A DNA stretch of 64,000 bases from Actinopolymorpha singaporensis (lineage in GTDB: Bacteria > Actinomycetota > Actinomycetes > Propionibacteriales > Actinopolymorphaceae), in the NCBI RefSeq assembly GCF_900104745.1, contig NZ_LT629732.1:5319981-5383980 (forward strand). The letters are read 5' to 3'. Every line of letters begins with the position of its first letter. Positions within the stretch are counted from its first letter, which is position 1. A program made the translations under genes and the position numbers. Below, one piece after another: positions 1 to 64,000 of this stretch. The notes under the pieces are model-generated. The model was not told where the DNA came from. It ran no database searches and saw only the letters and a program-made list of their open reading frames with translations.

Positions 1-331
1 CGAACACGGCCGCGTGGGCACCGAGCTCGGCACGGGCGATGTGCGCCCGGGCCTCGCACAGCACCTCAGCGCCCGGCCGCACCAGGGCACGTACGCCGAG
101 CAGGTTGGCCAGCGACCCGGTGACGGTGAACAGCGCCGCCTCGGTGCCGAGCAGGTCGGCGACGCGTTCCTCGAGCGCCCGGCAGGTGGGGTCCTCGGCG
201 TACACGTCGTCGCCGACCTCGGCCCGCGCCATCGCCGCCCGCATCCCCGGCGTCGGCGTGGTCACGGTGTCGCTGCGCAAATCCACCGGGCGGTCGCGAT
301 CTGTGTTCTCCACCTCAGCCACGACCAGCAC
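1..331 (-). CDS. ltaE: Low-specificity L-threonine aldolase, C-terminus cut by window edge
   Basis: PLP-dependent enzyme splitting L-threonine or allo-threonine into glycine and acetaldehyde. The reverse-strand reading starts at GTG 331 (in-frame GTGs also at 322 and 313) and runs open to base 1. It gives the family's N-terminal signature [14 protein letters not shown] near residue 14, then [14 protein letters not shown] and TGSLANLLG. About 110 residues of roughly 340-350 are present, so the PLP lysine lies outside the window. It is divergent from the PhyH gene across a gap carrying four 11-bp repeats. The identification is firm; the exact start is not. Confidence 0.85.
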
Positions 332-365
332 GGTAGCCGACCTCTTCCGGTCCCCCGGCTCCGGC

Positions 366-409
366 CGATCGCAGACCGATGGCAGACCGAGAGCAGACCG
401 ATAGCAGAC
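366..409. repeat. Four tandem 11-bp repeats between divergent genes
   Basis: Consecutive units CGATCGCAGAC, CGATGGCAGAC, CGAGAGCAGAC and CGATAGCAGAC occupy the gap between ltaE and the PhyH gene. Only positions 4 and 5 of the unit vary. The spacing is about one helical turn, so a regulator-binding array is possible but unproven. Confidence 0.8.
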
Positions 410-475
410 AGGGTCGGCCGGAGCGGATGCTCACAAACCTAAGGTGGACGAATCGCACACGAAGGGAACCTCTGA

Positions 476-1366
476 ATGGGCACCATCCGCGAAGCGGACT
501 ACCAGCACTGGCGTGAGCACGGGTACGTCGTCGTGCCCCTGCTCGACGACGAACAGGTGCGGGCCACCGTCGAGAACATCCACGAGTACATGCCGCCGTG
601 GGAGGAGTACGCCCGGCACCCGCGGTGGTACGAGGAGTCGGTCGCCGCCAAGAGCGGGCGGCTGCGTACCTACGCCACGTTCCCCTTCGTCGGCGACGCG
701 CTGAACGAGACGACGCTGCATCCGGAACTGATCGCGTTCGCCGAAAGGGTGATCGGCACCGACCGGCTGATGCTCAGCCACGGCCAGCTGGGTGGGAAGT
801 ACGCGGGTACGCGGGACTTCGAACAGCAACTGCATCTTGACTACGGCAACAACACGCTGGTCTGCCCGCCGCCGGACGAGGAGATCGTCGACCTGCCGGC
901 GATCATCTACTACACCGACGTGACCGTGGACCTCAGTCCCACCTACGTCGTCTCGCAGAAGTTCACCCGCGACCTGCCCCGCGAGCCGCGCTTCCACACC
1001 CGCGAGGGGTCGCCGGACCTGTACGCACACGAGGTGCCGGTGGTCGTTCCGGCCGGATCGGTGCTGATCTACTCGATGAACACCTTCCACCGCGGCTCCG
1101 CGCTCACTGCGTCAGAGGGACTGAGGTACGCCCAGAACATCGGCTTCAAGCGGGTGGACACCCCGTGGTGCGGCCAGGTGACGTTCCAGCATGACGGCGG
1201 CAGCCCGGAGATGAACCACTTCCTGGAGCACGCCACCCCGCGCCAGCGTGAGTTCGTGGGCTTCCCCCGGGTGGGTGATCCGTACTGGAACAAGTCCACC
1301 GTCGCCAACGTCGGTGCGCGCTACCCCGGCATGGACATGAGTCCGTATCTCGCCGCGCTCACCTAG
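476..1366 (+). CDS. Phytanoyl-CoA dioxygenase (PhyH) family protein
   Basis: Predicted Fe(II)/2-oxoglutarate-dependent oxygenase of 296 residues, a normal size for the family. The double-stranded beta-helix iron ligands are visible as H120-x-D122 (in QLHLDYGNN) and a distal histidine in TFHRGSALT near residue 205. An arginine in EGLRYAQ near 217 could bind 2-oxoglutarate. The substrate cannot be read from sequence; bacterial PhyH proteins hydroxylate many small molecules. It lies 177 bp before an RraA-family gene and an enolase-superfamily gene on the same strand, suggesting a joint catabolic route. The start is preceded only by a weak GAAGGGA-like site. Confidence 0.8.
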   Translation: MGTIREADYQHWREHGYVVVPLLDDEQVRATVENIHEYMPPWEEYARHPRWYEESVAAKSGRLRTYATFPFVGDALNETTLHPELIAFAERVIGTDRLMLSHGQLGGKYAGTRDFEQQLHLDYGNNTLVCPPPDEEIVDLPAIIYYTDVTVDLSPTYVVSQKFTRDLPREPRFHTREGSPDLYAHEVPVVVPAGSVLIYSMNTFHRGSALTASEGLRYAQNIGFKRVDTPWCGQVTFQHDGGSPEMNHFLEHATPRQREFVGFPRVGDPYWNKSTVANVGARYPGMDMSPYLAALT

Positions 1367-1543
1367 GACCGCCACGGGGCACGCACGGCACACCACGCCA
1401 CGCCACGCAGCAAGGCCTTTCCCGGCCATCCGGTCGCCACAACCGGGCAGCGGTAACCGGCACAGGACGTACGCGTTGTTCCGCGACCGGCGCCCCTCCT
1501 ACGATCGCCGAAGATTCACCGACGGCGGAGGTTCCCTTCACTC

Positions 1544-2401
1544 ATGCGAATCCAACCCACTCCCGAGGACCTGATCGAGCTGACGTCCTCCTGGCAGGGC
1601 GAGCGTTTTCCGGACGGGCGGCCGAAGGTCCCCGACGAGGTGCTGGACGAGATCCGGCTGGCCACCACCGAGGAGGCGTGGGGTGTCCTCCGCCGCCAGG
1701 GCTACGAACGCCAGTTCGCCGGTGGCTGGCGCCAGACCCACCCCGACACCATCCTCGTCGGCCGTGCGGTCACCTCGCAGTTCCTGCCGCACCGGCCGGA
1801 CTACGACAGTGCCGTCGTCGCCGCGGGTGCCCGCGAGGGTCACCTCACCCCCGACAAGCAGAACTCCTGGATCATCTCCACCCTGGTGCCCGGCGACGTG
1901 ATGGTCACCGACATCTTCGGAAAGGTCCGCGACGGCACGGTCGTCGGTGACAACCTCAGCACCGCGGTCGCCGCGCGCACCGGCGTGGGCGCGGTGATCC
2001 ACGGCGGAATCCGCGACTACCAGGGAATCAGCAAGCTCGACGGCAGTGTCAACTTCTTCTTTCGCGACGTCGACCCGACCGCGATCCGGGACGTGACACT
2101 GGCCGGCATCAACATTCCGGTCAAGATCGGCGACGCGACCGTGCTCCCCGGTGACGTGGTGCTCGGAACGCCGAGCGGACTCATCTTCATCCCACCGCAC
2201 CTGGCGGCGATGGTCGCCGAGTCCAGTGCGGACATCCGTACCCGCGACGTCTTCGGCAAGCTCCGGTTGGCAGAGCAGATCTACAGCAGCGCCGAGATCG
2301 ACGTCGGCACGTGGGCAAGCCACATCGAGGAGGACTTCCAGCGATGGCGCAAGGAGCAGGAGCAGCCCCCACAGCCCGAACAGGCCACGAACAGGAGCTG
2401 A
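1544..2401 (+). CDS. RraA-family aldolase/decarboxylase-like protein
   Basis: Member of the RraA / 4-hydroxy-4-methyl-2-oxoglutarate aldolase fold, whose enzymes split hydroxylated oxoacids using a divalent metal. Visible motifs are GDNLSTAVAARTG (residues 135-147) and HGGIRD (153-158), the family's substrate- and metal-binding G-D and R-D pairs. At 285 residues it is longer than the common 160-230, with an N-terminal extension of about 60 residues and a glutamine/glutamate-rich tail. It ends 11 bp before the enolase-superfamily gene, so the two are very likely cotranscribed. Regulator-type RraA (RNase E inhibitor) is unlikely in this context and at this length. Confidence 0.75.
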   Translation: MRIQPTPEDLIELTSSWQGERFPDGRPKVPDEVLDEIRLATTEEAWGVLRRQGYERQFAGGWRQTHPDTILVGRAVTSQFLPHRPDYDSAVVAAGAREGHLTPDKQNSWIISTLVPGDVMVTDIFGKVRDGTVVGDNLSTAVAARTGVGAVIHGGIRDYQGISKLDGSVNFFFRDVDPTAIRDVTLAGINIPVKIGDATVLPGDVVLGTPSGLIFIPPHLAAMVAESSADIRTRDVFGKLRLAEQIYSSAEIDVGTWASHIEEDFQRWRKEQEQPPQPEQATNRS

Positions 2402-2412
2402 CCAGCGACCGG

Positions 2413-3669
2413 ATGCTGGACCGGGTGAACACCAACTCCCGGCCCAGCGACCTGAAGATCACCGACCTGCGGGTCGCGTCGCTTGTCGGGGTGCCGTTCC
2501 GGTCCACCATCGTCCGGATCGACACCAACCAGGGCATCAGCGGGTACGGCGAGGTGCGCGACGGAGCCAGCCGCAGCTTCGCCCTGCTGCTGAAGGCCCG
2601 GCTGATCGGCGAGAACCCCTGTAACGTCGACAAGTTGTTCCGCGCCATCAAGCAGTTCGGCCACCACGGCCGGCAGGGCGGCGGGGTGTGCGGCGTGGAG
2701 ATGGCACTGATGGACCTTGCCGGGAAGGCGTACGGCGTTCCGGCGTACGCCCTGGCCGGTGGGAAGTTCCGCGACCGGGTGCTCTGCTACGCCGACACCC
2801 CGAACTCTCCCGACCCGCAGGTGCTCGCCGAACGGCTGATCGGGCGGCGCAAGCTGGGGTATCAGTTCCTCAAGATGGACGTGGGCATCAACCTGCTGTG
2901 GGACGTCCCCGGTGCGCTGATCGCGCCGCCGGGCGCGCGCGAGCAGACCACCACGATGCACCCGTTCACCGGGATCCGGGTCACCGACAAGGGTGTCGAC
3001 CTGCTGGCCGAACACGTCGCGACCGTGCGGGAGGCGGTGGGGTACGACATCCCCCTGGCCGTCGACCACTTCGGCCACATCGGTGTCGACTCCTGCCTTC
3101 GGGTCGGCCGGGCACTGGAGCCGTTCGCCCTTGCCTGGTTGGAGGACATGGTTCCGTGGCAGTTCACCGCGCAGTGGCGGGAACTCACCACGGCGCTGGC
3201 CACCCCGACGTGCACCGGGGAGGACATCTACCTCGCGGAGAACTTCAGGCCGCTGCTGGAGGCCGAGGCGATCCGGATCGTCCACCCCGACCCGGCCACC
3301 TCCGGCGGCATCCTGGAGACCAAGCGGGTCGGCGACCTCGCCGAGGAGCACGGGGTGGCGATGGCGTTGCACATGGCGGCCTCGCCGATCGCGACGCTGG
3401 CGAGCGCGCACATCGCCGCGGCCACGCACAACTTCCTCGCGCTGGAACACCACGCCGTGGACGTGCCGTGGTGGAGCGACCTGGTGACCGGGCTGCCCAG
3501 CCCGCTGATCGAGGACGGCCACATCACCGTGCCGGACAAGCCGGGCCTGGGCTTCGACGACATCAACGAGGAACTCTTCCGCGAGCATCTCGACCCGGCT
3601 TTCCCGGGGTTCTTCGAACCGACGGAGGTCTGGGATTCGGAGATCCGCCGCGACCGGCTGTGGAGCTGA
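2413..3669 (+). CDS. Mandelate racemase / muconate lactonizing enzyme superfamily protein (acid-sugar dehydratase-like)
   Basis: Enolase-superfamily enzyme of 418 residues. Metal ligands are visible as D218 (AVDHFGH), E244 (WLEDM) and E270 (TGEDIY). K154 (FLKMD) and H320 (ALHMAAS) are candidate acid/base residues, the layout of mandelate-racemase-type acid-sugar dehydratases. I chose ATG 2413 rather than an upstream in-frame ATG at 2311 because the latter would overlap the RraA gene by about 90 bp with a sequence unlike the family. It is tightly coupled to RraA and ends at a strong terminator. A route dehydrating a sugar acid and cleaving an oxoacid with RraA is inferred; the substrate is unknown. 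Confidence 0.8.
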   Translation: MLDRVNTNSRPSDLKITDLRVASLVGVPFRSTIVRIDTNQGISGYGEVRDGASRSFALLLKARLIGENPCNVDKLFRAIKQFGHHGRQGGGVCGVEMALMDLAGKAYGVPAYALAGGKFRDRVLCYADTPNSPDPQVLAERLIGRRKLGYQFLKMDVGINLLWDVPGALIAPPGAREQTTTMHPFTGIRVTDKGVDLLAEHVATVREAVGYDIPLAVDHFGHIGVDSCLRVGRALEPFALAWLEDMVPWQFTAQWRELTTALATPTCTGEDIYLAENFRPLLEAEAIRIVHPDPATSGGILETKRVGDLAEEHGVAMALHMAASPIATLASAHIAAATHNFLALEHHAVDVPWWSDLVTGLPSPLIEDGHITVPDKPGLGFDDINEELFREHLDPAFPGFFEPTEVWDSEIRRDRLWS

Positions 3670-3703
3670 CCCACGGCGGTTCACCAAGTCCGCTGAACGA
3701 GCT

Positions 3704-3742
3704 CGGGCCGGGCGCGTCCCCTGTCGGGGGCCGCCCGGCCCG
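3704..3742. terminator. Bidirectional intrinsic-terminator-like hairpin
   Basis: Perfect 11-bp arms CGGGCCGGGCG and CGCCCGGCCCG around a 17-nt loop that can itself pair (CCCC with GGGG). It sits between the convergent enolase-superfamily gene and the DAHP synthase gene, so it can serve both. Confidence 0.75.
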
Positions 3743-3769
3743 TTCGTCGTCGGTCGTACGCCAGGACCT

Positions 3770-5098
3770 TCAGGGACGGTGCAGCATCTCCGCGACGAGG
3801 AACGCGAGCTCCAGCGACTGCGCGCGGTTGAGCCGCGGGTCGCACACGGTCTCGTAGCGGTGCACCAGGTCGGCCTCCGCCAGTGCGTGGCCGCCGCCCA
3901 CGCACTCGGTCACCTCGTCACCGGTGAGTTCGACGTGCAGTCCGCCCGGCACCGTGCCGAGTGCCCGGTGCACCTCGAAGAAACCCTCCACCTCGTCCAG
4001 CACGTCGTCGAAGCGGCGCGTCTTGTAGCCGTTCGGCGCCTCGAAGGTGTTGCCGTGCATCGGGTCGCACACCCAGGCGACGCTCGCCCCGCTCGCGGTG
4101 ACCTTCTCCACGAGCTCCGGCAGCGCGTCGCGGATCCGGCCCGCACCCATCCGGGTGATGAACGTGAGCCGCCCCGGCTCGCGGTCGGGGTCGAGCCGCT
4201 CGATCAGGGTGAGCGCGTCCTGCGGTGTCGTGGTGGGGCCGAGCTTCACCCCGACCGGGTTGCGGATGTGCCGCGCGAACTCCAGGTGCGCGCCGTCGAG
4301 CTGGCGGGTCCGCTCGCCGATCCACAGGAAGTGGCCGGAGGTGTCGTACGGCAGGCCGGTCCGGGAGTCGATCCGGGTGAGGGCCTCCTCGTAGTCGAGC
4401 AGCAGGGCCTCGTGGCTCGCGTAGAAGTCGACGGAGTGAAACTCCGCCGGGTCGGCACCGCAGGCGTGCATGAACGAGATGGCGCGGTCGATGTCGCGGG
4501 CCATCCGGTCGTAGCGTTCACCGACCGGGCTGTCGCGCACGAAGTCGGTGTTCCACGCGTGCACCTGGCGCAGGTCGGCCTCGCCGCCGACGACGAACGC
4601 CCGGGCGAGGTTGAGGGTGGCCGCCGAGGAGTGGTACATCCGCACCAACCGGTCCGGATCGGGCGTACGGTCCTCGGGGGTGAAGGGAAAGCCGTTGACC
4701 GCGTCGCCGCGGTAGGCGGGCAGTTCGACGCCGTCGCGCACCTCGGTCGGCTTCGATCGCGGCTTGGCGTACTGACCGGCGATCCGGCCCACCTTGACCA
4801 CCGGCATGCTGCCCGCGTAGGTGAGGATCACCGACATCTGCAGAATCGTGCGGAGCTTGTTGCGCAGCGCGTCGGCGCCGACGCCGTTGAAGGTCTCCGC
4901 GCAGTCGCCGCCCTGCAGGAAGAACGCCCGGCCGGCCGCGACGTCGGCGAGCCGCGCCTTGAGCGAGTCGCACTCGCCGGCGAAGACCAGCGGAGGGAAC
5001 GTCCGCAGCTGTGCGGCGGCGGCCTGCACCGCGCCCGCGTCGGGCCATTCCGGCTGTTGGGCGGCCGGGAGGGCACGCCAGGCCTGGAGAGAGTTCAC
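3770..5098 (-). CDS. aroG: 3-deoxy-7-phosphoheptulonate synthase, class II
   Basis: First enzyme of the shikimate pathway; condenses phosphoenolpyruvate and erythrose 4-phosphate. The 442-residue length fits class II (plant/actinobacterial) enzymes. Characteristic stretches include FLQGGDCAETF near residue 60, GRIAGQYAKPRS near 105, MYHSSAATLN, and DPMHGNTFEA near 340 with the metal-binding DPMHGN. The first codons are GTG AAC TCT. The gene appears to stand alone, with terminators on both sides. In the family, feedback control is allosteric; nothing in the 71-bp upstream gap shows attenuation. Confidence 0.93.
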   Translation of the reverse strand: MNSLQAWRALPAAQQPEWPDAGAVQAAAAQLRTFPPLVFAGECDSLKARLADVAAGRAFFLQGGDCAETFNGVGADALRNKLRTILQMSVILTYAGSMPVVKVGRIAGQYAKPRSKPTEVRDGVELPAYRGDAVNGFPFTPEDRTPDPDRLVRMYHSSAATLNLARAFVVGGEADLRQVHAWNTDFVRDSPVGERYDRMARDIDRAISFMHACGADPAEFHSVDFYASHEALLLDYEEALTRIDSRTGLPYDTSGHFLWIGERTRQLDGAHLEFARHIRNPVGVKLGPTTTPQDALTLIERLDPDREPGRLTFITRMGAGRIRDALPELVEKVTASGASVAWVCDPMHGNTFEAPNGYKTRRFDDVLDEVEGFFEVHRALGTVPGGLHVELTGDEVTECVGGGHALAEADLVHRYETVCDPRLNRAQSLELAFLVAEMLHRP

Positions 5099-5113
5099 GT
5101 CACGAGAGTATGA

Positions 5114-5145
5114 CCGGGGCCGGCGCGCGGACGCGCCGACCCCGG
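5114..5145 (-). terminator. Strong hairpin after pfkA
   Basis: Fourteen-base arms CCGGGGCCGGCGCG and CGCGCCGACCCCGG with one mismatched pair and a 4-nt loop (CGGA). It lies 24 bp past the pfkA stop codon and upstream of the DAHP synthase start. Confidence 0.75.
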
Positions 5146-5169
5146 ACGACGATCTGCGAGGTGCGAGCC

Positions 5170-6195
5170 TCAGCCGAACAGGACGCCGGCCTCGGCGTAC
5201 AGCTCGGGGGTGACGACCTTCAGCTCGCGAGTGGCCTCGGCCAGCGGCGCCCGCACGATGTCGGTGCCGCGCAGCGCGACCATCTTGCCGAAGTCGCCGT
5301 CGTGGACCGCGGCGATCGCGTGCAGTCCGAACCGCGTGGCCAGCCAGCGGTCGAACGCGGTGGGCGTGCCGCCGCGCTGGGTGTGGCCGAGGACGACCGC
5401 GCGGGCCTCCTTGCCGGTCCGCTTCTCCAGCTCCGCGGCGATCATGTCGCCCACCCCGCCGAGGCGGACGTGCCCGAACGCGTCCAGCTCCTCGCTGTGG
5501 AGGGCGTGGGTGCCTTCCTTCGGCGTGGCGCCTTCGGCGACCACGATGATCGGCGAGAAGTTGGTCCGGAAACGGCTCTCGACGTGCTCGACGACCTTCT
5601 CCAGGTCGAACGGCACCTCGGGGATGAGGATGACGTTGGCGCCACCGGCCAGGCCGGAGTGCAGCGCGATCCAGCCCGCGTGCCGGCCCATGACTTCCAC
5701 CACGACGATCCGGTGGTGCGACTCGGCCGTGGTGTGCAGCCGGTCGATCGCCTCGGTCGCGATGTTGACCGCGGTGTCGAAGCCGAACGTGAAGTCGGTG
5801 GCGCCGAGGTCGTTGTCGATGGTCTTCGGCACGCCGACGACGTTGACGCCGAGCTCGGACAGCTTCGTCGCCACGCCGAGGGTGTCCTCGCCGCCGATCG
5901 CGACCAGGGCGTCGACGCCGTTGCTCGCCAGGTTTTCCTTGATCCGCTCGACGCCGCCGTCCACCTTGAAGGGGTTGGTCCGCGACGATCCGAGGATGGT
6001 GCCGCCGCGCGGGAGGATGCCCCGAACCTGCGGGATACCGAGTTCGCAGGTGACGTTTTCCAGGGGGCCCTTCCAGCCGTCCCGGAACCCGAGGAACTCA
6101 TAGCCGTACTCGGACGCTCCCTTGCGGACGACGGCCCGGATGACCGCGTTCAGTCCTGGGCAGTCGCCACCACCAGTGAGCACACCAACGCGCAT
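5170..6195 (-). CDS. pfkA: 6-phosphofructokinase, residues suggest pyrophosphate as donor
   Basis: Phosphorylates fructose 6-phosphate in glycolysis. The start is the ATG of MRVGVLTGGGDCPG at 6195, preceded by GGAAAGGAC; the in-frame upstream start at 6219 has no site. The protein is 341 residues. Motifs include GGGDCPGLN (8-16), PKTIDND (123-129) and MGRHAGW. The donor-site loop reads GGEDT, so position 104 is Asp and 124 is Lys. ATP-type enzymes have Gly at 104, whereas pyrophosphate-dependent actinobacterial enzymes carry Asp104 with Lys124. I infer reversible PPi use, not proven. Neighbours do not form an obvious operon. Confidence 0.92.
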   Translation of the reverse strand: MRVGVLTGGGDCPGLNAVIRAVVRKGASEYGYEFLGFRDGWKGPLENVTCELGIPQVRGILPRGGTILGSSRTNPFKVDGGVERIKENLASNGVDALVAIGGEDTLGVATKLSELGVNVVGVPKTIDNDLGATDFTFGFDTAVNIATEAIDRLHTTAESHHRIVVVEVMGRHAGWIALHSGLAGGANVILIPEVPFDLEKVVEHVESRFRTNFSPIIVVAEGATPKEGTHALHSEELDAFGHVRLGGVGDMIAAELEKRTGKEARAVVLGHTQRGGTPTAFDRWLATRFGLHAIAAVHDGDFGKMVALRGTDIVRAPLAEATRELKVVTPELYAEAGVLFG

Positions 6196-6277
6196 TGACA
6201 GTCCTTTCCAAGACTGCAAGAACAGGTCCTGTCGAGCCTAGCCCTGCCGGGTTCGCAACCATTCGCAGGGCCGCTGG

Positions 6278-6934
6278 TCAGGTCTCGTCGGCGCCGTCGA
6301 GTCCGCTTTCGAGGGCGTACCGGACGAGTTCGACCCGGTTGTGCAACTGCAGCTTGCGCAGGGTGTTCTGGACGTGGTTCTGCACGGTTCGGTGGGACAG
6401 CACCAGACGGTCGGCGATGTCCTTGTAGCTCAGCCCCTTGGCCACCAGCCGCAACACCTCGGTCTCCCGCTCGGTGAGCTGGGGGGCGACGGGCTCGGCC
6501 GCTCGGGACGCGCCGGACAGGCGGCGGAACTCCCCCAGCACCAGCCCGGCGAGGCCGGGGGTGAAGACGGCGTCGCCGGCGGCGGTTCGGCGTACCGCGT
6601 CGAGAAGCTCCTCCCGGGACGCGGACTTCACGAGGTAGCCCGCGGCGCCGGCCTTGACCGCGGCCAGGACGTCCAGCTGTTCGGCACTGGCGGACAGGAT
6701 GAGCACCCGGACGCGGGAGTCGCCCTCGGCCAGCCGGCGGGTCACCTCGACTCCGCCGAGCACCGGGATCTGCAGGTCGAGCACCACCACGTCGGGCCGG
6801 GTCGCCTCCGCGCGCCGCAGCGCCTCGTCACCGGCGCCGGCCTCCGCGACGACCTCGAATCCGGCCTGCTGCAGGTCGCTGGAAACGGCACCGCGCCACA
6901 TGGGATGGTCGTCGACCACCATCACCCGGATCAT
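6278..6934 (-). CDS. NarL/LuxR-type response regulator
   Basis: Cytoplasmic transcription regulator of 218 residues. The receiver domain (1-120) has acidic DD8-9, phospho-acceptor D53 (VVVLDLQ) and a K near 105 (YLVKSAS). The C-terminal LuxR helix-turn-helix (about 150-215) begins LTERETEVLRLVAKG. It lies 33 bp downstream of a histidine kinase gene on the same strand and is its likely partner. Targets unknown. Confidence 0.92.
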   Translation of the reverse strand: MIRVMVVDDHPMWRGAVSSDLQQAGFEVVAEAGAGDEALRRAEATRPDVVVLDLQIPVLGGVEVTRRLAEGDSRVRVLILSASAEQLDVLAAVKAGAAGYLVKSASREELLDAVRRTAAGDAVFTPGLAGLVLGEFRRLSGASRAAEPVAPQLTERETEVLRLVAKGLSYKDIADRLVLSHRTVQNHVQNTLRKLQLHNRVELVRYALESGLDGADET

Positions 6935-6967
6935 GTGCTGACCTTACGCAACGTGCGGGCCGGTTCG

Positions 6968-8338
6968 TCACCCGATATCCGCTTTGGCATCGGCTTCGAG
7001 ATCTGGTCCGGCGGCCCGTCCGCCGTCCGGTCTGGCCGGCCGTCTGCCCGCCAGCCATCCGGGCGGCGTCCACCGGGGCCCGGTGGACGCAGGGGGCACG
7101 TCGGCGCCGGTGCGGGGCACCCGGAGCTCCCACTCGGTGCCGCCCGCCGAGGTGGTGAGCGTGGCCGTGCCACCGAGCTCGGTCAGCCGGCCGACGATGG
7201 AGCGGCTCACGCCCATCCGGCCGTCGGCCGCGGCCTGGCCCAGCCTGCCCGCGGGGATCCCGGGACCGTCGTCGCGCACGCTGACCGTCACCGCCTCGCC
7301 GTCGTCCTCGAGCAGGAGGAACGCCTTGGCGCCCGGCGCGTGCCGGGCGACGTTGTCCAGCGCGGCCCGGACGGCGGCGACCAGTTCGGCGGCGACCTCT
7401 CCCGGTAGCAGCACAGGGTCGGCCGGGGTGGCGACGGAGATCCCGGCGGCGCCGAGGCCGGTGAGCTGCCCACCGACGTCGATCATGCCGGTGTCCGTGT
7501 CGTAAACGGCCTGCCCTGGCGGCACGCCGTGCTCGCCTGGCCCGGGCTGCCCGGCGCGCTCCCCCGCCGCCGGCATCGGCCGGCCGTTGACCAGCGCACG
7601 CAGTAGTTCGCCCTGCTCGCCGGCCGCGCGGGCAAGGTCACCGGCCTCACCGCCGAGTTCGTTCCCGCGCCGCTGGACGTACGCGAGGACCTGCAGCACG
7701 CCGTCGTGCACCGCCCGGGCGAGGCGTTCCCGTTCGGCCGTCCGGGCGGCCAGCTCGGTGGCCCGGGCGCGGTCGGCGGCGGCGCTGCGGGCCAGCGAGG
7801 CGGCGTAGCCGACCATCGCCCCGGCCAGGAGCAGCAGGAAGAGGTTGCTGAAGGTGGTGGAGGTGACGTGTGCCCGGGTGGCGATGTCGGCCGGGGAGAT
7901 GACCAGTGCCGCGAGTACGCCGCCGATCCAGCCGTACCTGATCGCCCAGGCCAAGACTGCCGCTGTCACCCAGTACGTCGGCAGTGTGAAGTCGTGGCGG
8001 TTCAGCATCTCCGGGCTGAGGACGTACGGCGTGACCAGGATCGAGCCGACCGCGACCGCGAGGTCGGCCGACAGCAGCGGCCAACGCCGGCGTTCGGGTG
8101 AGTCGTAGGCCCAGGTGACCACCAGCGTCCAGGCCGAGATGCCGGTGAGAACGAGCCATCCGGTCAGCGGATGGTCGAATCGCTCCCAACGGAACAGGTT
8201 GACCGCCAGCGCCTGCGCCAGGACGACGAACCGGAGTACCGCCAGCGCCTTCCACAGCGAGTCGGTGCCGTCGGAGCCGGCGTTCGCGCGCATACGTGCA
8301 GATCCCGGCAGCACCGGCAACCGGCCGCCCGCCCCCAT
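6968..8338 (-). CDS. Sensor histidine kinase, MacS-like
   Basis: Membrane histidine kinase of 456 residues. The N-terminal part (about 30-190) contains five or six hydrophobic segments. The DHp-type helix has the phospho-acceptor in RERLARAVHDGVLQ near 215, and the C-terminal ATPase domain has N and G boxes (ALDNVARHA, DDGPGIPAG). Residues 400-456 are Pro/Arg/Gly-rich. ATG 8338 has GAGAGGG upstream; an in-frame ATG at 8293 is possible. The architecture matches MacS-family sensors of actinobacteria. It sits 12 bp after plsC and is followed by its regulator. The signal sensed is not deducible. Confidence 0.88.
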   Translation of the reverse strand: MGAGGRLPVLPGSARMRANAGSDGTDSLWKALAVLRFVVLAQALAVNLFRWERFDHPLTGWLVLTGISAWTLVVTWAYDSPERRRWPLLSADLAVAVGSILVTPYVLSPEMLNRHDFTLPTYWVTAAVLAWAIRYGWIGGVLAALVISPADIATRAHVTSTTFSNLFLLLLAGAMVGYAASLARSAAADRARATELAARTAERERLARAVHDGVLQVLAYVQRRGNELGGEAGDLARAAGEQGELLRALVNGRPMPAAGERAGQPGPGEHGVPPGQAVYDTDTGMIDVGGQLTGLGAAGISVATPADPVLLPGEVAAELVAAVRAALDNVARHAPGAKAFLLLEDDGEAVTVSVRDDGPGIPAGRLGQAAADGRMGVSRSIVGRLTELGGTATLTTSAGGTEWELRVPRTGADVPPASTGPRWTPPGWLAGRRPARPDGGRAAGPDLEADAKADIG

Positions 8339-8350
8339 GGTCGGACCCTC

Positions 8351-9250
8351 TCAGCTCGCCCTGCGGACGGGGCCGCCGTCGGCACCCGGCTTGTCGGGGC
8401 CCTGGCCCGCACCGGAGCCGCCGGCCTGGCCGGTGCCGGCCGAGGTGGTGGTGCCCGACGCGGTGCCGCTCGAGGTGGCGCTGCCCGAGCCGTTGCCGCT
8501 CGAGGTGGCGCTGCCCGAGCCGTTGCCGCCCGAGGGGCCCACCGACCGCTCACCAGCGTCGCCTCCGCGCCGCCGGCCGAGCTCGTCCTTGGCCTTCTGG
8601 GCGTACATGTCGACGTACTCCTGGCCGGACAGCTCCATCAGTTCGTACATGATCTCGTCGGTCACCGAGCGCAGGACGAACCGGTCCTCCTCCATGCCCT
8701 CGTAGCGGGAGAAGTCCAGTGGCTTGCCGATCCGCACGCCGGGCCGCATCAGCTTCGGCAGTGCCTTGCCCGGCGGCTGCATCTTGTCGGTGCCGATCAT
8801 GGCCACCGGGATCACCGGGGCGCCGGAGGCCAGCGCCAGGCGGGCCACGCCGGTCTTGCCCTTGTAGAGGCGGCCGTCGGGCGAACGGGTGCCCTCGGGG
8901 TAGATCCCGAACAGCTCGCCCTTCTGCAGAAGCTTGTGGCCGGCGTCGAGCGCCACCTGGCTGGCCCGTCCGCCGGTGCGGTCGATCGGCACCTGGCCGA
9001 TGCCGCGGAAGAACAGCGCGGTGAGGCGGCCCTTGACCCCGGTACCGATGAAGTACTCGATCTTGGCCGGGAACGTGATCCGCCTCGGGAGGACCAGCGG
9101 AAGCCACACCGAGTCGGAAAACGACAGGTGGTTGCTCGCGAAGATGGCTGGACCTTCGCGGGGGACGTTCTCCAGGCCTTCGACCCAGGGGCGGAAGACC
9201 GTTCTCAGCAACGGCCCCAGGGCGAAGACCTTGAGGAACCAGTAGAACAA
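8351..9250 (-). CDS. plsC: 1-acyl-sn-glycerol-3-phosphate acyltransferase family protein
   Basis: Membrane-associated acyltransferase of phospholipid synthesis. The HX4D catalytic motif is NHLSFSDS and the glycerol-phosphate-binding motif is YPEGTRS. I chose TTG 9250 because GGAGGT lies five bases upstream and the family start (FYW...FRPWVEG) follows at once; an ATG at 9337 would add 29 Arg-rich residues. This gives 299 residues. The C-terminal 60 residues are a Gly/Ser/Thr tail containing a duplicated 10-residue block encoded by a perfect 30-bp repeat. It is followed by the histidine kinase gene after 12 bp. Confidence 0.85.
   Translation of the reverse strand: MFYWFLKVFALGPLLRTVFRPWVEGLENVPREGPAIFASNHLSFSDSVWLPLVLPRRITFPAKIEYFIGTGVKGRLTALFFRGIGQVPIDRTGGRASQVALDAGHKLLQKGELFGIYPEGTRSPDGRLYKGKTGVARLALASGAPVIPVAMIGTDKMQPPGKALPKLMRPGVRIGKPLDFSRYEGMEEDRFVLRSVTDEIMYELMELSGQEYVDMYAQKAKDELGRRRGGDAGERSVGPSGGNGSGSATSSGNGSGSATSSGTASGTTTSAGTGQAGGSGAGQGPDKPGADGGPVRRAS
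8466..8525. repeat. Perfect 30-bp tandem duplication inside plsC
   Basis: Two identical 30-bp units (8466-8495 and 8496-8525) encode the repeated Gly-Asn-Gly-Ser / Ala-Thr-Ser-Ser block in the C-terminal tail. The reading frame is kept, so this is a recent in-frame duplication in a disordered tail. Confidence 0.9.
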
Positions 9251-9576
9251 ACCCCACCTCCGTCTTTGCCCGAGAACCCTAGGCCTCGTCCGGGCCCGGA
9301 GCAACGGCGACCCTCCCACCGGTTCCCACCTGAACAATCACCGGATCATCACCGGATCCTCACCGAGTAATCCCGAGTAATGCCGAGTAATGCCGAGTAA
9401 TGCCGGCACGCCCACGGGGTATCGCCCCTACGGACCGGACGGAACCGGCGATCGGGGCGCCGAGCCCGCCCGCCCCCCGACCGACCCCGCGGCCGGCTCC
9501 GACCGGGCGGACGGCCCGTGGCACGATTCCGACCGGACCTCCCTCATCCTTGTCGCGCGACCTCAGGAGCGTGCCT
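9251..9576. other. Divergent intergenic region with 10- and 11-bp repeats
   Basis: This 326-bp gap separates plsC (minus) from the esterase gene (plus). It contains ATCACCGG repeated at 11-bp spacing near 9340-9358, then four 10-bp units of the type CCGAGTAATG at 9363-9402. The repeated part is AT-richer than its surroundings. I see no convincing ORF or -10/-35 pair, but both genes' promoters should lie here. Confidence 0.6.
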
Positions 9577-10425
9577 GTGCGAGTGAAGCCGTACGCCGAA
9601 CCGCTGTACGCCGGCACCGGCACCGCCGGCGTGCTCCTGTCCCACGGCTTCACCGGCTCCCCCGCCTCGATCCGGCCGTGGGCCGCCCACCTTGCCGACC
9701 GCGGATTCCGGGTGGCCGCACCCCGGCTACCCGGCCACGGCACCACCTGGACCGACCTCGACCGCACCGGCTGGCCGGACTGGTTCGCCGCGCTGGAGCG
9801 GGACTTCCTCCGGTTGCGCGAGGAGTGCGAGGTTGTGGTCGTCGGCGGCCAGTCGATGGGCGGCTGCCTCGCTCTGCGGCTGGCGCAGGTGTACGGCGAC
9901 GACGTGGACGGGATCGTGCTCGTCAATCCGGCTTTGCGCAGTCGCGACCCGCGGCTGCCGGCGCTGCCCGTCCTGCGCCACTTCCTCGCCTCGGTCCCGG
10001 CCATCGGTGGCGACATCCACAAGCCCGGCGACCACGAGGGTGCCTACGACCGCACGCCGCTGACGGCGCTGCACTCCCTCACCCGGTTGTGGCGGGTGGT
10101 GGCCGCCGACCTGCCGGCGGTCCGGGCGCCGATGCTCGTCTTCCGCTCGCCGCAGGACCACGTGGTCGACGGTTCGAGCCTGCGGTTGCTGCGCGCCAGG
10201 GTCGGCTCTCGCGAGATCGAGGAACACTCGCTCCCCGACAGCTACCATGTCGCCACACTCGACTACGACGCGCCGACGATCTTCACCGAGACGGCCGGTT
10301 TCGTCGAACGTCTGTGCCGGACCCTGACCGGGCGGAGCTCGTCCGGTCAGCCGACTGGACGGTCCGCTTCGGGACCGCGCCGGGCAGGCCCGGACCTGGC
10401 AGCTCGGAACGACTCCGGGAGGTAG
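9577..10425 (+). CDS. Alpha/beta hydrolase, carboxylesterase/monoacylglycerol-lipase-like
   Basis: Serine hydrolase of 282 residues. GTG 9577 was chosen because AGGAG ends seven bases before it and the homologous sequence VKPYAEPLYAG follows; an ATG at 9400 would add 59 unrelated residues. The oxyanion HGFTGSP lies near residue 25. The nucleophile elbow is GGQSMGG, the acid is in SPQDHVVD, and the histidine is in DSYHVATLD. This catalytic order is typical of actinobacterial esterases of the Est30 type that act on short acyl esters. It is followed two bases later by a conserved hypothetical gene, so they are probably cotranscribed. Confidence 0.85.
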   Translation: MRVKPYAEPLYAGTGTAGVLLSHGFTGSPASIRPWAAHLADRGFRVAAPRLPGHGTTWTDLDRTGWPDWFAALERDFLRLREECEVVVVGGQSMGGCLALRLAQVYGDDVDGIVLVNPALRSRDPRLPALPVLRHFLASVPAIGGDIHKPGDHEGAYDRTPLTALHSLTRLWRVVAADLPAVRAPMLVFRSPQDHVVDGSSLRLLRARVGSREIEEHSLPDSYHVATLDYDAPTIFTETAGFVERLCRTLTGRSSSGQPTGRSASGPRRAGPDLAARNDSGR

Positions 10426-10427
10426 CG

Positions 10428-11309
10428 ATGCGGGACAACGGCCTGCGCGCCCCGTCGTACGTCGCCATCGCCGACCTCGACCCGGAGGTCGCCGACACCA
10501 TGCTGGCGATCCTGGCCGGCGCGCAGGTGGCCGCCTACGCCGACCCGTGCCCGCCGGTCGCCGAGCCGTGCCGCGAGATCCGGCTTCCACCGACTCCGTG
10601 CGACCGGCTCTACGTCGACGAGGAGGCACAGGACCGTGCCAAGACCCTGCTCGGCGAGCAGTTGACGAAGATCGGTGAGGGTGAGAACGCCTCCACCTGC
10701 GGACCGGACCCCTCGTCCGGCGACCCGCCGGCGGACGGTCCCGTGACCGATGCTGCTCCGTCCGGAGGTGGCGCCGGCGACGGTGACCACAGGTCCGACG
10801 GGCCCCGGATGGCGACCTTCGACGAGGATCAGCTCTGGGCCGAGATCGTGGCCGGCTACGACCGGGTGCCAGAAGATGCCGTACCCCGGTGGCCGGCGAT
10901 CGAGGACGTCGAGCCGGCGGGACCGGACGGTACCGCCGACCGCGACCGGCGAAGGGCGGGCCGCGACGAGCCGGACAGGGCGGAGAGCGACAAGGCGCGC
11001 GACGACGCGCCGCCCGAGGAGCCCGGCCCCGCGGATCGGCGCCCGCAGGCGTCCGGGTCCCACCCGGCGGAGGAGCGCTTCGTCCCGCCACCTCCTCCGC
11101 CGCTGCCCCGCCTGGATCCGGTGACGAAGGCAGCCTGGGCCGCCCTGCTCGGCGGGCCGGCGCTCCTCCTGCTCACCGTCCTCGTCGGCGGCTACCTCCC
11201 GAGCTGGTCGGCCGCGTTCGGCGTACTGGCGTTCATCGGTGGATTCCTCACCCTGGTGGTGCGGATGAAGGGCGGCCCGCCGGACGACGACGACGGCGCC
11301 ATCGTCTGA
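10428..11309 (+). CDS. Conserved actinobacterial hypothetical protein with two C-terminal membrane helices
   Basis: 293 residues from ATG 10428, with GGGAGG upstream. The N-terminal 70 residues (SYVAIADLDPEVADTML and a YVDEEAQDRA stretch) look like a small cytoplasmic alpha/beta domain reminiscent of DUF2007-type proteins. A long acidic, proline-rich linker (about 85-215) contains WAEIVAGYDRVPEDAVPRWP. Two hydrophobic segments (about 235-258 and 262-280) come near the end, followed by a DDDDGAIV tail. Function unknown. The linker composition suggests a disordered cytoplasmic region tethered to the membrane. Confidence 0.7.
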   Translation: MRDNGLRAPSYVAIADLDPEVADTMLAILAGAQVAAYADPCPPVAEPCREIRLPPTPCDRLYVDEEAQDRAKTLLGEQLTKIGEGENASTCGPDPSSGDPPADGPVTDAAPSGGGAGDGDHRSDGPRMATFDEDQLWAEIVAGYDRVPEDAVPRWPAIEDVEPAGPDGTADRDRRRAGRDEPDRAESDKARDDAPPEEPGPADRRPQASGSHPAEERFVPPPPPPLPRLDPVTKAAWAALLGGPALLLLTVLVGGYLPSWSAAFGVLAFIGGFLTLVVRMKGGPPDDDDGAIV

Positions 11310-11345
11310 CCGGCCGGTCGCGCCCGCGGCAGCGCACCGCGCGGC

Positions 11346-11864
11346 TCAGCGGATGAACTGGTCCACGTAGTCCGCGCCCAGGCCGACCTTCTCGTAGTGG
11401 GCGCGGCACAGCTCGATCTTGGTCCAGACGTCCTCGTACCCGATCTGGTGGCCCTCCTCGTCGAGGTAGATCATCGCGCCGGTGATGTTGAAGAACGTCA
11501 CCATGTCCTCGCAGTCCGGCGGCACCGCGAGGGTGTGGATCTCACCGGGCGGCTCGAACACGAAGTGCCCGGCCTCGGCCACCCAGTCGTGCTCGTAGTA
11601 GTGCCACTTCCCCCGGATCACGTAGCCGAACACCGCGGCCGGGTGACGGTGCCGCGACACCACACCGGACCGGGTGACCCGCAGCAGGTTGCACCACTGG
11701 CCGACCACGGTGTTGAACAGCAGGGGGCGGAAGAACACGCCGTTCTCCTGCTCGACCCAGAGCCGCTCGTCGTCCGGCATCGCGGCGATCGCGATCTCCG
11801 GTTGCACTCCGATCGACTCCGTCACCTTGCCGAACACCACGTCGTGGGTGCTGGCCTCACTCAT
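11346..11864 (-). CDS. Cupin-domain protein, 2,4'-dihydroxyacetophenone dioxygenase-like
   Basis: 172 residues from ATG 11864 with GAAGGGA upstream; the in-frame start at 11891 lacks a site. A single cupin barrel carries metal ligands in SRHRHPAAVFGYV (the HxH and downstream E/Y region) and PPGEIHTLAVP (late histidine). The family includes enzymes cleaving C-C bonds of aromatic ketones, but many members are uncharacterised. It is the last gene of a run also encoding an aldo/keto reductase, a GH1 glucosidase and an SDR, 50 bp after the SDR. A role in opening an aglycone or sugar derivative is inferred only. Confidence 0.7.
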   Translation of the reverse strand: MSEASTHDVVFGKVTESIGVQPEIAIAAMPDDERLWVEQENGVFFRPLLFNTVVGQWCNLLRVTRSGVVSRHRHPAAVFGYVIRGKWHYYEHDWVAEAGHFVFEPPGEIHTLAVPPDCEDMVTFFNITGAMIYLDEEGHQIGYEDVWTKIELCRAHYEKVGLGADYVDQFIR

Positions 11865-11914
11865 GGGTGCTTCCCTTCGTCCCGGCAACACGTCTCAGGG
11901 GTACGCGACGACAC

Positions 11915-12774
11915 TCACGCGACGAGGTAGCCGCCGTCAACGGGTACGACCGCACCGGTCATGAACGCTGCCGCCGGTGAGGCGAGGAACTCCACCACGC
12001 CGGCCACGTCGTCGGGCGTACCCCAACGGCGCAACGGGGTGCGGTCGAGGATGCGGCGCTCGGCGTCGGGATCCTCGCGCAGCGCGGTGGTGAGCTCGGT
12101 GCTGATCCAGCCGGGCGCGACGGCGTTGACCCGAATGCCCTCCTCGGCGAACGCGACCGCGAGCGACCTGGTGAGGGCGGCGATGCCGCCCTTGCTGGCG
12201 GTGTACGCGGGCACCAGCGGCCCGCCGAAGTAGGTCAGCATCGAGGCCACGTTGACGATGCAGCCGGCCGATCTTGCCAGCAGGGGCCGAGCGGCGACGC
12301 AGGCGCGCATCGTCCCGGTGAGGTTGACGTCGAGCACCCGCTCGAAGACCTCCATCCGGAACTCCTCGCGGCGGCGGATGATACCCGCGCTGTTCACCAG
12401 GACGTCCAGGCGTTCCAGTCCGGTGAGGAAGTCGGCGAGCTCGTCCGGCCGCGTCACGTCCACCGCGGCGTACTCCACGGCCGCGCCGGCGCCGCCGGCG
12501 CGCTCGGCACCGCCGGCACCCTCCGCGCCGTTCGGGCGTACGCCGGGGCGGGCGACGTCGGCAACCGCGACGCGTGCGCCGAGCGCGGCGAACCGCCTGG
12601 CGACGGCACCGCCGATGCCGCCTCCACCACCGGTCACCACGACCGTGCGACCGGCGTACGGCGAGTTCGGGTCGCCGGGCGCGCTGTCCGCCGGGTCGGC
12701 CCCTGGGTTGGTCGCCGGGTTGGTCGCCGGGTTGGCCGCTGGGTCGGCCGCCGAATCCACAGCTCCCTCGGCGC

Positions 12775-12778
<4 letters not shown>
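11915..12778 (-). CDS. Short-chain dehydrogenase/reductase
   Basis: NAD(P)-dependent oxidoreductase, 287 residues from GTG 12778. The GTGA overlaps the stop of the GH1 gene by 4 bp. The Rossmann motif TGGGGGIGG lies near residue 53, NSAG near 133, and the catalytic S...YxxxK in NVASM...YTASKGG near 180-197. The end DGGYLVA is typical of classical SDRs. The first 45 residues are a low-complexity Asn/Pro/Ala stretch encoded by five 12-bp repeats and are not part of the fold. Likely oxidises a sugar or alcohol in the same pathway as its coupled neighbours. Confidence 0.85.
12693..12752. repeat. Five 12-bp tandem repeats encoding the SDR N-terminal leader
   Basis: Units of the type GGGTTGGTCGCC (two identical, three with 2-4 changes) give an Ala-Thr-Asn-Pro-like repeat at the start of the SDR. 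The gene remains open through the array. Confidence 0.8.
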
Positions 12779-14159
<1,381 letters not shown>

Positions 14160-14163
<4 letters not shown>

Positions 14164-15185
14164 CCACCTTCCTTGTCGCCGGGTCCGCCGGGTCCGAAGG
14201 GTCCGCCGGGTCCGCCGGGTCCGCCGGGTCCGGCCAGCGGCCGCAGGGACGCCCACAGTTCGTCCGGGATCGGCCAGGTCGCCCACGCGAGTGTCTGGTC
14301 CACGCGCTCGGGCGCGGAGATGCCGACCACCGTGGAGGCGATCAGCGGTTGCCGCAGGGAGTACTGCAGGGCTGCCGCACCGAGGGGCACGTCGTACGCC
14401 GCACAGGCGTCGGCCATCGCCCGCACCCGGGCCAGCAGGTCCGCGTCGGCCTCGCGGTAGGCGTACTTGCGCAGGGCGTCCGGCCCCTTGGCCAGCAGGC
14501 CGCCGCCGAAGGGTGCGGCGTTGACGACCGCGACACCCGCGGCCTTCGCCTGCTCGAGCAGACCGCGGGCGGACTGGTCCACCAGCGTGTGACGGTTGTG
14601 GGTGAGGACCACCTCGAATGCACCGGTGTCCACGAACCGGCCCAGCAGGTCGACCGGTCCGCCGGCCACGCCGAGGTGGCGCGCGATGCCCTGCTCGGCC
14701 AGGTCGACCAGCGCCTCCACCGCTCCACCGGATGCGGTCGCCGCCTCGAAGCCGATCACCTCCGGATCGTGCAGGTAGAGCAGGTCGAAGCTGTCCAGGC
14801 CGAGGCGTTCCAGGCTCTGCTCGGCGCTGCGCCGCACCTGCTCGCCGGAGTAGTCACCGGTCCTCGGGTCGGGGTCGACCTTGGTGGCCAGGACGAACCC
14901 GGGCGGCAGGCCGCCGTGCTCGGCGATCGCCGCGCCCACCCGGCGTTCGCTCTCGCCGTCGCTGTAGCCGGCCGAGGTGTCGAGGAAGTTGAGCGGGCTC
15001 GCCAGCGCCGCGCGTACTGTCGCGACGCCGCGTTCGGCCGCGACGTCGTACCCGAAGATCCCCGGCATTCCACCCAGCACACCGCAGCCCAGGCAGACCG
15101 GGGTCACCTCCAGCCCGGTCGAGCCGAGCCGGCGCCGGGCGAGCAGGTCGTTCCCGCCCAGGCTGGGTGTACTCACGTGGCTCAT
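14160..15185 (-). CDS. Aldo/keto reductase, D-threo-aldose / L-fucose 1-dehydrogenase-like
   Basis: NAD(P)-dependent aldose oxidoreductase of 341 residues from ATG 15185 (GGAG just upstream; an ATG at 15344 is unlikely). The catalytic tetrad is visible: D in NFLDTSAGY, Y in the same motif, K in LATKVDP and H in LYLHDPE. The D-threo-aldose dehydrogenase subgroup oxidises L-fucose or related sugars to lactones. The C-terminus is an odd Gly-Gly-Pro repeat of about 20 residues encoded by 9-bp units. It is the first gene of the AKR-GH1-SDR-cupin run. A truncated L-fuconate dehydratase occurs 48 kb away at the window's right edge. Confidence 0.85.
14181..14234. repeat. Six 9-bp repeats at the AKR 3' end
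   Basis: Six GGGTCCGCC-type units, four of them identical, encode the Gly-Gly-Pro tail of the aldo/keto reductase just before its stop codon overlaps the GH1 start. Confidence 0.85.
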
Positions 15186-15347
15186 GCGGCTCCGTCCGGC
15201 TTGGGTGTCGTGGTTGGCGATGCGTGCGGGGTGTGCCTGCGTGCCTGGTCCGGCCGGTGCCTTCGGCACGACCTTCGAATCCTCCGGGTGCACCCCGAGG
15301 GCGGTCAACCGGTCCGCGCCGGTCCGCCGAATCGGGTCAGCCACGAG

Positions 15348-16037
15348 TCATCCGTCCAGGTCGACGTCCACCACGACCGGGAGGTGGTCGGAGGCGCGGG
15401 CCAGCCGGGTGCGTCCCTCGTCGTCGGTGGGCAGGTCGACGGCCCGGGCGCGCGCTCCCCCGGACGCGAACACCGCGTCGATGCGGGCCCGCGGTTCCCT
15501 TGCAGGGAAGGTGGGGGTTCCGTCCCCGGCCGCGTCGTGCAGCCCCGCGCCGGAGAGCGCGCGCCAGCTCGGTCCGCCCGGGGGTTCGTTCAGGTCGCCG
15601 GCCACCAGGACCGGCAGGTCGCCGAACGACCGCACCGTCCCCAGCACCCGGTCGAGGTCGCGCGTCCGGCCGGGAGCGGACAGGCTGAGATGCACCCCCA
15701 CCACGCCGAACCTCCTCCCGCCCACGGCGAACGTCGCCGAGACCACGCCGCGGATCGGGTCGCGGAGCCGCTGCGGGATGCGTTCTTCGGCATGCCCGAG
15801 TACGACGGTCCGCTGGTGGGCCAGCAGCAGGTTGCCGCCCGCCGTACGACCGCCGGCGACGTAGAGCAGGCCGGTGGCCCGGGCCAGTCCGGCACACCGG
15901 GACCGCCAGCGCAGGAGCTTCGGCGCCTCCTGCACGACCAGGACGTCGGGCCGGAGGTCCCCGACCACCGTCGCCAGAGCGGACACGTCGTCACCCAGGC
16001 CGCGCACGTTGTAGGTCATCAGCCGCACCGTCGTCAC
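15348..16037 (-). CDS. Endonuclease/exonuclease/phosphatase family protein
   Basis: 229-residue metal-dependent hydrolase of the EEP (DNase I-like) fold. Seen motifs are MTYNVRGLGDD (metal/phosphate N near residue 9), VVQEAPK (metal-binding E near 36), VGVHLS, VLVAGDLNEPP (D and N near 155) and SDHLPVVVDV (catalytic DH near 218). No signal peptide. The substrate could be nucleic acid, a sugar phosphate or a phospholipid headgroup. A 10-bp tandem repeat lies 44 bp upstream of its start. Confidence 0.82.
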   Translation of the reverse strand: MTTVRLMTYNVRGLGDDVSALATVVGDLRPDVLVVQEAPKLLRWRSRCAGLARATGLLYVAGGRTAGGNLLLAHQRTVVLGHAEERIPQRLRDPIRGVVSATFAVGGRRFGVVGVHLSLSAPGRTRDLDRVLGTVRSFGDLPVLVAGDLNEPPGGPSWRALSGAGLHDAAGDGTPTFPAREPRARIDAVFASGGARARAVDLPTDDEGRTRLARASDHLPVVVDVDLDG

Positions 16038-16080
16038 CGGTCGACCGTAGCCGACCAGGACGGGGGGAAACCTTCGGCTC

Positions 16081-16145
16081 CGGTCAGGTCGGGTCAGGTC
16101 GGGTCAGGTCGGGCCAGGTCGGGTCCCGTCGGGTCAGGTCAGGTC
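16081..16145. repeat. Six 10-bp tandem repeats
   Basis: Units of the type GGGTCAGGTC in direct succession (three exact, others with 1-2 changes) lie upstream of the EEP gene and run into the 3' end of the response regulator gene that stops at 16134. The period equals about one helical turn. Confidence 0.85.
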
Positions 16146-16781
16146 CGCGTCGTGCACCAGGATCGCGGCCTGCACGCGGTTGTCCAGGCCGAGCTTGGCC
16201 AGGGACCTGCTGACGTGCGCCTTGACTGTCGCCTCGCTCATCGTGAGCTCCCGGCCGATCTCGGCGTTCGACAGACCGCGCGCGACGGCGCTCACCACCT
16301 CGCGCTCGCGGCCGGTCAGCACCCGCAGCCGTTCCCGGGCCGCCTCCGCCCGGCTGGCGCCGCGGTTCGCGAACGAGCTGATCAGACGCCTGGTGACCTC
16401 CGGGGCCAGCATCGCGTTGCCGGCGGCGACGGTCCGGACCGCGGCCACCAGGTCACGTGGCGGGGTGTCCTTGAGCAGGAAGCCGACCGCGCCGGCGCGC
16501 AACGCGGCATGGACGTACTCGTCCAGGTCGAAGGTCGTCAGCATCACCACCCTCGGTGGTGCCTGAGCGCGGCCGATCTCCTCCGCCGCCCGTACGCCGT
16601 CCAGTTCCGGCATGCGTACGTCCATCAGCACCACGTCGGGCCGGTGCCGGCCCACCGCGGCGATCGCGTCCCGGCCGTCCCTGGCCTCGGCCACGACCAC
16701 CACCTCGTCGGCGGCCTCCAGGATCATCCGCAGCCCGGACCGGACCAGCGCCTCGTCGTCCACCACCAGAACGCGGATCAT
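16134..16781 (-). CDS. NarL/LuxR-type response regulator
   Basis: 215 residues: a receiver with DDE8-10, phospho-acceptor D54 (VVLMDVRMPE) and K near 105 (FLLKDTPP), then a LuxR helix-turn-helix from LTGREREVVSAVARG (about 150) to the end. The start codon ATGA overlaps the stop of the upstream histidine kinase by 4 bp, so the pair is translationally coupled. Confidence 0.93.
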   Translation of the reverse strand: MIRVLVVDDEALVRSGLRMILEAADEVVVVAEARDGRDAIAAVGRHRPDVVLMDVRMPELDGVRAAEEIGRAQAPPRVVMLTTFDLDEYVHAALRAGAVGFLLKDTPPRDLVAAVRTVAAGNAMLAPEVTRRLISSFANRGASRAEAARERLRVLTGREREVVSAVARGLSNAEIGRELTMSEATVKAHVSRSLAKLGLDNRVQAAILVHDADLT

Positions 16782-18040
16782 GTCGTCGCTGCTCCCCTGT
16801 CGTGCTCGGCGTCGGTCGTGTCGGTGGCCACCGTGCCGGCGTGGGTATGGGACGGCCGCGCGGGCAGCCGGGCGAACACCTCGAAGCCCCCGCGCGCGGT
16901 CGGGCCGGCCCGGAAGTCGCCGCCCAGCAGGTGGACGCGTTCGCGCAGACCGACCAGCCCGAACCCGCCGCTGTGCCCGGCCGCCGGCCGCGGCGCGTCC
17001 TCGTTGCGAACCCGCACCGTCAGTGCGTCCTCGCGGTAGCCGACCACGACCTCGACGGTCGCGCCCGGTGCGTGTTTGTGCACGTTGGTCAGCGCCTCCT
17101 GCACGATCCGGTACGCCGTAGTCCCGGCCATCGCGGGCAGCTCCCTCGGCGCGCCCTCGTCCCGGCGAGAGACCTCGGCGCCCGCTGCCCGCGACTGCTC
17201 CAGGAGCTGGTCGAGGTCGTCAAGGCCGGGTTGCGGCGAGAGCGGAGCCGGGCTCCCACCGGCCGGGGCGCGCAGGACCCCCAACACCTCTCGCAGGTTC
17301 TCCAGCGCCTCCCGCCCGGTCCCGCGGATCAGCTCGGCCGCCCGGGCCGTCCGCTCGTCCGGTGCGTTCACCTCCAGCGCGCCCGCGTGCAGGACCATCA
17401 GCGACACGCGGTGGGCTACCACGTCGTGCATCTCCCGGGCGATCCTGGCCCGCTCCTGCCCGCGCGCCTGTTCCGCGCGGGCGGCCTGTTCGCGTTCCAG
17501 CCGTTCGGCGCGCTCGCGCAGTCCCGCGAGCACCTCCCGGCGCGCCCGCACCCACAACCCCAGCACCAGTCCCAGTCCGACGAACAGCAGCGCGGAACCC
17601 TTGTTGGCGAGGCCGTCCAGCTGCGCTCCGGTGCCAAGGCAGGGTTGACGGCAGCCGGTCATCCGCACCCCGAGATCGGTGTAGAAGGTGTACGCCGGGA
17701 TGATCAGCGCCAGGCAGCCGACCATGAACACCGCGAGCTCACGGCGACGGCGCAGGGTCGTCCCCGCATAGTAGGCGGAGACCAGCAGGCCCGGCCACAG
17801 GCCGATCAGTGCCACCCCGGCCGCCGTCGTCACGAACAACGGCCACCTCCGCCGTCTCGCCATCCACGCGGCCACGCCGGTCAGCGCGGTCAGCGCGAGC
17901 ACCAGCGGCGCGTTCCAGTCGCGGACGGTCGACAGCGACAGCACACAGACCCCGGCGCCGAGCAGCCACGGCGCGCTCCGGTCGTACGCCCGGGCAACCC
18001 AGCGTTGCACCCGCTCGCCGACCACCCCGGTCCTGTCCAC
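16778..18040 (-). CDS. Sensor histidine kinase, HPK7 type
   Basis: 420 residues. Several hydrophobic segments fill residues 25-165. A charged coiled region (ERAERLEREQAARAEQARG) is followed by the H box RIAREMHDVVAHRVSL near 215, the N box ALTNVHKHAPG near 315, and a G box with SGGFGLVGLRERV near 365. The C-terminal tail is Asp/Thr-rich. Cognate partner of the overlapping regulator. In other actinobacteria similar pairs often control ABC exporters, but none is adjacent here. Signal unknown. Confidence 0.92.
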   Translation of the reverse strand: MDRTGVVGERVQRWVARAYDRSAPWLLGAGVCVLSLSTVRDWNAPLVLALTALTGVAAWMARRRRWPLFVTTAAGVALIGLWPGLLVSAYYAGTTLRRRRELAVFMVGCLALIIPAYTFYTDLGVRMTGCRQPCLGTGAQLDGLANKGSALLFVGLGLVLGLWVRARREVLAGLRERAERLEREQAARAEQARGQERARIAREMHDVVAHRVSLMVLHAGALEVNAPDERTARAAELIRGTGREALENLREVLGVLRAPAGGSPAPLSPQPGLDDLDQLLEQSRAAGAEVSRRDEGAPRELPAMAGTTAYRIVQEALTNVHKHAPGATVEVVVGYREDALTVRVRNEDAPRPAAGHSGGFGLVGLRERVHLLGGDFRAGPTARGGFEVFARLPARPSHTHAGTVATDTTDAEHDRGAATT

Positions 18041-18256
18041 CTCGGCAGCCTAGGTCAGCCCTGCGACCGGTCGCCTCCGCCGATCGACACGGCACCCACT
18101 ACCTAAGGATGAGGTCGCGCTCGACCACAGGCCGATTTCTGCTGGGTCGGCATCCGGGAGGGTCGGACGCATGGAATCCCCAGCCAGGCCCAGCATCCGC
18201 TCCAGCCACACCCCCGGCGTCGGCGCCGGCGTCGCCGCCGACAGGCGGGACCAGCC

Positions 18257-18928
18257 GTGACCGAGTCGATCCTGCAGGTGGTCCACGAGGTGATGAGCTC
18301 GCCGTGGGTCTACCTGGCGCTGTTCCTGCTCGCCGCGACCGACGCGTTCCTCCCCGCGGTCCCGAGTGAGAGCGTGGTGATCACCGCGGGGGTGTTCGCC
18401 GCTGCGAGCGGTTCGCCCCAGCTCGTGCTGGTCGTGCTCGCGGCCGCCGCCGGAGCACTCGTGGGCGACCACATCTCGTATGCGATCGGCCGCGGCGCGG
18501 GCGGCCGGCTGCTGGCCCGGGCACGGCCGGGCAGCAGGCGGCGCAGGGCGTTCGACCGGGCGGCCGACGCGCTCGCCGAACGCGGCAGCCTGGTGCTGGT
18601 GGTGGCGAGGTACGTACCCGGCGGGCGTACCGCGGTCACCGTCACGATGGGCGCGCTCGGCTACCCGCGCCGCACGTTCACCCGCTTCGACATCCTCGCC
18701 GCGCTGTCGTGGGCGGTCTACTCCGTACTGGTCGGATACATCGGCGGGATGGCGTTCGAGAACGACCCGATCAAGGGCGTCGTCCTCGGCATCGCGCTCG
18801 CGCTCGGGGTCACCGCACTGGTCGAGGTGGCGCGCTACGCACGCCGCAAGCGCCGCCTTCGGGAGGCCGAGAGCCGCGACGAGCTTCTCGTGCCGGCCGC
18901 CGACCAGGAGTCGGCCCGAACGCCTTGA
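18257..18928 (+). CDS. DedA-family membrane protein
   Basis: 223 residues from GTG 18257. Four or more hydrophobic segments surround the DedA/SNARE-associated core with GDHISYAIGRGAGG (about 72-85), the amphipathic arginine motif ARYVPGGRT near 115, and a late membrane helix. The C-terminus is basic then acidic. DedA proteins are proton-dependent flippases for undecaprenyl phosphate or phospholipids in several bacteria. It is a single gene convergent with the inositol locus, with a shared terminator. Confidence 0.88.
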   Translation: MTESILQVVHEVMSSPWVYLALFLLAATDAFLPAVPSESVVITAGVFAAASGSPQLVLVVLAAAAGALVGDHISYAIGRGAGGRLLARARPGSRRRRAFDRAADALAERGSLVLVVARYVPGGRTAVTVTMGALGYPRRTFTRFDILAALSWAVYSVLVGYIGGMAFENDPIKGVVLGIALALGVTALVEVARYARRKRRLREAESRDELLVPAADQESARTP

Positions 18929-18936
18929 CCCGGGGT

Positions 18937-18970
18937 GCGGCGGCACTGTCGTAGGTCTGCGTGCCGCCGC
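18937..18970. terminator. Bidirectional hairpin ending the inositol locus and dedA
   Basis: Perfect 10-bp arms GCGGCGGCAC and GTGCCGCCGC with a 14-nt loop, located between the convergent stops at 18928 (DedA) and 18989 (Gfo/Idh dehydrogenase). Confidence 0.7.
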
Positions 18971-18988
18971 GGGCGAGCCGGCCGGGGA

Positions 18989-20026
18989 TCACCTGGTCGC
19001 GTAGAGCTCCGGTCGCGGTGGCAGCTCCACCGGAACCGGGATGCCCGGCTTGTCCAGGGCCGCCACTCCCGCGGCGGCCGCCACCGTCGCGACGTAGCCG
19101 TCCCAGGCGTCGGCTCCGCGCTGCTCCCCCGCAGCCGCGCCGGTGACCCAGTCCTGCAGCTCGCGCCGGTAGGCCTCGGCGAACCGGTCCCGCCAGTCCA
19201 GCGACACCGTGCTCGTCCGGGTGCGCTCCGCCCGGCGCCGCACCTGGACCGGCTCGTCGAGGTACAGCGACCCGAGCTCACCGACCAGCTCGCAGCGCAC
19301 GTCGTAGCCGTACTGCGCGTTGACGAACACCTCCACGTCGGCAAGCAGTCCACTGGCGGTGCCGAGCAGCACCAGCAGCGGGTCGGTGGTGTCACCGACG
19401 ACCAGTGACGACGGGCGCGGCCGGAACACCGTGACCTGGGTGATCTCCTCATCCAGCAGCCAGCGGATGACGTCGAACTCGTGCACGGCCGAGCCGGTGA
19501 TCAGCCCGGAGCTCGGGGTGTTCGGCCTGGACGAGGCGTTGCGGTGTACGCAGTGCAGCAACAGCGGGGCGCCCACCACGCCCTCCCGCAAGCTCTCCTT
19601 GACATCGACGTAGCCGGGGTCGTAGCGGCGCATGAAGCCCACGCTCACCAGCCGCCGGCCGGCCTTCTCCTCCGCTTCCACGATGCGCAGAGAGCCCTCC
19701 GGGGCCGGCGTGAGCGGTTTCTCGCACAGCACCGGCTTGCCCGCCTGCACGCAGGCGAGGACCAGCTCCTCGTGGGTCGCGTCGGCGGAGGCGACGAGCA
19801 CCGCGTCCACCTCGTCGTCGGCCACCAGACCGAACGGGTCGGAAAGTACGCGCGCTCCGTCGATCCCGGCGATCGCCGCCCGTGCCCGCTCGGCGTCGAG
19901 GTCGGTGACCGCGCTCACCCGGGCACCCGCGACCGACGTGGCGATGGTGCGTACGTGATCCGCACCCATGATCCCGGTGCCGACGACGCCGACGCGGAGT
20001 TCTCGCCCAGGTTCGCGTTCAGCCAC
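18989..20026 (-). CDS. iolG: Gfo/Idh/MocA oxidoreductase, probable inositol 2-dehydrogenase
   Basis: 345 residues from GTG 20026. The N-terminal NAD(P) fold starts VGVVGTGIMGADH, EKP is near 97 (the catalytic-lysine motif), then VGFMRRYDPGY near 128 and SAVHEFDVIRW near 180, which supplies the D/H pair of inositol dehydrogenases. It would oxidise an inositol isomer to an inosose. It is the last gene of the inositol locus and overlaps iolE by 8 bp. This is the second Gfo/Idh enzyme of the locus (the other is at 30595), so it may handle a different isomer such as scyllo- or D-chiro-inositol. Confidence 0.85.
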   Translation of the reverse strand: MAEREPGRELRVGVVGTGIMGADHVRTIATSVAGARVSAVTDLDAERARAAIAGIDGARVLSDPFGLVADDEVDAVLVASADATHEELVLACVQAGKPVLCEKPLTPAPEGSLRIVEAEEKAGRRLVSVGFMRRYDPGYVDVKESLREGVVGAPLLLHCVHRNASSRPNTPSSGLITGSAVHEFDVIRWLLDEEITQVTVFRPRPSSLVVGDTTDPLLVLLGTASGLLADVEVFVNAQYGYDVRCELVGELGSLYLDEPVQVRRRAERTRTSTVSLDWRDRFAEAYRRELQDWVTGAAAGEQRGADAWDGYVATVAAAAGVAALDKPGIPVPVELPPRPELYATR

Positions 20027-20936
20027 GGTGGTTCACCTCCGCGCCCAGTGCCGGCACGACAGTGTCGCGGAGGTACGCGATGCTGCGGCGGACGTCGTGG
20101 ACCGGACCCTCGCCGGCGGCGGGAGCACCGCCCAGCGCGGTGTCCTGCTCCAGGACGTACCACCCGGTGAAGCCCGCCCGCTCCAGCTCGACCACCACGC
20201 CGGTGATGTCGAGGTCGCCGTCGCCCAGCGGGGCGAACAGCCCCCGTCGCACGGCGTCCACCCAGCCGAAGGCACCGGCGTTGAACTCCGCCGCGACGTC
20301 GTTGCGCACGTCCTTCAGGTGCACGTGCCCCACCCGCTCGGGTGCGGACTTCGCCAGCTCCAGCGGGTCCGCCCCTCCGACGGCCAGATGGCCGGTGTCC
20401 AGGCACAGCGGCACGTCGCTGCGGGCCAGCAACTGGCGTACCGACTCGGCGGACTCGATCGCCGTGCCCACGTGCGGGTGCAGCGTCGTGCGCATCCCCA
20501 GGCCGGCCACGAGGTCCCGCACCCGGTCGAGGTTGTGCACCAGGTGCTTCCACTGATCCTCGTCGAGCACGACCTTGCTGTCGTACCCCGCCGGCCCGGC
20601 GTCCGCGGCCAGCACCACGACCTGCGACCCGGCGGCGGCCAGGGTGCGGATCGCCGCCTCCGCCTCGGTGAGGTCGACCTGGGCGCCGACGTGCAGCGTC
20701 ACCGGCAGGAACCCGCCGACCAGGCTGAGCCCGTGGGTCTCCAGCGTGGCCCGGACCGCATCGGTGTCCGCGCCGAGGTAACCGGTGGGACCGAGCTCCG
20801 TCGCCGCCAGCCCGAGCTCGGCCATCTGCGCGAGCACCAGCGAGGCCGGCAGCTCGTGGCCCCAGCCCGGTGCCTCGCACACTCCCCAGGAGATGGGGGC
20901 ACCGGCCACCCTGCCGGTCAGAGGTCCCAGGTCCAT
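20019..20936 (-). CDS. iolE: Sugar isomerase-type TIM barrel, probable inosose dehydratase
   Basis: 305 residues from ATG 20936, nine bases after AGGAG; the in-frame TTG 20945 sits too close to that site. The xylose-isomerase-like fold begins AGAPISWGVCEAPGWG. Metal-site residues are seen in TTLHPHVGT, LCLDTGHLAVGG, GHVHLKDV and YVLEQD (E/D/H/E pattern). IolE dehydrates scyllo-inosose to a 1,2-dione. The position between the ABC transporter and a dehydrogenase in an otherwise complete inositol locus supports this over a generic epimerase. Confidence 0.8.
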   Translation of the reverse strand: MDLGPLTGRVAGAPISWGVCEAPGWGHELPASLVLAQMAELGLAATELGPTGYLGADTDAVRATLETHGLSLVGGFLPVTLHVGAQVDLTEAEAAIRTLAAAGSQVVVLAADAGPAGYDSKVVLDEDQWKHLVHNLDRVRDLVAGLGMRTTLHPHVGTAIESAESVRQLLARSDVPLCLDTGHLAVGGADPLELAKSAPERVGHVHLKDVRNDVAAEFNAGAFGWVDAVRRGLFAPLGDGDLDITGVVVELERAGFTGWYVLEQDTALGGAPAAGEGPVHDVRRSIAYLRDTVVPALGAEVNHRG

Positions 20937-20994
20937 ACGTGTCAACTCCTTGTTGCGTGTCTCGTGGTGTTGCCGTGATTCTTGGCGTTGCTCG

Positions 20995-21807
20995 TTACTT
21001 CTCGCTGAGCTCGTGGCTCAGCGCCTCCAGCTCCGCACCGCCGGCCATCTCCCGCGTGAGGTCGGCGACGCCGATGTCCGCCCGTACGTGACTCCCGGCC
21101 ATCCTGCCTCGCTTCAACAGCACAAAGCGGTCACCCACGAGGTAGGCATGGTGCGGATTGTGCGTGATGAACACCACGCCGAGCCCCTCCTCCCGGGCGG
21201 CGGCGACGTACTTCAGTACGACACCCGACTGTTTCACCCCGAGGGCGGCGGTGGGTTCGTCCAGGATCAGGACCCTCGCACCGAAATACACCGCACGGGC
21301 GATCGCCACGGACTGTCGCTCGCCGCCGGACAGCGTGCCGATCGGCTGGTCGACGTCGCGCAGGTGGATCCCCATCCGGGCCAGTTCCTCCCGGGTGGTG
21401 GACCGCATCCGCCCGACGTCCAGCCGCCGCAACGGCCCCTTGCCCCTGGTGAGTTCCGAACCGAGGAAGAAGTTCCGCCACACCGGCATCAGCGGCACGA
21501 CCGCGAGGTCCTGGTACACCGTGGCGATCCCGGCGTCCAGCGCCTGCCGCGGGCTCGCGAAGGTCGTGGGTGTGCCGTCCACCCGCAACTCCCCCGAGGT
21601 GTGCGCGTGCGCGCCGGACAGGATCTTGATCAGCGTGGACTTGCCCGCTCCGTTGTCGCCGAGCACACAGATGACCTCCGCGGCCCGCACGGTGACGCTC
21701 ACCTCGTGCAGGGCGACGACACTGCCGTACGACTTGCCGATCCGGTCCGCCTCCACCAGCGGTGTGCCCACGACGGCCGGGGTGGCGCGCTCTTCCGTGG
21801 TGCTCAC
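20995..21807 (-). CDS. Sugar ABC transporter ATP-binding protein (inositol importer)
   Basis: 270 residues from GTG 21807, which overlaps the permease stop (GTGA). Walker A is GDNGAGKST, the signature LSGGERQSV and Walker [12 protein letters not shown]. Unlike RbsA/XylG-type ATPases of about 500 residues with two cassettes, this has a single cassette, as in FrcA-type transporters. It energises uptake through the upstream permease and lipoprotein. Substrate inferred as inositol from the locus. Confidence 0.9.
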
Positions 21808-22877
21808 CGGCTCACCTCCGCCCGCCTGCGCACGTAGGTGTTGACGAGCACGGCCGCCAGCAGCATCACGCCGAGGAACGTCTTCAGCCAGTTGTTGTCC
21901 CACTGGGCGAAGACGATGCCCTGGTAGGTCATGCCGTAGATGAGAGCGCCGAGCGCCGCGCCGATGGCCGAGCCGTACCCGCCGGTCAGCAGGCAGCCGC
22001 CCACCACGGCACAGATGATGTAGATGAACTCCTGGCCGACCCCGGTGGACGCCTGCACGGTGGACGTACGGAACAACTGCAGCATGCCGGCCAGCCAGCC
22101 CGCCGCGGCGGTCGTCATGAACAGTCCGACCTTGGTGGTCAGCACGGGTACGCCGACCTGGCGGGCACTGGTCTGTGCCCCGCCGACGGCGAAGATCCAG
22201 TTGCCGGCACGCGTCCTCAGCAGTATCCACGTGGCGACCGCGGCCAGCCCGATCCACCAGGCGATGGAGACCTGGAACACCGTTCCGAACGCCACGACCG
22301 TCGAACCGAAGATCCACTTCACGTCGTAGAAACCGGGTACCCGGTCCAGTCCCTGCACCGCCACCTGTCCGATGAGCGCCTTGGTGACCGCGAGGTTGAG
22401 CCCCTGCAGAACGAAGAACGTGCCCAGCGTGACGATGAAGCTCGGCAGGCCGGTGCGCATCACCAGCAGGCCGTTGCCCGCCCCCACCAGCAGGGCGAAC
22501 GCCAGCGCCAGCACCACCGCCAACCACACGTTGACACCGGAGTGCGTGGTGAGGATGCCGACGATCAGGCCGGTGGAGCCGACCATCGTGCCGGCCGACA
22601 GATCGAACTCGCCGCCGATCATCAGCAGCGCCACCGCGATCGCCATGATCCCGAACAGCGCCGCGGAGTCCAGCCAGGTGGCGACGCCACCCGGGGTGAG
22701 GAACGTGCGGGTCATCGCGGCGAAGAACGCGAACACCGCCACCGCCGCGACGGCCGCGCCGACCTCGGGCCGGCGGAGCACCCGCGTGAGCGTGCTCACC
22801 GCGCCCGGTGGCTCCTCGGTGTGCTCGGAGGGCTCGGCACTTCGCGCGCCCCGCGTGCGCACGGGTTCGGAGGCCAT
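21804..22877 (-). CDS. Sugar ABC transporter permease (inositol importer)
   Basis: 357-residue integral membrane protein of the BPD_transp_2 (RbsC-like) family with about nine or ten hydrophobic segments; GGEFDLSAG (near 95) is the family signature. Start ATG 22877 lies 4 bp past the binding-protein stop; an upstream in-frame ATG at 22970 would overlap it. Residues 1-30 are polar and cytoplasmic. It is cotranscribed with the binding protein and ATPase. Confidence 0.9.
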
Positions 22878-22881
22878 GGCG

Positions 22882-23922
22882 TCACCGTGTCCCGCGGTCG
22901 GCGAACCTGCCGACCTGCTCGGCGTTCTCCTTGGTGACGAAGCCCGGCCCGGAGTAGACCGGCTGCCCACCGCCGACGTCGTTGCCGTTGCGGACCTTCA
23001 GCGCCACGAACACCACCGGCAGATAGCCCTGCAGGTAGGGCTGCTGGTCGACCGCGAACAGCATATCGCCCCGCGCGATCGCCGCGCAGATGTCGGCGGA
23101 CACGTCGAACGTCGCCAGCTTCGCCTTGCTCCCGGCCTCCTGCCGGGCCGATACGGCGGCCTTGGCGATCACCGGGTTGAGGGTGAGCACACCGTCGACG
23201 CTCTTGTCGGCGAGCAGCTGGGCCTTGATGGTGTTCTGTGCGTCGGCGACGTTGGACACGTCCACCTGAAGGTTGCGGACCGTGCCGCCGAGGGTCTTGC
23301 GTACGCCGTTGCAGCGGGCCTCCAGGCCGACGTTGCCGGCCTCGTGCACCACGCACAGCACCTTCTTCACCCCTGCTTCGGCGAGCTTGCGGCCGGCCGC
23401 CTCGCCGGCCAGTTCCTCGCTCTGCCCGACGTGGGTGATCGCGCCGAACTCCTTGTACTTCTCCAGGCCGGAGTTCATCGTGACGACAGGGATGCCTGCC
23501 TTGACCGCCCGGTGGACGCTCTCCCGCACGCCGTCCGGGTTGGCCATCGACACGACCAGTCCGTCCACGTGCGAAGCGACGGCGTTGTCGATCAGCTGGC
23601 TCTGCCGGGCCGGGTCGCCGTCACCGTTGTAGGTGACCTTGACGTGCTCGTCCTTGCCTGCCTGGTCCGCCCCGGACTTCACGATGTCCCAGAACGAGTC
23701 ACCGGCCTGGCCGTGGGTGACCACCGCGACGGTGAGGTCGGACTTCGCCGCACCGCCCTTGTCGCCACCGGCCTTGTCCCCACCACCTCCGGCGGCGGCA
23801 CCTCCACCACCACCGGCGCCGCCCGCGTCGGTGCCCGACTGCTGCGGCGCGGAGTTGGAACAGCCGGCAAGGGTGAGCATCGCCGCCACGGCGAACACAC
23901 CGAGCCCACGGACGAATCTCAT
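22882..23922 (-). CDS. Sugar ABC transporter substrate-binding lipoprotein (inositol importer)
   Basis: 346 residues from ATG 23922 (GGGGAGG eight bases upstream). A signal peptide with lipobox LAGC near residue 20 is followed by a Gly/Ala-rich linker and a periplasmic-binding-protein type 1 domain (QAGDSFWDIVKSGADQAG near 75, MANPDGVRESVHRA near 140, TFDVSADICAAI). Anchored outside the membrane, it delivers substrate to the permease. A 192-bp gap with degenerate repeats separates it from mmsA, so the transporter genes may have their own promoter or mRNA processing site. Confidence 0.9.
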   Translation of the reverse strand: MRFVRGLGVFAVAAMLTLAGCSNSAPQQSGTDAGGAGGGGGAAAGGGGDKAGGDKGGAAKSDLTVAVVTHGQAGDSFWDIVKSGADQAGKDEHVKVTYNGDGDPARQSQLIDNAVASHVDGLVVSMANPDGVRESVHRAVKAGIPVVTMNSGLEKYKEFGAITHVGQSEELAGEAAGRKLAEAGVKKVLCVVHEAGNVGLEARCNGVRKTLGGTVRNLQVDVSNVADAQNTIKAQLLADKSVDGVLTLNPVIAKAAVSARQEAGSKAKLATFDVSADICAAIARGDMLFAVDQQPYLQGYLPVVFVALKVRNGNDVGGGQPVYSGPGFVTKENAEQVGRFADRGTR

Positions 23923-24115
23923 CGGTCCTCCCCTTCGAAAGGTCGGCATACGACCGGGCCATCGCTTCGGAACCTGCGTAGCTGCCTTGCTGCGTTGCGG
24001 TGTCGCCGTACTGTGTCGCTACGTCACTACGTCGCTGCGTTGCTGCACTGCTGCACTTGCGGGTCACGCCGAGGTCGGTCGTACCGGCCTGCCGGGTGGG
24101 GATCTCCGCTCTTCG
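23923..24115. other. Gap between mmsA and transporter genes with degenerate repeats
   Basis: Between 23975 and 24065 there are many imperfect copies of GTCGCTACGT / GCTGCGTTGCTGC-like words. The region is less GC-rich than its flanks. No ORF, clear hairpin or promoter was found. Confidence 0.4.
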
Positions 24116-25681
24116 TCAGCCCGACGTCGGGAAGTGGAACGCCGCGTCGGAGACGTGGTCCACGTGCGGCCACCGGGAGGTGACCGCCTTGCCCCGGGTG
24201 TAGAAGCCGACACCCTCCGGGCCGTGGACGTGCCGGTCGCCGAACAAGGAGTCCTTCCAGCCACCGAAGCTGTAGAACGCCATCGGGACCGGGATCGGCA
24301 CGTTGACGCCGATCATTCCCACGGTGACCCGACGCTGGAACGTCCGCGCCGTCTCTCCGCTGTCGGTGAAGATCGCGGTGCCGTTGCCGTAGAGGTTCGC
24401 GTTCACCAGTGCGATCGCCTCGGCCAGGGTCTCCGCCCGCAGCACCACCAGGACCGGGCCGAAGATCTCCTCCTGGTAGACGCTCATCGCCGGCGTCACC
24501 TGGTCGAGCAGGTTCGGGCCTACGAAGAACCCGTCCTCGTACCCGCCGACACGGAGGCCGCGGCCGTCCACGACCAGCGTCGCGCCCTCTTCCGTCCCCC
24601 GCTGGACGGCCGCGACCACGCGGTCACGGGCCTGCGGGGTGACGACCGGACCCATCTCGGCGGTGTCGTCCACACCCGGGCCGACCTTCACCGTGGCGGC
24701 GCGCTCGCGCAGCTTCTCCACCAGGGCGTCGCCCGCGGCACCGACCGCCACCACGGCCGAGATCGCCATGCAGCGCTGACCGGCCGAGCCGTACGCGGCC
24801 GCGGTGATGTGGTCGGCGGCGAAGTCCAGGTCGGCGTCGGGCATCACCACCGCGTGGTTCTTCGCACCACCGAGCGCCTGCACCCGCTTGCCGGCCTTCG
24901 CGGCGTTCTGATGGACGTACTTCGCGATCGGGGTCGACCCGACGAACGACACGGCGGCCACGTCGGGGTGCTCGAGCAACGCGTCGACCGCCTCCTTGTC
25001 CCCGTGCACGACGTTGAACACACCGTCGGGCAGGCCCGCCTGCTGCCACAGCTCGGCGATCAGCCTGGACGCCGACGGGTCACGCTCGGAGGGCTTGAGC
25101 ACGAACGTGTTGCCGCAGGCGATCGCGATCGGGAACATCCACATCGGCACCATGACGGGGAAGTTGAACGGCGTGATGCCGGCCACCACTCCCAGCGGCT
25201 GCCGGAACGAGTACGCGTCCACCCCGGAGGAGACCTGCTCGGAGAACTCGCCCTTCAGCAGTTGGGGAATCCCGCAGGCGAACTCCACGACCTCCAGCCC
25301 GCGCAGCACCTCTCCGCGCGCGTCGGAGAGCACCTTGCCGTGCTCGGCGGTGACGATCCGGGCCAGGTCGTCGACGTGCCGGTTGACCAGCTCACGGAAC
25401 GAGAAGAGGATCTTCGCCCGCTTGCTGACCGACACGTCCTGCCAGCCGGCGAACGCCTTCGCCGCGGTCTGCACGGCGAGGTCGACGTCCGTCGGCGTAC
25501 CCAGCACCACCTCCGCCTGGCGGGCGCCGGTCGCGGGGTTCCACACCGGACCGCGACGGGTCGAGGTGCCGGGCGTCGGGACACCGCCGATCCAGTGTTC
25601 GACGATGCTCGGGCGGCCCTCCCCGGACGTGGCCGGGCCGCGCGTGGTGCTGCCGCTGCTGGTGGAGTCGCTGGTGGACAT
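24116..25681 (-). CDS. mmsA: Methylmalonate-semialdehyde dehydrogenase (CoA-acylating)
   Basis: Last step of inositol breakdown: converts malonate semialdehyde to acetyl-CoA (methylmalonate semialdehyde to propionyl-CoA in valine catabolism). 521 residues from ATG 25681, preceded by AGAAGG. ALDH motifs: [13 protein letters not shown] near 175, [18 protein letters not shown] near 265, catalytic Cys in SAGQRCMA near 317 and QEEIFGPVL near 420. The first 25 residues are Ser/Thr-rich and non-conserved. An upstream open frame to 26077 overlaps iolD and is not coding. It sits between iolD and the transporter. Confidence 0.92.
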
Positions 25682-25787
25682 GACCGAAACCTTCTTCTTG
25701 GTAGTGCCGCGTGTGGTGCCTGGTGGTGGCGCCCGGTTGGTGCCGGCGGTGGTCCCCGGCGGACGCCGTCGTCCTACAGCTGCCGAC

Positions 25788-27677
25788 CTACAGGTAGTGC
25801 CGCTGGCTGGGTTTGTTCTTGTCGTACTCCGCCCGCGCCCGTTGCGTCGCCTCCAGCGTCGAGACCTCGGCGACCGGGACGTCCCACCACGCCTGCGAGT
25901 CGGGAGCACCGGTGAGCGGATCGGTCTCCACGTGCACAAGGGTGGTCCGGGTGGCCTCACGAGCCTTCGCCAGCGCGGAGCGCAACTCCTCCAGGCTGCC
26001 GGCGCGGATGACGTCGGCGCCCAGGCTGGCGGCGTTTGCGGCGAGGTCCACCGGGAGCACGTCGCCGTCCAGCGCACCGGTCTTCGGGTTGCGGTAGCGG
26101 TAGCTGGTGGCGAAGCGCTCGGAGCCGACCGACTCCGACAGCGAGCCGATCGAGGCGTAGCCGTGGTTCTGCACCAGGACGATGGTGAGCTTGACGTTCT
26201 CCTGCACCGCGGTGACGATCTCCTGCGCCAGCATGAGGTAGGAGCCGTCGCCGACCAGGACGATCACCTCCCGGTCCGGCGCCGCCATCCGCACGCCGAG
26301 TCCGGCGGCGATCTCGTAGCCCATGCAGGAGTAGCCGTACTCCACGTGGTACTGCTTCGGGTCCCTGGCGCGGAACAGCTTGTGCAGCTCACCCGGCATG
26401 CTGCCGGCGGCGTTGATCACCACGCCGCGTTCGCCGGCCGCCTCGTTGACCGCATCGAGCACGGCGGTCTGGGCGAGGTTGGTGGGCGCGGTCGCGGCGT
26501 ACGCACCGTCGACGACCCGCTGCCAGTTGCCGGCCAGTTCGGCCGTACGGCCGCGGTAGTCGGTGTCGACCTGCCAGCCGGACAGGCGTTCGCCCAGCGC
26601 TGTCAACGCTGCCTTGGCATCGGCGACCACCGCCAGCCCGGCGTGCTTGGCCGCATCGAAGGACGCCACGTTGACGTTGACGAACCGCACGTCCGGGTTG
26701 GCGAACACGCTCCTGGACGCGGTGGTGAAGTCGCTGTAGCGGGTGCCGACACCGATCACCACGTCGGCCTGCGCGGCCAGCTCGTTGGCGGCGGTGGTGC
26801 CGGTCGCGCCGATCGCACCGACGGCGGCCGGATGGTCCCACGTCAAGGAGCCCTTGCCCGCCTGGGTCTCCGCGACCGGAACGCCCGTCGCCGCGGCGAA
26901 GTCGGCCAGTGACTGCGTCGCGCCGGAGTAGATCACCCCGCCACCCGCGACCAGCAGCGGCCGCCGGGCGGAGCGGATCAGTTCCACGGCGCGGTCCAGC
27001 ACCGCCGGCTCCGGCACCGGGCGGGCGACGTGCCAGACCCTGCGGGCGAAGAACTCCACCGGCCAGTCGTGGCTCTCGGCCTGGACGTCCTGGGGCAGTG
27101 CGAGTGTCACCGCACCGGTCTCCGCCGGGTCGGTGAGCACCCGCATCGCCGCCAACGCGGCCGGGACCAGCTGTTCCGGGCGGTTGATCCGGTCCCAGTA
27201 CCTCGACACCGGACGCAAGGTGTCGTTGACGGAGACGTCGTACGAACGTGGGTCCTCCAGCTCCTGCAGCACCGGGTTGGCGACCCGGGTGGCGAAGATG
27301 TCGCCGGGCAGCAACAGGACGGGGATCCGGTTGATCGTGGCCAGGGCGGCGCCGGTCACCAGGTTGGTGGCGCCGGGGCCGATGGACGTCGTACACGCGA
27401 AGGTCTGCAGCCGGTCACGCATCCGGGCGAAGCCGACCGCCGCGTGCACCATCGCCTGCTCGTTGCGTGACTGGTAGTACGGCAGCTCGTCGGGGTCGGC
27501 GTGGGCGGCCTGTGCCAGCGCCTGCCCCACACCCGCGACGTTGCCGTGCCCGAAGATGCCGAAGCAACCGGCGAAGAACCGCTGCTCCACACCGTCGCGC
27601 TCCGACCACTGCGCGGCCAGGAACCTGACGAGGGCCTGCCCCACCGTCAGCCGGACCGTGGATGCGCCGTCGCTCAT
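25788..27677 (-). CDS. iolD: 3D-(3,5/4)-trihydroxycyclohexane-1,2-dione hydrolase
   Basis: Thiamin-diphosphate enzyme opening the inositol ring to 5-deoxy-glucuronate. 629 residues, the expected size. N-terminal Pyr domain with [13 protein letters not shown] near 28; central domain; C-terminal PP domain with [16 protein letters not shown] near 490 (GDG...N thiamin/Mg motif) and [11 protein letters not shown]. Start ATG 27677. It is separated from iolB by 67 bp containing 12-bp tandem repeats. Confidence 0.93.
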
Positions 27678-27691
27678 CGCTGCCCTCCGTT

Positions 27692-27763
27692 GTTCGTCGT
27701 CAGGTTCGTCGTCAGGGTCGTCAACAGGGTCGTCAACAGGCTCGTCATCGGTTCGTCATCGGC
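27692..27763. repeat. Six 12-bp tandem repeats between iolB and iolD
   Basis: Units GTTCGTCGTCAG (twice), GGTCGTCAACAG (twice) and two GTCATCGG-type units follow each other without gaps, covering the last iolB codons and most of the intergenic gap. It may space translation of the two genes or be neutral slippage. Confidence 0.8.
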
Positions 27764-28611
27764 AGTCGGGGATCGACGGGTTGGTCGGTCCAGGTGTCGC
27801 GGATCCAGCCGTGGGCCGGGTCGTCGCAGATCAGCCAGGCCCGGTCGGGCGAGGGTCCGGCCATCACGTTCAGGTAGTACAGGTCGTAGCCGGGCACTGC
27901 CATCGACGGACCGTGCCAGCCGTGTGGGATCGTCACCACGTCGCCGGTGCGGACCTCCGCCAGCACGTCGATCGGGCGCTCCGGAGTGCCGTAGACGCGC
28001 TGGTAGGCGACGCCGGGACCGGTGGGGCCGTCGGCGACCTCGAAGTAGTAGATCTCCTCCAGCGGGCACTCCTGCCCGGGCCGGTCCTCGTCGTGCTTGT
28101 GCGGCGGGTACGACGACCAGTTGCCGCCGGGAGTGAGCACCTCCACCGCGATCAGCTTGTCCGCCTCGAAGACGCCCGCGGCGGCGAAGTTGTGTACCTC
28201 ACGGCTGCACTGCCCGGCGCCGCGCAACTCCACCGGTACCTGGTCGGCCGGGCCGTACCGCACCGGCAACCGGCGTTCGCAGCGCGCGGACGGCAGCGCC
28301 ACCCTTGCGCCGGTACGCGAGGAGACGGTGACCTCGGCGCCCCGCGGCACGTACACGAAGTCGCTCACGCCTGAGAACACGTCCGCCCGGCCGGCCAGGT
28401 CGTACGCCGTGCCCTCGCACTCCACGCGTACGTCCTGCCCGGACAGCGGCAGCACCACCAGCTCGTCCTCGCCGGTGGAGAAGGCGTGCGAGGCGCCGGC
28501 GGCGAGGTCGAGCGTGGAGAGGCCACTGTAGGTCCAGCCGGCCTGTTTGGGCGTGAGCCGCAGGCTCCAGCCGTCCTCCGCCAGCGACCCGGCGGGTAGG
28601 TGGTGGTTCAC
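27745..28611 (-). CDS. iolB: 5-deoxy-glucuronate isomerase
   Basis: Cupin-fold isomerase converting 5-deoxy-glucuronate to 5-dehydro-2-deoxy-D-gluconate. 288 residues. Metal ligands lie in SYPPHKHDED (HxH with acidic residues, near 168) and PHGWHGPSMA (near 233). GTG 28611 overlaps the stop of the upstream barrel-protein gene by 4 bp, so translation is coupled. Confidence 0.92.
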   Translation of the reverse strand: MNHHLPAGSLAEDGWSLRLTPKQAGWTYSGLSTLDLAAGASHAFSTGEDELVVLPLSGQDVRVECEGTAYDLAGRADVFSGVSDFVYVPRGAEVTVSSRTGARVALPSARCERRLPVRYGPADQVPVELRGAGQCSREVHNFAAAGVFEADKLIAVEVLTPGGNWSSYPPHKHDEDRPGQECPLEEIYYFEVADGPTGPGVAYQRVYGTPERPIDVLAEVRTGDVVTIPHGWHGPSMAVPGYDLYYLNVMAGPSPDRAWLICDDPAHGWIRDTWTDQPVDPRLPMTNR

Positions 28612-29657
28612 GATGCCTCCAGATCCGTCGGGGTCGTCGCGGGCGCGGTGTCCGTTTCGGTCGTTGCAGCCGTCGGGAGTGCGCTGTCCGTCTGAGCCGC
28701 GCCGTCAGTCGACGGCGCGGCGGCCGTCGGGAGCAGGCTCACGGCGGTGTCGACCGCGGCGGCGACGTCGTCGTCGGGCGGATAGAGCAGGGAGCGCCCC
28801 ACGACCAGCCCGCGCACCGTGGGCAGGGCGAGCGCCTTAGCCCACCGCGCGTACGCCGCGTCCGGGTCGGCCGCGACCTCACCGCCGAGCAGCATCACCG
28901 GCAGGGTGGTCGCCGCGGCCACGCGTTCCATCTCGTCGGCGTCGGCGACCACGGGCAGCTTCAGCCAGGTGTAGGCGCTGGTCGTGCCGAGCCCGGCCGC
29001 GATCACCGCCGACCGCAGTACCCCCTCACCACCCAGGTCGTTGGTCAGCCGCCCGTCGAGCCGGCGGGACAGGAACGGCTCGACCAGCGCGATCCGGCCG
29101 TGCTCGGCCAGCGCACTCACCGCACGTGCACAACTTTCCAGGGTGGTGGCGGTGTCCGGGTCGGCCAGGTCGACGCGCAACAGCATCTTGCCCGCGTCCA
29201 GCCCGTGCCGGGCGATGCTCGCCGGGTCGTACGCGGTGAACCGGTCGTCCACCTCGAACGCCGCGCCCGGCAGGCCGCCGCGGTTCATCGAGCCGATGAC
29301 GACCTTGTCCTCCAGCGCACCGAGCAGCAGGAGGTCCTCGATCACGTCCGGCGCGGCGAGCACGCCGTCCACGCCCGGCCGGTCGAGCGCGACCAGCAAC
29401 CGGCCGAGCAACTCGGCCCGGTCGGCCATCGCCAGGCCTCGCCTGCCCGCGCCCAGGGCTCCGCGCGCGGGGTGGTCGGCCGCCACGATCATCAGCCGGC
29501 CGCTCGGCCCGACCAGCGGTCGGCGGCGACGACTCGCGTAGGCCCGGGCGATCGCCCCGGGATCGGTGAACCGCCTTGTGGCCAACGCCTCCACGTCGAC
29601 CGTCGCGGCCGTACGCGTGGCGGCCACCGTCTGGGCGTTCCCCACCGGACCGGTCAT
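28608..29657 (-). CDS. Cgl0158-family (beta/alpha)8-barrel protein, probable inositol-pathway aldolase
   Basis: 349 residues from ATG 29657, overlapping the iolC stop (ATGA). Barrel-type stretches include LMIVAADHPARGALG near 55, KVVIGSMNRGG near 118 and KMLLRVDLADPDT near 155, then TWLKLPVVADADE and VVGRSLLYPPDDD. The C-terminal 40 residues are Thr/Ala-rich. This family is found inside actinobacterial inositol clusters that lack iolJ, so cleavage of 5-dehydro-2-deoxygluconate 6-phosphate is the natural inference. Direct evidence for that reaction cannot be read here. Confidence 0.8.
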   Translation of the reverse strand: MTGPVGNAQTVAATRTAATVDVEALATRRFTDPGAIARAYASRRRRPLVGPSGRLMIVAADHPARGALGAGRRGLAMADRAELLGRLLVALDRPGVDGVLAAPDVIEDLLLLGALEDKVVIGSMNRGGLPGAAFEVDDRFTAYDPASIARHGLDAGKMLLRVDLADPDTATTLESCARAVSALAEHGRIALVEPFLSRRLDGRLTNDLGGEGVLRSAVIAAGLGTTSAYTWLKLPVVADADEMERVAAATTLPVMLLGGEVAADPDAAYARWAKALALPTVRGLVVGRSLLYPPDDDVAAAVDTAVSLLPTAAAPSTDGAAQTDSALPTAATTETDTAPATTPTDLEAS

Positions 29658-30598
29658 GGGGCGACCTTCGCCAGCAGAGCGTCGACCTCGGCCTCGTCGG
29701 GCATCGCGTCCGCGCACGCGAGCTGCCCCGCGACGTACGCCCCGGCGGCGTTGGCGAACCGCATCACCCGCGTCAGGTCCCAACCGGACAGAAGTCCGTG
29801 GCACAAAGCACCACCGAAGGCATCGCCGGCACCGAGCCCGTTCACCACGTCCACCGGAACCGGCGGTACGACGGTCTCCTCGGTACGCGTGCGCGCCAGC
29901 ACACCACGCGGTCCCTGCTTCACCACGGCGAGTTCCACGCCTCTGTCAAGCAGCGCTTGCGCGGCCTTGTCCGGGTCGCGGGTGCCCACGGCGACCTCGC
30001 ACTCGTCCAGGTTGCCGACCGCGACCGTGGCGTGCTCGACGGCGGTGCCGATCACCGAGCGCGCCGTCTCCACGTCGTTCCAGAACATCGGCCGGTAGTC
30101 GAGGTCGAGCACGGTGTGCGAACGATGCTCACGGGTCCGCAGCCCGGCCAGGGTCGTGGCCCGGCTGGGCTCCTCGGACAGGCCGGTGCCGGTCACCCAG
30201 AAGATCCTGGCGGCGCGGATGGCGTCGAGGTCCAGTTCCGACTCGTACAACTCCAGGTCGGGCGCCTTGGGATAGCGGTAGAAGTACAGCGGAAAGTCGT
30301 CCGGCGGAAAGATCTCGCAGAACACCACCGGCGTGGGCAGGTGCGGCACCGGCGTGACGAACCGGTCGTCCACGCCGAAGCCTCGCAGCGCCTGGTGGAT
30401 GTAGTCGCCGAAGGGATCCGCGCCGGTACGCGTGATCACCGCCGACCGCCGGCCGTGCCGGGCGGCGGCCACCGCGACGTTCGTGGCGCTGCCGCCGAGG
30501 AACTTCGCGAACGACGTCACCTCCGGCAGGCGTACACCCACGTCGTTGGGATACAGGTCGACACTGACCCGGCCCATGGTGATCAGGTCATAGCTCAC
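29654..30598 (-). CDS. iolC: 5-dehydro-2-deoxygluconokinase (PfkB family)
   Basis: Phosphorylates 5-dehydro-2-deoxy-D-gluconate. 314 residues with the PfkB signatures GGSATNVAVAAARHG near 35 and NGLGAGDAFGGALCHG near 255 (catalytic D). GRVSVDLYPND at the N-terminus is typical of IolC. It overlaps iolG upstream and the barrel-protein gene downstream by 4 bp each. Confidence 0.92.
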   Translation of the reverse strand: MSYDLITMGRVSVDLYPNDVGVRLPEVTSFAKFLGGSATNVAVAAARHGRRSAVITRTGADPFGDYIHQALRGFGVDDRFVTPVPHLPTPVVFCEIFPPDDFPLYFYRYPKAPDLELYESELDLDAIRAARIFWVTGTGLSEEPSRATTLAGLRTREHRSHTVLDLDYRPMFWNDVETARSVIGTAVEHATVAVGNLDECEVAVGTRDPDKAAQALLDRGVELAVVKQGPRGVLARTRTEETVVPPVPVDVVNGLGAGDAFGGALCHGLLSGWDLTRVMRFANAAGAYVAGQLACADAMPDEAEVDALLAKVAP

Positions 30599-31596
30599 CG
30601 GCGTACCTCCTCGATCCGCACGGGACGGTTTTCCCGACGGGACAGTTCACAGGCGTCCGCGACGTAGAACGCCTCCAGCGCGTCCTCACCGCCGCACGGC
30701 GACGGGATCCGGCCGGCCGCCACGTCGGCGAACGCCGCGAGTTCGGCGACGTAGGCGGCGGCGAAACGTTCGGCGAAGTTGGCGTACGGCCGGGACTTCG
30801 TCCCCTGCGCCCTGGGTTCGGTGGACGTCAGCGGAGCGCGGTCGTCGAGCCCGGCGACCGCGGTGCCCAGTGATCCGTGCAACTCCAGCCGTACGTCGTA
30901 ACCGGCGCCGTTGTAGCGCGACACCGCGACCGACACCAGCGTCCCGTCGTCCATAGTCAGCAGAGCGTGCCCGGTGTCCACGTCGCCGGCCGCGGCGAAG
31001 AAGTCCGCTCCCCGGTTGGCGCCGGTGGCGTGCACCTCGACGACCTCCGCACCGGTCGCCCAGCGCACCGCGTCGAAGTCGTGTACTCCGCAGTCACGGA
31101 AGATTCCGCCCGATGTGGGCAGGTACTCGGCGGGAGGCGGCGCGGGGTCGAGGGTGCAGGCCCATACCGAGTGCAGCCGGCCGAGTTCGCCGGACCGCAG
31201 CCGCTGCCTCGCCGCCTGGTAGCCGGGGTCGAAGCGGCGCTGGAAGCCGACCTGCAACGGGACCCCTGTGGCCTCGACCTCCGCGAGCACCGCGCGAGTG
31301 CCGGCAGCGTCGGGCGCGAGGGGTTTCTCACAGAAGACCGCCACGCCGGTACGGGCGGCCCGGCCCACGAGGTCGGCGTGTGCGGCGGTGGGTGCGGCGA
31401 TCACCACTCCGTCGGGCCGGGCGGCGAACAGGTCGTCGACGCTTCCTACGGGGGTGAGCCCGAAGCGGTCCGCGCAGACCTTCGCCCGGCCGGGATCGGC
31501 GTCGGCGACGAGAACGGTGTCGACACCCGGCAGATCACGCAGGGTGCCGGCGTGGAGTGCCCCGATCCGTCCGACGCCGACCAGTCCGACCTTCAT
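30595..31596 (-). CDS. iolG: Inositol 2-dehydrogenase (Gfo/Idh/MocA family)
   Basis: First gene of the inositol locus: oxidises myo-inositol to scyllo-inosose with NAD+. 333 residues. VGLVGVGRIGALHAG is the nucleotide-binding start, EKPLAPD lies near 93, VGFQRRFDPGY near 122 and DCGVHDFDAVRWA near 170 gives the D/H catalytic pair. ATG 31596 has AGAGGG upstream. A predicted promoter and palindrome lie 29-61 bp before the start. It couples to iolC by an ATGA overlap. Confidence 0.9.
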   Translation of the reverse strand: MKVGLVGVGRIGALHAGTLRDLPGVDTVLVADADPGRAKVCADRFGLTPVGSVDDLFAARPDGVVIAAPTAAHADLVGRAARTGVAVFCEKPLAPDAAGTRAVLAEVEATGVPLQVGFQRRFDPGYQAARQRLRSGELGRLHSVWACTLDPAPPPAEYLPTSGGIFRDCGVHDFDAVRWATGAEVVEVHATGANRGADFFAAAGDVDTGHALLTMDDGTLVSVAVSRYNGAGYDVRLELHGSLGTAVAGLDDRAPLTSTEPRAQGTKSRPYANFAERFAAAYVAELAAFADVAAGRIPSPCGGEDALEAFYVADACELSRRENRPVRIEEVRR

Positions 31597-31624
31597 GCCC
31601 GCCCTCTCGTCCGGGGAGTACTCG

Positions 31625-31640
31625 GGAGAGTGTTCTCTCC
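31625..31640. promoter_or_regulatory. Perfect palindrome over the predicted iol -10 box, candidate operator
   Basis: Arms GGAGAG and CTCTCC around TGTT. It covers the predicted -10 hexamer of the iolG promoter, the position expected for a repressor site. The divergent GntR protein is the obvious candidate. A second symmetric word, TGTCAGGACA, lies at 31663-31672. Confidence 0.55.
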
Positions 31641-31657
31641 TGTTACGACCGTGTCAA
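31629..31657 (-). promoter_or_regulatory. Predicted promoter of the inositol locus
   Basis: On the minus strand, a perfect -35 TTGACA (31657-31652) is followed after exactly 17 bp by AACACT (31634-31629). A start site near 31622 would leave a leader of about 25 nt before the iolG ATG. Confidence 0.6.
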
Positions 31658-31818
31658 TAGTTTGTCAGGACATTATGACGTTAGGCTGTCGGGGTGGCCG
31701 TACGGCACACTGGACGCCGACGGCGACCCAGCTGCTACCCCGTACAAGCGACCTGGACCGACCTACTTCTCCCTGCCAGAGACCTTCCGACCTCAGTGAT
31801 CCCAGCCTAGGAGCGAGC

Positions 31819-32556
31819 GTGACACCACTCGCGGTGACGGTGGACCGGCGTAGCCCGGTGCCGCTCTACTTCCAGGTGGCCGAGCAGATCGAACGCGAGA
31901 TCGTCGCCGGCCGGCTCGCACCGGGCGCCAAGCTGCCGAACGAGATCGTCCTGGCCGACCAGTTGTCCCTGTCCCGGCCGACCATGCGCCAGGCCATCCA
32001 GTACCTCGTGGACAAGGGGCTGCTGGTCCGCAAGCGCGGGGTGGGCACCCAGGTCGTCCAGTCGCAGGTACGCCGGTCGATCGAACTCTCCAGCCTGTAC
32101 GACGACCTGGTCCGCGCCGGTCAGCACCCGACGACGGTGGTGCGCGACCTGCGGCTGTGCCCGGCACCGGAAGAGGCGGCGGCCGCGCTCGGCCTGCCCG
32201 CCGAGGCGGAGGTGCTGCGGATCCGCCGGCTGCGGTACGCCCAGGACGAGCCACTGGCTCTGATGACCAACTACCTCCCACCCGGGCTGGTCGACGTGAC
32301 CGCCGAGCAGCTGCAGGCGAACGGCCTGTACGCCGTACTCCGAGGCGCGGGAATCCAGCTCCGCGTCGCCCGGCAGACGATCGGGGCGTGCGCCGCCTCG
32401 GCCGCGCAGGCGAAGGACCTGCACGAGAGCAAGGGCGCCGCGCTGCTCACCATGACCCGGACCGCGTACGACGACGTGGGCCGGGCGGTGGAGTACGGCT
32501 CACACGTCTACCGGGCCGCGAGGTACGCGTTCGAGCTCACCCTGATCGAGCGCTGA
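31819..32556 (+). CDS. GntR-family transcriptional regulator with UTRA domain
   Basis: 245 residues from GTG 31819, five bases after AGGAG; the open frame extends far upstream through iolG antisense but that part is not coding. The winged helix (about 15-80) contains VPLYFQVAEQIEREI and the recognition region LSLSRPTMRQAIQYLVDKG. The C-terminal UTRA ligand domain (about 95-240) has VLRIRRLRYAQDEPLALMTNYLP. It is divergent from iolG, so it most likely represses the locus and is released by an inositol-derived or phosphosugar ligand (inference). Confidence 0.88.
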   Translation: MTPLAVTVDRRSPVPLYFQVAEQIEREIVAGRLAPGAKLPNEIVLADQLSLSRPTMRQAIQYLVDKGLLVRKRGVGTQVVQSQVRRSIELSSLYDDLVRAGQHPTTVVRDLRLCPAPEEAAAALGLPAEAEVLRIRRLRYAQDEPLALMTNYLPPGLVDVTAEQLQANGLYAVLRGAGIQLRVARQTIGACAASAAQAKDLHESKGAALLTMTRTAYDDVGRAVEYGSHVYRAARYAFELTLIER

Positions 32557-32639
32557 CCTGACGCCGACCGGGCACCGACCATCCTCGGCCCGGAGTGACA
32601 ACCCCTTGTGAGCAACGGGTTGAGGAGAAACGAGGTCCA

Positions 32640-32770
32640 CCCGGCACCGGCGCGTCCGCGGACGGCGTACTGCTCTGCCGCTACCACCGCACCGCCGTCC
32701 ACCACAAGGGCTGGCAAGTCCGCATGAGCACCCACGGCCACCCCGAATACGTACCGCCCGAGGGGTCCGG
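32640..32770 (+). pseudogene. C-terminal remnant of a DUF222/HNH-endonuclease gene
   Basis: The plus-strand reading DGVLLCRYHRTAVHHKGW, QVRM and HPEYVPP closely matches the end of the 13E12-repeat HNH proteins that are multicopy in actinobacteria (consensus NGVLLCRYHHT..H..GWQVRM...PEFIPP). Only about 45 recognisable residues remain. The upstream DUF222 domain and HNH start are missing and there is no start codon with a ribosome site. It is a decayed fragment. Confidence 0.6.
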
Positions 32771-32797
32771 CCCACGGTCCGAGCCGCAGCGAAGAGT

Positions 32798-32819
32798 GCT
32801 CCGCCCCCGAGGGCGGGGC
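32798..32819. terminator. GC-rich hairpin downstream of gntR
   Basis: A 9-bp stem (GCTCCGCCC with GGGCGGGGC, one G-T pair) closes a CCGA loop. It lies just past the HNH remnant, 240 bp after the gntR stop. Confidence 0.45.
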
Positions 32820-32927
32820 TACGGCGTAAGACCCACAGGTTTCGGGTTGTGACCCGATCCAACGCCGACACCCGGTCCGGCACCGCTCGTGGGCCGAACG
32901 CTCCTCTGGCGTGTCACGAAACTTCGA

Positions 32928-32953
32928 GATTTCCCTGTGTATACAGGGAAATC
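32928..32953. terminator. Perfect 26-bp AT-rich palindrome between convergent genes
   Basis: Arms GATTTCCCTGT and ACAGGGAAATC are exact complements around GTAT. It is 45 bp past the stop of the ROK kinase (minus) and follows gntR (plus). As RNA it would be a tight 11-bp hairpin, so a bidirectional terminator is the simplest reading. Its low GC in this genome, and absence of a T-run, leave open a protein-binding site or element end. Confidence 0.5.
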
Positions 32954-32997
32954 CGGCCCCGGCCGAGAGGGAGTCCCGGGGGGGCCGCGCACCTCCC

Positions 32998-34041
32998 CTA
33001 GATGTCGGCCAGCCGGTCGACGCGCTCGCGCAGTCGCTCGCTCGCCGGACGGCGGCGACGACGGCGTCGGCGAAACAGCCGGATGTTCTCCCGGGCCAGG
33101 TCGGCGGCCCCGACCAGGCCGGCCTCGTTGCCCAACGCCGCGCGCTGGATCTGAGCCTCGGGGCGGAAGCCCCGTCCGGTCAGCGACCGCTTGAAAGTGT
33201 CCCGCGCCGGTGCCAGGAAGAGGTCCCCTGCCTCGGACACTCCGCCGCCGACCACGAAGGTACCCGGGTCGAACGCCGCGGCGAGATTGGCCAGTCCCAC
33301 ACCGAGCCAGCGGCCGACCTCCTCCAGCAGTTCGACCGCAACCGGGTCGCCGTCCTTGGCCGCCTCCGTCACCGAAGGCCCGGTGATCCGCAGCGGGTCG
33401 CCGCCCACCCGGTCGAGGAGGTTCTGCGCCACCGGCGAGCCGGACGCCGCGAGCTCACGGGCCTCGCGGACCAGGGAGTTGCCGCTGGCGTACTGCTCCC
33501 AGCAGCCGCGGTTGCCGCATTCGCATCGGTGCCCGCCGGGAACGATCGTCATGTGGCCGAACTCCCCTGCCACGCCGTACTTCCCGCGCAGCATCACGCC
33601 GTCGGTCACCACCGCGCCGCCGATGCCGGTGCCGAGCGTCACGCAGACCAGGTGGCTCTCCCCCTGGCCGGCACCGAACCGCCACTCCGCCCAGGCGGCC
33701 GCGTTCGCGTCGTTCTCGATGATCACCGGCAGCCGGACCCGGCGGCGCACGGCGTCCCGCAAGGGTTCGTGCCGCCAGGCCAGGTGTGGCGAGAAGAGCA
33801 CCGAGGCACCGGTCACGTCGATCCAACCGGCGGCACCGATACCGACTGCGGTCACCTCGTACCGGCTGCGCAACTCCGCCACCACGTCGGCGATGGTGTC
33901 CTCCGTGGCCTGCGGGCTGGTCGAGGGCGTGTCCCGCCGGAGACGTTCGAGGATGTTGCCCTCCGGGTCGACCACCCCGGCGGCGACCTTCGTCCCGCCG
34001 ATGTCGACCCCGACGGTCAGTGCCTGGATGAACGCCATCAT
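32998..34041 (-). CDS. ROK-family sugar kinase (glucokinase-like)
   Basis: 347 residues. The phosphate-binding loop is VGVDIGGTKVAAG, the catalytic aspartate is in IIENDANAAAW near 115 and the zinc motif is HRCECGNRGCWEQ near 172 (actinobacterial glucokinase type). GTGIGG near 140 and GGGVSEAG near 270 complete the fold. The C-terminus carries an unusual run of nine arginines. It overlaps the preceding ROK gene by 4 bp (ATGA); the two are homologous throughout, a tandem duplication. Confidence 0.88.
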   Translation of the reverse strand: MMAFIQALTVGVDIGGTKVAAGVVDPEGNILERLRRDTPSTSPQATEDTIADVVAELRSRYEVTAVGIGAAGWIDVTGASVLFSPHLAWRHEPLRDAVRRRVRLPVIIENDANAAAWAEWRFGAGQGESHLVCVTLGTGIGGAVVTDGVMLRGKYGVAGEFGHMTIVPGGHRCECGNRGCWEQYASGNSLVREARELAASGSPVAQNLLDRVGGDPLRITGPSVTEAAKDGDPVAVELLEEVGRWLGVGLANLAAAFDPGTFVVGGGVSEAGDLFLAPARDTFKRSLTGRGFRPEAQIQRAALGNEAGLVGAADLARENIRLFRRRRRRRRPASERLRERVDRLADI

Positions 34042-35075
34042 CGCCGCCGAGCGAGGTCGGCCGCCCCGATGATGCCGGCCTCGTTGCCGAGCACCGCGGG
34101 GCGGATCTCCAGGGTCGGCCGGTGGCCGCGCGCGGTGAGCTGCCGCCAGAAGGCGTTCCGGGCCGGCTCCAGCAGCAGGTCGGCCGCCTCGGAGACGCCC
34201 CCGCCGATGACCACGACGGCGGGGTCGAGTACGGCCGCCAGGGTGGCGATGCCCTCACCGAGCCAGCGGCCGAGGTCCTGGACGAGTTCGGTCGCCGCGG
34301 TGTCACCGGCCGCCGCGGCCTTGGTCACCATCGGTCCTTCGATGCGGTCGGCCTTGCCGCCGGCGAGTTCGAGCAGCGCGTCGGCCTGCGACGGGCTGGA
34401 CCGGGCGAAGTCGCGGGCCTCCCGCACGAGCGCGCGACCACTGGCGTACTGTTCCCAGCAGCCACGGTTGCCACAGCCGCACAGGTGGCCGTTGGGAACG
34501 ACCCGGAAGTGGCCGACCTCGCCGCCGACACCGAACGCGCCACGATAGAGCTCGCCGTTGAGGACCAGGCCGCCCCCGAGCCCGGTACCGATGGTGAGCA
34601 GGATCATGTCGTCGACGTCGTGTCCACCGCCGAACTGGAACTCCGCCCAGGCGGCGGCGTTCGCGTCGTTCTCCACCACGGTGGGCAGGGAGGTGCGGGC
34701 CTGCACGGCCTCCTTCAACGGCTCCTTGCGCCACGCGAGGTTGGGCGCGAACAGCACCTCGGAGCGGCTGGCGTCGACGAAGCCGGCAGCGCCGACCCCG
34801 ATCGCCTCGACCTCGCGGCCCTCCGCGCGGCTTCGGAGCTCCTTCACGACCTCGACGATCGCGGCGACGATCTCGGGTGGGCTGGTGGCGGGGGTCTCCC
34901 GGCGGCCTTCGGCGACGATCTTTCCGTTGTTGTCGACCAGCCCGGCGGCGATCTTGGTGCCGCCGACGTCCACGCCGATGGTCAGCCCGGACGAGCCTTC
35001 GACGCCGGCAGCGGCCTTCGCAGCCGTCGGCGTACTCACCGGACTCTCCTGACCGGCCTCGCGCACGTCACTCAC
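34038..35075 (-). CDS. ROK-family sugar kinase (glucokinase-like), tandem paralogue
   Basis: 345 residues from GTG 35075 with GAGAGGGG nine bases upstream. A 30-residue polar leader precedes IGVDVGGTKIAAG. VENDANAAAW supplies the catalytic aspartate, and HLCGCGNRGCWEQYASG binds zinc. First gene of the coupled pair. Both copies keep catalytic and zinc residues, so both should be active. They may differ in sugar preference (glucose, N-acetylmannosamine, or other). Confidence 0.9.
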   Translation of the reverse strand: MSDVREAGQESPVSTPTAAKAAAGVEGSSGLTIGVDVGGTKIAAGLVDNNGKIVAEGRRETPATSPPEIVAAIVEVVKELRSRAEGREVEAIGVGAAGFVDASRSEVLFAPNLAWRKEPLKEAVQARTSLPTVVENDANAAAWAEFQFGGGHDVDDMILLTIGTGLGGGLVLNGELYRGAFGVGGEVGHFRVVPNGHLCGCGNRGCWEQYASGRALVREARDFARSSPSQADALLELAGGKADRIEGPMVTKAAAAGDTAATELVQDLGRWLGEGIATLAAVLDPAVVVIGGGVSEAADLLLEPARNAFWRQLTARGHRPTLEIRPAVLGNEAGIIGAADLARRR

Positions 35076-35277
35076 GCCAGTGTGCCCCTCTCACCGTCTG
35101 TTGCAGATGCCGAAGCAATGCTCCCGGGCAGGTCCGTCGGGTGGCCGGGGCACCAGGAGCGGACCCGAGCTTCCGGCAGAGGTTATCGGGTAACGCATGC
35201 GCCGAAACCGTCGCTGTCACCCGTCGGCCGCGCGAGCCGAGCCACCGGACGCCCCCAGGGCGTACTCGGAGGGAGTC

Positions 35278-35718
35278 CTAGCTCTGCTCGACCTTCTTCT
35301 TCAGCTCTTTCAGCGCGGTGTCGATGATGACCTTCTCCGCCTTGCGCTTGATCAGACCGATCATCGGGAACGTGACGTCCACGGCCAGCCGATAGGTGAC
35401 CTCGGTGTTGCCGCGGCCCTTGTCGCGCAGGGTGTACGCGCCGTCCATCGCCTTGACGACCTTGCCCTCCACCAGGGTCCAGCGCACCTCGCGGTCGGCG
35501 TCCCAGGTGTAGCCGAGGGTGTACTCGTCCTTGATCGCACCGGCGTTCAGGACGAAGCGAACCCGCTCCGGCCGGCCAGTCCGGTCGTCGACGGAGAGCA
35601 CCTCCGCCTCCTTCACCGCTGCCGCCCAGCTCGGATAGGACTCGAAGTCGGCGATGACGGACATGATCTGCGCCGGCTCCGCCGCGATGGTGACGCTCGA
35701 GCTCGTCTGCTCTGCCAC
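35278..35718 (-). CDS. SRPBCC-family (polyketide cyclase/START-like) protein
   Basis: 146 residues forming one helix-grip domain: VTIAAEPAQIMSVIADFESYPSW at the start, a central beta sheet (YTLGYTWDADREVRWTLVEG) and the long C-terminal helix KAEKVIIDTALKELKKKVEQ. No catalytic residues can be named; such proteins bind lipids or other hydrophobic ligands. It stands 202 bp downstream of the ROK pair on the same strand direction. Confidence 0.82.
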   Translation of the reverse strand: MAEQTSSSVTIAAEPAQIMSVIADFESYPSWAAAVKEAEVLSVDDRTGRPERVRFVLNAGAIKDEYTLGYTWDADREVRWTLVEGKVVKAMDGAYTLRDKGRGNTEVTYRLAVDVTFPMIGLIKRKAEKVIIDTALKELKKKVEQS

Positions 35719-35778
35719 TGTGTCCTGCCCTCCGCCTGAACGCTACGTGTCCCCGCCTTGGCAGGTTACCGAAAAGGA

Positions 35779-35797
35779 GGTGCCGGGTCCTGGCACC
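35779..35797. terminator. Short hairpin upstream of the SRPBCC gene
   Basis: Arms GGTGCC and GGCACC with a 7-nt loop, preceded by GAAAAGGA. It could terminate transcription from the DUF3500 gene (minus strand), whose stop lies 134 bp away. Weak. Confidence 0.35.
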
Positions 35798-35930
35798 CGC
35801 CCCGGCTGGGCTCAACCGGCCACGCGGGCCGTGCGTTCGGTCGGTGCTCGCGGAACGGCCCGGGCACCTCGCTGACCAGCGTCGAAACCCGGGAGTCCCG
35901 GCCGGGCTGGTGGTCGGGCGGCGCGTCGAG

Positions 35931-36917
35931 TCAGCGGTGTTGCTGGGCGTAGTGCGCAGCCAGCAGGTCCTCACCCCAGTCGTTGCGCAGGTCGCGCCAC
36001 ACCGTGTGGATGTGGTTGGCGTCGTTCTGGGTGTTGTCGTACTCCAGCACGAACGTCGGGCCGGCCACGGCGTAGTAGTGCCGCTCGCCTACGCCCGGGC
36101 GCAGCGAACCCGCCCAGCTGAAGGTGACCCTCTCCAGACCCGCCTTCTCCACGTCGTGCCAGGATGCCTCGGCCACCTCCGGGGTCGACCGGCCGAGATA
36201 GTGCCGGACCAACGTCTCGAGATGCCCGCGCTGGCGGTCGGTCATGTCGGCGTACGCCAGCCCACGGGGAAGCCGACCCGCGTCGGCCACCGGGTCACGG
36301 CGGGTGAGGATGTCGTCGGGCGCCTCCGCGTCGACCACGGCCTGCGCCTGGCGCTCGGGATCGAGCGAGGTCAGCAGCGTGCGGGCAAGGTCCTCGGACT
36401 CGGGAAGGGTGCGAAGACCGGTGTGTGGTCCGGACAGCACGGTGGCCGGGTTGGCGCCGAAGAACTGCGGAGTCGCCGCCACCTGGTCACCGACCACGGC
36501 GAAGTGGACCGCCAGGTGGTGCCCGTTGACCCGCCACGCCCAGGGGCGGGATCCGGCGGGGTCGCCGAGAACGCGGACCCAGAAGAAGTTGGGGTCGCGC
36601 TGCCTCCACATGTCCGAACCGGCCTCGCGTTCGATGTCGCGCAGGATGCCGTCCAGCGTCATGATCGCCTGCGCCCGGCCGTTGCCATCGTCGCTCAGGC
36701 CGGTCGCCAGCAGTGCGGCCGCGAGGCCTCGCTGGTCCTCGGACATGTCGGCCAGGGAGAGCCCGGGCCGCGGACCGGGCAGATAGGTCCAGCTCCGGTG
36801 GTCGTCGGTGTCGAACGGAGCGGTGGCCGCCCTCCGCTGGTCCGGTGTGAGCGCGGACAGGAACGTGGTCGCCGCCGCGACCATCCGAGCGGTCGTACCT
36901 GCCTGGGATGCGGTCAT
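35931..36917 (-). CDS. DUF3500-family protein
   Basis: 328 residues from ATG 36917 with GGAGG upstream. Recognisable DUF3500 stretches: ALTPDQRRAATAPFDTDDHRSWTYLPG near 25, FFWVRVLGDP, WAWRVNGHHLAVHF near 140 and GPTFVLEYDNTQNDANHIHTVWRD near 290. The conserved histidines and aspartates suggest a metal or nucleophile site, but function is unknown for this family. No signal peptide. It appears monocistronic. Confidence 0.82.
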   Translation of the reverse strand: MTASQAGTTARMVAAATTFLSALTPDQRRAATAPFDTDDHRSWTYLPGPRPGLSLADMSEDQRGLAAALLATGLSDDGNGRAQAIMTLDGILRDIEREAGSDMWRQRDPNFFWVRVLGDPAGSRPWAWRVNGHHLAVHFAVVGDQVAATPQFFGANPATVLSGPHTGLRTLPESEDLARTLLTSLDPERQAQAVVDAEAPDDILTRRDPVADAGRLPRGLAYADMTDRQRGHLETLVRHYLGRSTPEVAEASWHDVEKAGLERVTFSWAGSLRPGVGERHYYAVAGPTFVLEYDNTQNDANHIHTVWRDLRNDWGEDLLAAHYAQQHR

Positions 36918-37084
36918 CTGTCCTCCACGTTCGCCGGCCAGCAACCCGAGTCAGGCTAGCCGTGCCCACCGACAGACACCCAGGTCCGCTCGGGCACGCT
37001 GTCCCGCATCGGCCGGGCGGGGCTGGGTTCGGGTCGCGACAGATCGGCACGCTTGACCGGCGCCGGGACGGGTAGTCCACCCGG

Positions 37085-37771
37085 ATGGCTCGCCGCACAG
37101 TCCGCACCGCCGCCGACCACGTACCCGACTCCACCGACGTGGCCGAGCTGCGCGCCGCCGCGAAGACCTGCCAGGGCTGCGACCTCTATCGCGACGCCAC
37201 CCAGACCGTGTTCGGCGCCGGCGACCCGCACGCCAGGGTGATGCTGGTCGGCGAGCAGCCAGGTGACGTCGAGGACCGGCGGGGTGAGCCGTTCGTCGGC
37301 CCCGCGGGTGGCGTGCTCGAACGCGCGCTCGCCGACGCCGACATCGACCGGCGGCACACGTACGTCACGAACGCGGTGAAGCACTTCAAGTTCACCCCCG
37401 CCGAGCGGGGCAAGCGGAGGTTGCACAAGACTCCCGGGCAAACCGAGATCGTCGCCTGCCGGCCATGGCTGGTCGCCGAACTCGCTGCCGTACGCCCGCT
37501 GGTGCTGGTCTGCCTCGGCGCGACGGCCGCGAAGGCGGTGCTGGGGCCGGAGTTCAGAGTGAGCAGGCAACGTGGCCAGGTGCTGCCGGCGCCTGGGGCC
37601 CTGGCGGAGGCCGAAGACCGCGAGCGCTCCGCGGCCGGTTCCTCAGCGGGCGCCGGGCCCGCCGTCGTCGCGACCATCCACCCGTCGGCGGTCCTGCGCG
37701 CCCGCGACCGTGACGACATGTACGCCGGGCTGGTCGACGACCTTCGGGTCGTCGCCCGCGAGCTCGCCTGA
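37085..37771 (+). CDS. udgX: UdgX-type uracil-DNA binding/glycosylase protein
   Basis: Iron-sulfur uracil-DNA glycosylase superfamily member that, in mycobacteria, forms a covalent bond with the abasic sugar after uracil removal. 228 residues. Cluster cysteines: C29 and C32 (TCQGC), C125 and C143. Motif A is GEQPGD (56-61), motif B is IHPSAV (198-203). The defining loop KRRLHKTPG (110-118) has the covalent-bonding histidine H114; the mycobacterial loop reads KRRIH, so this is a conservative variant. The last 129 bp overlap an SRPBCC gene on the other strand. Confidence 0.92.
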   Translation: MARRTVRTAADHVPDSTDVAELRAAAKTCQGCDLYRDATQTVFGAGDPHARVMLVGEQPGDVEDRRGEPFVGPAGGVLERALADADIDRRHTYVTNAVKHFKFTPAERGKRRLHKTPGQTEIVACRPWLVAELAAVRPLVLVCLGATAAKAVLGPEFRVSRQRGQVLPAPGALAEAEDRERSAAGSSAGAGPAVVATIHPSAVLRARDRDDMYAGLVDDLRVVARELA

Positions 37772-38299
37772 CGGCACCTTCTCGACCGGAGGCTGGGGGT
37801 CGCCCGCCGGCACGGGGTCGCCGACCGGAGGCTGGGGGTCGCCCGCCGGCACGGGGTCGCCCGCCGGCTCGAGGTCGCCCGCCGGCACGGAGCAGGTCGG
37901 GGGCTCGGCCGGCCCCAGAAGCGGTCGCGGCCCGACCCCCACCGTCCGCCCCGCCTCGATCTCGTCCTTGAGCGCGAACATCGCCGACTTCACCGCAACG
38001 GCGAACTCCCGCCGCACCCGCGCCAGCCGCCGCCCGGGCAACTGCCCGCGTGCCGGATCGACCCGCAGGAACACGTGCACGACGGTGCCGTCCCGACAGG
38101 GCTCCAGCCACAGTTCGGCGGTGCCGGTGAACTCGCCCCGGACGTACCACCGCATCCCCTCAGCGCCCCGGTCGTGGTACGGGTCGAGCCGCACCGACGG
38201 CCAGCAGGCACGCCAGAACTCCGCAGCTGTCAGCCGCCGCGCCAGGCGTGCCGGCTCGGCCACGACGAACGTGTCGTCGGCAAGGTCGACCAGGGACAT
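37643..38299 (-). CDS. SRPBCC-family protein with repetitive proline-rich tail
   Basis: 218 residues from ATG 38299, coupled by a TGATG junction to the upstream glycosyltransferase stop. The helix-grip domain covers about 1-130 (ARLARRLTAAEFWRACWPSV, MRWYVRGEFTGTAELWLEP, FAVAVKSAMFALKDEIEAGR). The rest is a Gly/Asp/Pro tail with a duplicated 13-residue block, and the final 43 codons are antisense to udgX. The domain is clearly real; whether translation runs through the whole overlap is less sure. Confidence 0.72.
   Translation of the reverse strand: MSLVDLADDTFVVAEPARLARRLTAAEFWRACWPSVRLDPYHDRGAEGMRWYVRGEFTGTAELWLEPCRDGTVVHVFLRVDPARGQLPGRRLARVRREFAVAVKSAMFALKDEIEAGRTVGVGPRPLLGPAEPPTCSVPAGDLEPAGDPVPAGDPQPPVGDPVPAGDPQPPVEKVPSGELAGDDPKVVDQPGVHVVTVAGAQDRRRVDGRDDGGPGAR
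37784..37861. repeat. Perfect 39-bp tandem duplication
   Basis: Two identical 39-bp units (37784-37822, 37823-37861) encode the repeated Pro/Gly/Asp block of the SRPBCC tail; a partial third copy follows. It begins 13 bp after the udgX stop. Confidence 0.9.
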
Positions 38300-39444
38300 C
38301 AGGCACCTGCGCCGGGGTAACCCAGCAGACCGCGCAGCCGCGCCACCGACGCGTCCCACGTCCAGCACTCCCGCACCCACGCACGACCCCGCTCACCCAT
38401 CGCGCGCGCGGCGACCGGGTCGCCGAGCAGCGTGACGACCTTCGCCGCCACCGCCACCGGGTTGTACGGATCCACGACGTAACCGGTCTCCCCGTGGCGT
38501 ACGGCGTCCGGAGCACCGCCGGAGTCGCCGACGACCACCGGCAGGCCGCTCGCCTGCGCCTCCAGGAACACGATCCCGAGCCCCTCCGGCTCCAGGCCGG
38601 CCAGGCGGGTGCGGCAGGGCATCGCGAACACGTCGCCGGCGTCGAAGTACGGCGGGATGTCGATCCACGGCACCGCACCCGCGAAGACGACGTTCTCGCG
38701 TACGCCGGCCTCCTCGGCCAGCCGCTCCAGGTCGCCGCGGTAGGGACCGTCGCCGACGACCAGCAGCGTCGCCCCCGGCACCTCGCGCAGCACGTGTGGC
38801 CAGGCCGTGATCAACGTGTCCTGGCCCTTGCGCTCGGTGAGTCGCGCCACACACACCACGACCGGCCGGTCGGCGGGAAGGCCCAGCCGCTTGCGGACCA
38901 CCTCCCCGCCGGTGCCCGGCCGGAACGTCTCCGTGTCCACCCCCGGAGTGAGTCGGGTCATCCGGGCCGCGTCCTCGGGGGCGAGCCCGCGCGCCAGCAC
39001 CGAGCGGGTGTACTCCCCCAGGTAGGTGAGGGAGTCGGTGGAACGCCCGATCCGGCGGAACAGCCCGCGCGGCCCCGGCACCCTCGCCCACCACGTCTCG
39101 TGGCCGTGGGTCAGCCCCACGATCCGCTTCGCCCCGGCCCGGCGCAGCGTCGGCGCGAGCAGGCCGAGCGGCGCGGCGGCGCCGAACAGCACCCGGTCGC
39201 AGCCTTCCGAACGCAGCACCCGGGTCGTACGCCGGGCAAGTCCCGGTGTCGGCAGCAGCGTCGAGGTGCGGTCGCGGATCACCGGGAACGGCAGAGTCGC
39301 GTCGTACTCCCTGCCACCGGCCATCGACGCGGTGTAGACCACCACCTCCGACGGCGGCATCCGCTGGCACAGGGCGAGCACGAACGCCTCGATACCTCCC
39401 TGCCGGGTCGGGAAGTCGTTCGTCACCACCAGAGTGCGGGCCAC
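38299..39444 (-). CDS. GT4-family glycosyltransferase, PimB-like mannosyltransferase
   Basis: 381 residues, GT-B fold. The acceptor-side domain starts TLVVTNDFPTRQGGIEAFV with the GG loop. The donor domain has VARLTERKGQDTLI near 200 and the EX7E motif in LEPEGLGIVFLEAQASG near 290. The sequence strongly resembles actinobacterial PimB', which adds the second mannose to phosphatidylinositol mannoside at the inner membrane face. Given the inositol locus nearby this is attractive, but sugar and acceptor are inferred. It couples to the SRPBCC gene downstream. Confidence 0.85.
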   Translation of the reverse strand: MARTLVVTNDFPTRQGGIEAFVLALCQRMPPSEVVVYTASMAGGREYDATLPFPVIRDRTSTLLPTPGLARRTTRVLRSEGCDRVLFGAAAPLGLLAPTLRRAGAKRIVGLTHGHETWWARVPGPRGLFRRIGRSTDSLTYLGEYTRSVLARGLAPEDAARMTRLTPGVDTETFRPGTGGEVVRKRLGLPADRPVVVCVARLTERKGQDTLITAWPHVLREVPGATLLVVGDGPYRGDLERLAEEAGVRENVVFAGAVPWIDIPPYFDAGDVFAMPCRTRLAGLEPEGLGIVFLEAQASGLPVVVGDSGGAPDAVRHGETGYVVDPYNPVAVAAKVVTLLGDPVAARAMGERGRAWVRECWTWDASVARLRGLLGYPGAGA

Positions 39445-39538
39445 GGGGACCGACCCTATCCGGCACCCGGGCGGCGGCCGGTACTCACTCGGCGCTCACC
39501 CGCTGGTCTCTCGGTTGGCCGTCGGTCGTCATCGATGG

Positions 39539-41029
39539 TCACTCGGTGGTGGCCATCGCGGGCACGGCCGGCAGGCCGTGGCGCCGGGACCAGGACCGGA
39601 TCAGCGCGATCCGCTCCGGCGCGGTGGGGTGGGTGGCGTAGAACACGTACAGCACCGGCGCGGGAGTCAGGTCACTGCGGTTGGACACCGCGAGCCAGCG
39701 CTGCACCTCCGCGTACCCTCGCGGGTCCCGGGTCAGGTCGAGCGCGTGCACGTCCGCGCTGGCCTCTATCCGCCGGGAGATCGCGTTCTGCAGCGGCAGA
39801 CTGGCCTGTATGCCGATCGCGGTGAGGGCGATGACGAGCGCCACCACCCTCGGGTCTGCGGCCGACCCGACCCCGGCCCGTCGGCGCAGCCGGGCCGAGT
39901 CCAGCAACAGCGCGAGTGCGACCATCCCGCACGCCACCCCGACCGCGCCCACCACGGTTCCGCGCAGTACGTCGTTGTGCTTGGCGTGCCCGAGTTCGTG
40001 CGCGACGATCAGCCGCACCTGGTCCGGCGTGGCGTCCGCCAGCAGCGTGTCGTACACCACGATCCGGCGGGTGGAGCCGAACCCCGAGACGTAGGCGTTG
40101 AGCCGGGTGGTGCGCCGGGACTCGTCGGCGACCAGGACGTCGTCCACGGGTACGTGGTCACGGGCGGCCAGGTCCAGCAGCGACGAGCGAAGCTGCCCGG
40201 GCGGCATGGGGGTGAAGTGGTTGTAGAGGGGTTCGACCAGGACGGGATAGACGAACGATCCCATCACCACCATCCCCGCACCGATCGCCGAGCCCAGCGC
40301 CCACCACCAGCGGGGAAACCTCCGGACCAGGGCCAGCATGCCGACCAGCAGCGCGGCGGTGACCGCGAACGTCAGCCCGGAGGCGATCGCGGTGTCCCCC
40401 GCCCAGCCGGCGAAGCTCTGCGTGGACACCCCGCTGTCCCGGCGAACGATCTCCAACCACAGGTCGAACGGCAGCACCAGGACCCGTATCGCCAGTGTCA
40501 CCGCGAACGTCCCCAGGAGCGCCCGGAGCCACCACCGTCGTACGCGGGGCAGCAGGGCGCCGGCGAGCCGGGCGCCGGTCCGGGTCAGGCCGAGCCATGC
40601 CGAGACCACCAGCCCGGCCGCTCCGGTGAGGTACGCGGGTGCGCGCACCAGCTGCTGGAACGCCACGCTGCTGGCGATCTCGGCCTTGTCGAAGTCCTCG
40701 GTCAGCGGCGCGGTCGACGTCGGCAGCAGGGCACTCGTACGAGCCCACGGGCTCCACGGAGTGGTGATCAGGACCAGCAGGACGAGTCCGGCCAGCAGTG
40801 CCACCAGCACGGCCGTCGCCGACCGTCTGTCAATCCCGGGTTGACATCCTGGCCGGTCTTCGGGCCGACACTCCGGTCGACGTTTCGGTCGGCGCCCCGG
40901 TGGGCGTTCCGGGTGAAAACCGTCCGCCTGGTGACGCGCGGCACGTCGGCCGCGCCCGATCTCTCGTGGGTGTACGGAATCCGGCCTGGGCACGGAATCC
41001 CGTAGCCGCACGCTCCCCCGTCGACGCAC
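39539..41029 (-). CDS. M48-family (Ste24/HtpX-like) membrane metallopeptidase
   Basis: 496 residues as read from ATG 41029. Several membrane segments (about 72-90, 132-148, 168-190, 215-235, 245-265, 360-380, 390-405). The zinc site is HELGH (344-348) with the third ligand in RIEASADVHALD near 415. The first 68 residues are an Arg/Pro-rich repeat-like stretch without conservation, so the true start may be a GTG near 40815. CaaX-type or protein quality-control protease in the membrane. Confidence 0.85.
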   Translation of the reverse strand: MRRRGSVRLRDSVPRPDSVHPREIGRGRRAARHQADGFHPERPPGRRPKRRPECRPEDRPGCQPGIDRRSATAVLVALLAGLVLLVLITTPWSPWARTSALLPTSTAPLTEDFDKAEIASSVAFQQLVRAPAYLTGAAGLVVSAWLGLTRTGARLAGALLPRVRRWWLRALLGTFAVTLAIRVLVLPFDLWLEIVRRDSGVSTQSFAGWAGDTAIASGLTFAVTAALLVGMLALVRRFPRWWWALGSAIGAGMVVMGSFVYPVLVEPLYNHFTPMPPGQLRSSLLDLAARDHVPVDDVLVADESRRTTRLNAYVSGFGSTRRIVVYDTLLADATPDQVRLIVAHELGHAKHNDVLRGTVVGAVGVACGMVALALLLDSARLRRRAGVGSAADPRVVALVIALTAIGIQASLPLQNAISRRIEASADVHALDLTRDPRGYAEVQRWLAVSNRSDLTPAPVLYVFYATHPTAPERIALIRSWSRRHGLPAVPAMATTE

Positions 41030-41201
41030 GTTCCCCCCAACGCACGCTTCGAGCCCGGCCGGCTACGGCCCTACGGCCCGCGGTCTCGCCACAATCCTCA
41101 CCCCGTTGCCGTCGGTCCGCCGGTCAATCGGCCAGTCGGAAACCGCTCGGTCGCCAAACCAGTCCGTCTGTACGCCAGTCCGTCGTTCGTCGGTCGGTCG
41201 G

Positions 41202-42608
41202 TCAGTCGTCGCTGCGTTCGCGCACGTAGGCGCGCCAGCCCTGCACGAATCGCTCGGAGGAGGTGCCGAGGACGCGCCGATAGACGCGTTCCTGGTCGAC
41301 CTTGGTCCTGGCGCCGTCCATCGCGACGTAGAACCGCAGCAGCTTTGCCCGGTCCCAGCGTTGCGCGATGTAGCGGCACGCCGTCCACGCCGACTCGTAC
41401 GCCTCGTCGAGTGCCCTGGCCCGTGGGTCGAACTCCGTGCCCCCAGGCAGCGCGTCCGGAGGCCCCCGGCGGCGCACGTCGCTCAGGAACTCGTGAGCGA
41501 TCACCTCAGCCGGCAGCCCGGAGCGGTGGAAGCCCACGTAGTCGGCGAAGCCTTCCGAGAGCCACACCGGCATGCCGCTCACGGTGGCGTGTGCCGCGAC
41601 GTGAGTCGCCTCATGGGTCAGAACCACGAGCCGGCCGAGGCTGCCGATCCGGTCGAACGTGTGCGGGTTGACCACAATGTGCGAGGCGAGGGCCGGATCG
41701 GGCCGCCCGACGGAGGTCGTCACGGCCGCCACCGCGGTCTGGGTGTGTGAGCCGACCCCGATCAGTCGTTCCATCTGCGCCTGGCTGGGCGGCACCAGGA
41801 CGACGATGTACTGGTCCCAACTGCTCCCCCACACCTCCGACACCCGCCGTACGGCAAGATCGGCGGTTCGGGCGAAGCGGCGAAGCTGGTCCAGGTGGCC
41901 TGAGCCCGCCACCATGCTGTGCTCACCGTGGACGACCTCGATCCGTTCGGTCATCCACAGTGGCAGGGACGAATCGGTTCCCTGTCCTTCCCGGTCGCCG
42001 GCGACGTAGCCGACCCCGTCCCGGTCGACGAACGCCATCCGCAGCGTGGTCCTCCATGGCTGGGTGTCGCCGCTCGCGAGGCGGAAGGACAGTTCGACCG
42101 AGGCGACCCAGGCGGAGGGACCAAGCGCGGCCCGCCGGGCAGGAGTGAGCCCCCGCGAGTCGACGACCGGTGTGCCGAACCGCACCTGGCGCACCCGCAT
42201 CCGCTGCAGGTTGTCGAAGAGGTCGGCGGCTGTGGCGGCGTAGGAACCGGCCCGTGGATCGACCGTGGCGAGGTACGCGCGCCGGTCGTTCGCCCGGATC
42301 GCGGCGCTTTGGCGGGCGAGCAGTTCCCCGGCCACCGCGACACGCTGGGCAGTGAGGTGCCCACCCCGGGCGGCGACCGTGGGCCGGACCTCCGGGATGG
42401 AGCCGCCGGCCGGGTACGGGGCGCCGACGGAGTTCATCAGTGCGCCGGCCGCGGACGGAACGGCCGATCCGGTGGCCACTGCCACAGCGGACGCGAACGC
42501 TCCGGACACCAGCAGAACGCCGGCGACGAGAACGGCGAGGGCCTGCCCGACGAACCGTCGGCGCCGAGCGGCCCGACGGCGTACCCGCTGCGGAGAGTCG
42601 CCGATCAC
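41202..42608 (-). CDS. Peptidase MA-like secreted/anchored metallopeptidase
   Basis: 468 residues: a basic cytoplasmic N-terminus, one membrane anchor (about 22-47), an NTF2-like middle region (RQSAAIRANDRRAYLATVDPRA near 100-120; AFVDRDGVGYVAGD near 192) and a C-terminal gluzincin domain with HEATH (332-336) and LSEGFADYVGF, whose E352 is the third zinc ligand. Probably extracytoplasmic. It lies between M48 and NlpC/P60 genes of the same orientation. Substrate unknown. Confidence 0.8.
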   Translation of the reverse strand: MIGDSPQRVRRRAARRRRFVGQALAVLVAGVLLVSGAFASAVAVATGSAVPSAAGALMNSVGAPYPAGGSIPEVRPTVAARGGHLTAQRVAVAGELLARQSAAIRANDRRAYLATVDPRAGSYAATAADLFDNLQRMRVRQVRFGTPVVDSRGLTPARRAALGPSAWVASVELSFRLASGDTQPWRTTLRMAFVDRDGVGYVAGDREGQGTDSSLPLWMTERIEVVHGEHSMVAGSGHLDQLRRFARTADLAVRRVSEVWGSSWDQYIVVLVPPSQAQMERLIGVGSHTQTAVAAVTTSVGRPDPALASHIVVNPHTFDRIGSLGRLVVLTHEATHVAAHATVSGMPVWLSEGFADYVGFHRSGLPAEVIAHEFLSDVRRRGPPDALPGGTEFDPRARALDEAYESAWTACRYIAQRWDRAKLLRFYVAMDGARTKVDQERVYRRVLGTSSERFVQGWRAYVRERSDD

Positions 42609-42630
42609 ACCCGCATCGTACGGAAAATGG

Positions 42631-42666
42631 TCGCCGCCTATCCTGCTGAACGAGGAGAGGCGGCGA
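42631..42666 (-). terminator. Hairpin after the NlpC/P60 gene
   Basis: Nine-base arms TCGCCGCCT and AGGCGGCGA with an 18-nt loop, 38 bp past the NlpC/P60 stop. Confidence 0.5.
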
Positions 42667-42704
42667 GTGAACAGCTTTGGGCCGGCAGGAAACAGTGTGG
42701 GAGC

Positions 42705-43736
42705 TTATCCGGGCCGCACGGCGCCGGCGTACGGCATGTAGCGCATCGGGAGGTATTCGACGCCCTTGCCGGGGCGGGGAGCGTGGATGACCATGCCGTT
42801 TCCGGCGTACAGGCCCACGTGGTGCCGGTCGGAGTAGAAGAGCACCAGGTCACCGGGCTGCAGCTGCGAACGGGACACCTTGGCCGACATGGCGTACTGC
42901 GACCTGGAGGAGTGCGGAAGGGACACCCCCGCCTGCCGCCAGGCCATCATCGTCAGACCGGAACAGTCCCAACTGCTCGGGCCCGCGGCGCCGAAGACGT
43001 AGGGCTCTCCCAACTGGGCACGGGCGAATGCGAGGGCGGTGGCGCCCCGGCCGCTGCCGGACGGAAGCGGAACGCGCTCCTGGCTGCGGGAGGACCGCTG
43101 TGCGGCCTGCTCGCGGGCCTGGTCGGCAGCCTGCACCCGGCGCCGCTCGGCGGCGGTGAGCCGGTCGAGGACGGCCTTGGCCTTGGCGACGTTGGCGTCG
43201 GCCTGCTTTTTGCGGGCCTTCGCGGCGTCGCGGGCCTCGCGAAGGCGGGTCAGCTCCGCCTGACGGGCCGCCTTCTGCTCCGACAGGCGCTTCTGCTCCG
43301 ACTGCAGCTGCTTGAGGAGATCGTCCTGCTGGCCCGCGAACGCCTGCGCGGTGCTCATCTGGGCGATGTATTCCTTCGGATCCTGGGCGACCAGGAGCTG
43401 CACCGTGCTGTCGACGGCACCCGCACGGTATTCGGTGGCGGCGAACTGGCCGATCTGGCCACGCAGCGAGTCCAGGCGCTTCTGCTGCCGGGCCACGTCC
43501 ACGTCGAGCTTGCCGACGCGGCGGTCGATTACCTTCGTCTGGTCGTTCAGCTCGTTGGCCTGCTCGGCGGCCTTCTCCGCCTGCGCGTAGAGGTCGTCGA
43601 CCTGCTTGCGAACCTGGCCGATGTCGCGGCGGGGCTCGGCGTAACTGGCCCCGGGGACCGCGGCGATGAGCGCGACAGTGGCGGTGCCGACGGCGAGCAG
43701 CGCGCGCCCGGATGGGCAGGTGCGGCGGTTGGACAT
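42705..43736 (-). CDS. NlpC/P60 peptidoglycan endopeptidase with coiled-coil domain (RipA/RpfI-like)
   Basis: 343 residues. A signal peptide (about 1-33) leads to a long coiled coil (about 36-215; DDLYAQAEKAAEQANELND, LQSEQKRLSEQKAARQ), then a short linker and an NlpC/P60 domain with catalytic C258 (WDCSGLT), H306 (DRHHVGLY) and H318 (VIHAPR). It cuts D-Glu/diaminopimelate stem-peptide bonds during wall growth; the coiled coil usually keeps such enzymes inactive until removed. Its leader carries a c-di-AMP riboswitch and a good promoter. Confidence 0.93.
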   Translation of the reverse strand: MSNRRTCPSGRALLAVGTATVALIAAVPGASYAEPRRDIGQVRKQVDDLYAQAEKAAEQANELNDQTKVIDRRVGKLDVDVARQQKRLDSLRGQIGQFAATEYRAGAVDSTVQLLVAQDPKEYIAQMSTAQAFAGQQDDLLKQLQSEQKRLSEQKAARQAELTRLREARDAAKARKKQADANVAKAKAVLDRLTAAERRRVQAADQAREQAAQRSSRSQERVPLPSGSGRGATALAFARAQLGEPYVFGAAGPSSWDCSGLTMMAWRQAGVSLPHSSRSQYAMSAKVSRSQLQPGDLVLFYSDRHHVGLYAGNGMVIHAPRPGKGVEYLPMRYMPYAGAVRPG

Positions 43737-43759
43737 CGGGCGGTGAGCCCCTTCTCCTA

Positions 43760-43909
43760 GACGCCTACCGGGTCAGCTGACGGGTTCGGGCCGGGAAGCC
43801 GCCCTACGGTGGTCCAGCCGGTCCAACGTGACCGCCAGGGCCGCCGATTCACCCCGGGAAACCTGGGTCCCCGGCTCTCCTCCGGTTTGGCCGGCGGAGA
43901 CTAAGCGGG
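43760..43909 (-). ncRNA. c-di-AMP (ydaO-yuaA) riboswitch
   Basis: Read on the minus strand, the leader contains the family's conserved blocks in order: CGCTTAG, GGAGAGCCGGGGACCCA, CCGGGGTGAATC, a variable arm, TAGGGCGGC, then GCCCGAACCCGTCAGCTG and ACCCGGTAGGCG. These closely match ydaO-yuaA elements known upstream of actinobacterial wall hydrolase genes, where c-di-AMP binding turns expression off. The element ends 23 bp before the gene and the ribosome site GGAGAAGGGG follows it. Confidence 0.92.
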
Positions 43910-43961
43910 TGCCCGCGTCGGCCGGGTGGCCGACTTACGCAGAACGGACACTTCGGGCGGC

Positions 43962-43990
43962 ACTGTAGTGATCGCGCCCGAGGCTTTCAA
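43962..43990 (-). promoter_or_regulatory. Predicted promoter of the riboswitch-NlpC/P60 transcript
   Basis: Minus-strand -35 TTGAAA (43990-43985) and -10 TACAGT (43967-43962) are separated by exactly 17 bp. Transcription would begin near 43955, about 45 nt before the riboswitch. Confidence 0.65.
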
Positions 43991-44116
43991 ATCCGACAGG
44001 CCCGTTGCGGAGGAGTCCACGGAAATCAGGGCACCGCGTTACCGGTCACGCCGACACGCGACAGCCGCCGATCCTGGCGATTTCCACACTCTTCGCTCCC
44101 GGCCACGTCCGGACCG

Positions 44117-44458
44117 TCACCGCGCGGCCTTCATCCCGTCCCGGTGTGGTGCCTCCGGCTCCGCCAGCCACGGCGGGTGCTCCGGTGACCAGAGGCCGGA
44201 TTCGGCCAGCACCCGGAGGGCCTTCCGGTCCGCCTCGTCGAGCTCGAACCCCACCTCGCCGAACTCCGGCGGGGCGACTCCCGACGCCTCCAGCCACGCA
44301 GCGTCGACCGCGACCGGCTCCACCTGCGCCGGCGCCGGCCCGACGGGCTCGACGCCCACGGGCTCGATCGACGCGGGTGGCGCACCGAGAACGACCGCGA
44401 CCACGCAGTCCTCGCAGTGTCGCTTCCGCACTGCGCAGCGATCGCACTGGATCCGCAT
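44117..44458 (-). CDS. Small conserved actinobacterial protein with four-cysteine N-terminal motif
   Basis: 113 residues from ATG 44458 (GGAGGG upstream). The start MRIQCDRCAVRKRHCEDC holds four cysteines spaced C-x2-C-x6-C-x2-C, suitable for zinc. A proline/valine-rich linker follows, and a C-terminal stretch DEADRKALRVLAESGLWSPEHP looks like a short conserved helix. Function unknown. Gene neighbourhood (NlpC/P60, NYN protein) gives no clear role. Confidence 0.65.
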   Translation of the reverse strand: MRIQCDRCAVRKRHCEDCVVAVVLGAPPASIEPVGVEPVGPAPAQVEPVAVDAAWLEASGVAPPEFGEVGFELDEADRKALRVLAESGLWSPEHPPWLAEPEAPHRDGMKAAR

Positions 44459-44588
44459 GCTGCCCTCCGTCCGTCTCCCCGGCGTCCGTGCGCCCGGCAC
44501 CTGGTGGCGCCTGTCTCGCGTCCGGACTCGCCGTTGCCGGAAACGTTAGACACGACCACCGACAGTGCCCTCGGACCAGCACGTGACC

Positions 44589-44648
44589 GGCGTCCGGACC
44601 GGCGTCCGGACCTGCGTCCGGACCGGCGTCCGGACCTGCGTCCGGACC
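44589..44648. repeat. Five 12-bp tandem repeats
   Basis: GGCGTCCGGACC alternates with TGCGTCCGGACC without gaps in the space between the NYN-protein gene's stop and the small Cys protein's start. Each unit contains the palindrome GTCCGGAC, so the array has five evenly spaced dyads. Two AGACCCGAACC units follow. Confidence 0.9.
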
Positions 44649-44693
44649 AGACCCGAACCAGACCCGAACCAGGTCCCCTGGGCGGTACCACGG

Positions 44694-46016
44694 TCAGCGC
44701 GCGAGCAGGCGCACCAACGCGTCGGAGGCGACCGGACGCGCGCCGGAGCGGCGTACCCCGTCCACGATCTCCCGATCGCTCGACACGACCACGACAGGAC
44801 GCCCCTCGGGCTCGGCCGCCACCAGCTGGCGGATCACGTCGTCGGCGCTGATCCCGGCCGGGCTGAACCGGACCCGCACGCCTCTCGGCGTGTTCAGCGG
44901 CGGCGGCACGGCGAGCTTCGCCCCGTCGAAGACGCAGGTCACCTCGGCGCCGGTGCGGGCCGCCACGCCGCCGAGCGCGGTCACCAACCGGGTCCGCTGG
45001 GTCTCCAGCGGAAGAGTCGGCCAGGCCGTCTTGGTCACGTTGTAACCGTCCACGACCAGATGGACCTGGGGCACGGTGAGCAAGGTCTCGAGCGGTACGA
45101 CGCCCTCCGGACCGGACGGGAGGCCGCCGACCGCCGCCTCCCTGGCCGGCACCGAGTCGGCCGGACGCGACTGCGTGGGCGGCAGTGCGAGCTCGCGGCG
45201 CAAACCCTGTGCGGCGTCGACCAGCGTGTCCAGCAGCAACCGCAGCCGGACGCTGGCCAGGTCCCGGCCCTCCCGTGCGGACCGGCGGCTGAGCTCGATC
45301 GCGGCCTCCGCGTCCGCGATGCGGGTCCGCAGGCGGCGCAGCTCGGCGTCCGCCCGGGCGGTGTCGGCCGCCGCCTCCTCCCGGGCGCGGGCGGCCAGCT
45401 CAGCCTGCCGGGCCGCCTCTTCCTCGGCAGCCCGCGCGCGCTCGCGCGCCTGGCGCAGCGTGCGCCGCAGGGTGGCGTTCTCCTCCTTCAGCGCGGCGAG
45501 CTCGTGCCGGCGCCGGTCGCGTTCCTGGCGTACTCCGGCACGCGCCTCCGCCACCTGCTCCCGCAACCGGGTCAGCGACTCCGATTCCCGCTCCCCGGCC
45601 AGCGAGGCGGTCTCGCGCTCGAGCTGGTCGAGCACCTCACCGACCACGTCCTCCCAGCCCACCGGCCGCAGGACGTACGCCGTGGCTGCCACGTCCATCG
45701 GATCGACCGCGGACGGCCGGCGCCCCTCGGCCACCGCGGCGGCGAGGTCGGGCACCAGGGTCCGGATGCGATCGGCCACCCGGGCACGGAACTCGGCGTC
45801 GGCGTCGACCGCGGCCGCGATGGGGACGGCCGCCAGCCGGGCGCGGCGGCCCGGAGCGAAGCGAGCGAACGGCCGGAGAGCGGAGGGCACCTCGTCGGCG
45901 GTCAGCTCACCGAGGGTGTCGGAGGCCATCCCGACGACCCGCTGGCGGACCGGCTCGGGCAGCGGTCGGCCCAGGTCGTCGGGCCGGTCCGGCGAGGCCG
46001 CTGCTCCGTTGCTCAC
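44694..46016 (-). CDS. NYN-domain (YacP-like) RNA-binding/nuclease protein
   Basis: 440 residues from GTG 46016. The N-terminal region (1-120) is helical and conserved in actinobacteria (LPEPVRQRVVGMASDTLGEL). A long coiled coil spans about 125-235 (ESLTRLREQVAEARAGVRQERDR region). A C-terminal PIN-like NYN domain (about 275-440) has VHLVVDGYNVTKTAW, CVFDGAKL and VVVSSDREIVDG, supplying the acidic residues of an RNase site. Probably acts on RNA in the cytoplasm. Confidence 0.82.
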   Translation of the reverse strand: MSNGAAASPDRPDDLGRPLPEPVRQRVVGMASDTLGELTADEVPSALRPFARFAPGRRARLAAVPIAAAVDADAEFRARVADRIRTLVPDLAAAVAEGRRPSAVDPMDVAATAYVLRPVGWEDVVGEVLDQLERETASLAGERESESLTRLREQVAEARAGVRQERDRRRHELAALKEENATLRRTLRQARERARAAEEEAARQAELAARAREEAAADTARADAELRRLRTRIADAEAAIELSRRSAREGRDLASVRLRLLLDTLVDAAQGLRRELALPPTQSRPADSVPAREAAVGGLPSGPEGVVPLETLLTVPQVHLVVDGYNVTKTAWPTLPLETQRTRLVTALGGVAARTGAEVTCVFDGAKLAVPPPLNTPRGVRVRFSPAGISADDVIRQLVAAEPEGRPVVVVSSDREIVDGVRRSGARPVASDALVRLLAR

Positions 46017-46103
46017 GGCTGCGAGCGTATCGGCGCGCCCGCCTACTCGGGCCCGAGTCCCGGCTCGGCCGGCGGCCGGAGCAGGTCGGGCAGAATGCCC
46101 GGC

Positions 46104-46844
46104 ATGCGACAGCTGCCGCACGGTTACACCAACCGCACCGTCGGCGACGGTTCGGTGGTGGTGAAGGAGTACGCCGGGCCGGACGCCCGGGACCGGCAGC
46201 GCCGCGAGCACCTTGTACTCGACCGGCTGGCCGGCGCGGTTCCGCTGCCGCAGTTGGTCGCCGCAGGCGGTCTCCGGCTGACGACCGGCTTCGTCGGCGG
46301 GGCGCACGGCCAGGATCTCCTCGCGCCGGAGGAGTCACCGGCCCGGGCCGCCGCCGTGCTCGCCGCCTGCGGGCGCACCCTGCGCGAGATCCACACGCTC
46401 GACCCGGCACGACTGTCCGACCTCCCGCCCCTGCCGGACACAGCGGTGACCGTTCCGCAGGCGCCCGGCGGGACAGGCGGGACGGCCGGCGGCCACACCG
46501 TCCCGGTACACGGCGACTACGGGCCGAACAACCTGCTCCTCGACCCCGCCGACCACACCGTCACCGCGGTCTTCGACTGGGAGTTCGCCCATCTCGGTTC
46601 CGCGGTCGAGGACCTGGCCTGGTGCGAGTGGATCGTCCGAACCCACCATCCCGACCGCACACCGCTGCTGGGCGAGTTCTTCGGGGCGTACGGCGGCCCG
46701 GCCCCCGGCTGGCCGACCCGGCGGGCGGTGATGGTCGCGCGGTGTCGCGCCCTGGAGGCGTTCTGCACCCGGTGGGAACCCGGCGGCGAGGGCGCTCGGC
46801 AGTGGGCCCGGCGCGCGGCCGCGACCGCGGCCTGGCGGGAGTGA
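46104..46844 (+). CDS. Aminoglycoside-phosphotransferase-fold kinase
   Basis: 246 residues from ATG 46104 (an in-frame ATG at 46095 is equally possible). Kinase-like fold: VVVKEYAGPDAR carries the ATP-binding lysine near residue 20, the Brenner motif VHGDYGPNNLLLD near 138 has the catalytic aspartate, and TAVFDWEFAHLG the metal-binding one. The protein is shorter than true resistance enzymes and probably phosphorylates a small metabolite. An upstream extension of the open frame is antisense to the NYN gene and not coding. Confidence 0.75.
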   Translation: MRQLPHGYTNRTVGDGSVVVKEYAGPDARDRQRREHLVLDRLAGAVPLPQLVAAGGLRLTTGFVGGAHGQDLLAPEESPARAAAVLAACGRTLREIHTLDPARLSDLPPLPDTAVTVPQAPGGTGGTAGGHTVPVHGDYGPNNLLLDPADHTVTAVFDWEFAHLGSAVEDLAWCEWIVRTHHPDRTPLLGEFFGAYGGPAPGWPTRRAVMVARCRALEAFCTRWEPGGEGARQWARRAAATAAWRE

Positions 46845-46957
46845 GACCGGAACCGACCGGGACCGAGGTGGGGAGGAAGCCAGGAGCGGGCGACGAGCAG
46901 GCGCCCACGGCGAGGTGGCGCGGTGCGCCGGGCCGAAGCGTGGTTAACTTCGCCAGC

Positions 46958-47719
46958 GTGACGACGAAGGACCGCGAGAACCTGCTCTACCAGCTGCGGT
47001 ACGCCATGCGAAACCCGGCGAAAGTACCCCCTTACGCCCGGCGGCTCGCCCGGGACACGGTGCTGCGCCTGCGCAACCGCGACCACGTGGACTACTACCG
47101 GGCGGTGATGAAGTCCGACGCGTCCCGCAGTGCCGAGGCCGCGGTGGGCAGCAAGTCGCACGCGCGGTGGCTGGCGCTGGGCCGGATGCAGTTCGACTAC
47201 CTCGTCGAGCACGGCCTGCAGCCGAGCGACCGGATGCTGGAGATCGGCTGCGGAAACCTGCGCGCCGGCCGGCTGTTCATCGACTATCTCGACTCCGGCA
47301 ACTACTACGGGATCGACATCTCCCCCGACATCCTGATCGCCGCCCAGCGAACGCTGGTCGAGGACGGCCTGCAGGCCAAGCTCCCGCACCTCACGCCGGT
47401 GCGCGACCTGAAGTTCGAGTTCCTGCCGGACGCCTACTTCAACGTCGTGCACGCACACAGCGTCTTCTCCCACTCCCCGCTTCCGGTGATCGAGGAGTGT
47501 TTCGCCCACGTGGGCCGCGTTCTGGCACCGCGCGGGTTCTTCGACTTCACCTTCGACCGCACCGAGGGGCGGGAGCACCAGGTGCTGCGCGAGGACTTCT
47601 ACTACCGCACCGAGACGCTGCTGAAGCTGGCCCAGCGGCACGGCCTGCGCGGGCGGTTCATGGCCGACTGGGAGAAGCGGCCGCACGGCCAGTCAAAGAT
47701 CCGGCTCGGTCACGCCTGA
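46958..47719 (+). CDS. Class I SAM-dependent methyltransferase
   Basis: 253 residues from GTG 46958 (GTG 46940 is an alternative). Residues 1-70 are basic and helical, then the Rossmann core: MLEIGCGNLRAGRLF (motif I, near 90), YYGIDISPDILIAAQ (acidic loop), FNVVHAHSVFSH and VLAPRGFFDFTF. The substrate is not recognisable. A strong terminator starts 2 bp after the stop. Confidence 0.8.
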   Translation: MTTKDRENLLYQLRYAMRNPAKVPPYARRLARDTVLRLRNRDHVDYYRAVMKSDASRSAEAAVGSKSHARWLALGRMQFDYLVEHGLQPSDRMLEIGCGNLRAGRLFIDYLDSGNYYGIDISPDILIAAQRTLVEDGLQAKLPHLTPVRDLKFEFLPDAYFNVVHAHSVFSHSPLPVIEECFAHVGRVLAPRGFFDFTFDRTEGREHQVLREDFYYRTETLLKLAQRHGLRGRFMADWEKRPHGQSKIRLGHA

Positions 47720-47721
47720 CC

Positions 47722-47755
47722 TTCCGTGCCGGCGAACCTCGAGGCCGGCACGGAA
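47722..47755 (+). terminator. Strong intrinsic-terminator-like hairpin
   Basis: Perfect 12-bp arms TTCCGTGCCGGC and GCCGGCACGGAA with a 10-nt loop, immediately after the methyltransferase stop codon. Confidence 0.8.
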
Positions 47756-47882
47756 CCCCCGCCCACCCCCGGTGGCCCCGCACCGCGGCCCAGCCCGCAC
47801 CGCCCGGTTCCCCTCGGCGATGAGCGGACCGGGCGCGCTTCGTTTCGTCCGGTTGTCGGTGGCCGCCCGTAGCGTCTGGCCC

Positions 47883-49652
47883 ATGACCGTCGCGGAACCT
47901 TCCCTGCCCGTCCAGGCGAGCTTCGACGAGCTCGGCACCCCGTTGCGGGAGGTGACCTTCTGTGTGGTCGACCTGGAGACCACCGGGGGTTCGCCGCAGC
48001 AGGCGGGGATCACCGAGATCGGCGCGGTGAAGGTCCGGGCGGGCGAGGTGCTCGGGGAGTTCCAGACGCTCGTCAACCCGGGTGCGGCCATCCCGCCGTT
48101 CATCGCCGTTCTCACCGGCATCACCGACTCGATGGTGGCCTCCGCCCCGACGCTCGGCGCCGCGCTGCCGGCGTTCCTGGAGTTCGCGCACGGCTGTGTG
48201 CTGGTAGCCCACAACGCACCGTTCGACGTGGGGTTCCTGCGGGCCGCCGCGCAGGAGCACGGCCGGCCCTGGCCGTCGTTCGAGGTCCTGGACACCGCGC
48301 GCCTGGCGCGGCGGGTGCTCACCCGCGACGACGCGCCCAACTGCAAGCTCGCCACCCTGGCCCGCTTCTTCCGCTCCGGCACCGTTCCCCAGCACCGCGC
48401 GCTCGGCGACGCCCGGGCGACGGTCGACGTGCTGCACGGGCTGTTCGAACGCCTCGGCCCGCTGGGCGTGCACTCGCTGGAGGAGCTGGCCGCCTTCAGC
48501 TCGCGGGTCTCCCCCGCCCAGCGCCGCAAGCGCCACCTCGCCGACCAGTTGCCCCACGCGCCGGGGGTCTACGTCTTCACCGACGACCGCGGCCGGGTGC
48601 TCTACGTCGGCAAGTCCAAGGACCTCCGCACCCGGGTGCGCACCTACTTCACCGCCTCGGAGACCCGCTCGCGGATGGGCGAGATGGTGACCCTCGCCGC
48701 GAAGGTGACCGGTATCGAGTGCGCCACCCCGTTGGAGGCGGAGGTACGCGAGCTGCGTCTGATCGCCGCGCACAAGCCGAGGTACAACCGGCGTTCGCGG
48801 TTTCCCGAGCGCGCGACCTGGCTCAAGGTCACCGTGGAGCCGTTCCCGCGGCTGTCACTGGTCCGTGAGGTGAAGGCCGACGCGGCGACCTACCTCGGCC
48901 CGTTCGGCTCGCGGCGGGTGGCCGAGCGGGCCGTCGCCGCGATCCACGAGGCGTTTCCCATCCGGCAGTGCACCCAGCGGCTCTCCCGCAGCCCGCGCTC
49001 GGGCTCGGCCTGCGTGCTGGCGGAGATGGACCGGTGCGTGGCGCCGTGCGTCGGTGCGGTCGACGTACAGACGTACGCCACGCATGTCGACGCCATCCGG
49101 CATGCCGTCGCCGCCGACCCCACCCCGGTGATCGAGGCGGCCACCCGCCGGATCGGCCGGCTGGTGGTGGAGTCGAGGTTCGAGGAGGCGAGTGTCCATC
49201 GCGACCGGATGGCCGCATTCGTACGCGCCGCGGCGCGCTTCCAGCGGATGAGCGCGCTGGCTCGCTGTCCGGAGCTGGTCGCCGCGAAGCGCACCGAGGA
49301 GGGTGGCTGGGAGGCGCACGTCGTGCGGTACGGCCGACTGGCCGCTGCCGGCGTCGTTCCCCGCGGCGCGCCCGCGCGCGCCGGGGTGGACGAGATCGTC
49401 GCCACCGCTGAGACGGTCGAGCCACCACCTCCGCCGACGCCGGCCGCGACCGCCGAGGAGACCGAGCGGATCCTCGCCTGGCTTGAGCAGCCGGGCGTAC
49501 GCCTGGTCGAGCTCGCCGGCGAGTGGAGCTGCCCGGTCGGCGGCGCACAGGCCCACACCGAGTGGCTGGACACCGCGTACGCCGCCCGCGACGACGTCGT
49601 ACCCTGCCAGGACCGCAGGCGCCTGCGGCCGACCCACCGGCCGGCCCGATGA
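47883..49652 (+). CDS. DEDD exonuclease fused to UvrC-like GIY-YIG endonuclease
   Basis: 589 residues joining two repair activities. The DnaQ/epsilon-like 3'-5' exonuclease occupies about 20-195: D30 and E32 (VVDLETTG), D115 (NAPFDVGF), H171 and D176 (HRALGDARATVD). A GIY-YIG domain (about 222-305) has GVYVF and VLYVGKSKDLRTRVRTY. UvrC-like sequence follows (YLGPFGSRRVAERAV, CTQRLSR, CVAPCVG near 395). The C-terminal UvrC RNase H domain is absent. Similar fusions occur in mycobacteria. Likely trims or incises damaged DNA. Confidence 0.92.
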   Translation: MTVAEPSLPVQASFDELGTPLREVTFCVVDLETTGGSPQQAGITEIGAVKVRAGEVLGEFQTLVNPGAAIPPFIAVLTGITDSMVASAPTLGAALPAFLEFAHGCVLVAHNAPFDVGFLRAAAQEHGRPWPSFEVLDTARLARRVLTRDDAPNCKLATLARFFRSGTVPQHRALGDARATVDVLHGLFERLGPLGVHSLEELAAFSSRVSPAQRRKRHLADQLPHAPGVYVFTDDRGRVLYVGKSKDLRTRVRTYFTASETRSRMGEMVTLAAKVTGIECATPLEAEVRELRLIAAHKPRYNRRSRFPERATWLKVTVEPFPRLSLVREVKADAATYLGPFGSRRVAERAVAAIHEAFPIRQCTQRLSRSPRSGSACVLAEMDRCVAPCVGAVDVQTYATHVDAIRHAVAADPTPVIEAATRRIGRLVVESRFEEASVHRDRMAAFVRAAARFQRMSALARCPELVAAKRTEEGGWEAHVVRYGRLAAAGVVPRGAPARAGVDEIVATAETVEPPPPPTPAATAEETERILAWLEQPGVRLVELAGEWSCPVGGAQAHTEWLDTAYAARDDVVPCQDRRRLRPTHRPAR

Positions 49653-49740
49653 GGCGCCCGACCCCGCCCGACCCTTGTTCGCCGGCCGGCGCAGGACAAC
49701 CGCCGCCTGCCGGCAGACCCAGGCGCCCCGAGGAGGCACC

Positions 49741-50022
49741 TTGATCACCGCCATCGTGTTCGTCCAGGCAGATGTCGCGCGCATCCCGGAGGTGGCCCAG
49801 GAGATCGCCGAACTCGACGGCGTGAGCGAGGTCTACTCCGTCACCGGTGACATCGACCTGATCGCGCTGGTCCGCGTGCGCGAGCACGACCAGGTGGCCG
49901 ACGTCGTGGCCGACCGGCTCAACAAGGTGCCGGGCGTGCTGTCCACCGAGACCCACATCGCGTTCCGCGCCTACTCCCAGCACGATCTGGAGGCGGCCTT
50001 CAGCCTGGGAATTCCGGAGTAG
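49741..50022 (+). CDS. Lrp/AsnC ligand-binding-domain protein without DNA-binding domain
   Basis: 93 residues from TTG 49741, with GAGGAGG five bases upstream, which decides this start over the longer open frame. The sequence ITAIVFVQADVARIPEVAQEIAELDGV, then GDIDLIALVRV, is a stand-alone RAM (amino-acid effector) domain; the helix-turn-helix is missing. Such proteins can form hetero-oligomers with full-length Lrp regulators or bind amino acids. It is convergent with trpD, 22 bp apart. Confidence 0.85.
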   Translation: MITAIVFVQADVARIPEVAQEIAELDGVSEVYSVTGDIDLIALVRVREHDQVADVVADRLNKVPGVLSTETHIAFRAYSQHDLEAAFSLGIPE

Positions 50023-50044
50023 GACGGGCCTCCCGGGACGTGTC

Positions 50045-51085
50045 CTAGCCGCGGGCCGCGGCCACCCAGCGCTTGAGTGTCGCTTCGGCCCGTCCCCCGT
50101 CCACCGAGTCCACGGCGCGCGCGTAGCCCGCGCGGATCCGGTCCAGCAGCGGCGCGGAGGACGGCTCATGCACGGCGAGCGCGGCGGCGGCGTTCAGCAG
50201 TACCGCGTCCCGCACCGGCCCGCGCTCGCCCGCGAGCACCCGCCGGCAGACGTCCGTGTTGAACGTCACGTCGCCACCGCGCAGCGCGTCCGCAGGGGCC
50301 GGGGCGATCCCGAGGTCGGCCGGGTCCAGCTTCTCCTCGCCCACCTCGCCGTCCCGCACGACCCACACCGACGACGTGGTGGTGGTGGTGAGCTCGTCCA
50401 GCCCGTCGTCGCCACGGAAGACGAAGGCGTCCACGCCGCGTGCTGCGAACACACCGGCGACGATCCGCGCCATCCGCCGGTCGGCCACACCCACCGCCTG
50501 GGCCTGCGGCCGGGCGGGGTTGGACAGCGGCCCGAGGATGTTGAACGTCGTGGGCACGCCGAGCTCGCGCCGGGTCTGCGCGGCGTGGCGCATCGCGGCG
50601 TGGAAGTGCGGGGCGAAGCAGAACGTGATGCCCACTTCGCCGGCGATCTCCGCCACCCGGGCGGGCGGGAGGTCCAGCGGGACGCCGAGGGACTCCAGCA
50701 GGTCGGCCGCACCGCACAGGGACGACGCGCTGCGGCTGCCGTGTTTGGCCACCCGGGCACCCGCGCCGGCGGCGACGAGGGCGGCCATCGTGGAGATGTT
50801 GACCGTGTGCGCACCGTCGCCGCCGGTGCCCACCACGTCGACCGCGCGCCCGGGCACCTCGATCGTGCGGGCGTGGGCGTACATCGCGCGGACCATGCCG
50901 TCGACCTCGTCGACGGTCTCCCCCTTGAGGCGCAGGGCCACGGCGAATCCCGCCACCTGCACCGGGGTGATCTGCCCGTCGAGGATCTCGCCCATCGCCC
51001 AGGACGCCTGCTCGGAAGTGAGGTCCTCCCCGCGCAGAAGCAGGCCGAGGAGCCGTGGCCAGGTCAGGGCCGGCTGCTGCGCCAT
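50045..51085 (-). CDS. trpD: Anthranilate phosphoribosyltransferase
   Basis: Second step of tryptophan synthesis: transfers phosphoribosyl to anthranilate. 346 residues. Visible motifs are [14 protein letters not shown] (PRPP-binding, near 84), [18 protein letters not shown] near 112, and the D-E metal pair in [12 protein letters not shown] near 225. It stands apart from other trp genes, as in many actinobacteria, and lies next to the receiver-like gene and the cytochrome genes. Confidence 0.95.
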
Positions 51086-51095
51086 GACGGCCGGC

Positions 51096-51551
51096 TCATC
51101 GCCCGGAGGTGGCGGCCAGGCGCTGCCGCGCGAGGGCTACCGTCGCCCGGCACAGTGCCACCGGGTCGATGGGGTACGGCACCGCCGCCTCGGCTCGCGA
51201 CCAGGTGGCCAGCCAGGCGTCCTGGACCCGGCCGGTGAGCACCAGGATCGGCGGGCAGTTGAAGATCTCGTCCTTCAGCTGGCGGGCGATGCCCATGCCG
51301 CCGGCCGGGACCGCCTCCCCGTCGAGGATCACCACGTCGATGCCGCCGGCGTCGAGTTCCTTCAGGACGGCGTACTGCGTCGCGCACTCGACGAACTCCA
51401 CCGGAGGGAGATCGCGTTCGGGCCGCTTCCCGATGCCGAACTTCACCTTGTCGCGGGTCGTCCGGTCGTCGGAGTAGACGAGAATCCGGAGGGAACCCGG
51501 GGGCGAGCCGGCTGTCGAACCGGACTGGGACGCGGTGGCTTCAGCGCTCAT
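51096..51551 (-). CDS. Receiver-like (pseudo-receiver) domain protein
   Basis: 151 residues: a 20-residue Ser/Gly leader, then a CheY-like fold with [14 protein letters not shown], the would-be phosphorylation site [15 protein letters not shown] near 80 and [11 protein letters not shown]. The conserved lysine before the last helix is replaced around [10 protein letters not shown], so it may not be phosphorylated in the usual way. No output domain. It is divergent from ctaE; 10 bp separate it from trpD downstream. Role unknown. Confidence 0.72.
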
Positions 51552-51699
51552 CGGGGTGTCCTCGGCGAGAGTTCGTCACTGGCGGGCGGCGTCGGTCACG
51601 ACGCCTGTGGGCGTACGGCGGTGATGTTACCCGGCTCGCCGTCGCCTGCCCGACCCGCGGGCGCCCGGGGGTCGCCCGAAGGCGGCGGGGATCGACCGA

Positions 51700-51705
51700 C
51701 ATAAT
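51700..51705 (+). promoter_or_regulatory. Candidate -10 box for a leaderless ctaE transcript
   Basis: CATAAT ends seven bases before GTG 51713, the distance expected if transcription begins on that start codon. The ATG at 51704 overlaps the hexamer itself. No convincing -35 was seen. Confidence 0.4.
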
Positions 51706-51712
51706 GGCGCAC

Positions 51713-52351
51713 GTGGCGACAGCAACCGTAGAACCCACCGCGCGCTTCCACGGCCACCCGAACCGCCCCTCGATGGTCAGTGTGGGGACGATCGTGTGGC
51801 TCGCGAGCGAGCTGATGTTCTTCGCCGCGCTCTTCGCGGCTTATTTCACGATTCGGGCGGTTTCCCCGGACCTGTGGGCACAGGAGACGGCGAAGCTCAA
51901 CGTCCCCTTCGCGTTCGTCAACACGACGGTGCTGGTGCTGTCGTCGGTGACGTGCCAGATGGGCGTCTTCGCCGCCGAGCGCGGTCAGGTGGGACGCGCC
52001 GGCGGCATCCTGAACCCCGCGAAGTGGGGCCTGCGGGAGTGGTTCGTCCTCACCTATCTCATGGGTGCGTTCTTCATCGGCGGCCAGACCTACGAGTACG
52101 CCGAGCTGATCCACGAGGGCGTCTCGATCTCCTCCACAGCGTACGGCTCGGTGTTCTACCTCACCACCGGCTTCCACGGCCTGCACGTGACCGGCGGCCT
52201 GATCGCCTTCCTGCTGGTCCTCGGTCGCACGTTCATGACGAAGCGGTTCACACACGAGCAGGCGGTGAGCGCCATCGTGGTGTCGTACTACTGGCACTTC
52301 GTCGACGTCGTGTGGATCGGACTGTTCGCGACCATCTATCTCATCAAGTAG
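51713..52351 (+). CDS. ctaE: Cytochrome c oxidase subunit III
   Basis: Membrane subunit of the aa3 oxidase, 212 residues from GTG 51713 (ATG 51704 would add three residues). Family features: [29 protein letters not shown] near 20, then five helices in all, with [13 protein letters not shown] near 155 and the terminal [15 protein letters not shown]. It starts the plus-strand respiratory operon and is followed 16 bp later by qcrC. The other oxidase subunits are in the convergent cluster at 58.5-61.5 kb. Confidence 0.95.
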
Positions 52352-52367
52352 GACGGAGCTGGAAGAC

Positions 52368-53258
52368 GTGCCTTTCGGCGTCCGGGGTCGCCCCCGGTTC
52401 CACACGGTCGGGTTCCGGGCTCGTCCCCGGTTGAGCACCATCCTGAGCGCGCGACGTCGCAACCGGTTCGCCGGGCTGGTCGTCGTGGCCCTGGCGTTGA
52501 CGGTCTTCGGCGGCGTCTACGCCGTCGCCTCCCCGTCGTCGAAGGCGTCCGCCGACGCTGCCCAGTCGACGCAGGTCGAGCAGGGCCGCAAGCTGTTCGC
52601 GGTGAGCTGCTCCTCCTGCCACGGCTTGAACGCGCAGGGAACCAACGCGGGTCCGCCGCTGATCGGCGTCGGCGCCGCGGCGGTCGACTTCCAGGTCGGC
52701 ACCGGGCGGATGCCGGCCCAGCAGCCGGGCGCCCAGATCCCGAAGAAGCCGGTCGCCTTCAACGACCAGGAGATCGCCGCGCTCGCGGCCTACGTCGCCT
52801 CGCTCGGGCCCGGCCCGTCGGTGCCCTCCAAGCAGGAACTCGACACGTCCGACCTCAGCGACGCCGAGATCGCCCAGGGCGGTGAGCTCTTCCGCACCAA
52901 CTGCGCCTCCTGCCACAACGTGGCCGGCAAGGGCGGTGCGCTCACGTGGGGCAAGTACGCCCCCAACATCGACAACACCACGGACCGGCACATCTACGAG
53001 GCCATGCTGACCGGTCCGCAGAACATGCCCGTGTTCTCCGACCAGGTGATCACCCCGAAGAACAAGCGGCAGATCATCGCCTACCTCGACGAACTGAAGC
53101 AGCAGCCGAGCCGCGGCGGGTTCGGCCTCGGCGGCCTGGGCCCGGTGAGCGAGGGCGTCGCCGCCTGGCTGGCGGGGCTCGGCGCCTGCATCGTTCTCGC
53201 GGTGTGGATCGCGGCCAAGACCGCACGGACCAACGGAAAGGGAGCACAGGGCAAATGA
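52368..53258 (+). CDS. qcrC: Cytochrome bc1 complex diheme cytochrome c subunit
   Basis: 296 residues from GTG 52368. An N-terminal membrane anchor (about 35-55) leads to two cytochrome c domains with heme-binding CSSCH (near 82) and CASCH (near 180); methionines in MPAQQPG and NMPVFSD are candidate axial ligands. A C-terminal helix (GVAAWLAGLGACIVLAVWIA) re-anchors the protein. In actinobacteria this diheme subunit replaces soluble cytochrome c and links complexes III and IV. It overlaps qcrA by 4 bp. Confidence 0.95.
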   Translation: MPFGVRGRPRFHTVGFRARPRLSTILSARRRNRFAGLVVVALALTVFGGVYAVASPSSKASADAAQSTQVEQGRKLFAVSCSSCHGLNAQGTNAGPPLIGVGAAAVDFQVGTGRMPAQQPGAQIPKKPVAFNDQEIAALAAYVASLGPGPSVPSKQELDTSDLSDAEIAQGGELFRTNCASCHNVAGKGGALTWGKYAPNIDNTTDRHIYEAMLTGPQNMPVFSDQVITPKNKRQIIAYLDELKQQPSRGGFGLGGLGPVSEGVAAWLAGLGACIVLAVWIAAKTARTNGKGAQGK

Positions 53259-54289
53259 GCGACGAGACCTCTCGTGGCGAGGTTCCCGTCCCGGCCGGCC
53301 CGACCGGCACCGGGTACGAGGACCCGGTGCCCAACCCCGGTCTGCCGACGCACGGGCCGCGTCCCACCGACGTCGACGAGGCTGCCGCCAAGCGGGCGGA
53401 GCGCCAGGTCGCCACGATGTTCGGCCTGGCCACGCTGCTGACGCTCGGCTTCGTGGTCGCCTACTTCGCCATTCCCACCGACGCGACCTTCCTCGGCTTC
53501 GGTGCGTCCACCTTCGTCATGGGGATGACCCTCGGCCTCGCGCTGCTGTTGATCGGGATCGGTGCGGTCCAGTGGGCCCGCAAGCTGATGTCCGACAACG
53601 AGATGGTCGAGGAACGCCACCCGGCCAAGTCGACCGACCAGGAGCGGGCCGAGGCCATCGCGACCGTCCGGCAGGGCGGCGAGGAGAGCGGCATCGGCCG
53701 CCGCAAGCTGATCCGCAACTCCCTGATCGGCGCGCTGGCCGCGCTCGGGCTGCCCGTGATCGTGCTGTTGCGTGACCTCGGGCCGCTGCCCGGCAACGCG
53801 TCCGCCCACACGATCTGGCGCCGCGGCACCCGGATCGCCAACGACGTGACCTTCAAGCCGATCAAGGCGGAGGATCTCGAGCTCGGCCAGCTGGTCAACG
53901 CCGTACCGGCCACGCTGGAGAAGGTGCCCGAGGGCGCCGAACGCCAGGACGCCAGGGCGAAGTCCTCGGTGATCGTCGTCCGGATGAAGGAAAACGACAT
54001 CCGGGCCCTGCCGAACCGCCGCAACTGGGGCGTTTCCGGCATCCTCTGCTACTCCAAGGTGTGCACCCACGTCGGCTGCCCCGTTAACCTGTGGGAACAG
54101 CAGACACACCAGGTCCTCTGCCCCTGCCACCAGTCGACGTTCAATCTCGCCGACAATGGAAGGGTCGTCTTCGGGCCGGCTGCGCGGTCGCTGCCACAGC
54201 TGCCGATCATGGTCGACTCCGAGGGATACCTGGTCGCCCAAAGCGACTTCACCGAGCCCGTCGGACCGAGTTACTGGGAGCGCGGATGA
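53255..54289 (+). CDS. qcrA: Cytochrome bc1 complex Rieske iron-sulfur subunit
   Basis: 344 residues from ATG 53255 (ATGA overlap with qcrC). Actinobacterial type with three N-terminal membrane helices (about 52-72, 82-105, 158-172) and a C-terminal Rieske domain with CTHVGC and CPCHQSTF (2Cys-2His cluster) near 270-290. It passes electrons from menaquinol to QcrC. It overlaps qcrB by 4 bp. Confidence 0.95.
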   Translation: MSDETSRGEVPVPAGPTGTGYEDPVPNPGLPTHGPRPTDVDEAAAKRAERQVATMFGLATLLTLGFVVAYFAIPTDATFLGFGASTFVMGMTLGLALLLIGIGAVQWARKLMSDNEMVEERHPAKSTDQERAEAIATVRQGGEESGIGRRKLIRNSLIGALAALGLPVIVLLRDLGPLPGNASAHTIWRRGTRIANDVTFKPIKAEDLELGQLVNAVPATLEKVPEGAERQDARAKSSVIVVRMKENDIRALPNRRNWGVSGILCYSKVCTHVGCPVNLWEQQTHQVLCPCHQSTFNLADNGRVVFGPAARSLPQLPIMVDSEGYLVAQSDFTEPVGPSYWERG

Positions 54290-55995
54290 GCAGCGCGACA
54301 CCACACCCCCTCGGCAAGCCCCTGGAGTTCCTGGACGATCGCATCGGCCTGGCCAAGCTCGTCAGGAAGAACATCCGCAAGGTCTTCCCCGACCACTGGT
54401 CGTTCCTGCTCGGTGAGATCGCGCTCTACAGCTTCATCATCCTGTTGCTGTCGGGCACCTTCCTGACGCTGTGGTTCAAGCCGAGCATGCAGGAGGTCGT
54501 GTACAGCGGTCCCTACGTGCCGTTGCGCGGCGTGCACATGTCCGAGGCGTTCGCCTCGACGCTGCACATCTCCTTCGACGTCCGCGGCGGGCTGCTGATG
54601 CGGCAGATCCACCACTGGTCGGCGATGCTCTTCATCGGCGCGATGACCCTGCACATGCTCCGGACGTTCTTCACCGGGGCGTTCCGCAAGCCGCGGGAGA
54701 TCAACTGGCTGATCGGGACCATCCTGCTGCAGCTGGGCCTGGTCGAGGGCTTCACCGGCTACTCACTCCCCGACGACCTGCTCTCCGGCACCGGTCTGCG
54801 CTTCATCGAGGGTCTGCTGCGGGCGTTCCCGGTGGTCGGCACCTACCTGTCGTACTTCGTGTTCGGCGGGGCGTTCCCGGGCGACATCGTCATCCCACGC
54901 CTGTATCCGGTGCACATCCTGTTGCTCCCCGGAGTCATCCTGGCGCTGATCACGGCGCACCTGGCGCTGGTCGTCTACCACAAGCACACCCAGTTCCCGG
55001 GCCCCGGGCGGACCAACCAGAACGTCGTCGGCTACCCGCTGCTTCCGGTGTACATGGCCAAGGCCGGCGGCTTCTTCTTCATCGTCTTCGGCGTCACCGC
55101 GCTGATGGGTGTGCTGTTCCAGCTGAACCCCGTCTGGGTGTACGGGCCGTACAACCCGTCCCAGGTCGGTGCCGGCACCCAGCCCGACTGGTACATGGGC
55201 TGGGTCGAGGGCGGCCTGCGCATCATGCCGAACTGGGAAACCCACATAGCGGGCTTCACCATCAGCTGGAACATCTTCGTGCCAGGCTTCGGTCTGCTCG
55301 GGCTGCTGGCCGTCGTCCTCGCGCTCTACCCGTTCATCGAGTCCTGGGTGACCGGTGACCGGCGCGAGCACCACCTGCTGGACCGGCCCCGCAACCAGCC
55401 GGTGCGGACCGCGTTCGGTGTGGCCGGGATGACGTTCTACGGCCTGCTGTGGATCGGCGGCGGTAACGACATCATCGCCACCATCTTCCACCTGGCGATC
55501 AACGACATCACCTGGTTCCTCCGCTTCGCTGTGTTCATCGGCCCGGTGATCGCGTTCCTGATCACCAAACGGATCTGCATCGGCCTGCAGCGCCGGGACC
55601 GGGAGCGGCTGCTCCACGGCCGGGAGACGGGCATCGTCATGCGGGCTCCCAACGGAGAGGTCAGCGAGATCCACGCTCCCCTCGATCCGGAGGAGGCTTG
55701 GACGATCGCCAGCCACGACCGCCAGGAGCCGCTCGAGGTCGGTTCGGGCGTGGACGCCCACGGTGTGGCCGACCCCCACTTCCGGCGGCGGAAGCTGCGC
55801 GCGCGTGCGTCCCGCTTCTACTTCGGCGACCAGCTACAGGTGCCGACGAAGGCCGAGTTGGAAGCCGCCCACGGCAACGGCCACGGCCACGAGCTGGCCA
55901 ACGGGAACGGCCACGCCCGCGAGCTGGCCAACGGCCACGGCGACGGTACGAAGCAGGTCGGCGCCGGCGGCGGGAGCTCCCGCTCCGAGCACTGA
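54286..55995 (+). CDS. qcrB: Cytochrome bc1 complex cytochrome b subunit
   Basis: 569 residues from ATG 54286. Eight-helix cytochrome b core with heme histidines in RQIHHWSAMLF near 108 and further on in LLPGVILALITAHLALV near 215. The quinol-site PDWY-like motif reads QPDWYMGW near 300. The last 100 residues are cytoplasmic and end in an unusual tail with repeated Asn-Gly-His and Glu-Leu-Ala-Asn words. A strong hairpin follows the stop codon. Confidence 0.95.
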   Translation: MSSATPHPLGKPLEFLDDRIGLAKLVRKNIRKVFPDHWSFLLGEIALYSFIILLLSGTFLTLWFKPSMQEVVYSGPYVPLRGVHMSEAFASTLHISFDVRGGLLMRQIHHWSAMLFIGAMTLHMLRTFFTGAFRKPREINWLIGTILLQLGLVEGFTGYSLPDDLLSGTGLRFIEGLLRAFPVVGTYLSYFVFGGAFPGDIVIPRLYPVHILLLPGVILALITAHLALVVYHKHTQFPGPGRTNQNVVGYPLLPVYMAKAGGFFFIVFGVTALMGVLFQLNPVWVYGPYNPSQVGAGTQPDWYMGWVEGGLRIMPNWETHIAGFTISWNIFVPGFGLLGLLAVVLALYPFIESWVTGDRREHHLLDRPRNQPVRTAFGVAGMTFYGLLWIGGGNDIIATIFHLAINDITWFLRFAVFIGPVIAFLITKRICIGLQRRDRERLLHGRETGIVMRAPNGEVSEIHAPLDPEEAWTIASHDRQEPLEVGSGVDAHGVADPHFRRRKLRARASRFYFGDQLQVPTKAELEAAHGNGHGHELANGNGHARELANGHGDGTKQVGAGGGSSRSEH

Positions 55996-56015
55996 GGCGG
56001 ACACCAAGCCCACGC

Positions 56016-56058
56016 GCACTGTGCCGCGGCTCACCTCCTGGTGGCCGCGGCACAGTGC
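56016..56058 (+). terminator. Very strong hairpin ending the qcr operon
   Basis: Perfect 14-bp arms GCACTGTGCCGCGG and CCGCGGCACAGTGC. The loop itself pairs CACC with GGTG around TCCT, giving an almost continuous stem, 20 bp after the qcrB stop. Confidence 0.85.
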
Positions 56059-56164
56059 TGTTCCGGCGCTGTCGCCAGCCCTGGGGGTTTCGCACGGCGC
56101 CGGTCAGGGACACCCGGCACGAACCTGCGGACGGCCGCCGTGGTAAGGCACAGCGCCCCGCCGG

Positions 56165-56918
56165 ATGGCCGAGTTCCTCGGGACGGACGCGCGCCGCTAC
56201 GACCAGGTCCGACCCGCCTGCCCGGACGCCCTGATTGCACGGGTGGTCGCAGGAGCCCTGGCCCGGACGGACTCGACGTCGGCCGCGGTACCAGCATCGC
56301 GACCCGTTGGTTCCAGGCCGCGAGGTGCAGCGTGCTCGGGCGTCGAACCCCGATGCGCGGATGGCCGAGTTCGCGCGAGCGCGCGGGCTGCGCGTCGAGG
56401 TCGCGACGTTCGAGACCTGGCAGCCGGCCGGCCGGGCGTTCGACACCGTCACCGCCGCCCAGGCCTGGCGCTGGGTGGACCAGGCGGCCGGCTCCGTGAA
56501 GGCCGCACAGGTGCTGCGGCCCTGGAGGGCGGCTGGCGATCTTCGGGCACTCGTCGAGGTCGCCGAGCCGTTCGCCGCCGCGTACCGGCTAGTGGCACCG
56601 GACTACCCCTCGAAGCCCAACCGGCGCGGCGGCCGCTGAGCGTCTGGGCCGGCTACGCGAAAGTTCGCCGACCAGCTCCGCGACACCGGGCTCTTCGACA
56701 CCCCCGAGCAGTGGCGGTTCGACCAGGAGCGGGCCTACACCCGCGACCGGTGGCTGGCCCTGCTGCCCACCACCGGTGGCGTCACTCGGCTGCCGGCGGA
56801 CCGGACGGCCGAGATCCTCCAGGCCGTCGGCGCCGCCGTCGACGCGCTGGGCGGGCGGTTCACGATGCTCCACACCACCTTGGCGACGACGGCGGTACGG
56901 GTCACCACCGGCGCCTGA
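56165..56918 (+). pseudogene. Broken class I SAM methyltransferase gene
   Basis: Pieces of one methyltransferase lie in order but in different frames: MAEFLGTDARRYDQVRP (56165 on); GPDGLDVGRGTSIATRWFQ in the next frame; DARMAEFARARGLRVEVATF with QAWRWVDQAAG in the third. An in-frame stop at 56637 is followed by EQWRFDQERAYTRDRW and LLPTTGGVTRLP up to TGA 56918. Two frameshifts, one stop, a deletion after VLRP, and loss of the motif I cysteine/glycine (DVGRGTS) show inactivation. It lies between the two converging respiratory operons. Confidence 0.8.
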
Positions 56919-56939
56919 GCACCAGAGCCACGAACACGC

Positions 56940-57015
56940 AACGGGCCCCCGTCCACGAGGACGTGGGGCCCGTTTCGTGTCCCCGGTGCGTCCCCACGTC
57001 CTGGTGGACGTGGGG
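56940..57015. terminator. Two successive hairpins sharing a GGACGTGGGGCCCG word
   Basis: The first hairpin (56940-56972) has arms AACGGGCCCC / GGGGCCCGTT with an inner CGTCC / GGACG stem, followed by TT. The second (56992-57015) has perfect arms CCCCACGTCC / GGACGTGGGG around TGGT. They lie just past the L,D-transpeptidase stop (minus) and after the methyltransferase remnant (plus). Confidence 0.75.
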
Positions 57016-57043
57016 CCCGCTCCGATTACTTCGGCCTTGTTCC

Positions 57044-58243
57044 CTACAGTGCGCTGCCGGCCTTCCAGTCCGTCCAGGAGACGTTCCAGTCGCCGTACCC
57101 GTTGCCGGTGGTCTGCATCGGCGAGCCGTCCTTGCTGGACACCTCCACCGGGTCACCGACGTGGGAGACGTGCCACAGCCAGTCGGAATCCTTCGTGTTC
57201 ATACCCACGCAGCCGTGGCTGACGTTGGCACGGCCCTGGGAGCTGGTCGACCAGGTGGCGGTGTGCAGGAACTCGCCGCTCCAGGTCAACCGGAGCGCCC
57301 ACCTTCCGGTCAACCGGTAGTGCTCCTTCTCGCCGATGGCCTCGTTCTTGAAGAGGACGTTCTCCCGCTTCTCCAGGATCACCTTCGTGCCGTTGCGGGT
57401 CCGCCACCCCTTCTTTCCACCGGTCACGTCGATGGTGCGGGCCAGCTTGCCGTCCACGTACACCTTCGCGGTGTGCGTGCGGTCGAGGTCGACCTTGGTG
57501 ACCACCGAGTTGGTGATGCTGAACGTGCGGACCTTGTCCCTGATCCCCCACGCCCCGTTACCGGCGTCGAAGTCCTTGGTGTTCACCTTCAGCGTCACGT
57601 TCGTGTGCGCCGGCCAGTAGGTCTTCGGACGGTAGTGGACCTCGGAGTCGCTGAACCAGTGCCAGGCTCCCTCGACCGGCTTGGACGTCTCCAACACCAG
57701 CCGCTTCTGCGCTGCGGCGCGATCCTTGACCGGCTCGGTGAACTTCACGATGATCGGCATCCCCACGCCGACGTTGTAGCCGTTCAGCGGGGTGATGTCG
57801 GTGCCCAGCACCTTGGCCGGCGGCGCCGTGGTGAAGGTCTGGCTGAGATCGGTCGCCCGCCCGTCGGCGTTCTTCGCGCTCGCCGTCACCGTGTACGTCC
57901 TTGCGGGCAGGAGGGCGTCGGCCTTGGCGGTCCAGGCGGTCCGGGCGGCGTTCAGCGTGCCCTGAAGGTCGGCGACGCCCTCGCTGGTGACGGTGACCTT
58001 CTCCAGCTTGCCGCCGCTGACGGAGACCTTCACCGGGTCGGTGAGCGCCACCTTCGCCGACTTCTTCGCGGAAAGTGTGATCTTGGCCGGTGGAGTCGTC
58101 TTCTTGGGAGTCGCCGCCGAGCGGTTGCCCGGATTGGCGTTCGCCTCGATCGGGTCGCCCGTGGACTTCGACTGACACCCGACCACCAACACCATTGCCA
58201 GCAACGCTGCCAGCACCCCTGCTCTACGCACCACTGACCGCAT
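57044..58243 (-). CDS. L,D-transpeptidase lipoprotein with Ig-like domains
   Basis: 399 residues from ATG 58243 (an ATG at 58261 adds six residues). Lipobox LVVGC near residue 23, then two immunoglobulin-like domains (about 60-150 and 150-260) and a YkuD catalytic domain with HTATW and the signature SHGCVGM (catalytic Cys near 350). It forms 3-3 cross-links in peptidoglycan from outside the membrane. The architecture matches mycobacterial LdtB-type enzymes. Flanked by hairpins on both sides, so monocistronic. Confidence 0.92.
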   Translation of the reverse strand: MRSVVRRAGVLAALLAMVLVVGCQSKSTGDPIEANANPGNRSAATPKKTTPPAKITLSAKKSAKVALTDPVKVSVSGGKLEKVTVTSEGVADLQGTLNAARTAWTAKADALLPARTYTVTASAKNADGRATDLSQTFTTAPPAKVLGTDITPLNGYNVGVGMPIIVKFTEPVKDRAAAQKRLVLETSKPVEGAWHWFSDSEVHYRPKTYWPAHTNVTLKVNTKDFDAGNGAWGIRDKVRTFSITNSVVTKVDLDRTHTAKVYVDGKLARTIDVTGGKKGWRTRNGTKVILEKRENVLFKNEAIGEKEHYRLTGRWALRLTWSGEFLHTATWSTSSQGRANVSHGCVGMNTKDSDWLWHVSHVGDPVEVSSKDGSPMQTTGNGYGDWNVSWTDWKAGSAL

Positions 58244-58409
58244 GCGCCCCCGATTCCCCATGAATGCTCCCGTCCCGGCGGACCTACTCAGTCAGGTCGA
58301 TCCCCCCTGCAGGGACCCCCGGTGCAAGACGTCCTGATCCCCCGGGAAGTTGCACCTGAGTAGGTGTGTCCCGTTAAAGAATACTGAACCGGATCAAGCG
58401 AACACAGAA

Positions 58410-58443
58410 CGAGGGGGCAGACCCACGTGGACCTGCCCCCTCG
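58410..58443 (-). terminator. Hairpin ending the ctaC-ctaD-ctaF operon
   Basis: Perfect 11-bp arms CGAGGGGGCAG and CTGCCCCCTCG with a 12-nt loop containing CCACGTGG, 41 bp past the ctaF stop. Confidence 0.75.
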
Positions 58444-58484
58444 ACCGGGTTGATGCGTTCCGACCGGCCGTCAGCGGGTGGCGA

Positions 58485-58876
58485 TCAGTGCGCGTGCTCC
58501 CCGCGGTAGTACTCGAAGACCATGCCGAGCACCGAGACCGCACCGACTCCGGCGCCGATGATGAAGAGCCACCAACCGAAGACGATGCCCAGGACGAGCA
58601 CGGACAGGGACGCCGCGCAGGCCAGCGGCCACCAGCTGTGCGGGCTGAAGAAGCCGAGCTCGCCGGCTCCCTCCTCGATCTCGGCGTCCTTGCGGTCCTC
58701 CGGGCGCGGGCCCACCCGGCGGGCCGTGAGGAGCACGTAGAACGCCACCAGGGCGGCGAGCAGCGTGGTCATCACCAGCGCGCTGGTTCCGGTCGGGTCG
58801 TGGGACAGGAACCAGTAGACGGGCGAGACGACGAGAAAGAATCCGGTCAGGATCGCGAAGATGTATCCCTCGGCCT

Positions 58877-58880
<4 letters not shown>
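58485..58880 (-). CDS. ctaF: Cytochrome c oxidase subunit IV (actinobacterial)
   Basis: 131 residues from GTG 58880, overlapping the ctaD stop (GTGA). Four hydrophobic segments: about 4-24 ([19 protein letters not shown]), 34-55, 85-102 and 105-122. A charged loop ([18 protein letters not shown]) sits in the middle. The C-terminus EYYRGEHAH is typical of the family. Small actinobacteria-specific subunit of the aa3 oxidase. Confidence 0.9.
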
Positions 58881-60651
<1,771 letters not shown>

Positions 60652-60655
<4 letters not shown>

Positions 60656-61524
60656 TTGGTCCCTCCCTCGCCTTCCGTCTGCAGCCCCTGCTGGGTCCGT
60701 GAAGCCGCGCCGCCGGTGTTCAGGCCCGTCTGGCCCTTGGCCTTCAGCTGACGCAGGTGCGCGGCGTACTCCTCCTTGCTCACCACGTGCACGGTGAACA
60801 GCATCCGGGAGTGGTACACGCCGCAGAGTTCGGCGCACTTGCCGGCGAACTCACCCTCCTTGGTCGGGGTCAGCTCGAAGTAGTTGGTCTTGCCCGGGAA
60901 GACGTCCATCTTGAACAGGAACGCCGGGATGAAGAAGGAATGGACCACATCGGGCGAGTTGAGCTTGAAACCGACCTTCTGCCCCACGGGGAGGTAGAGC
61001 GTCGGAAGGTGCTCGGGGGTCCCGGTCTCCCACACCGTGCCGACGCCGGGTGCGTTCTCGTAGTTGAACGTCCAGCTCCACTGCTGGCCCACGACGTTGA
61101 CGACGTTGGTGGGCGGATCGTTCTTGTCGACCTTGAGGATCGCGTTCTGGTCGCGCACGGTGAAGAAGAAGAGCACCGCGATGATCACGAACGGCACCGC
61201 GGAGTAGAGGATCTCGATCGGCAGGTGGTAGCGGACCTGCGCCGGAACGGAGTCGTCCCGGCGGCGGTAGGCGATCACCGCCCAGATGATCAGCCCCCAG
61301 ACCAGGACGCCGACCGCGAGCGCGGCGATCCAGGCGCCCTGCCACAGGCTCAGAGTGTGGGTGGCCCGGTCACTCGCGGGCGGGGGCATGCCGCCCCGCT
61401 TCCAGGTGTCCAGCTGCTCGGTGGAGCAGCCACTCGCCACGAGCAGGGCGATGCCTACGAGCGACGCCACGGACGCCCTGCGCAGAATCGGGCGCGGAGC
61501 GCGTTCGCCAGCGTTCGACCTCAC
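60652..61524 (-). CDS. ctaC: Cytochrome c oxidase subunit II
   Basis: 290 residues from GTG 61524 with GAGAAAGG upstream; the open frame continues to 61710 but that part is not family-like. Lipobox VASGC near residue 33 marks a lipoprotein, followed by two membrane helices (about 60-82 and 105-125). The cupredoxin domain contains the CuA ligands CAELCGVYH and downstream M (SRMLF) near 240, and [10 protein letters not shown] near 155. It receives electrons from QcrC. First gene of the minus-strand oxidase operon. Confidence 0.95.
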
Positions 61525-61717
61525 GGGATGCCTTTCTCCCTCAGACCCTCCGCACCGGCGACTACACAGACCCACCGGGTGCACAGCGGCGCAACCTCGT
61601 ATCAGCGACAGAAACCCTACTCGCAGGACTTGTCCGCACGGCCCGCACCCTCCCGGCGGGCGGAAGCCCCCCTCAGGGCGCACGGCGACGGACCGTCCCG
61701 GCGCACACATGGTCGGC

Positions 61718-62719
61718 TCAGGAACGCGTGATCTTCTCCTGGACGCGGGTGAGCATGGGCTCGACGTCGGCCGCGGCGTCGTCGCCGTACGCCTCGGCCA
61801 GCCGGCCGAGGAAGGTCTCCCGGGTGAGGGCGTACTCCTGCGGGCCGACGGTCTCGATCACGTGCGCGGCGAGCAGGCAGCCGACCTGCGCGGCCCGCTC
61901 GAGGTCGAGCCCCCAGCCGACCGAGGCCAGGAAACCGGCACGGAAGCCGTCGCCCACGCCGGTGGGGTCGACCAGGCCGCGTACGGGTGCGACGCCCACG
62001 TGGATCGGCGCCTCGCCCTTGCGGTGGATGCGGACACCCTCCGAGCCGAGCGTGGTGACGACCACGCCGACCCGGGTCAGGATCTCCTCGGTGTTCCAGC
62101 CGGTCTTCTGCTCGGTCAGCGCGGATTCGTACTCGTTGGAGAGGAAGTAGGTGGCGCCGTCGATCAGCTCGCGGATCAGCTCCCCGTCGGACCAGGCGAG
62201 CTGCTGGGAGGGGTCGGCGGCGAACGCGTAGCCGCGGTCCCGGCACTCGTCGGTGTGCCTGCGCATCGCCTCGGGGTCGTTGGCGCCGATCACCACGAGG
62301 TCGAGCCCGCCGACGCGTTCGGCCACGGGGGCGAGCTCGATCTTCCGGGCCTCGCTCATCGCGCCGGGGTAGAAGGTGGCGATCTGGGCGTGGGCGGAGT
62401 CGGTCGTGCACACGAACCTCGCCGTGTGGTGTTCGTCACTTGTGTGCACCGAGCCACAGTCGACGCCGTGCCGCTCCAACCACGAACGGTAGTCGGCGAA
62501 GTCGTGGCCGACCGCGCCGACGAGGACTGGGTCCAGGCCGAGGCAGGCCATGCCGAACGCGATGTTGGCGGCGACGCCACCCCGGCGTACCTCGAGGTCG
62601 TCGGCGAGGAACGACACCGAGATCTTGTCCAGCTGGTCGACCACGAGGGAGTCGCGGAACTTGCCGCCGAACGTCATGAGGTGGTCGGTGGCGATCGACC
62701 CGGTAACCGCGATTGGCAC
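61718..62719 (-). CDS. PfkB-family carbohydrate or nucleoside kinase (adenosine-kinase-like)
   Basis: 333 residues. The N-terminus MPIAVTGSIATDHLMTF and RRGGVAANIAFGMACLG near 45 are typical of actinobacterial adenosine-kinase-like PfkB enzymes. The catalytic anion hole is DPTGVGDGFRAGF near 265, and NEYESALTEQKTGW and TTLGSEGVRIH fit the ATP site. It phosphorylates a sugar or ribonucleoside. In many actinobacteria it neighbours the cytochrome oxidase genes, as here. Confidence 0.87.
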   Translation of the reverse strand: MPIAVTGSIATDHLMTFGGKFRDSLVVDQLDKISVSFLADDLEVRRGGVAANIAFGMACLGLDPVLVGAVGHDFADYRSWLERHGVDCGSVHTSDEHHTARFVCTTDSAHAQIATFYPGAMSEARKIELAPVAERVGGLDLVVIGANDPEAMRRHTDECRDRGYAFAADPSQQLAWSDGELIRELIDGATYFLSNEYESALTEQKTGWNTEEILTRVGVVVTTLGSEGVRIHRKGEAPIHVGVAPVRGLVDPTGVGDGFRAGFLASVGWGLDLERAAQVGCLLAAHVIETVGPQEYALTRETFLGRLAEAYGDDAAADVEPMLTRVQEKITRS

Positions 62720-63042
62720 GAAGAAGTCCCCTTCGGAATGGTCGGACGGCGAACCGGCAGCTCACCATACCGAGCGCGGACCGGTCGGCGCCGTGCTCGG
62801 CTCGGCGAGTCCGGGCCGGCCGGGCGTCTCCCCGCAGCCCTCCCAGGCCGCCGGGTGTGGCGCGGGCGCCCGTGGCAAAACCCGCGGCCGGAACCGGCGG
62901 CGGTGGGACGGCGTCCATGTGGGCGGGCAGGTGTTCGCTCCGGTCGCGGCCAGGAGAGCCCCGGGCCGTGGTTGCCCGGCGCCCACCGGTCCTCGCCGGT
63001 ACGCCGGCAAAGCCAGGCACCTCGACGTCCCCGGGGGAACAC
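62720..63042. other. Divergent intergenic region without recognisable gene
   Basis: This 323-bp gap lies between the divergent PfkB kinase and lipoprotein genes. It is very GC-rich. I found no convincing ORF with a ribosome site, hairpin or promoter pair, although both genes' promoters should be here. Confidence 0.4.
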
Positions 63043-63666
63043 ATGAGGTCACCGTCCGCGGGTCCCGTCCGTCCCAACCGTCCCAACCGTCCCGTTCGCA
63101 CCGCCGCGGTCCTGGCCGCACTGGCCGTGCTGACCCTGTCCACCTCGTGCGGAGCCGGTACGACCGTCGAGGCCGGTGACCGGCCGGACTCGCCCACGGC
63201 CACGAAGTCAGCCGCCCCAACGCCGTCGGCCACCGAGTCCGCTCGGCCCACCCCGTCGGCGACCTCCTCTCCCGGCTCGACCAGGCGACCCGGCGGCGAG
63301 GGCGGCAAGGGCGGCAAGGGCGGCAAGGGCGGCGACCGGCCCGGCATGCCGCCGGCCACCCCGCCGGGAGAGAACTGGCAGCCGCTGATCCGGGTGGACG
63401 CCGTCGACGGCACACCCGCCGTCCGGACGCTGAAGGTGCACTACGCCCTGCCGACGCCGTGCTCGCCCGGCCTGCGACGCGCCGAGGTGACCGAGCGCCC
63501 CGACGCCGTGGTGATCAAGCTGCACCGCGACCCGCCCGGCAGGAGCGACGTGATCTGCGCCCAGGTGATCAAGGAGCAGTCCGTAGAGGTTCACCTGGAC
63601 ACGCCGGTCGGTGCTCGGCCGCTGGTCGACGGATCCTCCGGCCGGGTGGTCAAGCTGCGCGGCTGA
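63043..63666 (+). CDS. Hypothetical lipoprotein with Pro/Thr and Gly/Lys linker
   Basis: 207 residues from ATG 63043 (GGGGGAAC upstream). Signal sequence with lipobox-like STSC near residue 36, then a Thr/Ser/Pro-rich stretch with repeated Pro-Thr-Pro-Ser-Ala words, a Gly-Gly-Lys repeat encoded by three identical 9-bp units (63301-63327), and a compact C-terminal domain (about 115-207) with two cysteines (TPCSPG, DVICAQV). Probably exported and membrane-anchored with the small domain held through the wall. Function unknown. Confidence 0.72.
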   Translation: MRSPSAGPVRPNRPNRPVRTAAVLAALAVLTLSTSCGAGTTVEAGDRPDSPTATKSAAPTPSATESARPTPSATSSPGSTRRPGGEGGKGGKGGKGGDRPGMPPATPPGENWQPLIRVDAVDGTPAVRTLKVHYALPTPCSPGLRRAEVTERPDAVVIKLHRDPPGRSDVICAQVIKEQSVEVHLDTPVGARPLVDGSSGRVVKLRG

Positions 63667-63712
63667 CGCCTGTCCGCCGAATCGCCGCCGGCTCGGGACC
63701 CGCGGCGTACGC

Positions 63713-64000
63713 TCAGCCGCCGACCGCGACCCCCGCGGGCCAGGGCCCACTGCCGCCCTCGTCGTTCACGACGGTGCCCGCCGGTGCCGGCGAGCCCGCC
63801 CACACCGGACCCTCCGGATAGCGGTAGTCGGCCAGCGTGGCCGGGCGAAGCTCCGCAGACATGCCGGGCGCGGTCGGCGCGGCGTAGGCGCCGTCCACGA
63901 TCCGCACCGGGTCGACGAAGTGCTCGTGCAGGTGGTCGACGTACTCCACCACCCGGTCGGGCCGGTGCCCGCCGACGGCCACCTCGTCGAACATCGCCAG
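63713..64000 (-). CDS. L-fuconate dehydratase-like enolase-superfamily enzyme, N-terminus cut by window edge
   Basis: Only the C-terminal 95 residues are in the window. LAMFDEVAVGGHRPDRV, then EYVDHLHEHFVDPVRI and YPEGPVWAG, match the end of L-fuconate dehydratases, which dehydrate L-fuconate to 2-keto-3-deoxy-L-fuconate. The active-site residues lie beyond the edge, so substrate assignment rests on overall similarity. Confidence 0.72.
   Translation of the reverse strand: MAMFDEVAVGGHRPDRVVEYVDHLHEHFVDPVRIVDGAYAAPTAPGMSAELRPATLADYRYPEGPVWAGSPAPAGTVVNDEGGSGPWPAGVAVGG

Follow-up and report, generated by a model that had tools for sequence, protein, structure and literature searches.

A c-di-AMP riboswitch ahead of an NlpC/P60 hydrolase gene in Actinopolymorpha singaporensis and a possible 5′ domain of actinomycete aptamers

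The locus and its genomic setting

The window, that is, the whole 64-kb stretch of DNA analysed here, is part of one 6.40-Mb contig of A. singaporensis. A promoter, a c-di-AMP aptamer and an NlpC/P60 gene form one unit on its minus strand:

43990-43985, minus strand: −35 box TTGAAA (TTGANN in 16/16 family loci)
43967-43962, minus strand: −10 box TACAGT (TANNGT in 16/16 family loci)
43906-43747, minus strand: c-di-AMP (ydaO/yuaA) aptamer, RF00379 match (64.7 bits, cut-off 38, E 1e-12)
43736-42705, minus strand: NlpC/P60 peptidoglycan hydrolase, RipC-like, 343 aa, ATG start (PF00877)

The c-di-AMP riboswitch is the sole gathering-level match in the whole window (cmscan, Rfam 15). The match is significant, spans model positions 1-134 of 134 and retains the core sequence blocks, which confirms the ydaO-yuaA riboswitch recognized in the leader by an earlier reading of the letters alone (the sequence-only reading). 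Besides RF00379, a permissive Rfam search of 42600-44400 returned three matches, all far under gathering scores.

The downstream protein, which the same reading had named an NlpC/P60 hydrolase, carries the NLPC_P60 domain (PF00877) at residues 243-332 (E 8.6e-24, 84 bits against a curated cut-off of 23), and its N-terminus resembles a signal peptide by eye. Among PDB entries, the protein is closest to 8idc_E (“Probable endopeptidase MT2245”; residues 225-332, E 2.1e-24), which we take to be RipC/Rv2190c; the two have the NlpC/P60 domain in common, whereas the N-terminal region of the hydrolase is only weakly similar. The NCBIfam RipC model (NF038345) scores 140 bits on residues 18-336, short of its cut-off of 425, and the protein is therefore called RipC-like only. 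The nearest named relative is an Actinopolymorpha rutila protein with 90% identity. Genes for an M48 peptidase, a GT4 glycosyltransferase and a YacP-like NYN protein, all on the minus strand, lie near the hydrolase gene within 38299-49652, as does a DEDD exonuclease/UvrC-like gene on the plus strand (47772-49652). On the 3′ side of the hydrolase gene, a 468-aa open reading frame (41202-42608, minus strand) has no family above cut-off; PF04450 (peptidase of plants and bacteria) matches it weakly, at E 0.0021 and under the cut-off.

The genome contains three RF00379 matches, namely the window copy and two loci termed L001 and L003. L001 (G000:C1:846405-846563, minus strand) precedes a paralogous NlpC/P60 gene and has its own promoter and its own copy of the 5′ hairpin P0 described below, and the L003 riboswitch precedes a gene classed as Rpf-like from its motif. 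Because a riboswitch precedes each of them, c-di-AMP control appears to extend to both NlpC/P60 hydrolases and to the Rpf-like protein. The diadenylate cyclase that the sequence-only reading expected in the genome was also found: the single DAC match is DisA, a 430-aa frame that scores 523.7 bits with the NCBIfam DisA model (cut-off 201) and also carries the DisA-linker and HhH domains. RF00379 is present in 6/6 genomes of the genus sample, 8/8 of the family, 44/57 of the order, 112/148 of the class and 22/119 of the phylum, in samples that overlap and all contain the source genome; the order, class and phylum samples were searched with stricter filters, which lose weak matches.

Aptamer helices, the loop-tail pseudoknot and the level of control

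The comparison covered 158 loci, of which 137 were collected via RF00379 and 20 via the protein, the remaining one being a DAC locus. The RF00379 loci comprise all 25 genus and family places, 51 from the order (three sub-cut-off loci left out) and 61 from the class (picked for spread from a longer list that was itself capped); the genus labels used below (Nocardioides-like, Streptomyces-like and Kribbella-like) come from sequence and recall. The aptamer core occurs in 141 loci, that is, in all 137 RF00379 loci and 4/20 protein-derived ones, and the DAC locus is without it. The 3′ core divides these 141 loci into type A (79 loci, “CCGGUAGGCG”-like, the window included) and type B (62 loci). The target is an NlpC protein with the DCSG motif in 53/79 type A and 27/62 type B loci; by simple motifs, it is Rpf-like in 0/79 and 13/62 and M23-like in 11/79 and 3/62, and it is unclassified or cut short in 15/79 and 19/62, respectively. 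A sequence-guided MAFFT alignment of 13 Actinopolymorphaceae leaders (alignment A1), from which locus L006 and two near-duplicates were excluded, underlies P1 and P2 among the following elements of the window copy:

43907-43904, minus strand: P1 5′ strand CGCU (family alignment)
43900-43876, minus strand: P2 hairpin UCUCC-G-CCGG/CCGG-A-GGAGA (A1 covariation)
43807-43787, minus strand: aptamer hairpin, the loop of which (CUUCCC, 43798-43793) is the pseudoknot 5′ strand (swap test)
43765-43762, minus strand: P1 3′ strand GGCG (family alignment)
43758-43748, minus strand: AGGAGAAGGGG, Shine-Dalgarno region and likely pseudoknot 3′ strand (by eye and swap test)
43738-43750, minus strand: possible small hairpin GGGC-UCACC-GCCC between the Shine-Dalgarno sequence and the start codon (by eye, from the sequence and A1)

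Rfam sets the 5′ strand of P1 on CGCC 43896-43893, which sits within P2; judged by the alignment, RF00379 mis-registers P1 in the window copy, and the true pair is CGCU with GGCG as listed. Three of the four P1 pairs are invariant in 13/13 sequences, with 98.1% of cells paired, and the 4-bp window P1 includes one U-G pair. P2 shows two-sided changes in 6/9 pairs, with 93.2% of cells paired. The four-helix structure (P0, P1 and P2) has a covariation score of 0.412 against 0.236 in shuffled alignments (0/500 reach it) and of at most 0.123 after slides of one to three columns; here, as in the Nocardioides-like set below, the test structure was drawn from one alignment member, which gives that structure an advantage in the slide control, and kinship inflates the shuffle control. 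A plain MFE fold of the window leader contains P2 and the inner helix of P0 but lacks P1 and the outer P0 helix; it does not exceed shuffles in stability (z −0.53, 57/200 shuffles as good) and is uninformative.

Two candidate elements were rejected. The sequence UCUCC 43900-43896 is not an anti-Shine-Dalgarno 5′ flank, because homologues show that it forms the 5′ half of P2. An anti-P1 strand further downstream (CGCC ahead of the start codon) is not a conserved element, since own partners pair no better than permuted ones in type A (−6.42 versus −6.54 kcal/mol) or type B (−3.79 versus −3.74); the type A value beats shuffles (−5.32), a difference that may be due to composition alone. Partner permutation thus detected no conserved P1 competitor across the type A and type B loci.

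The loop-tail pseudoknot is a known element of ydaO aptamers. As read by eye, the window version joins UUCC 43797-43794 with GGAG 43757-43754 and is weak (about 4 bp, one of them a wobble). In our own reading of the sequence printed in PMC5393176, the crystal RNA contains a matching CUCCUUCG/CGAAGGAG pair. In a swap test, own partners scored −11.14 against −9.16 for permuted ones in 73 unique type A sequences (sd 0.25, z −7.8) and −11.19 against −9.98 in 53 unique type B sequences (sd 0.35, z −3.5), where the lowest of 5000 permutations (−11.42) was better than the own value; related sequences have both partners in common, which aids the test, and the 14-nt loop strings contain some stem letters, so that the absolute energies are too favourable. 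A narrower loop pattern, which missed 58/141 loci, gave z −5.4 (72 type A) and −2.3 (5 type B). Covariation in relatives thus supports the predicted pairing. The best Shine-Dalgarno stretch and the pseudoknot overlap in 47/73 type A and 52/53 type B sequences, counts that are uncalibrated against chance. The 26/73 type A exceptions include 11 Nocardioides-like sequences, in which loop GUCGU pairs with ACGAC ahead of the Shine-Dalgarno sequence, and 8 Streptomyces-like ones, in which the pseudoknot stops just short of it; because these 26 pseudoknots miss the Shine-Dalgarno stretch, its masking is not the whole story in those loci. The candidate hairpin at 43738-43750 has AGGC/GCCU or GGA/UCC variants in relatives (by eye) and could shorten an otherwise long spacer between the Shine-Dalgarno sequence and the start codon.

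A Shine-Dalgarno-like tetramer follows P1 in 78/79 type A and 62/62 type B loci (median offsets 3 and 2 nt), and the median distance from P1 to the start codon is 26 nt in type A (73/79 loci) and 18 nt in type B (53/62), the start codons being longest-frame guesses and the remaining loci lacking a start 8 nt or more beyond P1. With the start codon this close, there is little room for a terminator, and no terminator-like site was found on the minus strand of 42000-44500. In a scan for anti-Shine-Dalgarno pairing, the pseudoknot loop alone stands out in type A (z −6.9, other readable regions −1.2 to +1.5; the P2-loop cell was dropped as an energy artefact, with a permuted sd of 122), and anti-Shine-Dalgarno pairing elsewhere in the type A leader was accordingly discarded. 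In type B, two regions stand out, namely the loop (z −4.2) and a 30-nt stretch from GGGGUGAA onwards (z −3.7), which partly overlaps the loop. Taken as a whole, the anatomy points to control of translation, not of termination.

The window leader very probably belongs to the ydaO class of c-di-AMP riboswitches and works as an OFF switch, most likely on translation of the RipC-like hydrolase. c-di-AMP made by DisA would bind the leader, whereupon P1 and the loop-tail pseudoknot would close; since the pseudoknot tail is the Shine-Dalgarno region, closure would mask that region and keep ribosomes off, and synthesis of the hydrolase would drop. When no ligand is bound, the short pseudoknot and P1, with its 4 bp, are expected to open. 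The c-di-AMP dependence, the OFF sign and the translational level are taken by analogy from nlpC of C. glutamicum, for which they are established in the available text of PMC9960051: control by c-di-AMP is OFF, and reporters indicate that it is exerted, most likely, on translation. A 2024 review likewise counts ydaO with the riboswitches in which the aptamer, once it has bound its ligand, docks on the RBS (PMC10907184, in the part available). Because both RBS docking and the C. glutamicum OFF switch are published, the mechanism that we infer for the window is not new in kind.

Alternatively, the same riboswitch may act mainly by stopping transcription through a non-canonical attenuation. Terminated transcripts of S. 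coelicolor rpfA were obtained in vitro with E. coli polymerase, and rpfA mRNA of S. venezuelae rose five-fold on loss of disA (both as told in the available parts of PMC9960051 and PMC10117811). However, the terminator search and the short distances to the start codon given above speak against this explanation, as do the constant level of C. glutamicum nlpC reporter mRNA whatever the c-di-AMP (PMC9960051) and the statement, in the available text of PMC8079986, that the S. coelicolor switch seems to work at translation initiation; control mainly at the level of transcription is thus improbable. It might also be supposed that the window riboswitch is decayed and its regulation lost, given the weakness of its pseudoknot and of its P1 with the U-G pair, but the core blocks are present at a covariance score of 64.7 bits, and P0, P1, P2 and the promoter are conserved across the family, which makes decay very improbable indeed.

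The promoter, hairpin P0 and the flank-P2-loop pairing

TTGAAA-17-TACAGT (43990-43962, minus strand) is the single sigma-70-like site in 42000-44500, a region in which shuffles average 0.1. The TTGANN/TANNGT pair recurs in 16/16 Actinopolymorphaceae type A loci, of which two are near-duplicates; the boxes are 17-18 nt apart, and the distance to P1 is 52-57 nt. The promoter and its 17-bp spacing therefore stand as the sequence-only reading gave them, but its distance of about 45 nt to the riboswitch does not, because the −10 box of the window ends 54 nt before P1. A distance of 45-47 nt corresponds roughly to that from the likely transcription start to P1, and this gap is filled by a further hairpin; transcription probably starts just ahead of it:

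43951-43909, minus strand: P0, 5′ hairpin directly upstream of P1 and outside the RF00379 model (A1 covariation), with outer helix GUGUCCG/CGGGCAC, 5′-side bulge 43944-43935, inner helix GUCGGCC/GGCCGAC and loop ACCC

The promoter spacer of two relatives (L005 and L011) contains GATCAC twice (e.g., GATCACGAAATGATCAC), and that of the window contains it once; the repeat is a possible candidate site for another regulator.

In alignment A1, 5/7 pairs of the outer P0 helix are changed on both sides, with 100% of cells paired, and 1/7 pairs of the inner helix, with 98.9%. Similarly, the two helices are paired in 98.0% and 97.4% of cells in 11 Nocardioides-like leaders, where 6/16 pairs are changed on both sides; 11/500 shuffles reach that number, 170/500 reach the number of further pair types and 0/500 reach the covariation score. 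In 75 unique type A sequences, the 52 nt that precede P1 fold more stably than dinucleotide shuffles of them (mean z −2.23; 67 below −1 and none above 1), compared with −0.18 further upstream (n = 74) and −0.24 in a coding stretch (n = 75); in 58 unique type B sequences, the mean z of the same 52 nt is −0.98 (controls −0.26 and −0.45). The shape comprising an outer helix, a 5′-side bulge of at least 3 nt and an inner helix occurs in 59/75 unique type A leaders, as against 7.1% of 1500 shuffles and 10/75 coding stretches. It is found in 13/13 Actinopolymorphaceae, 11/11 Nocardioides-like and 13/13 Streptomyces-like sequences and in 22/38 other type A sequences (mean z of that group −1.90), 0-5 nt ahead of P1. 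The mere fact that a hairpin ends within 5 nt of P1 (74/75) was discarded as evidence, since 78% of shuffles do likewise. On this comparative evidence, P0 covaries and recurs in type A across the class Actinomycetes. By contrast, 16 riboswitches of other actinobacterial classes (19 taken, 3 unplaceable) show no excess stability at the P0 place (mean z +0.11). Seven riboswitches of these classes (L159-L163, L178 and L179) have a short P2 and no P0-like stability, and in some of them a hairpin-like repeat can be seen by eye soon past the aptamer.

P0 may be a constitutive helix that adjoins P1 on its 5′ face, probably stacking on the joint of P1 and the pseudoknot and steadying it. It is also conceivable, at somewhat less than an even chance, that P0 lies outside the switch, as a 5′-end stability hairpin or a site for another regulator that merely abuts the aptamer: it begins near the likely transcription start, and neither its bulge nor its loop found a tertiary partner in 14 swap tests on 59 sequences (most favourable z −1.8). 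On the other hand, a hairpin unrelated to the switch would have to account for the one shape kept at one distance from P1 in many genomes, for the lack of excess stability at this place in the other classes and for the use of the same place by type B aptamers for another pairing.

In type B, the flank immediately 5′ of P1 pairs with the P2 loop, in place of P0. In 57 unique type B sequences, the duplex of flank and P2 loop scores −19.40 with own partners against −11.19 with permuted ones (sd 0.45), whereas type A shows no such signal (−13.20 versus −13.09, n = 75). Contiguous stems of at least 6 bp are formed in 53/57 type B sequences, compared with 41% of swaps, and stems of at least 7 bp in 43/57, compared with 17%. 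In 15 Kribbella-like sequences, a set from which a second group of genes of the genus was left out along with near-duplicates, 7/11 pairs are changed on both sides and 94.5% of cells are paired; the covariation score is reached by 0/500 shuffles and the number of further pair types by 52/500. The stem has 5-12 contiguous base pairs in the type B loci (e.g., L003:1501-1650, L021, L136, L144, L147 and L150), and L003, the rpf copy of the source genome, has five only. Together with P1 and P2, this pairing, which is missing from the RF00379 model, would make a pseudoknot through which the 5′ strand of P1 is threaded.

Known systems and the meaning of the 5′ element

The closest known counterpart is nlpC of C. 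glutamicum (cg2402), which, like the window unit, has a ydaO-class aptamer before an NlpC/P60 peptidase gene, a DisA cyclase and no canonical terminator; its operon also contains a glycosyltransferase gene, and a CTCC/RBS pseudoknot was raised by its authors as a possibility. Unlike the window with its P0, that account has no 5′ hairpin in the available text (all PMC9960051). Similarly, the leader of Streptomyces rpfA and other ydaO leaders resemble the window in being actinobacterial, in having wall hydrolase targets and in occurring several per genome, and rpfA differs in its Rpf target and in the transcription termination reported for it (available parts of PMC10117811 and PMC8079986). The RF00379 model (134 positions) has the same core as the window copy but neither P0 nor the flank-P2-loop pairing, and in the available part of PMC7657543 the family is classed as type 1 alone, “helix extended by additional covariations.” No description of P0 or of the flank-P2-loop pairing was found in the literature covered, including the available parts of PMC9960051, PMC10117811, PMC5393176, PMC7266159, PMC8079986, PMC7288161, PMC10907184, PMC7657543 and PMC9481103, a scope that excludes Nelson 2013, Block 2010, Jones 2014, Gao 2014, Ren 2014 and St-Onge 2017, where both may be in print. 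The riboswitch class, the target class and translational control are already published, and the novelty lies in the 5′ element alone.

It is tempting to propose, with a confidence that is evenly balanced, that c-di-AMP riboswitches of the class Actinomycetes have a 5′ domain outside the family model, present either as a bulged P0 directly next to P1 (type A, to which the window copy belongs) or as a flank-P2-loop pairing, mostly of 6-12 bp, that threads the 5′ strand of P1 (type B). The P0 form would be absent from the other actinobacterial classes sampled, and the domain would determine how tightly P1 and the pseudoknot shut over the RBS of wall hydrolase genes when ligand binds. If the type B structure is true, a riboswitch class that has been studied in depth would gain a second pseudoknot. 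A family model without the 5′ domain can misplace P1, and constructs that begin at P1, such as the crystal RNA in the available part of PMC5393176, omit the domain. It might also bear on the disagreement between termination in Streptomyces and translation in Corynebacterium. For the lineage of A. singaporensis, the unit predicts that c-di-AMP, a signal linked with osmotic and wall stress, lowers a wall-cutting enzyme, as it does in Corynebacterium.
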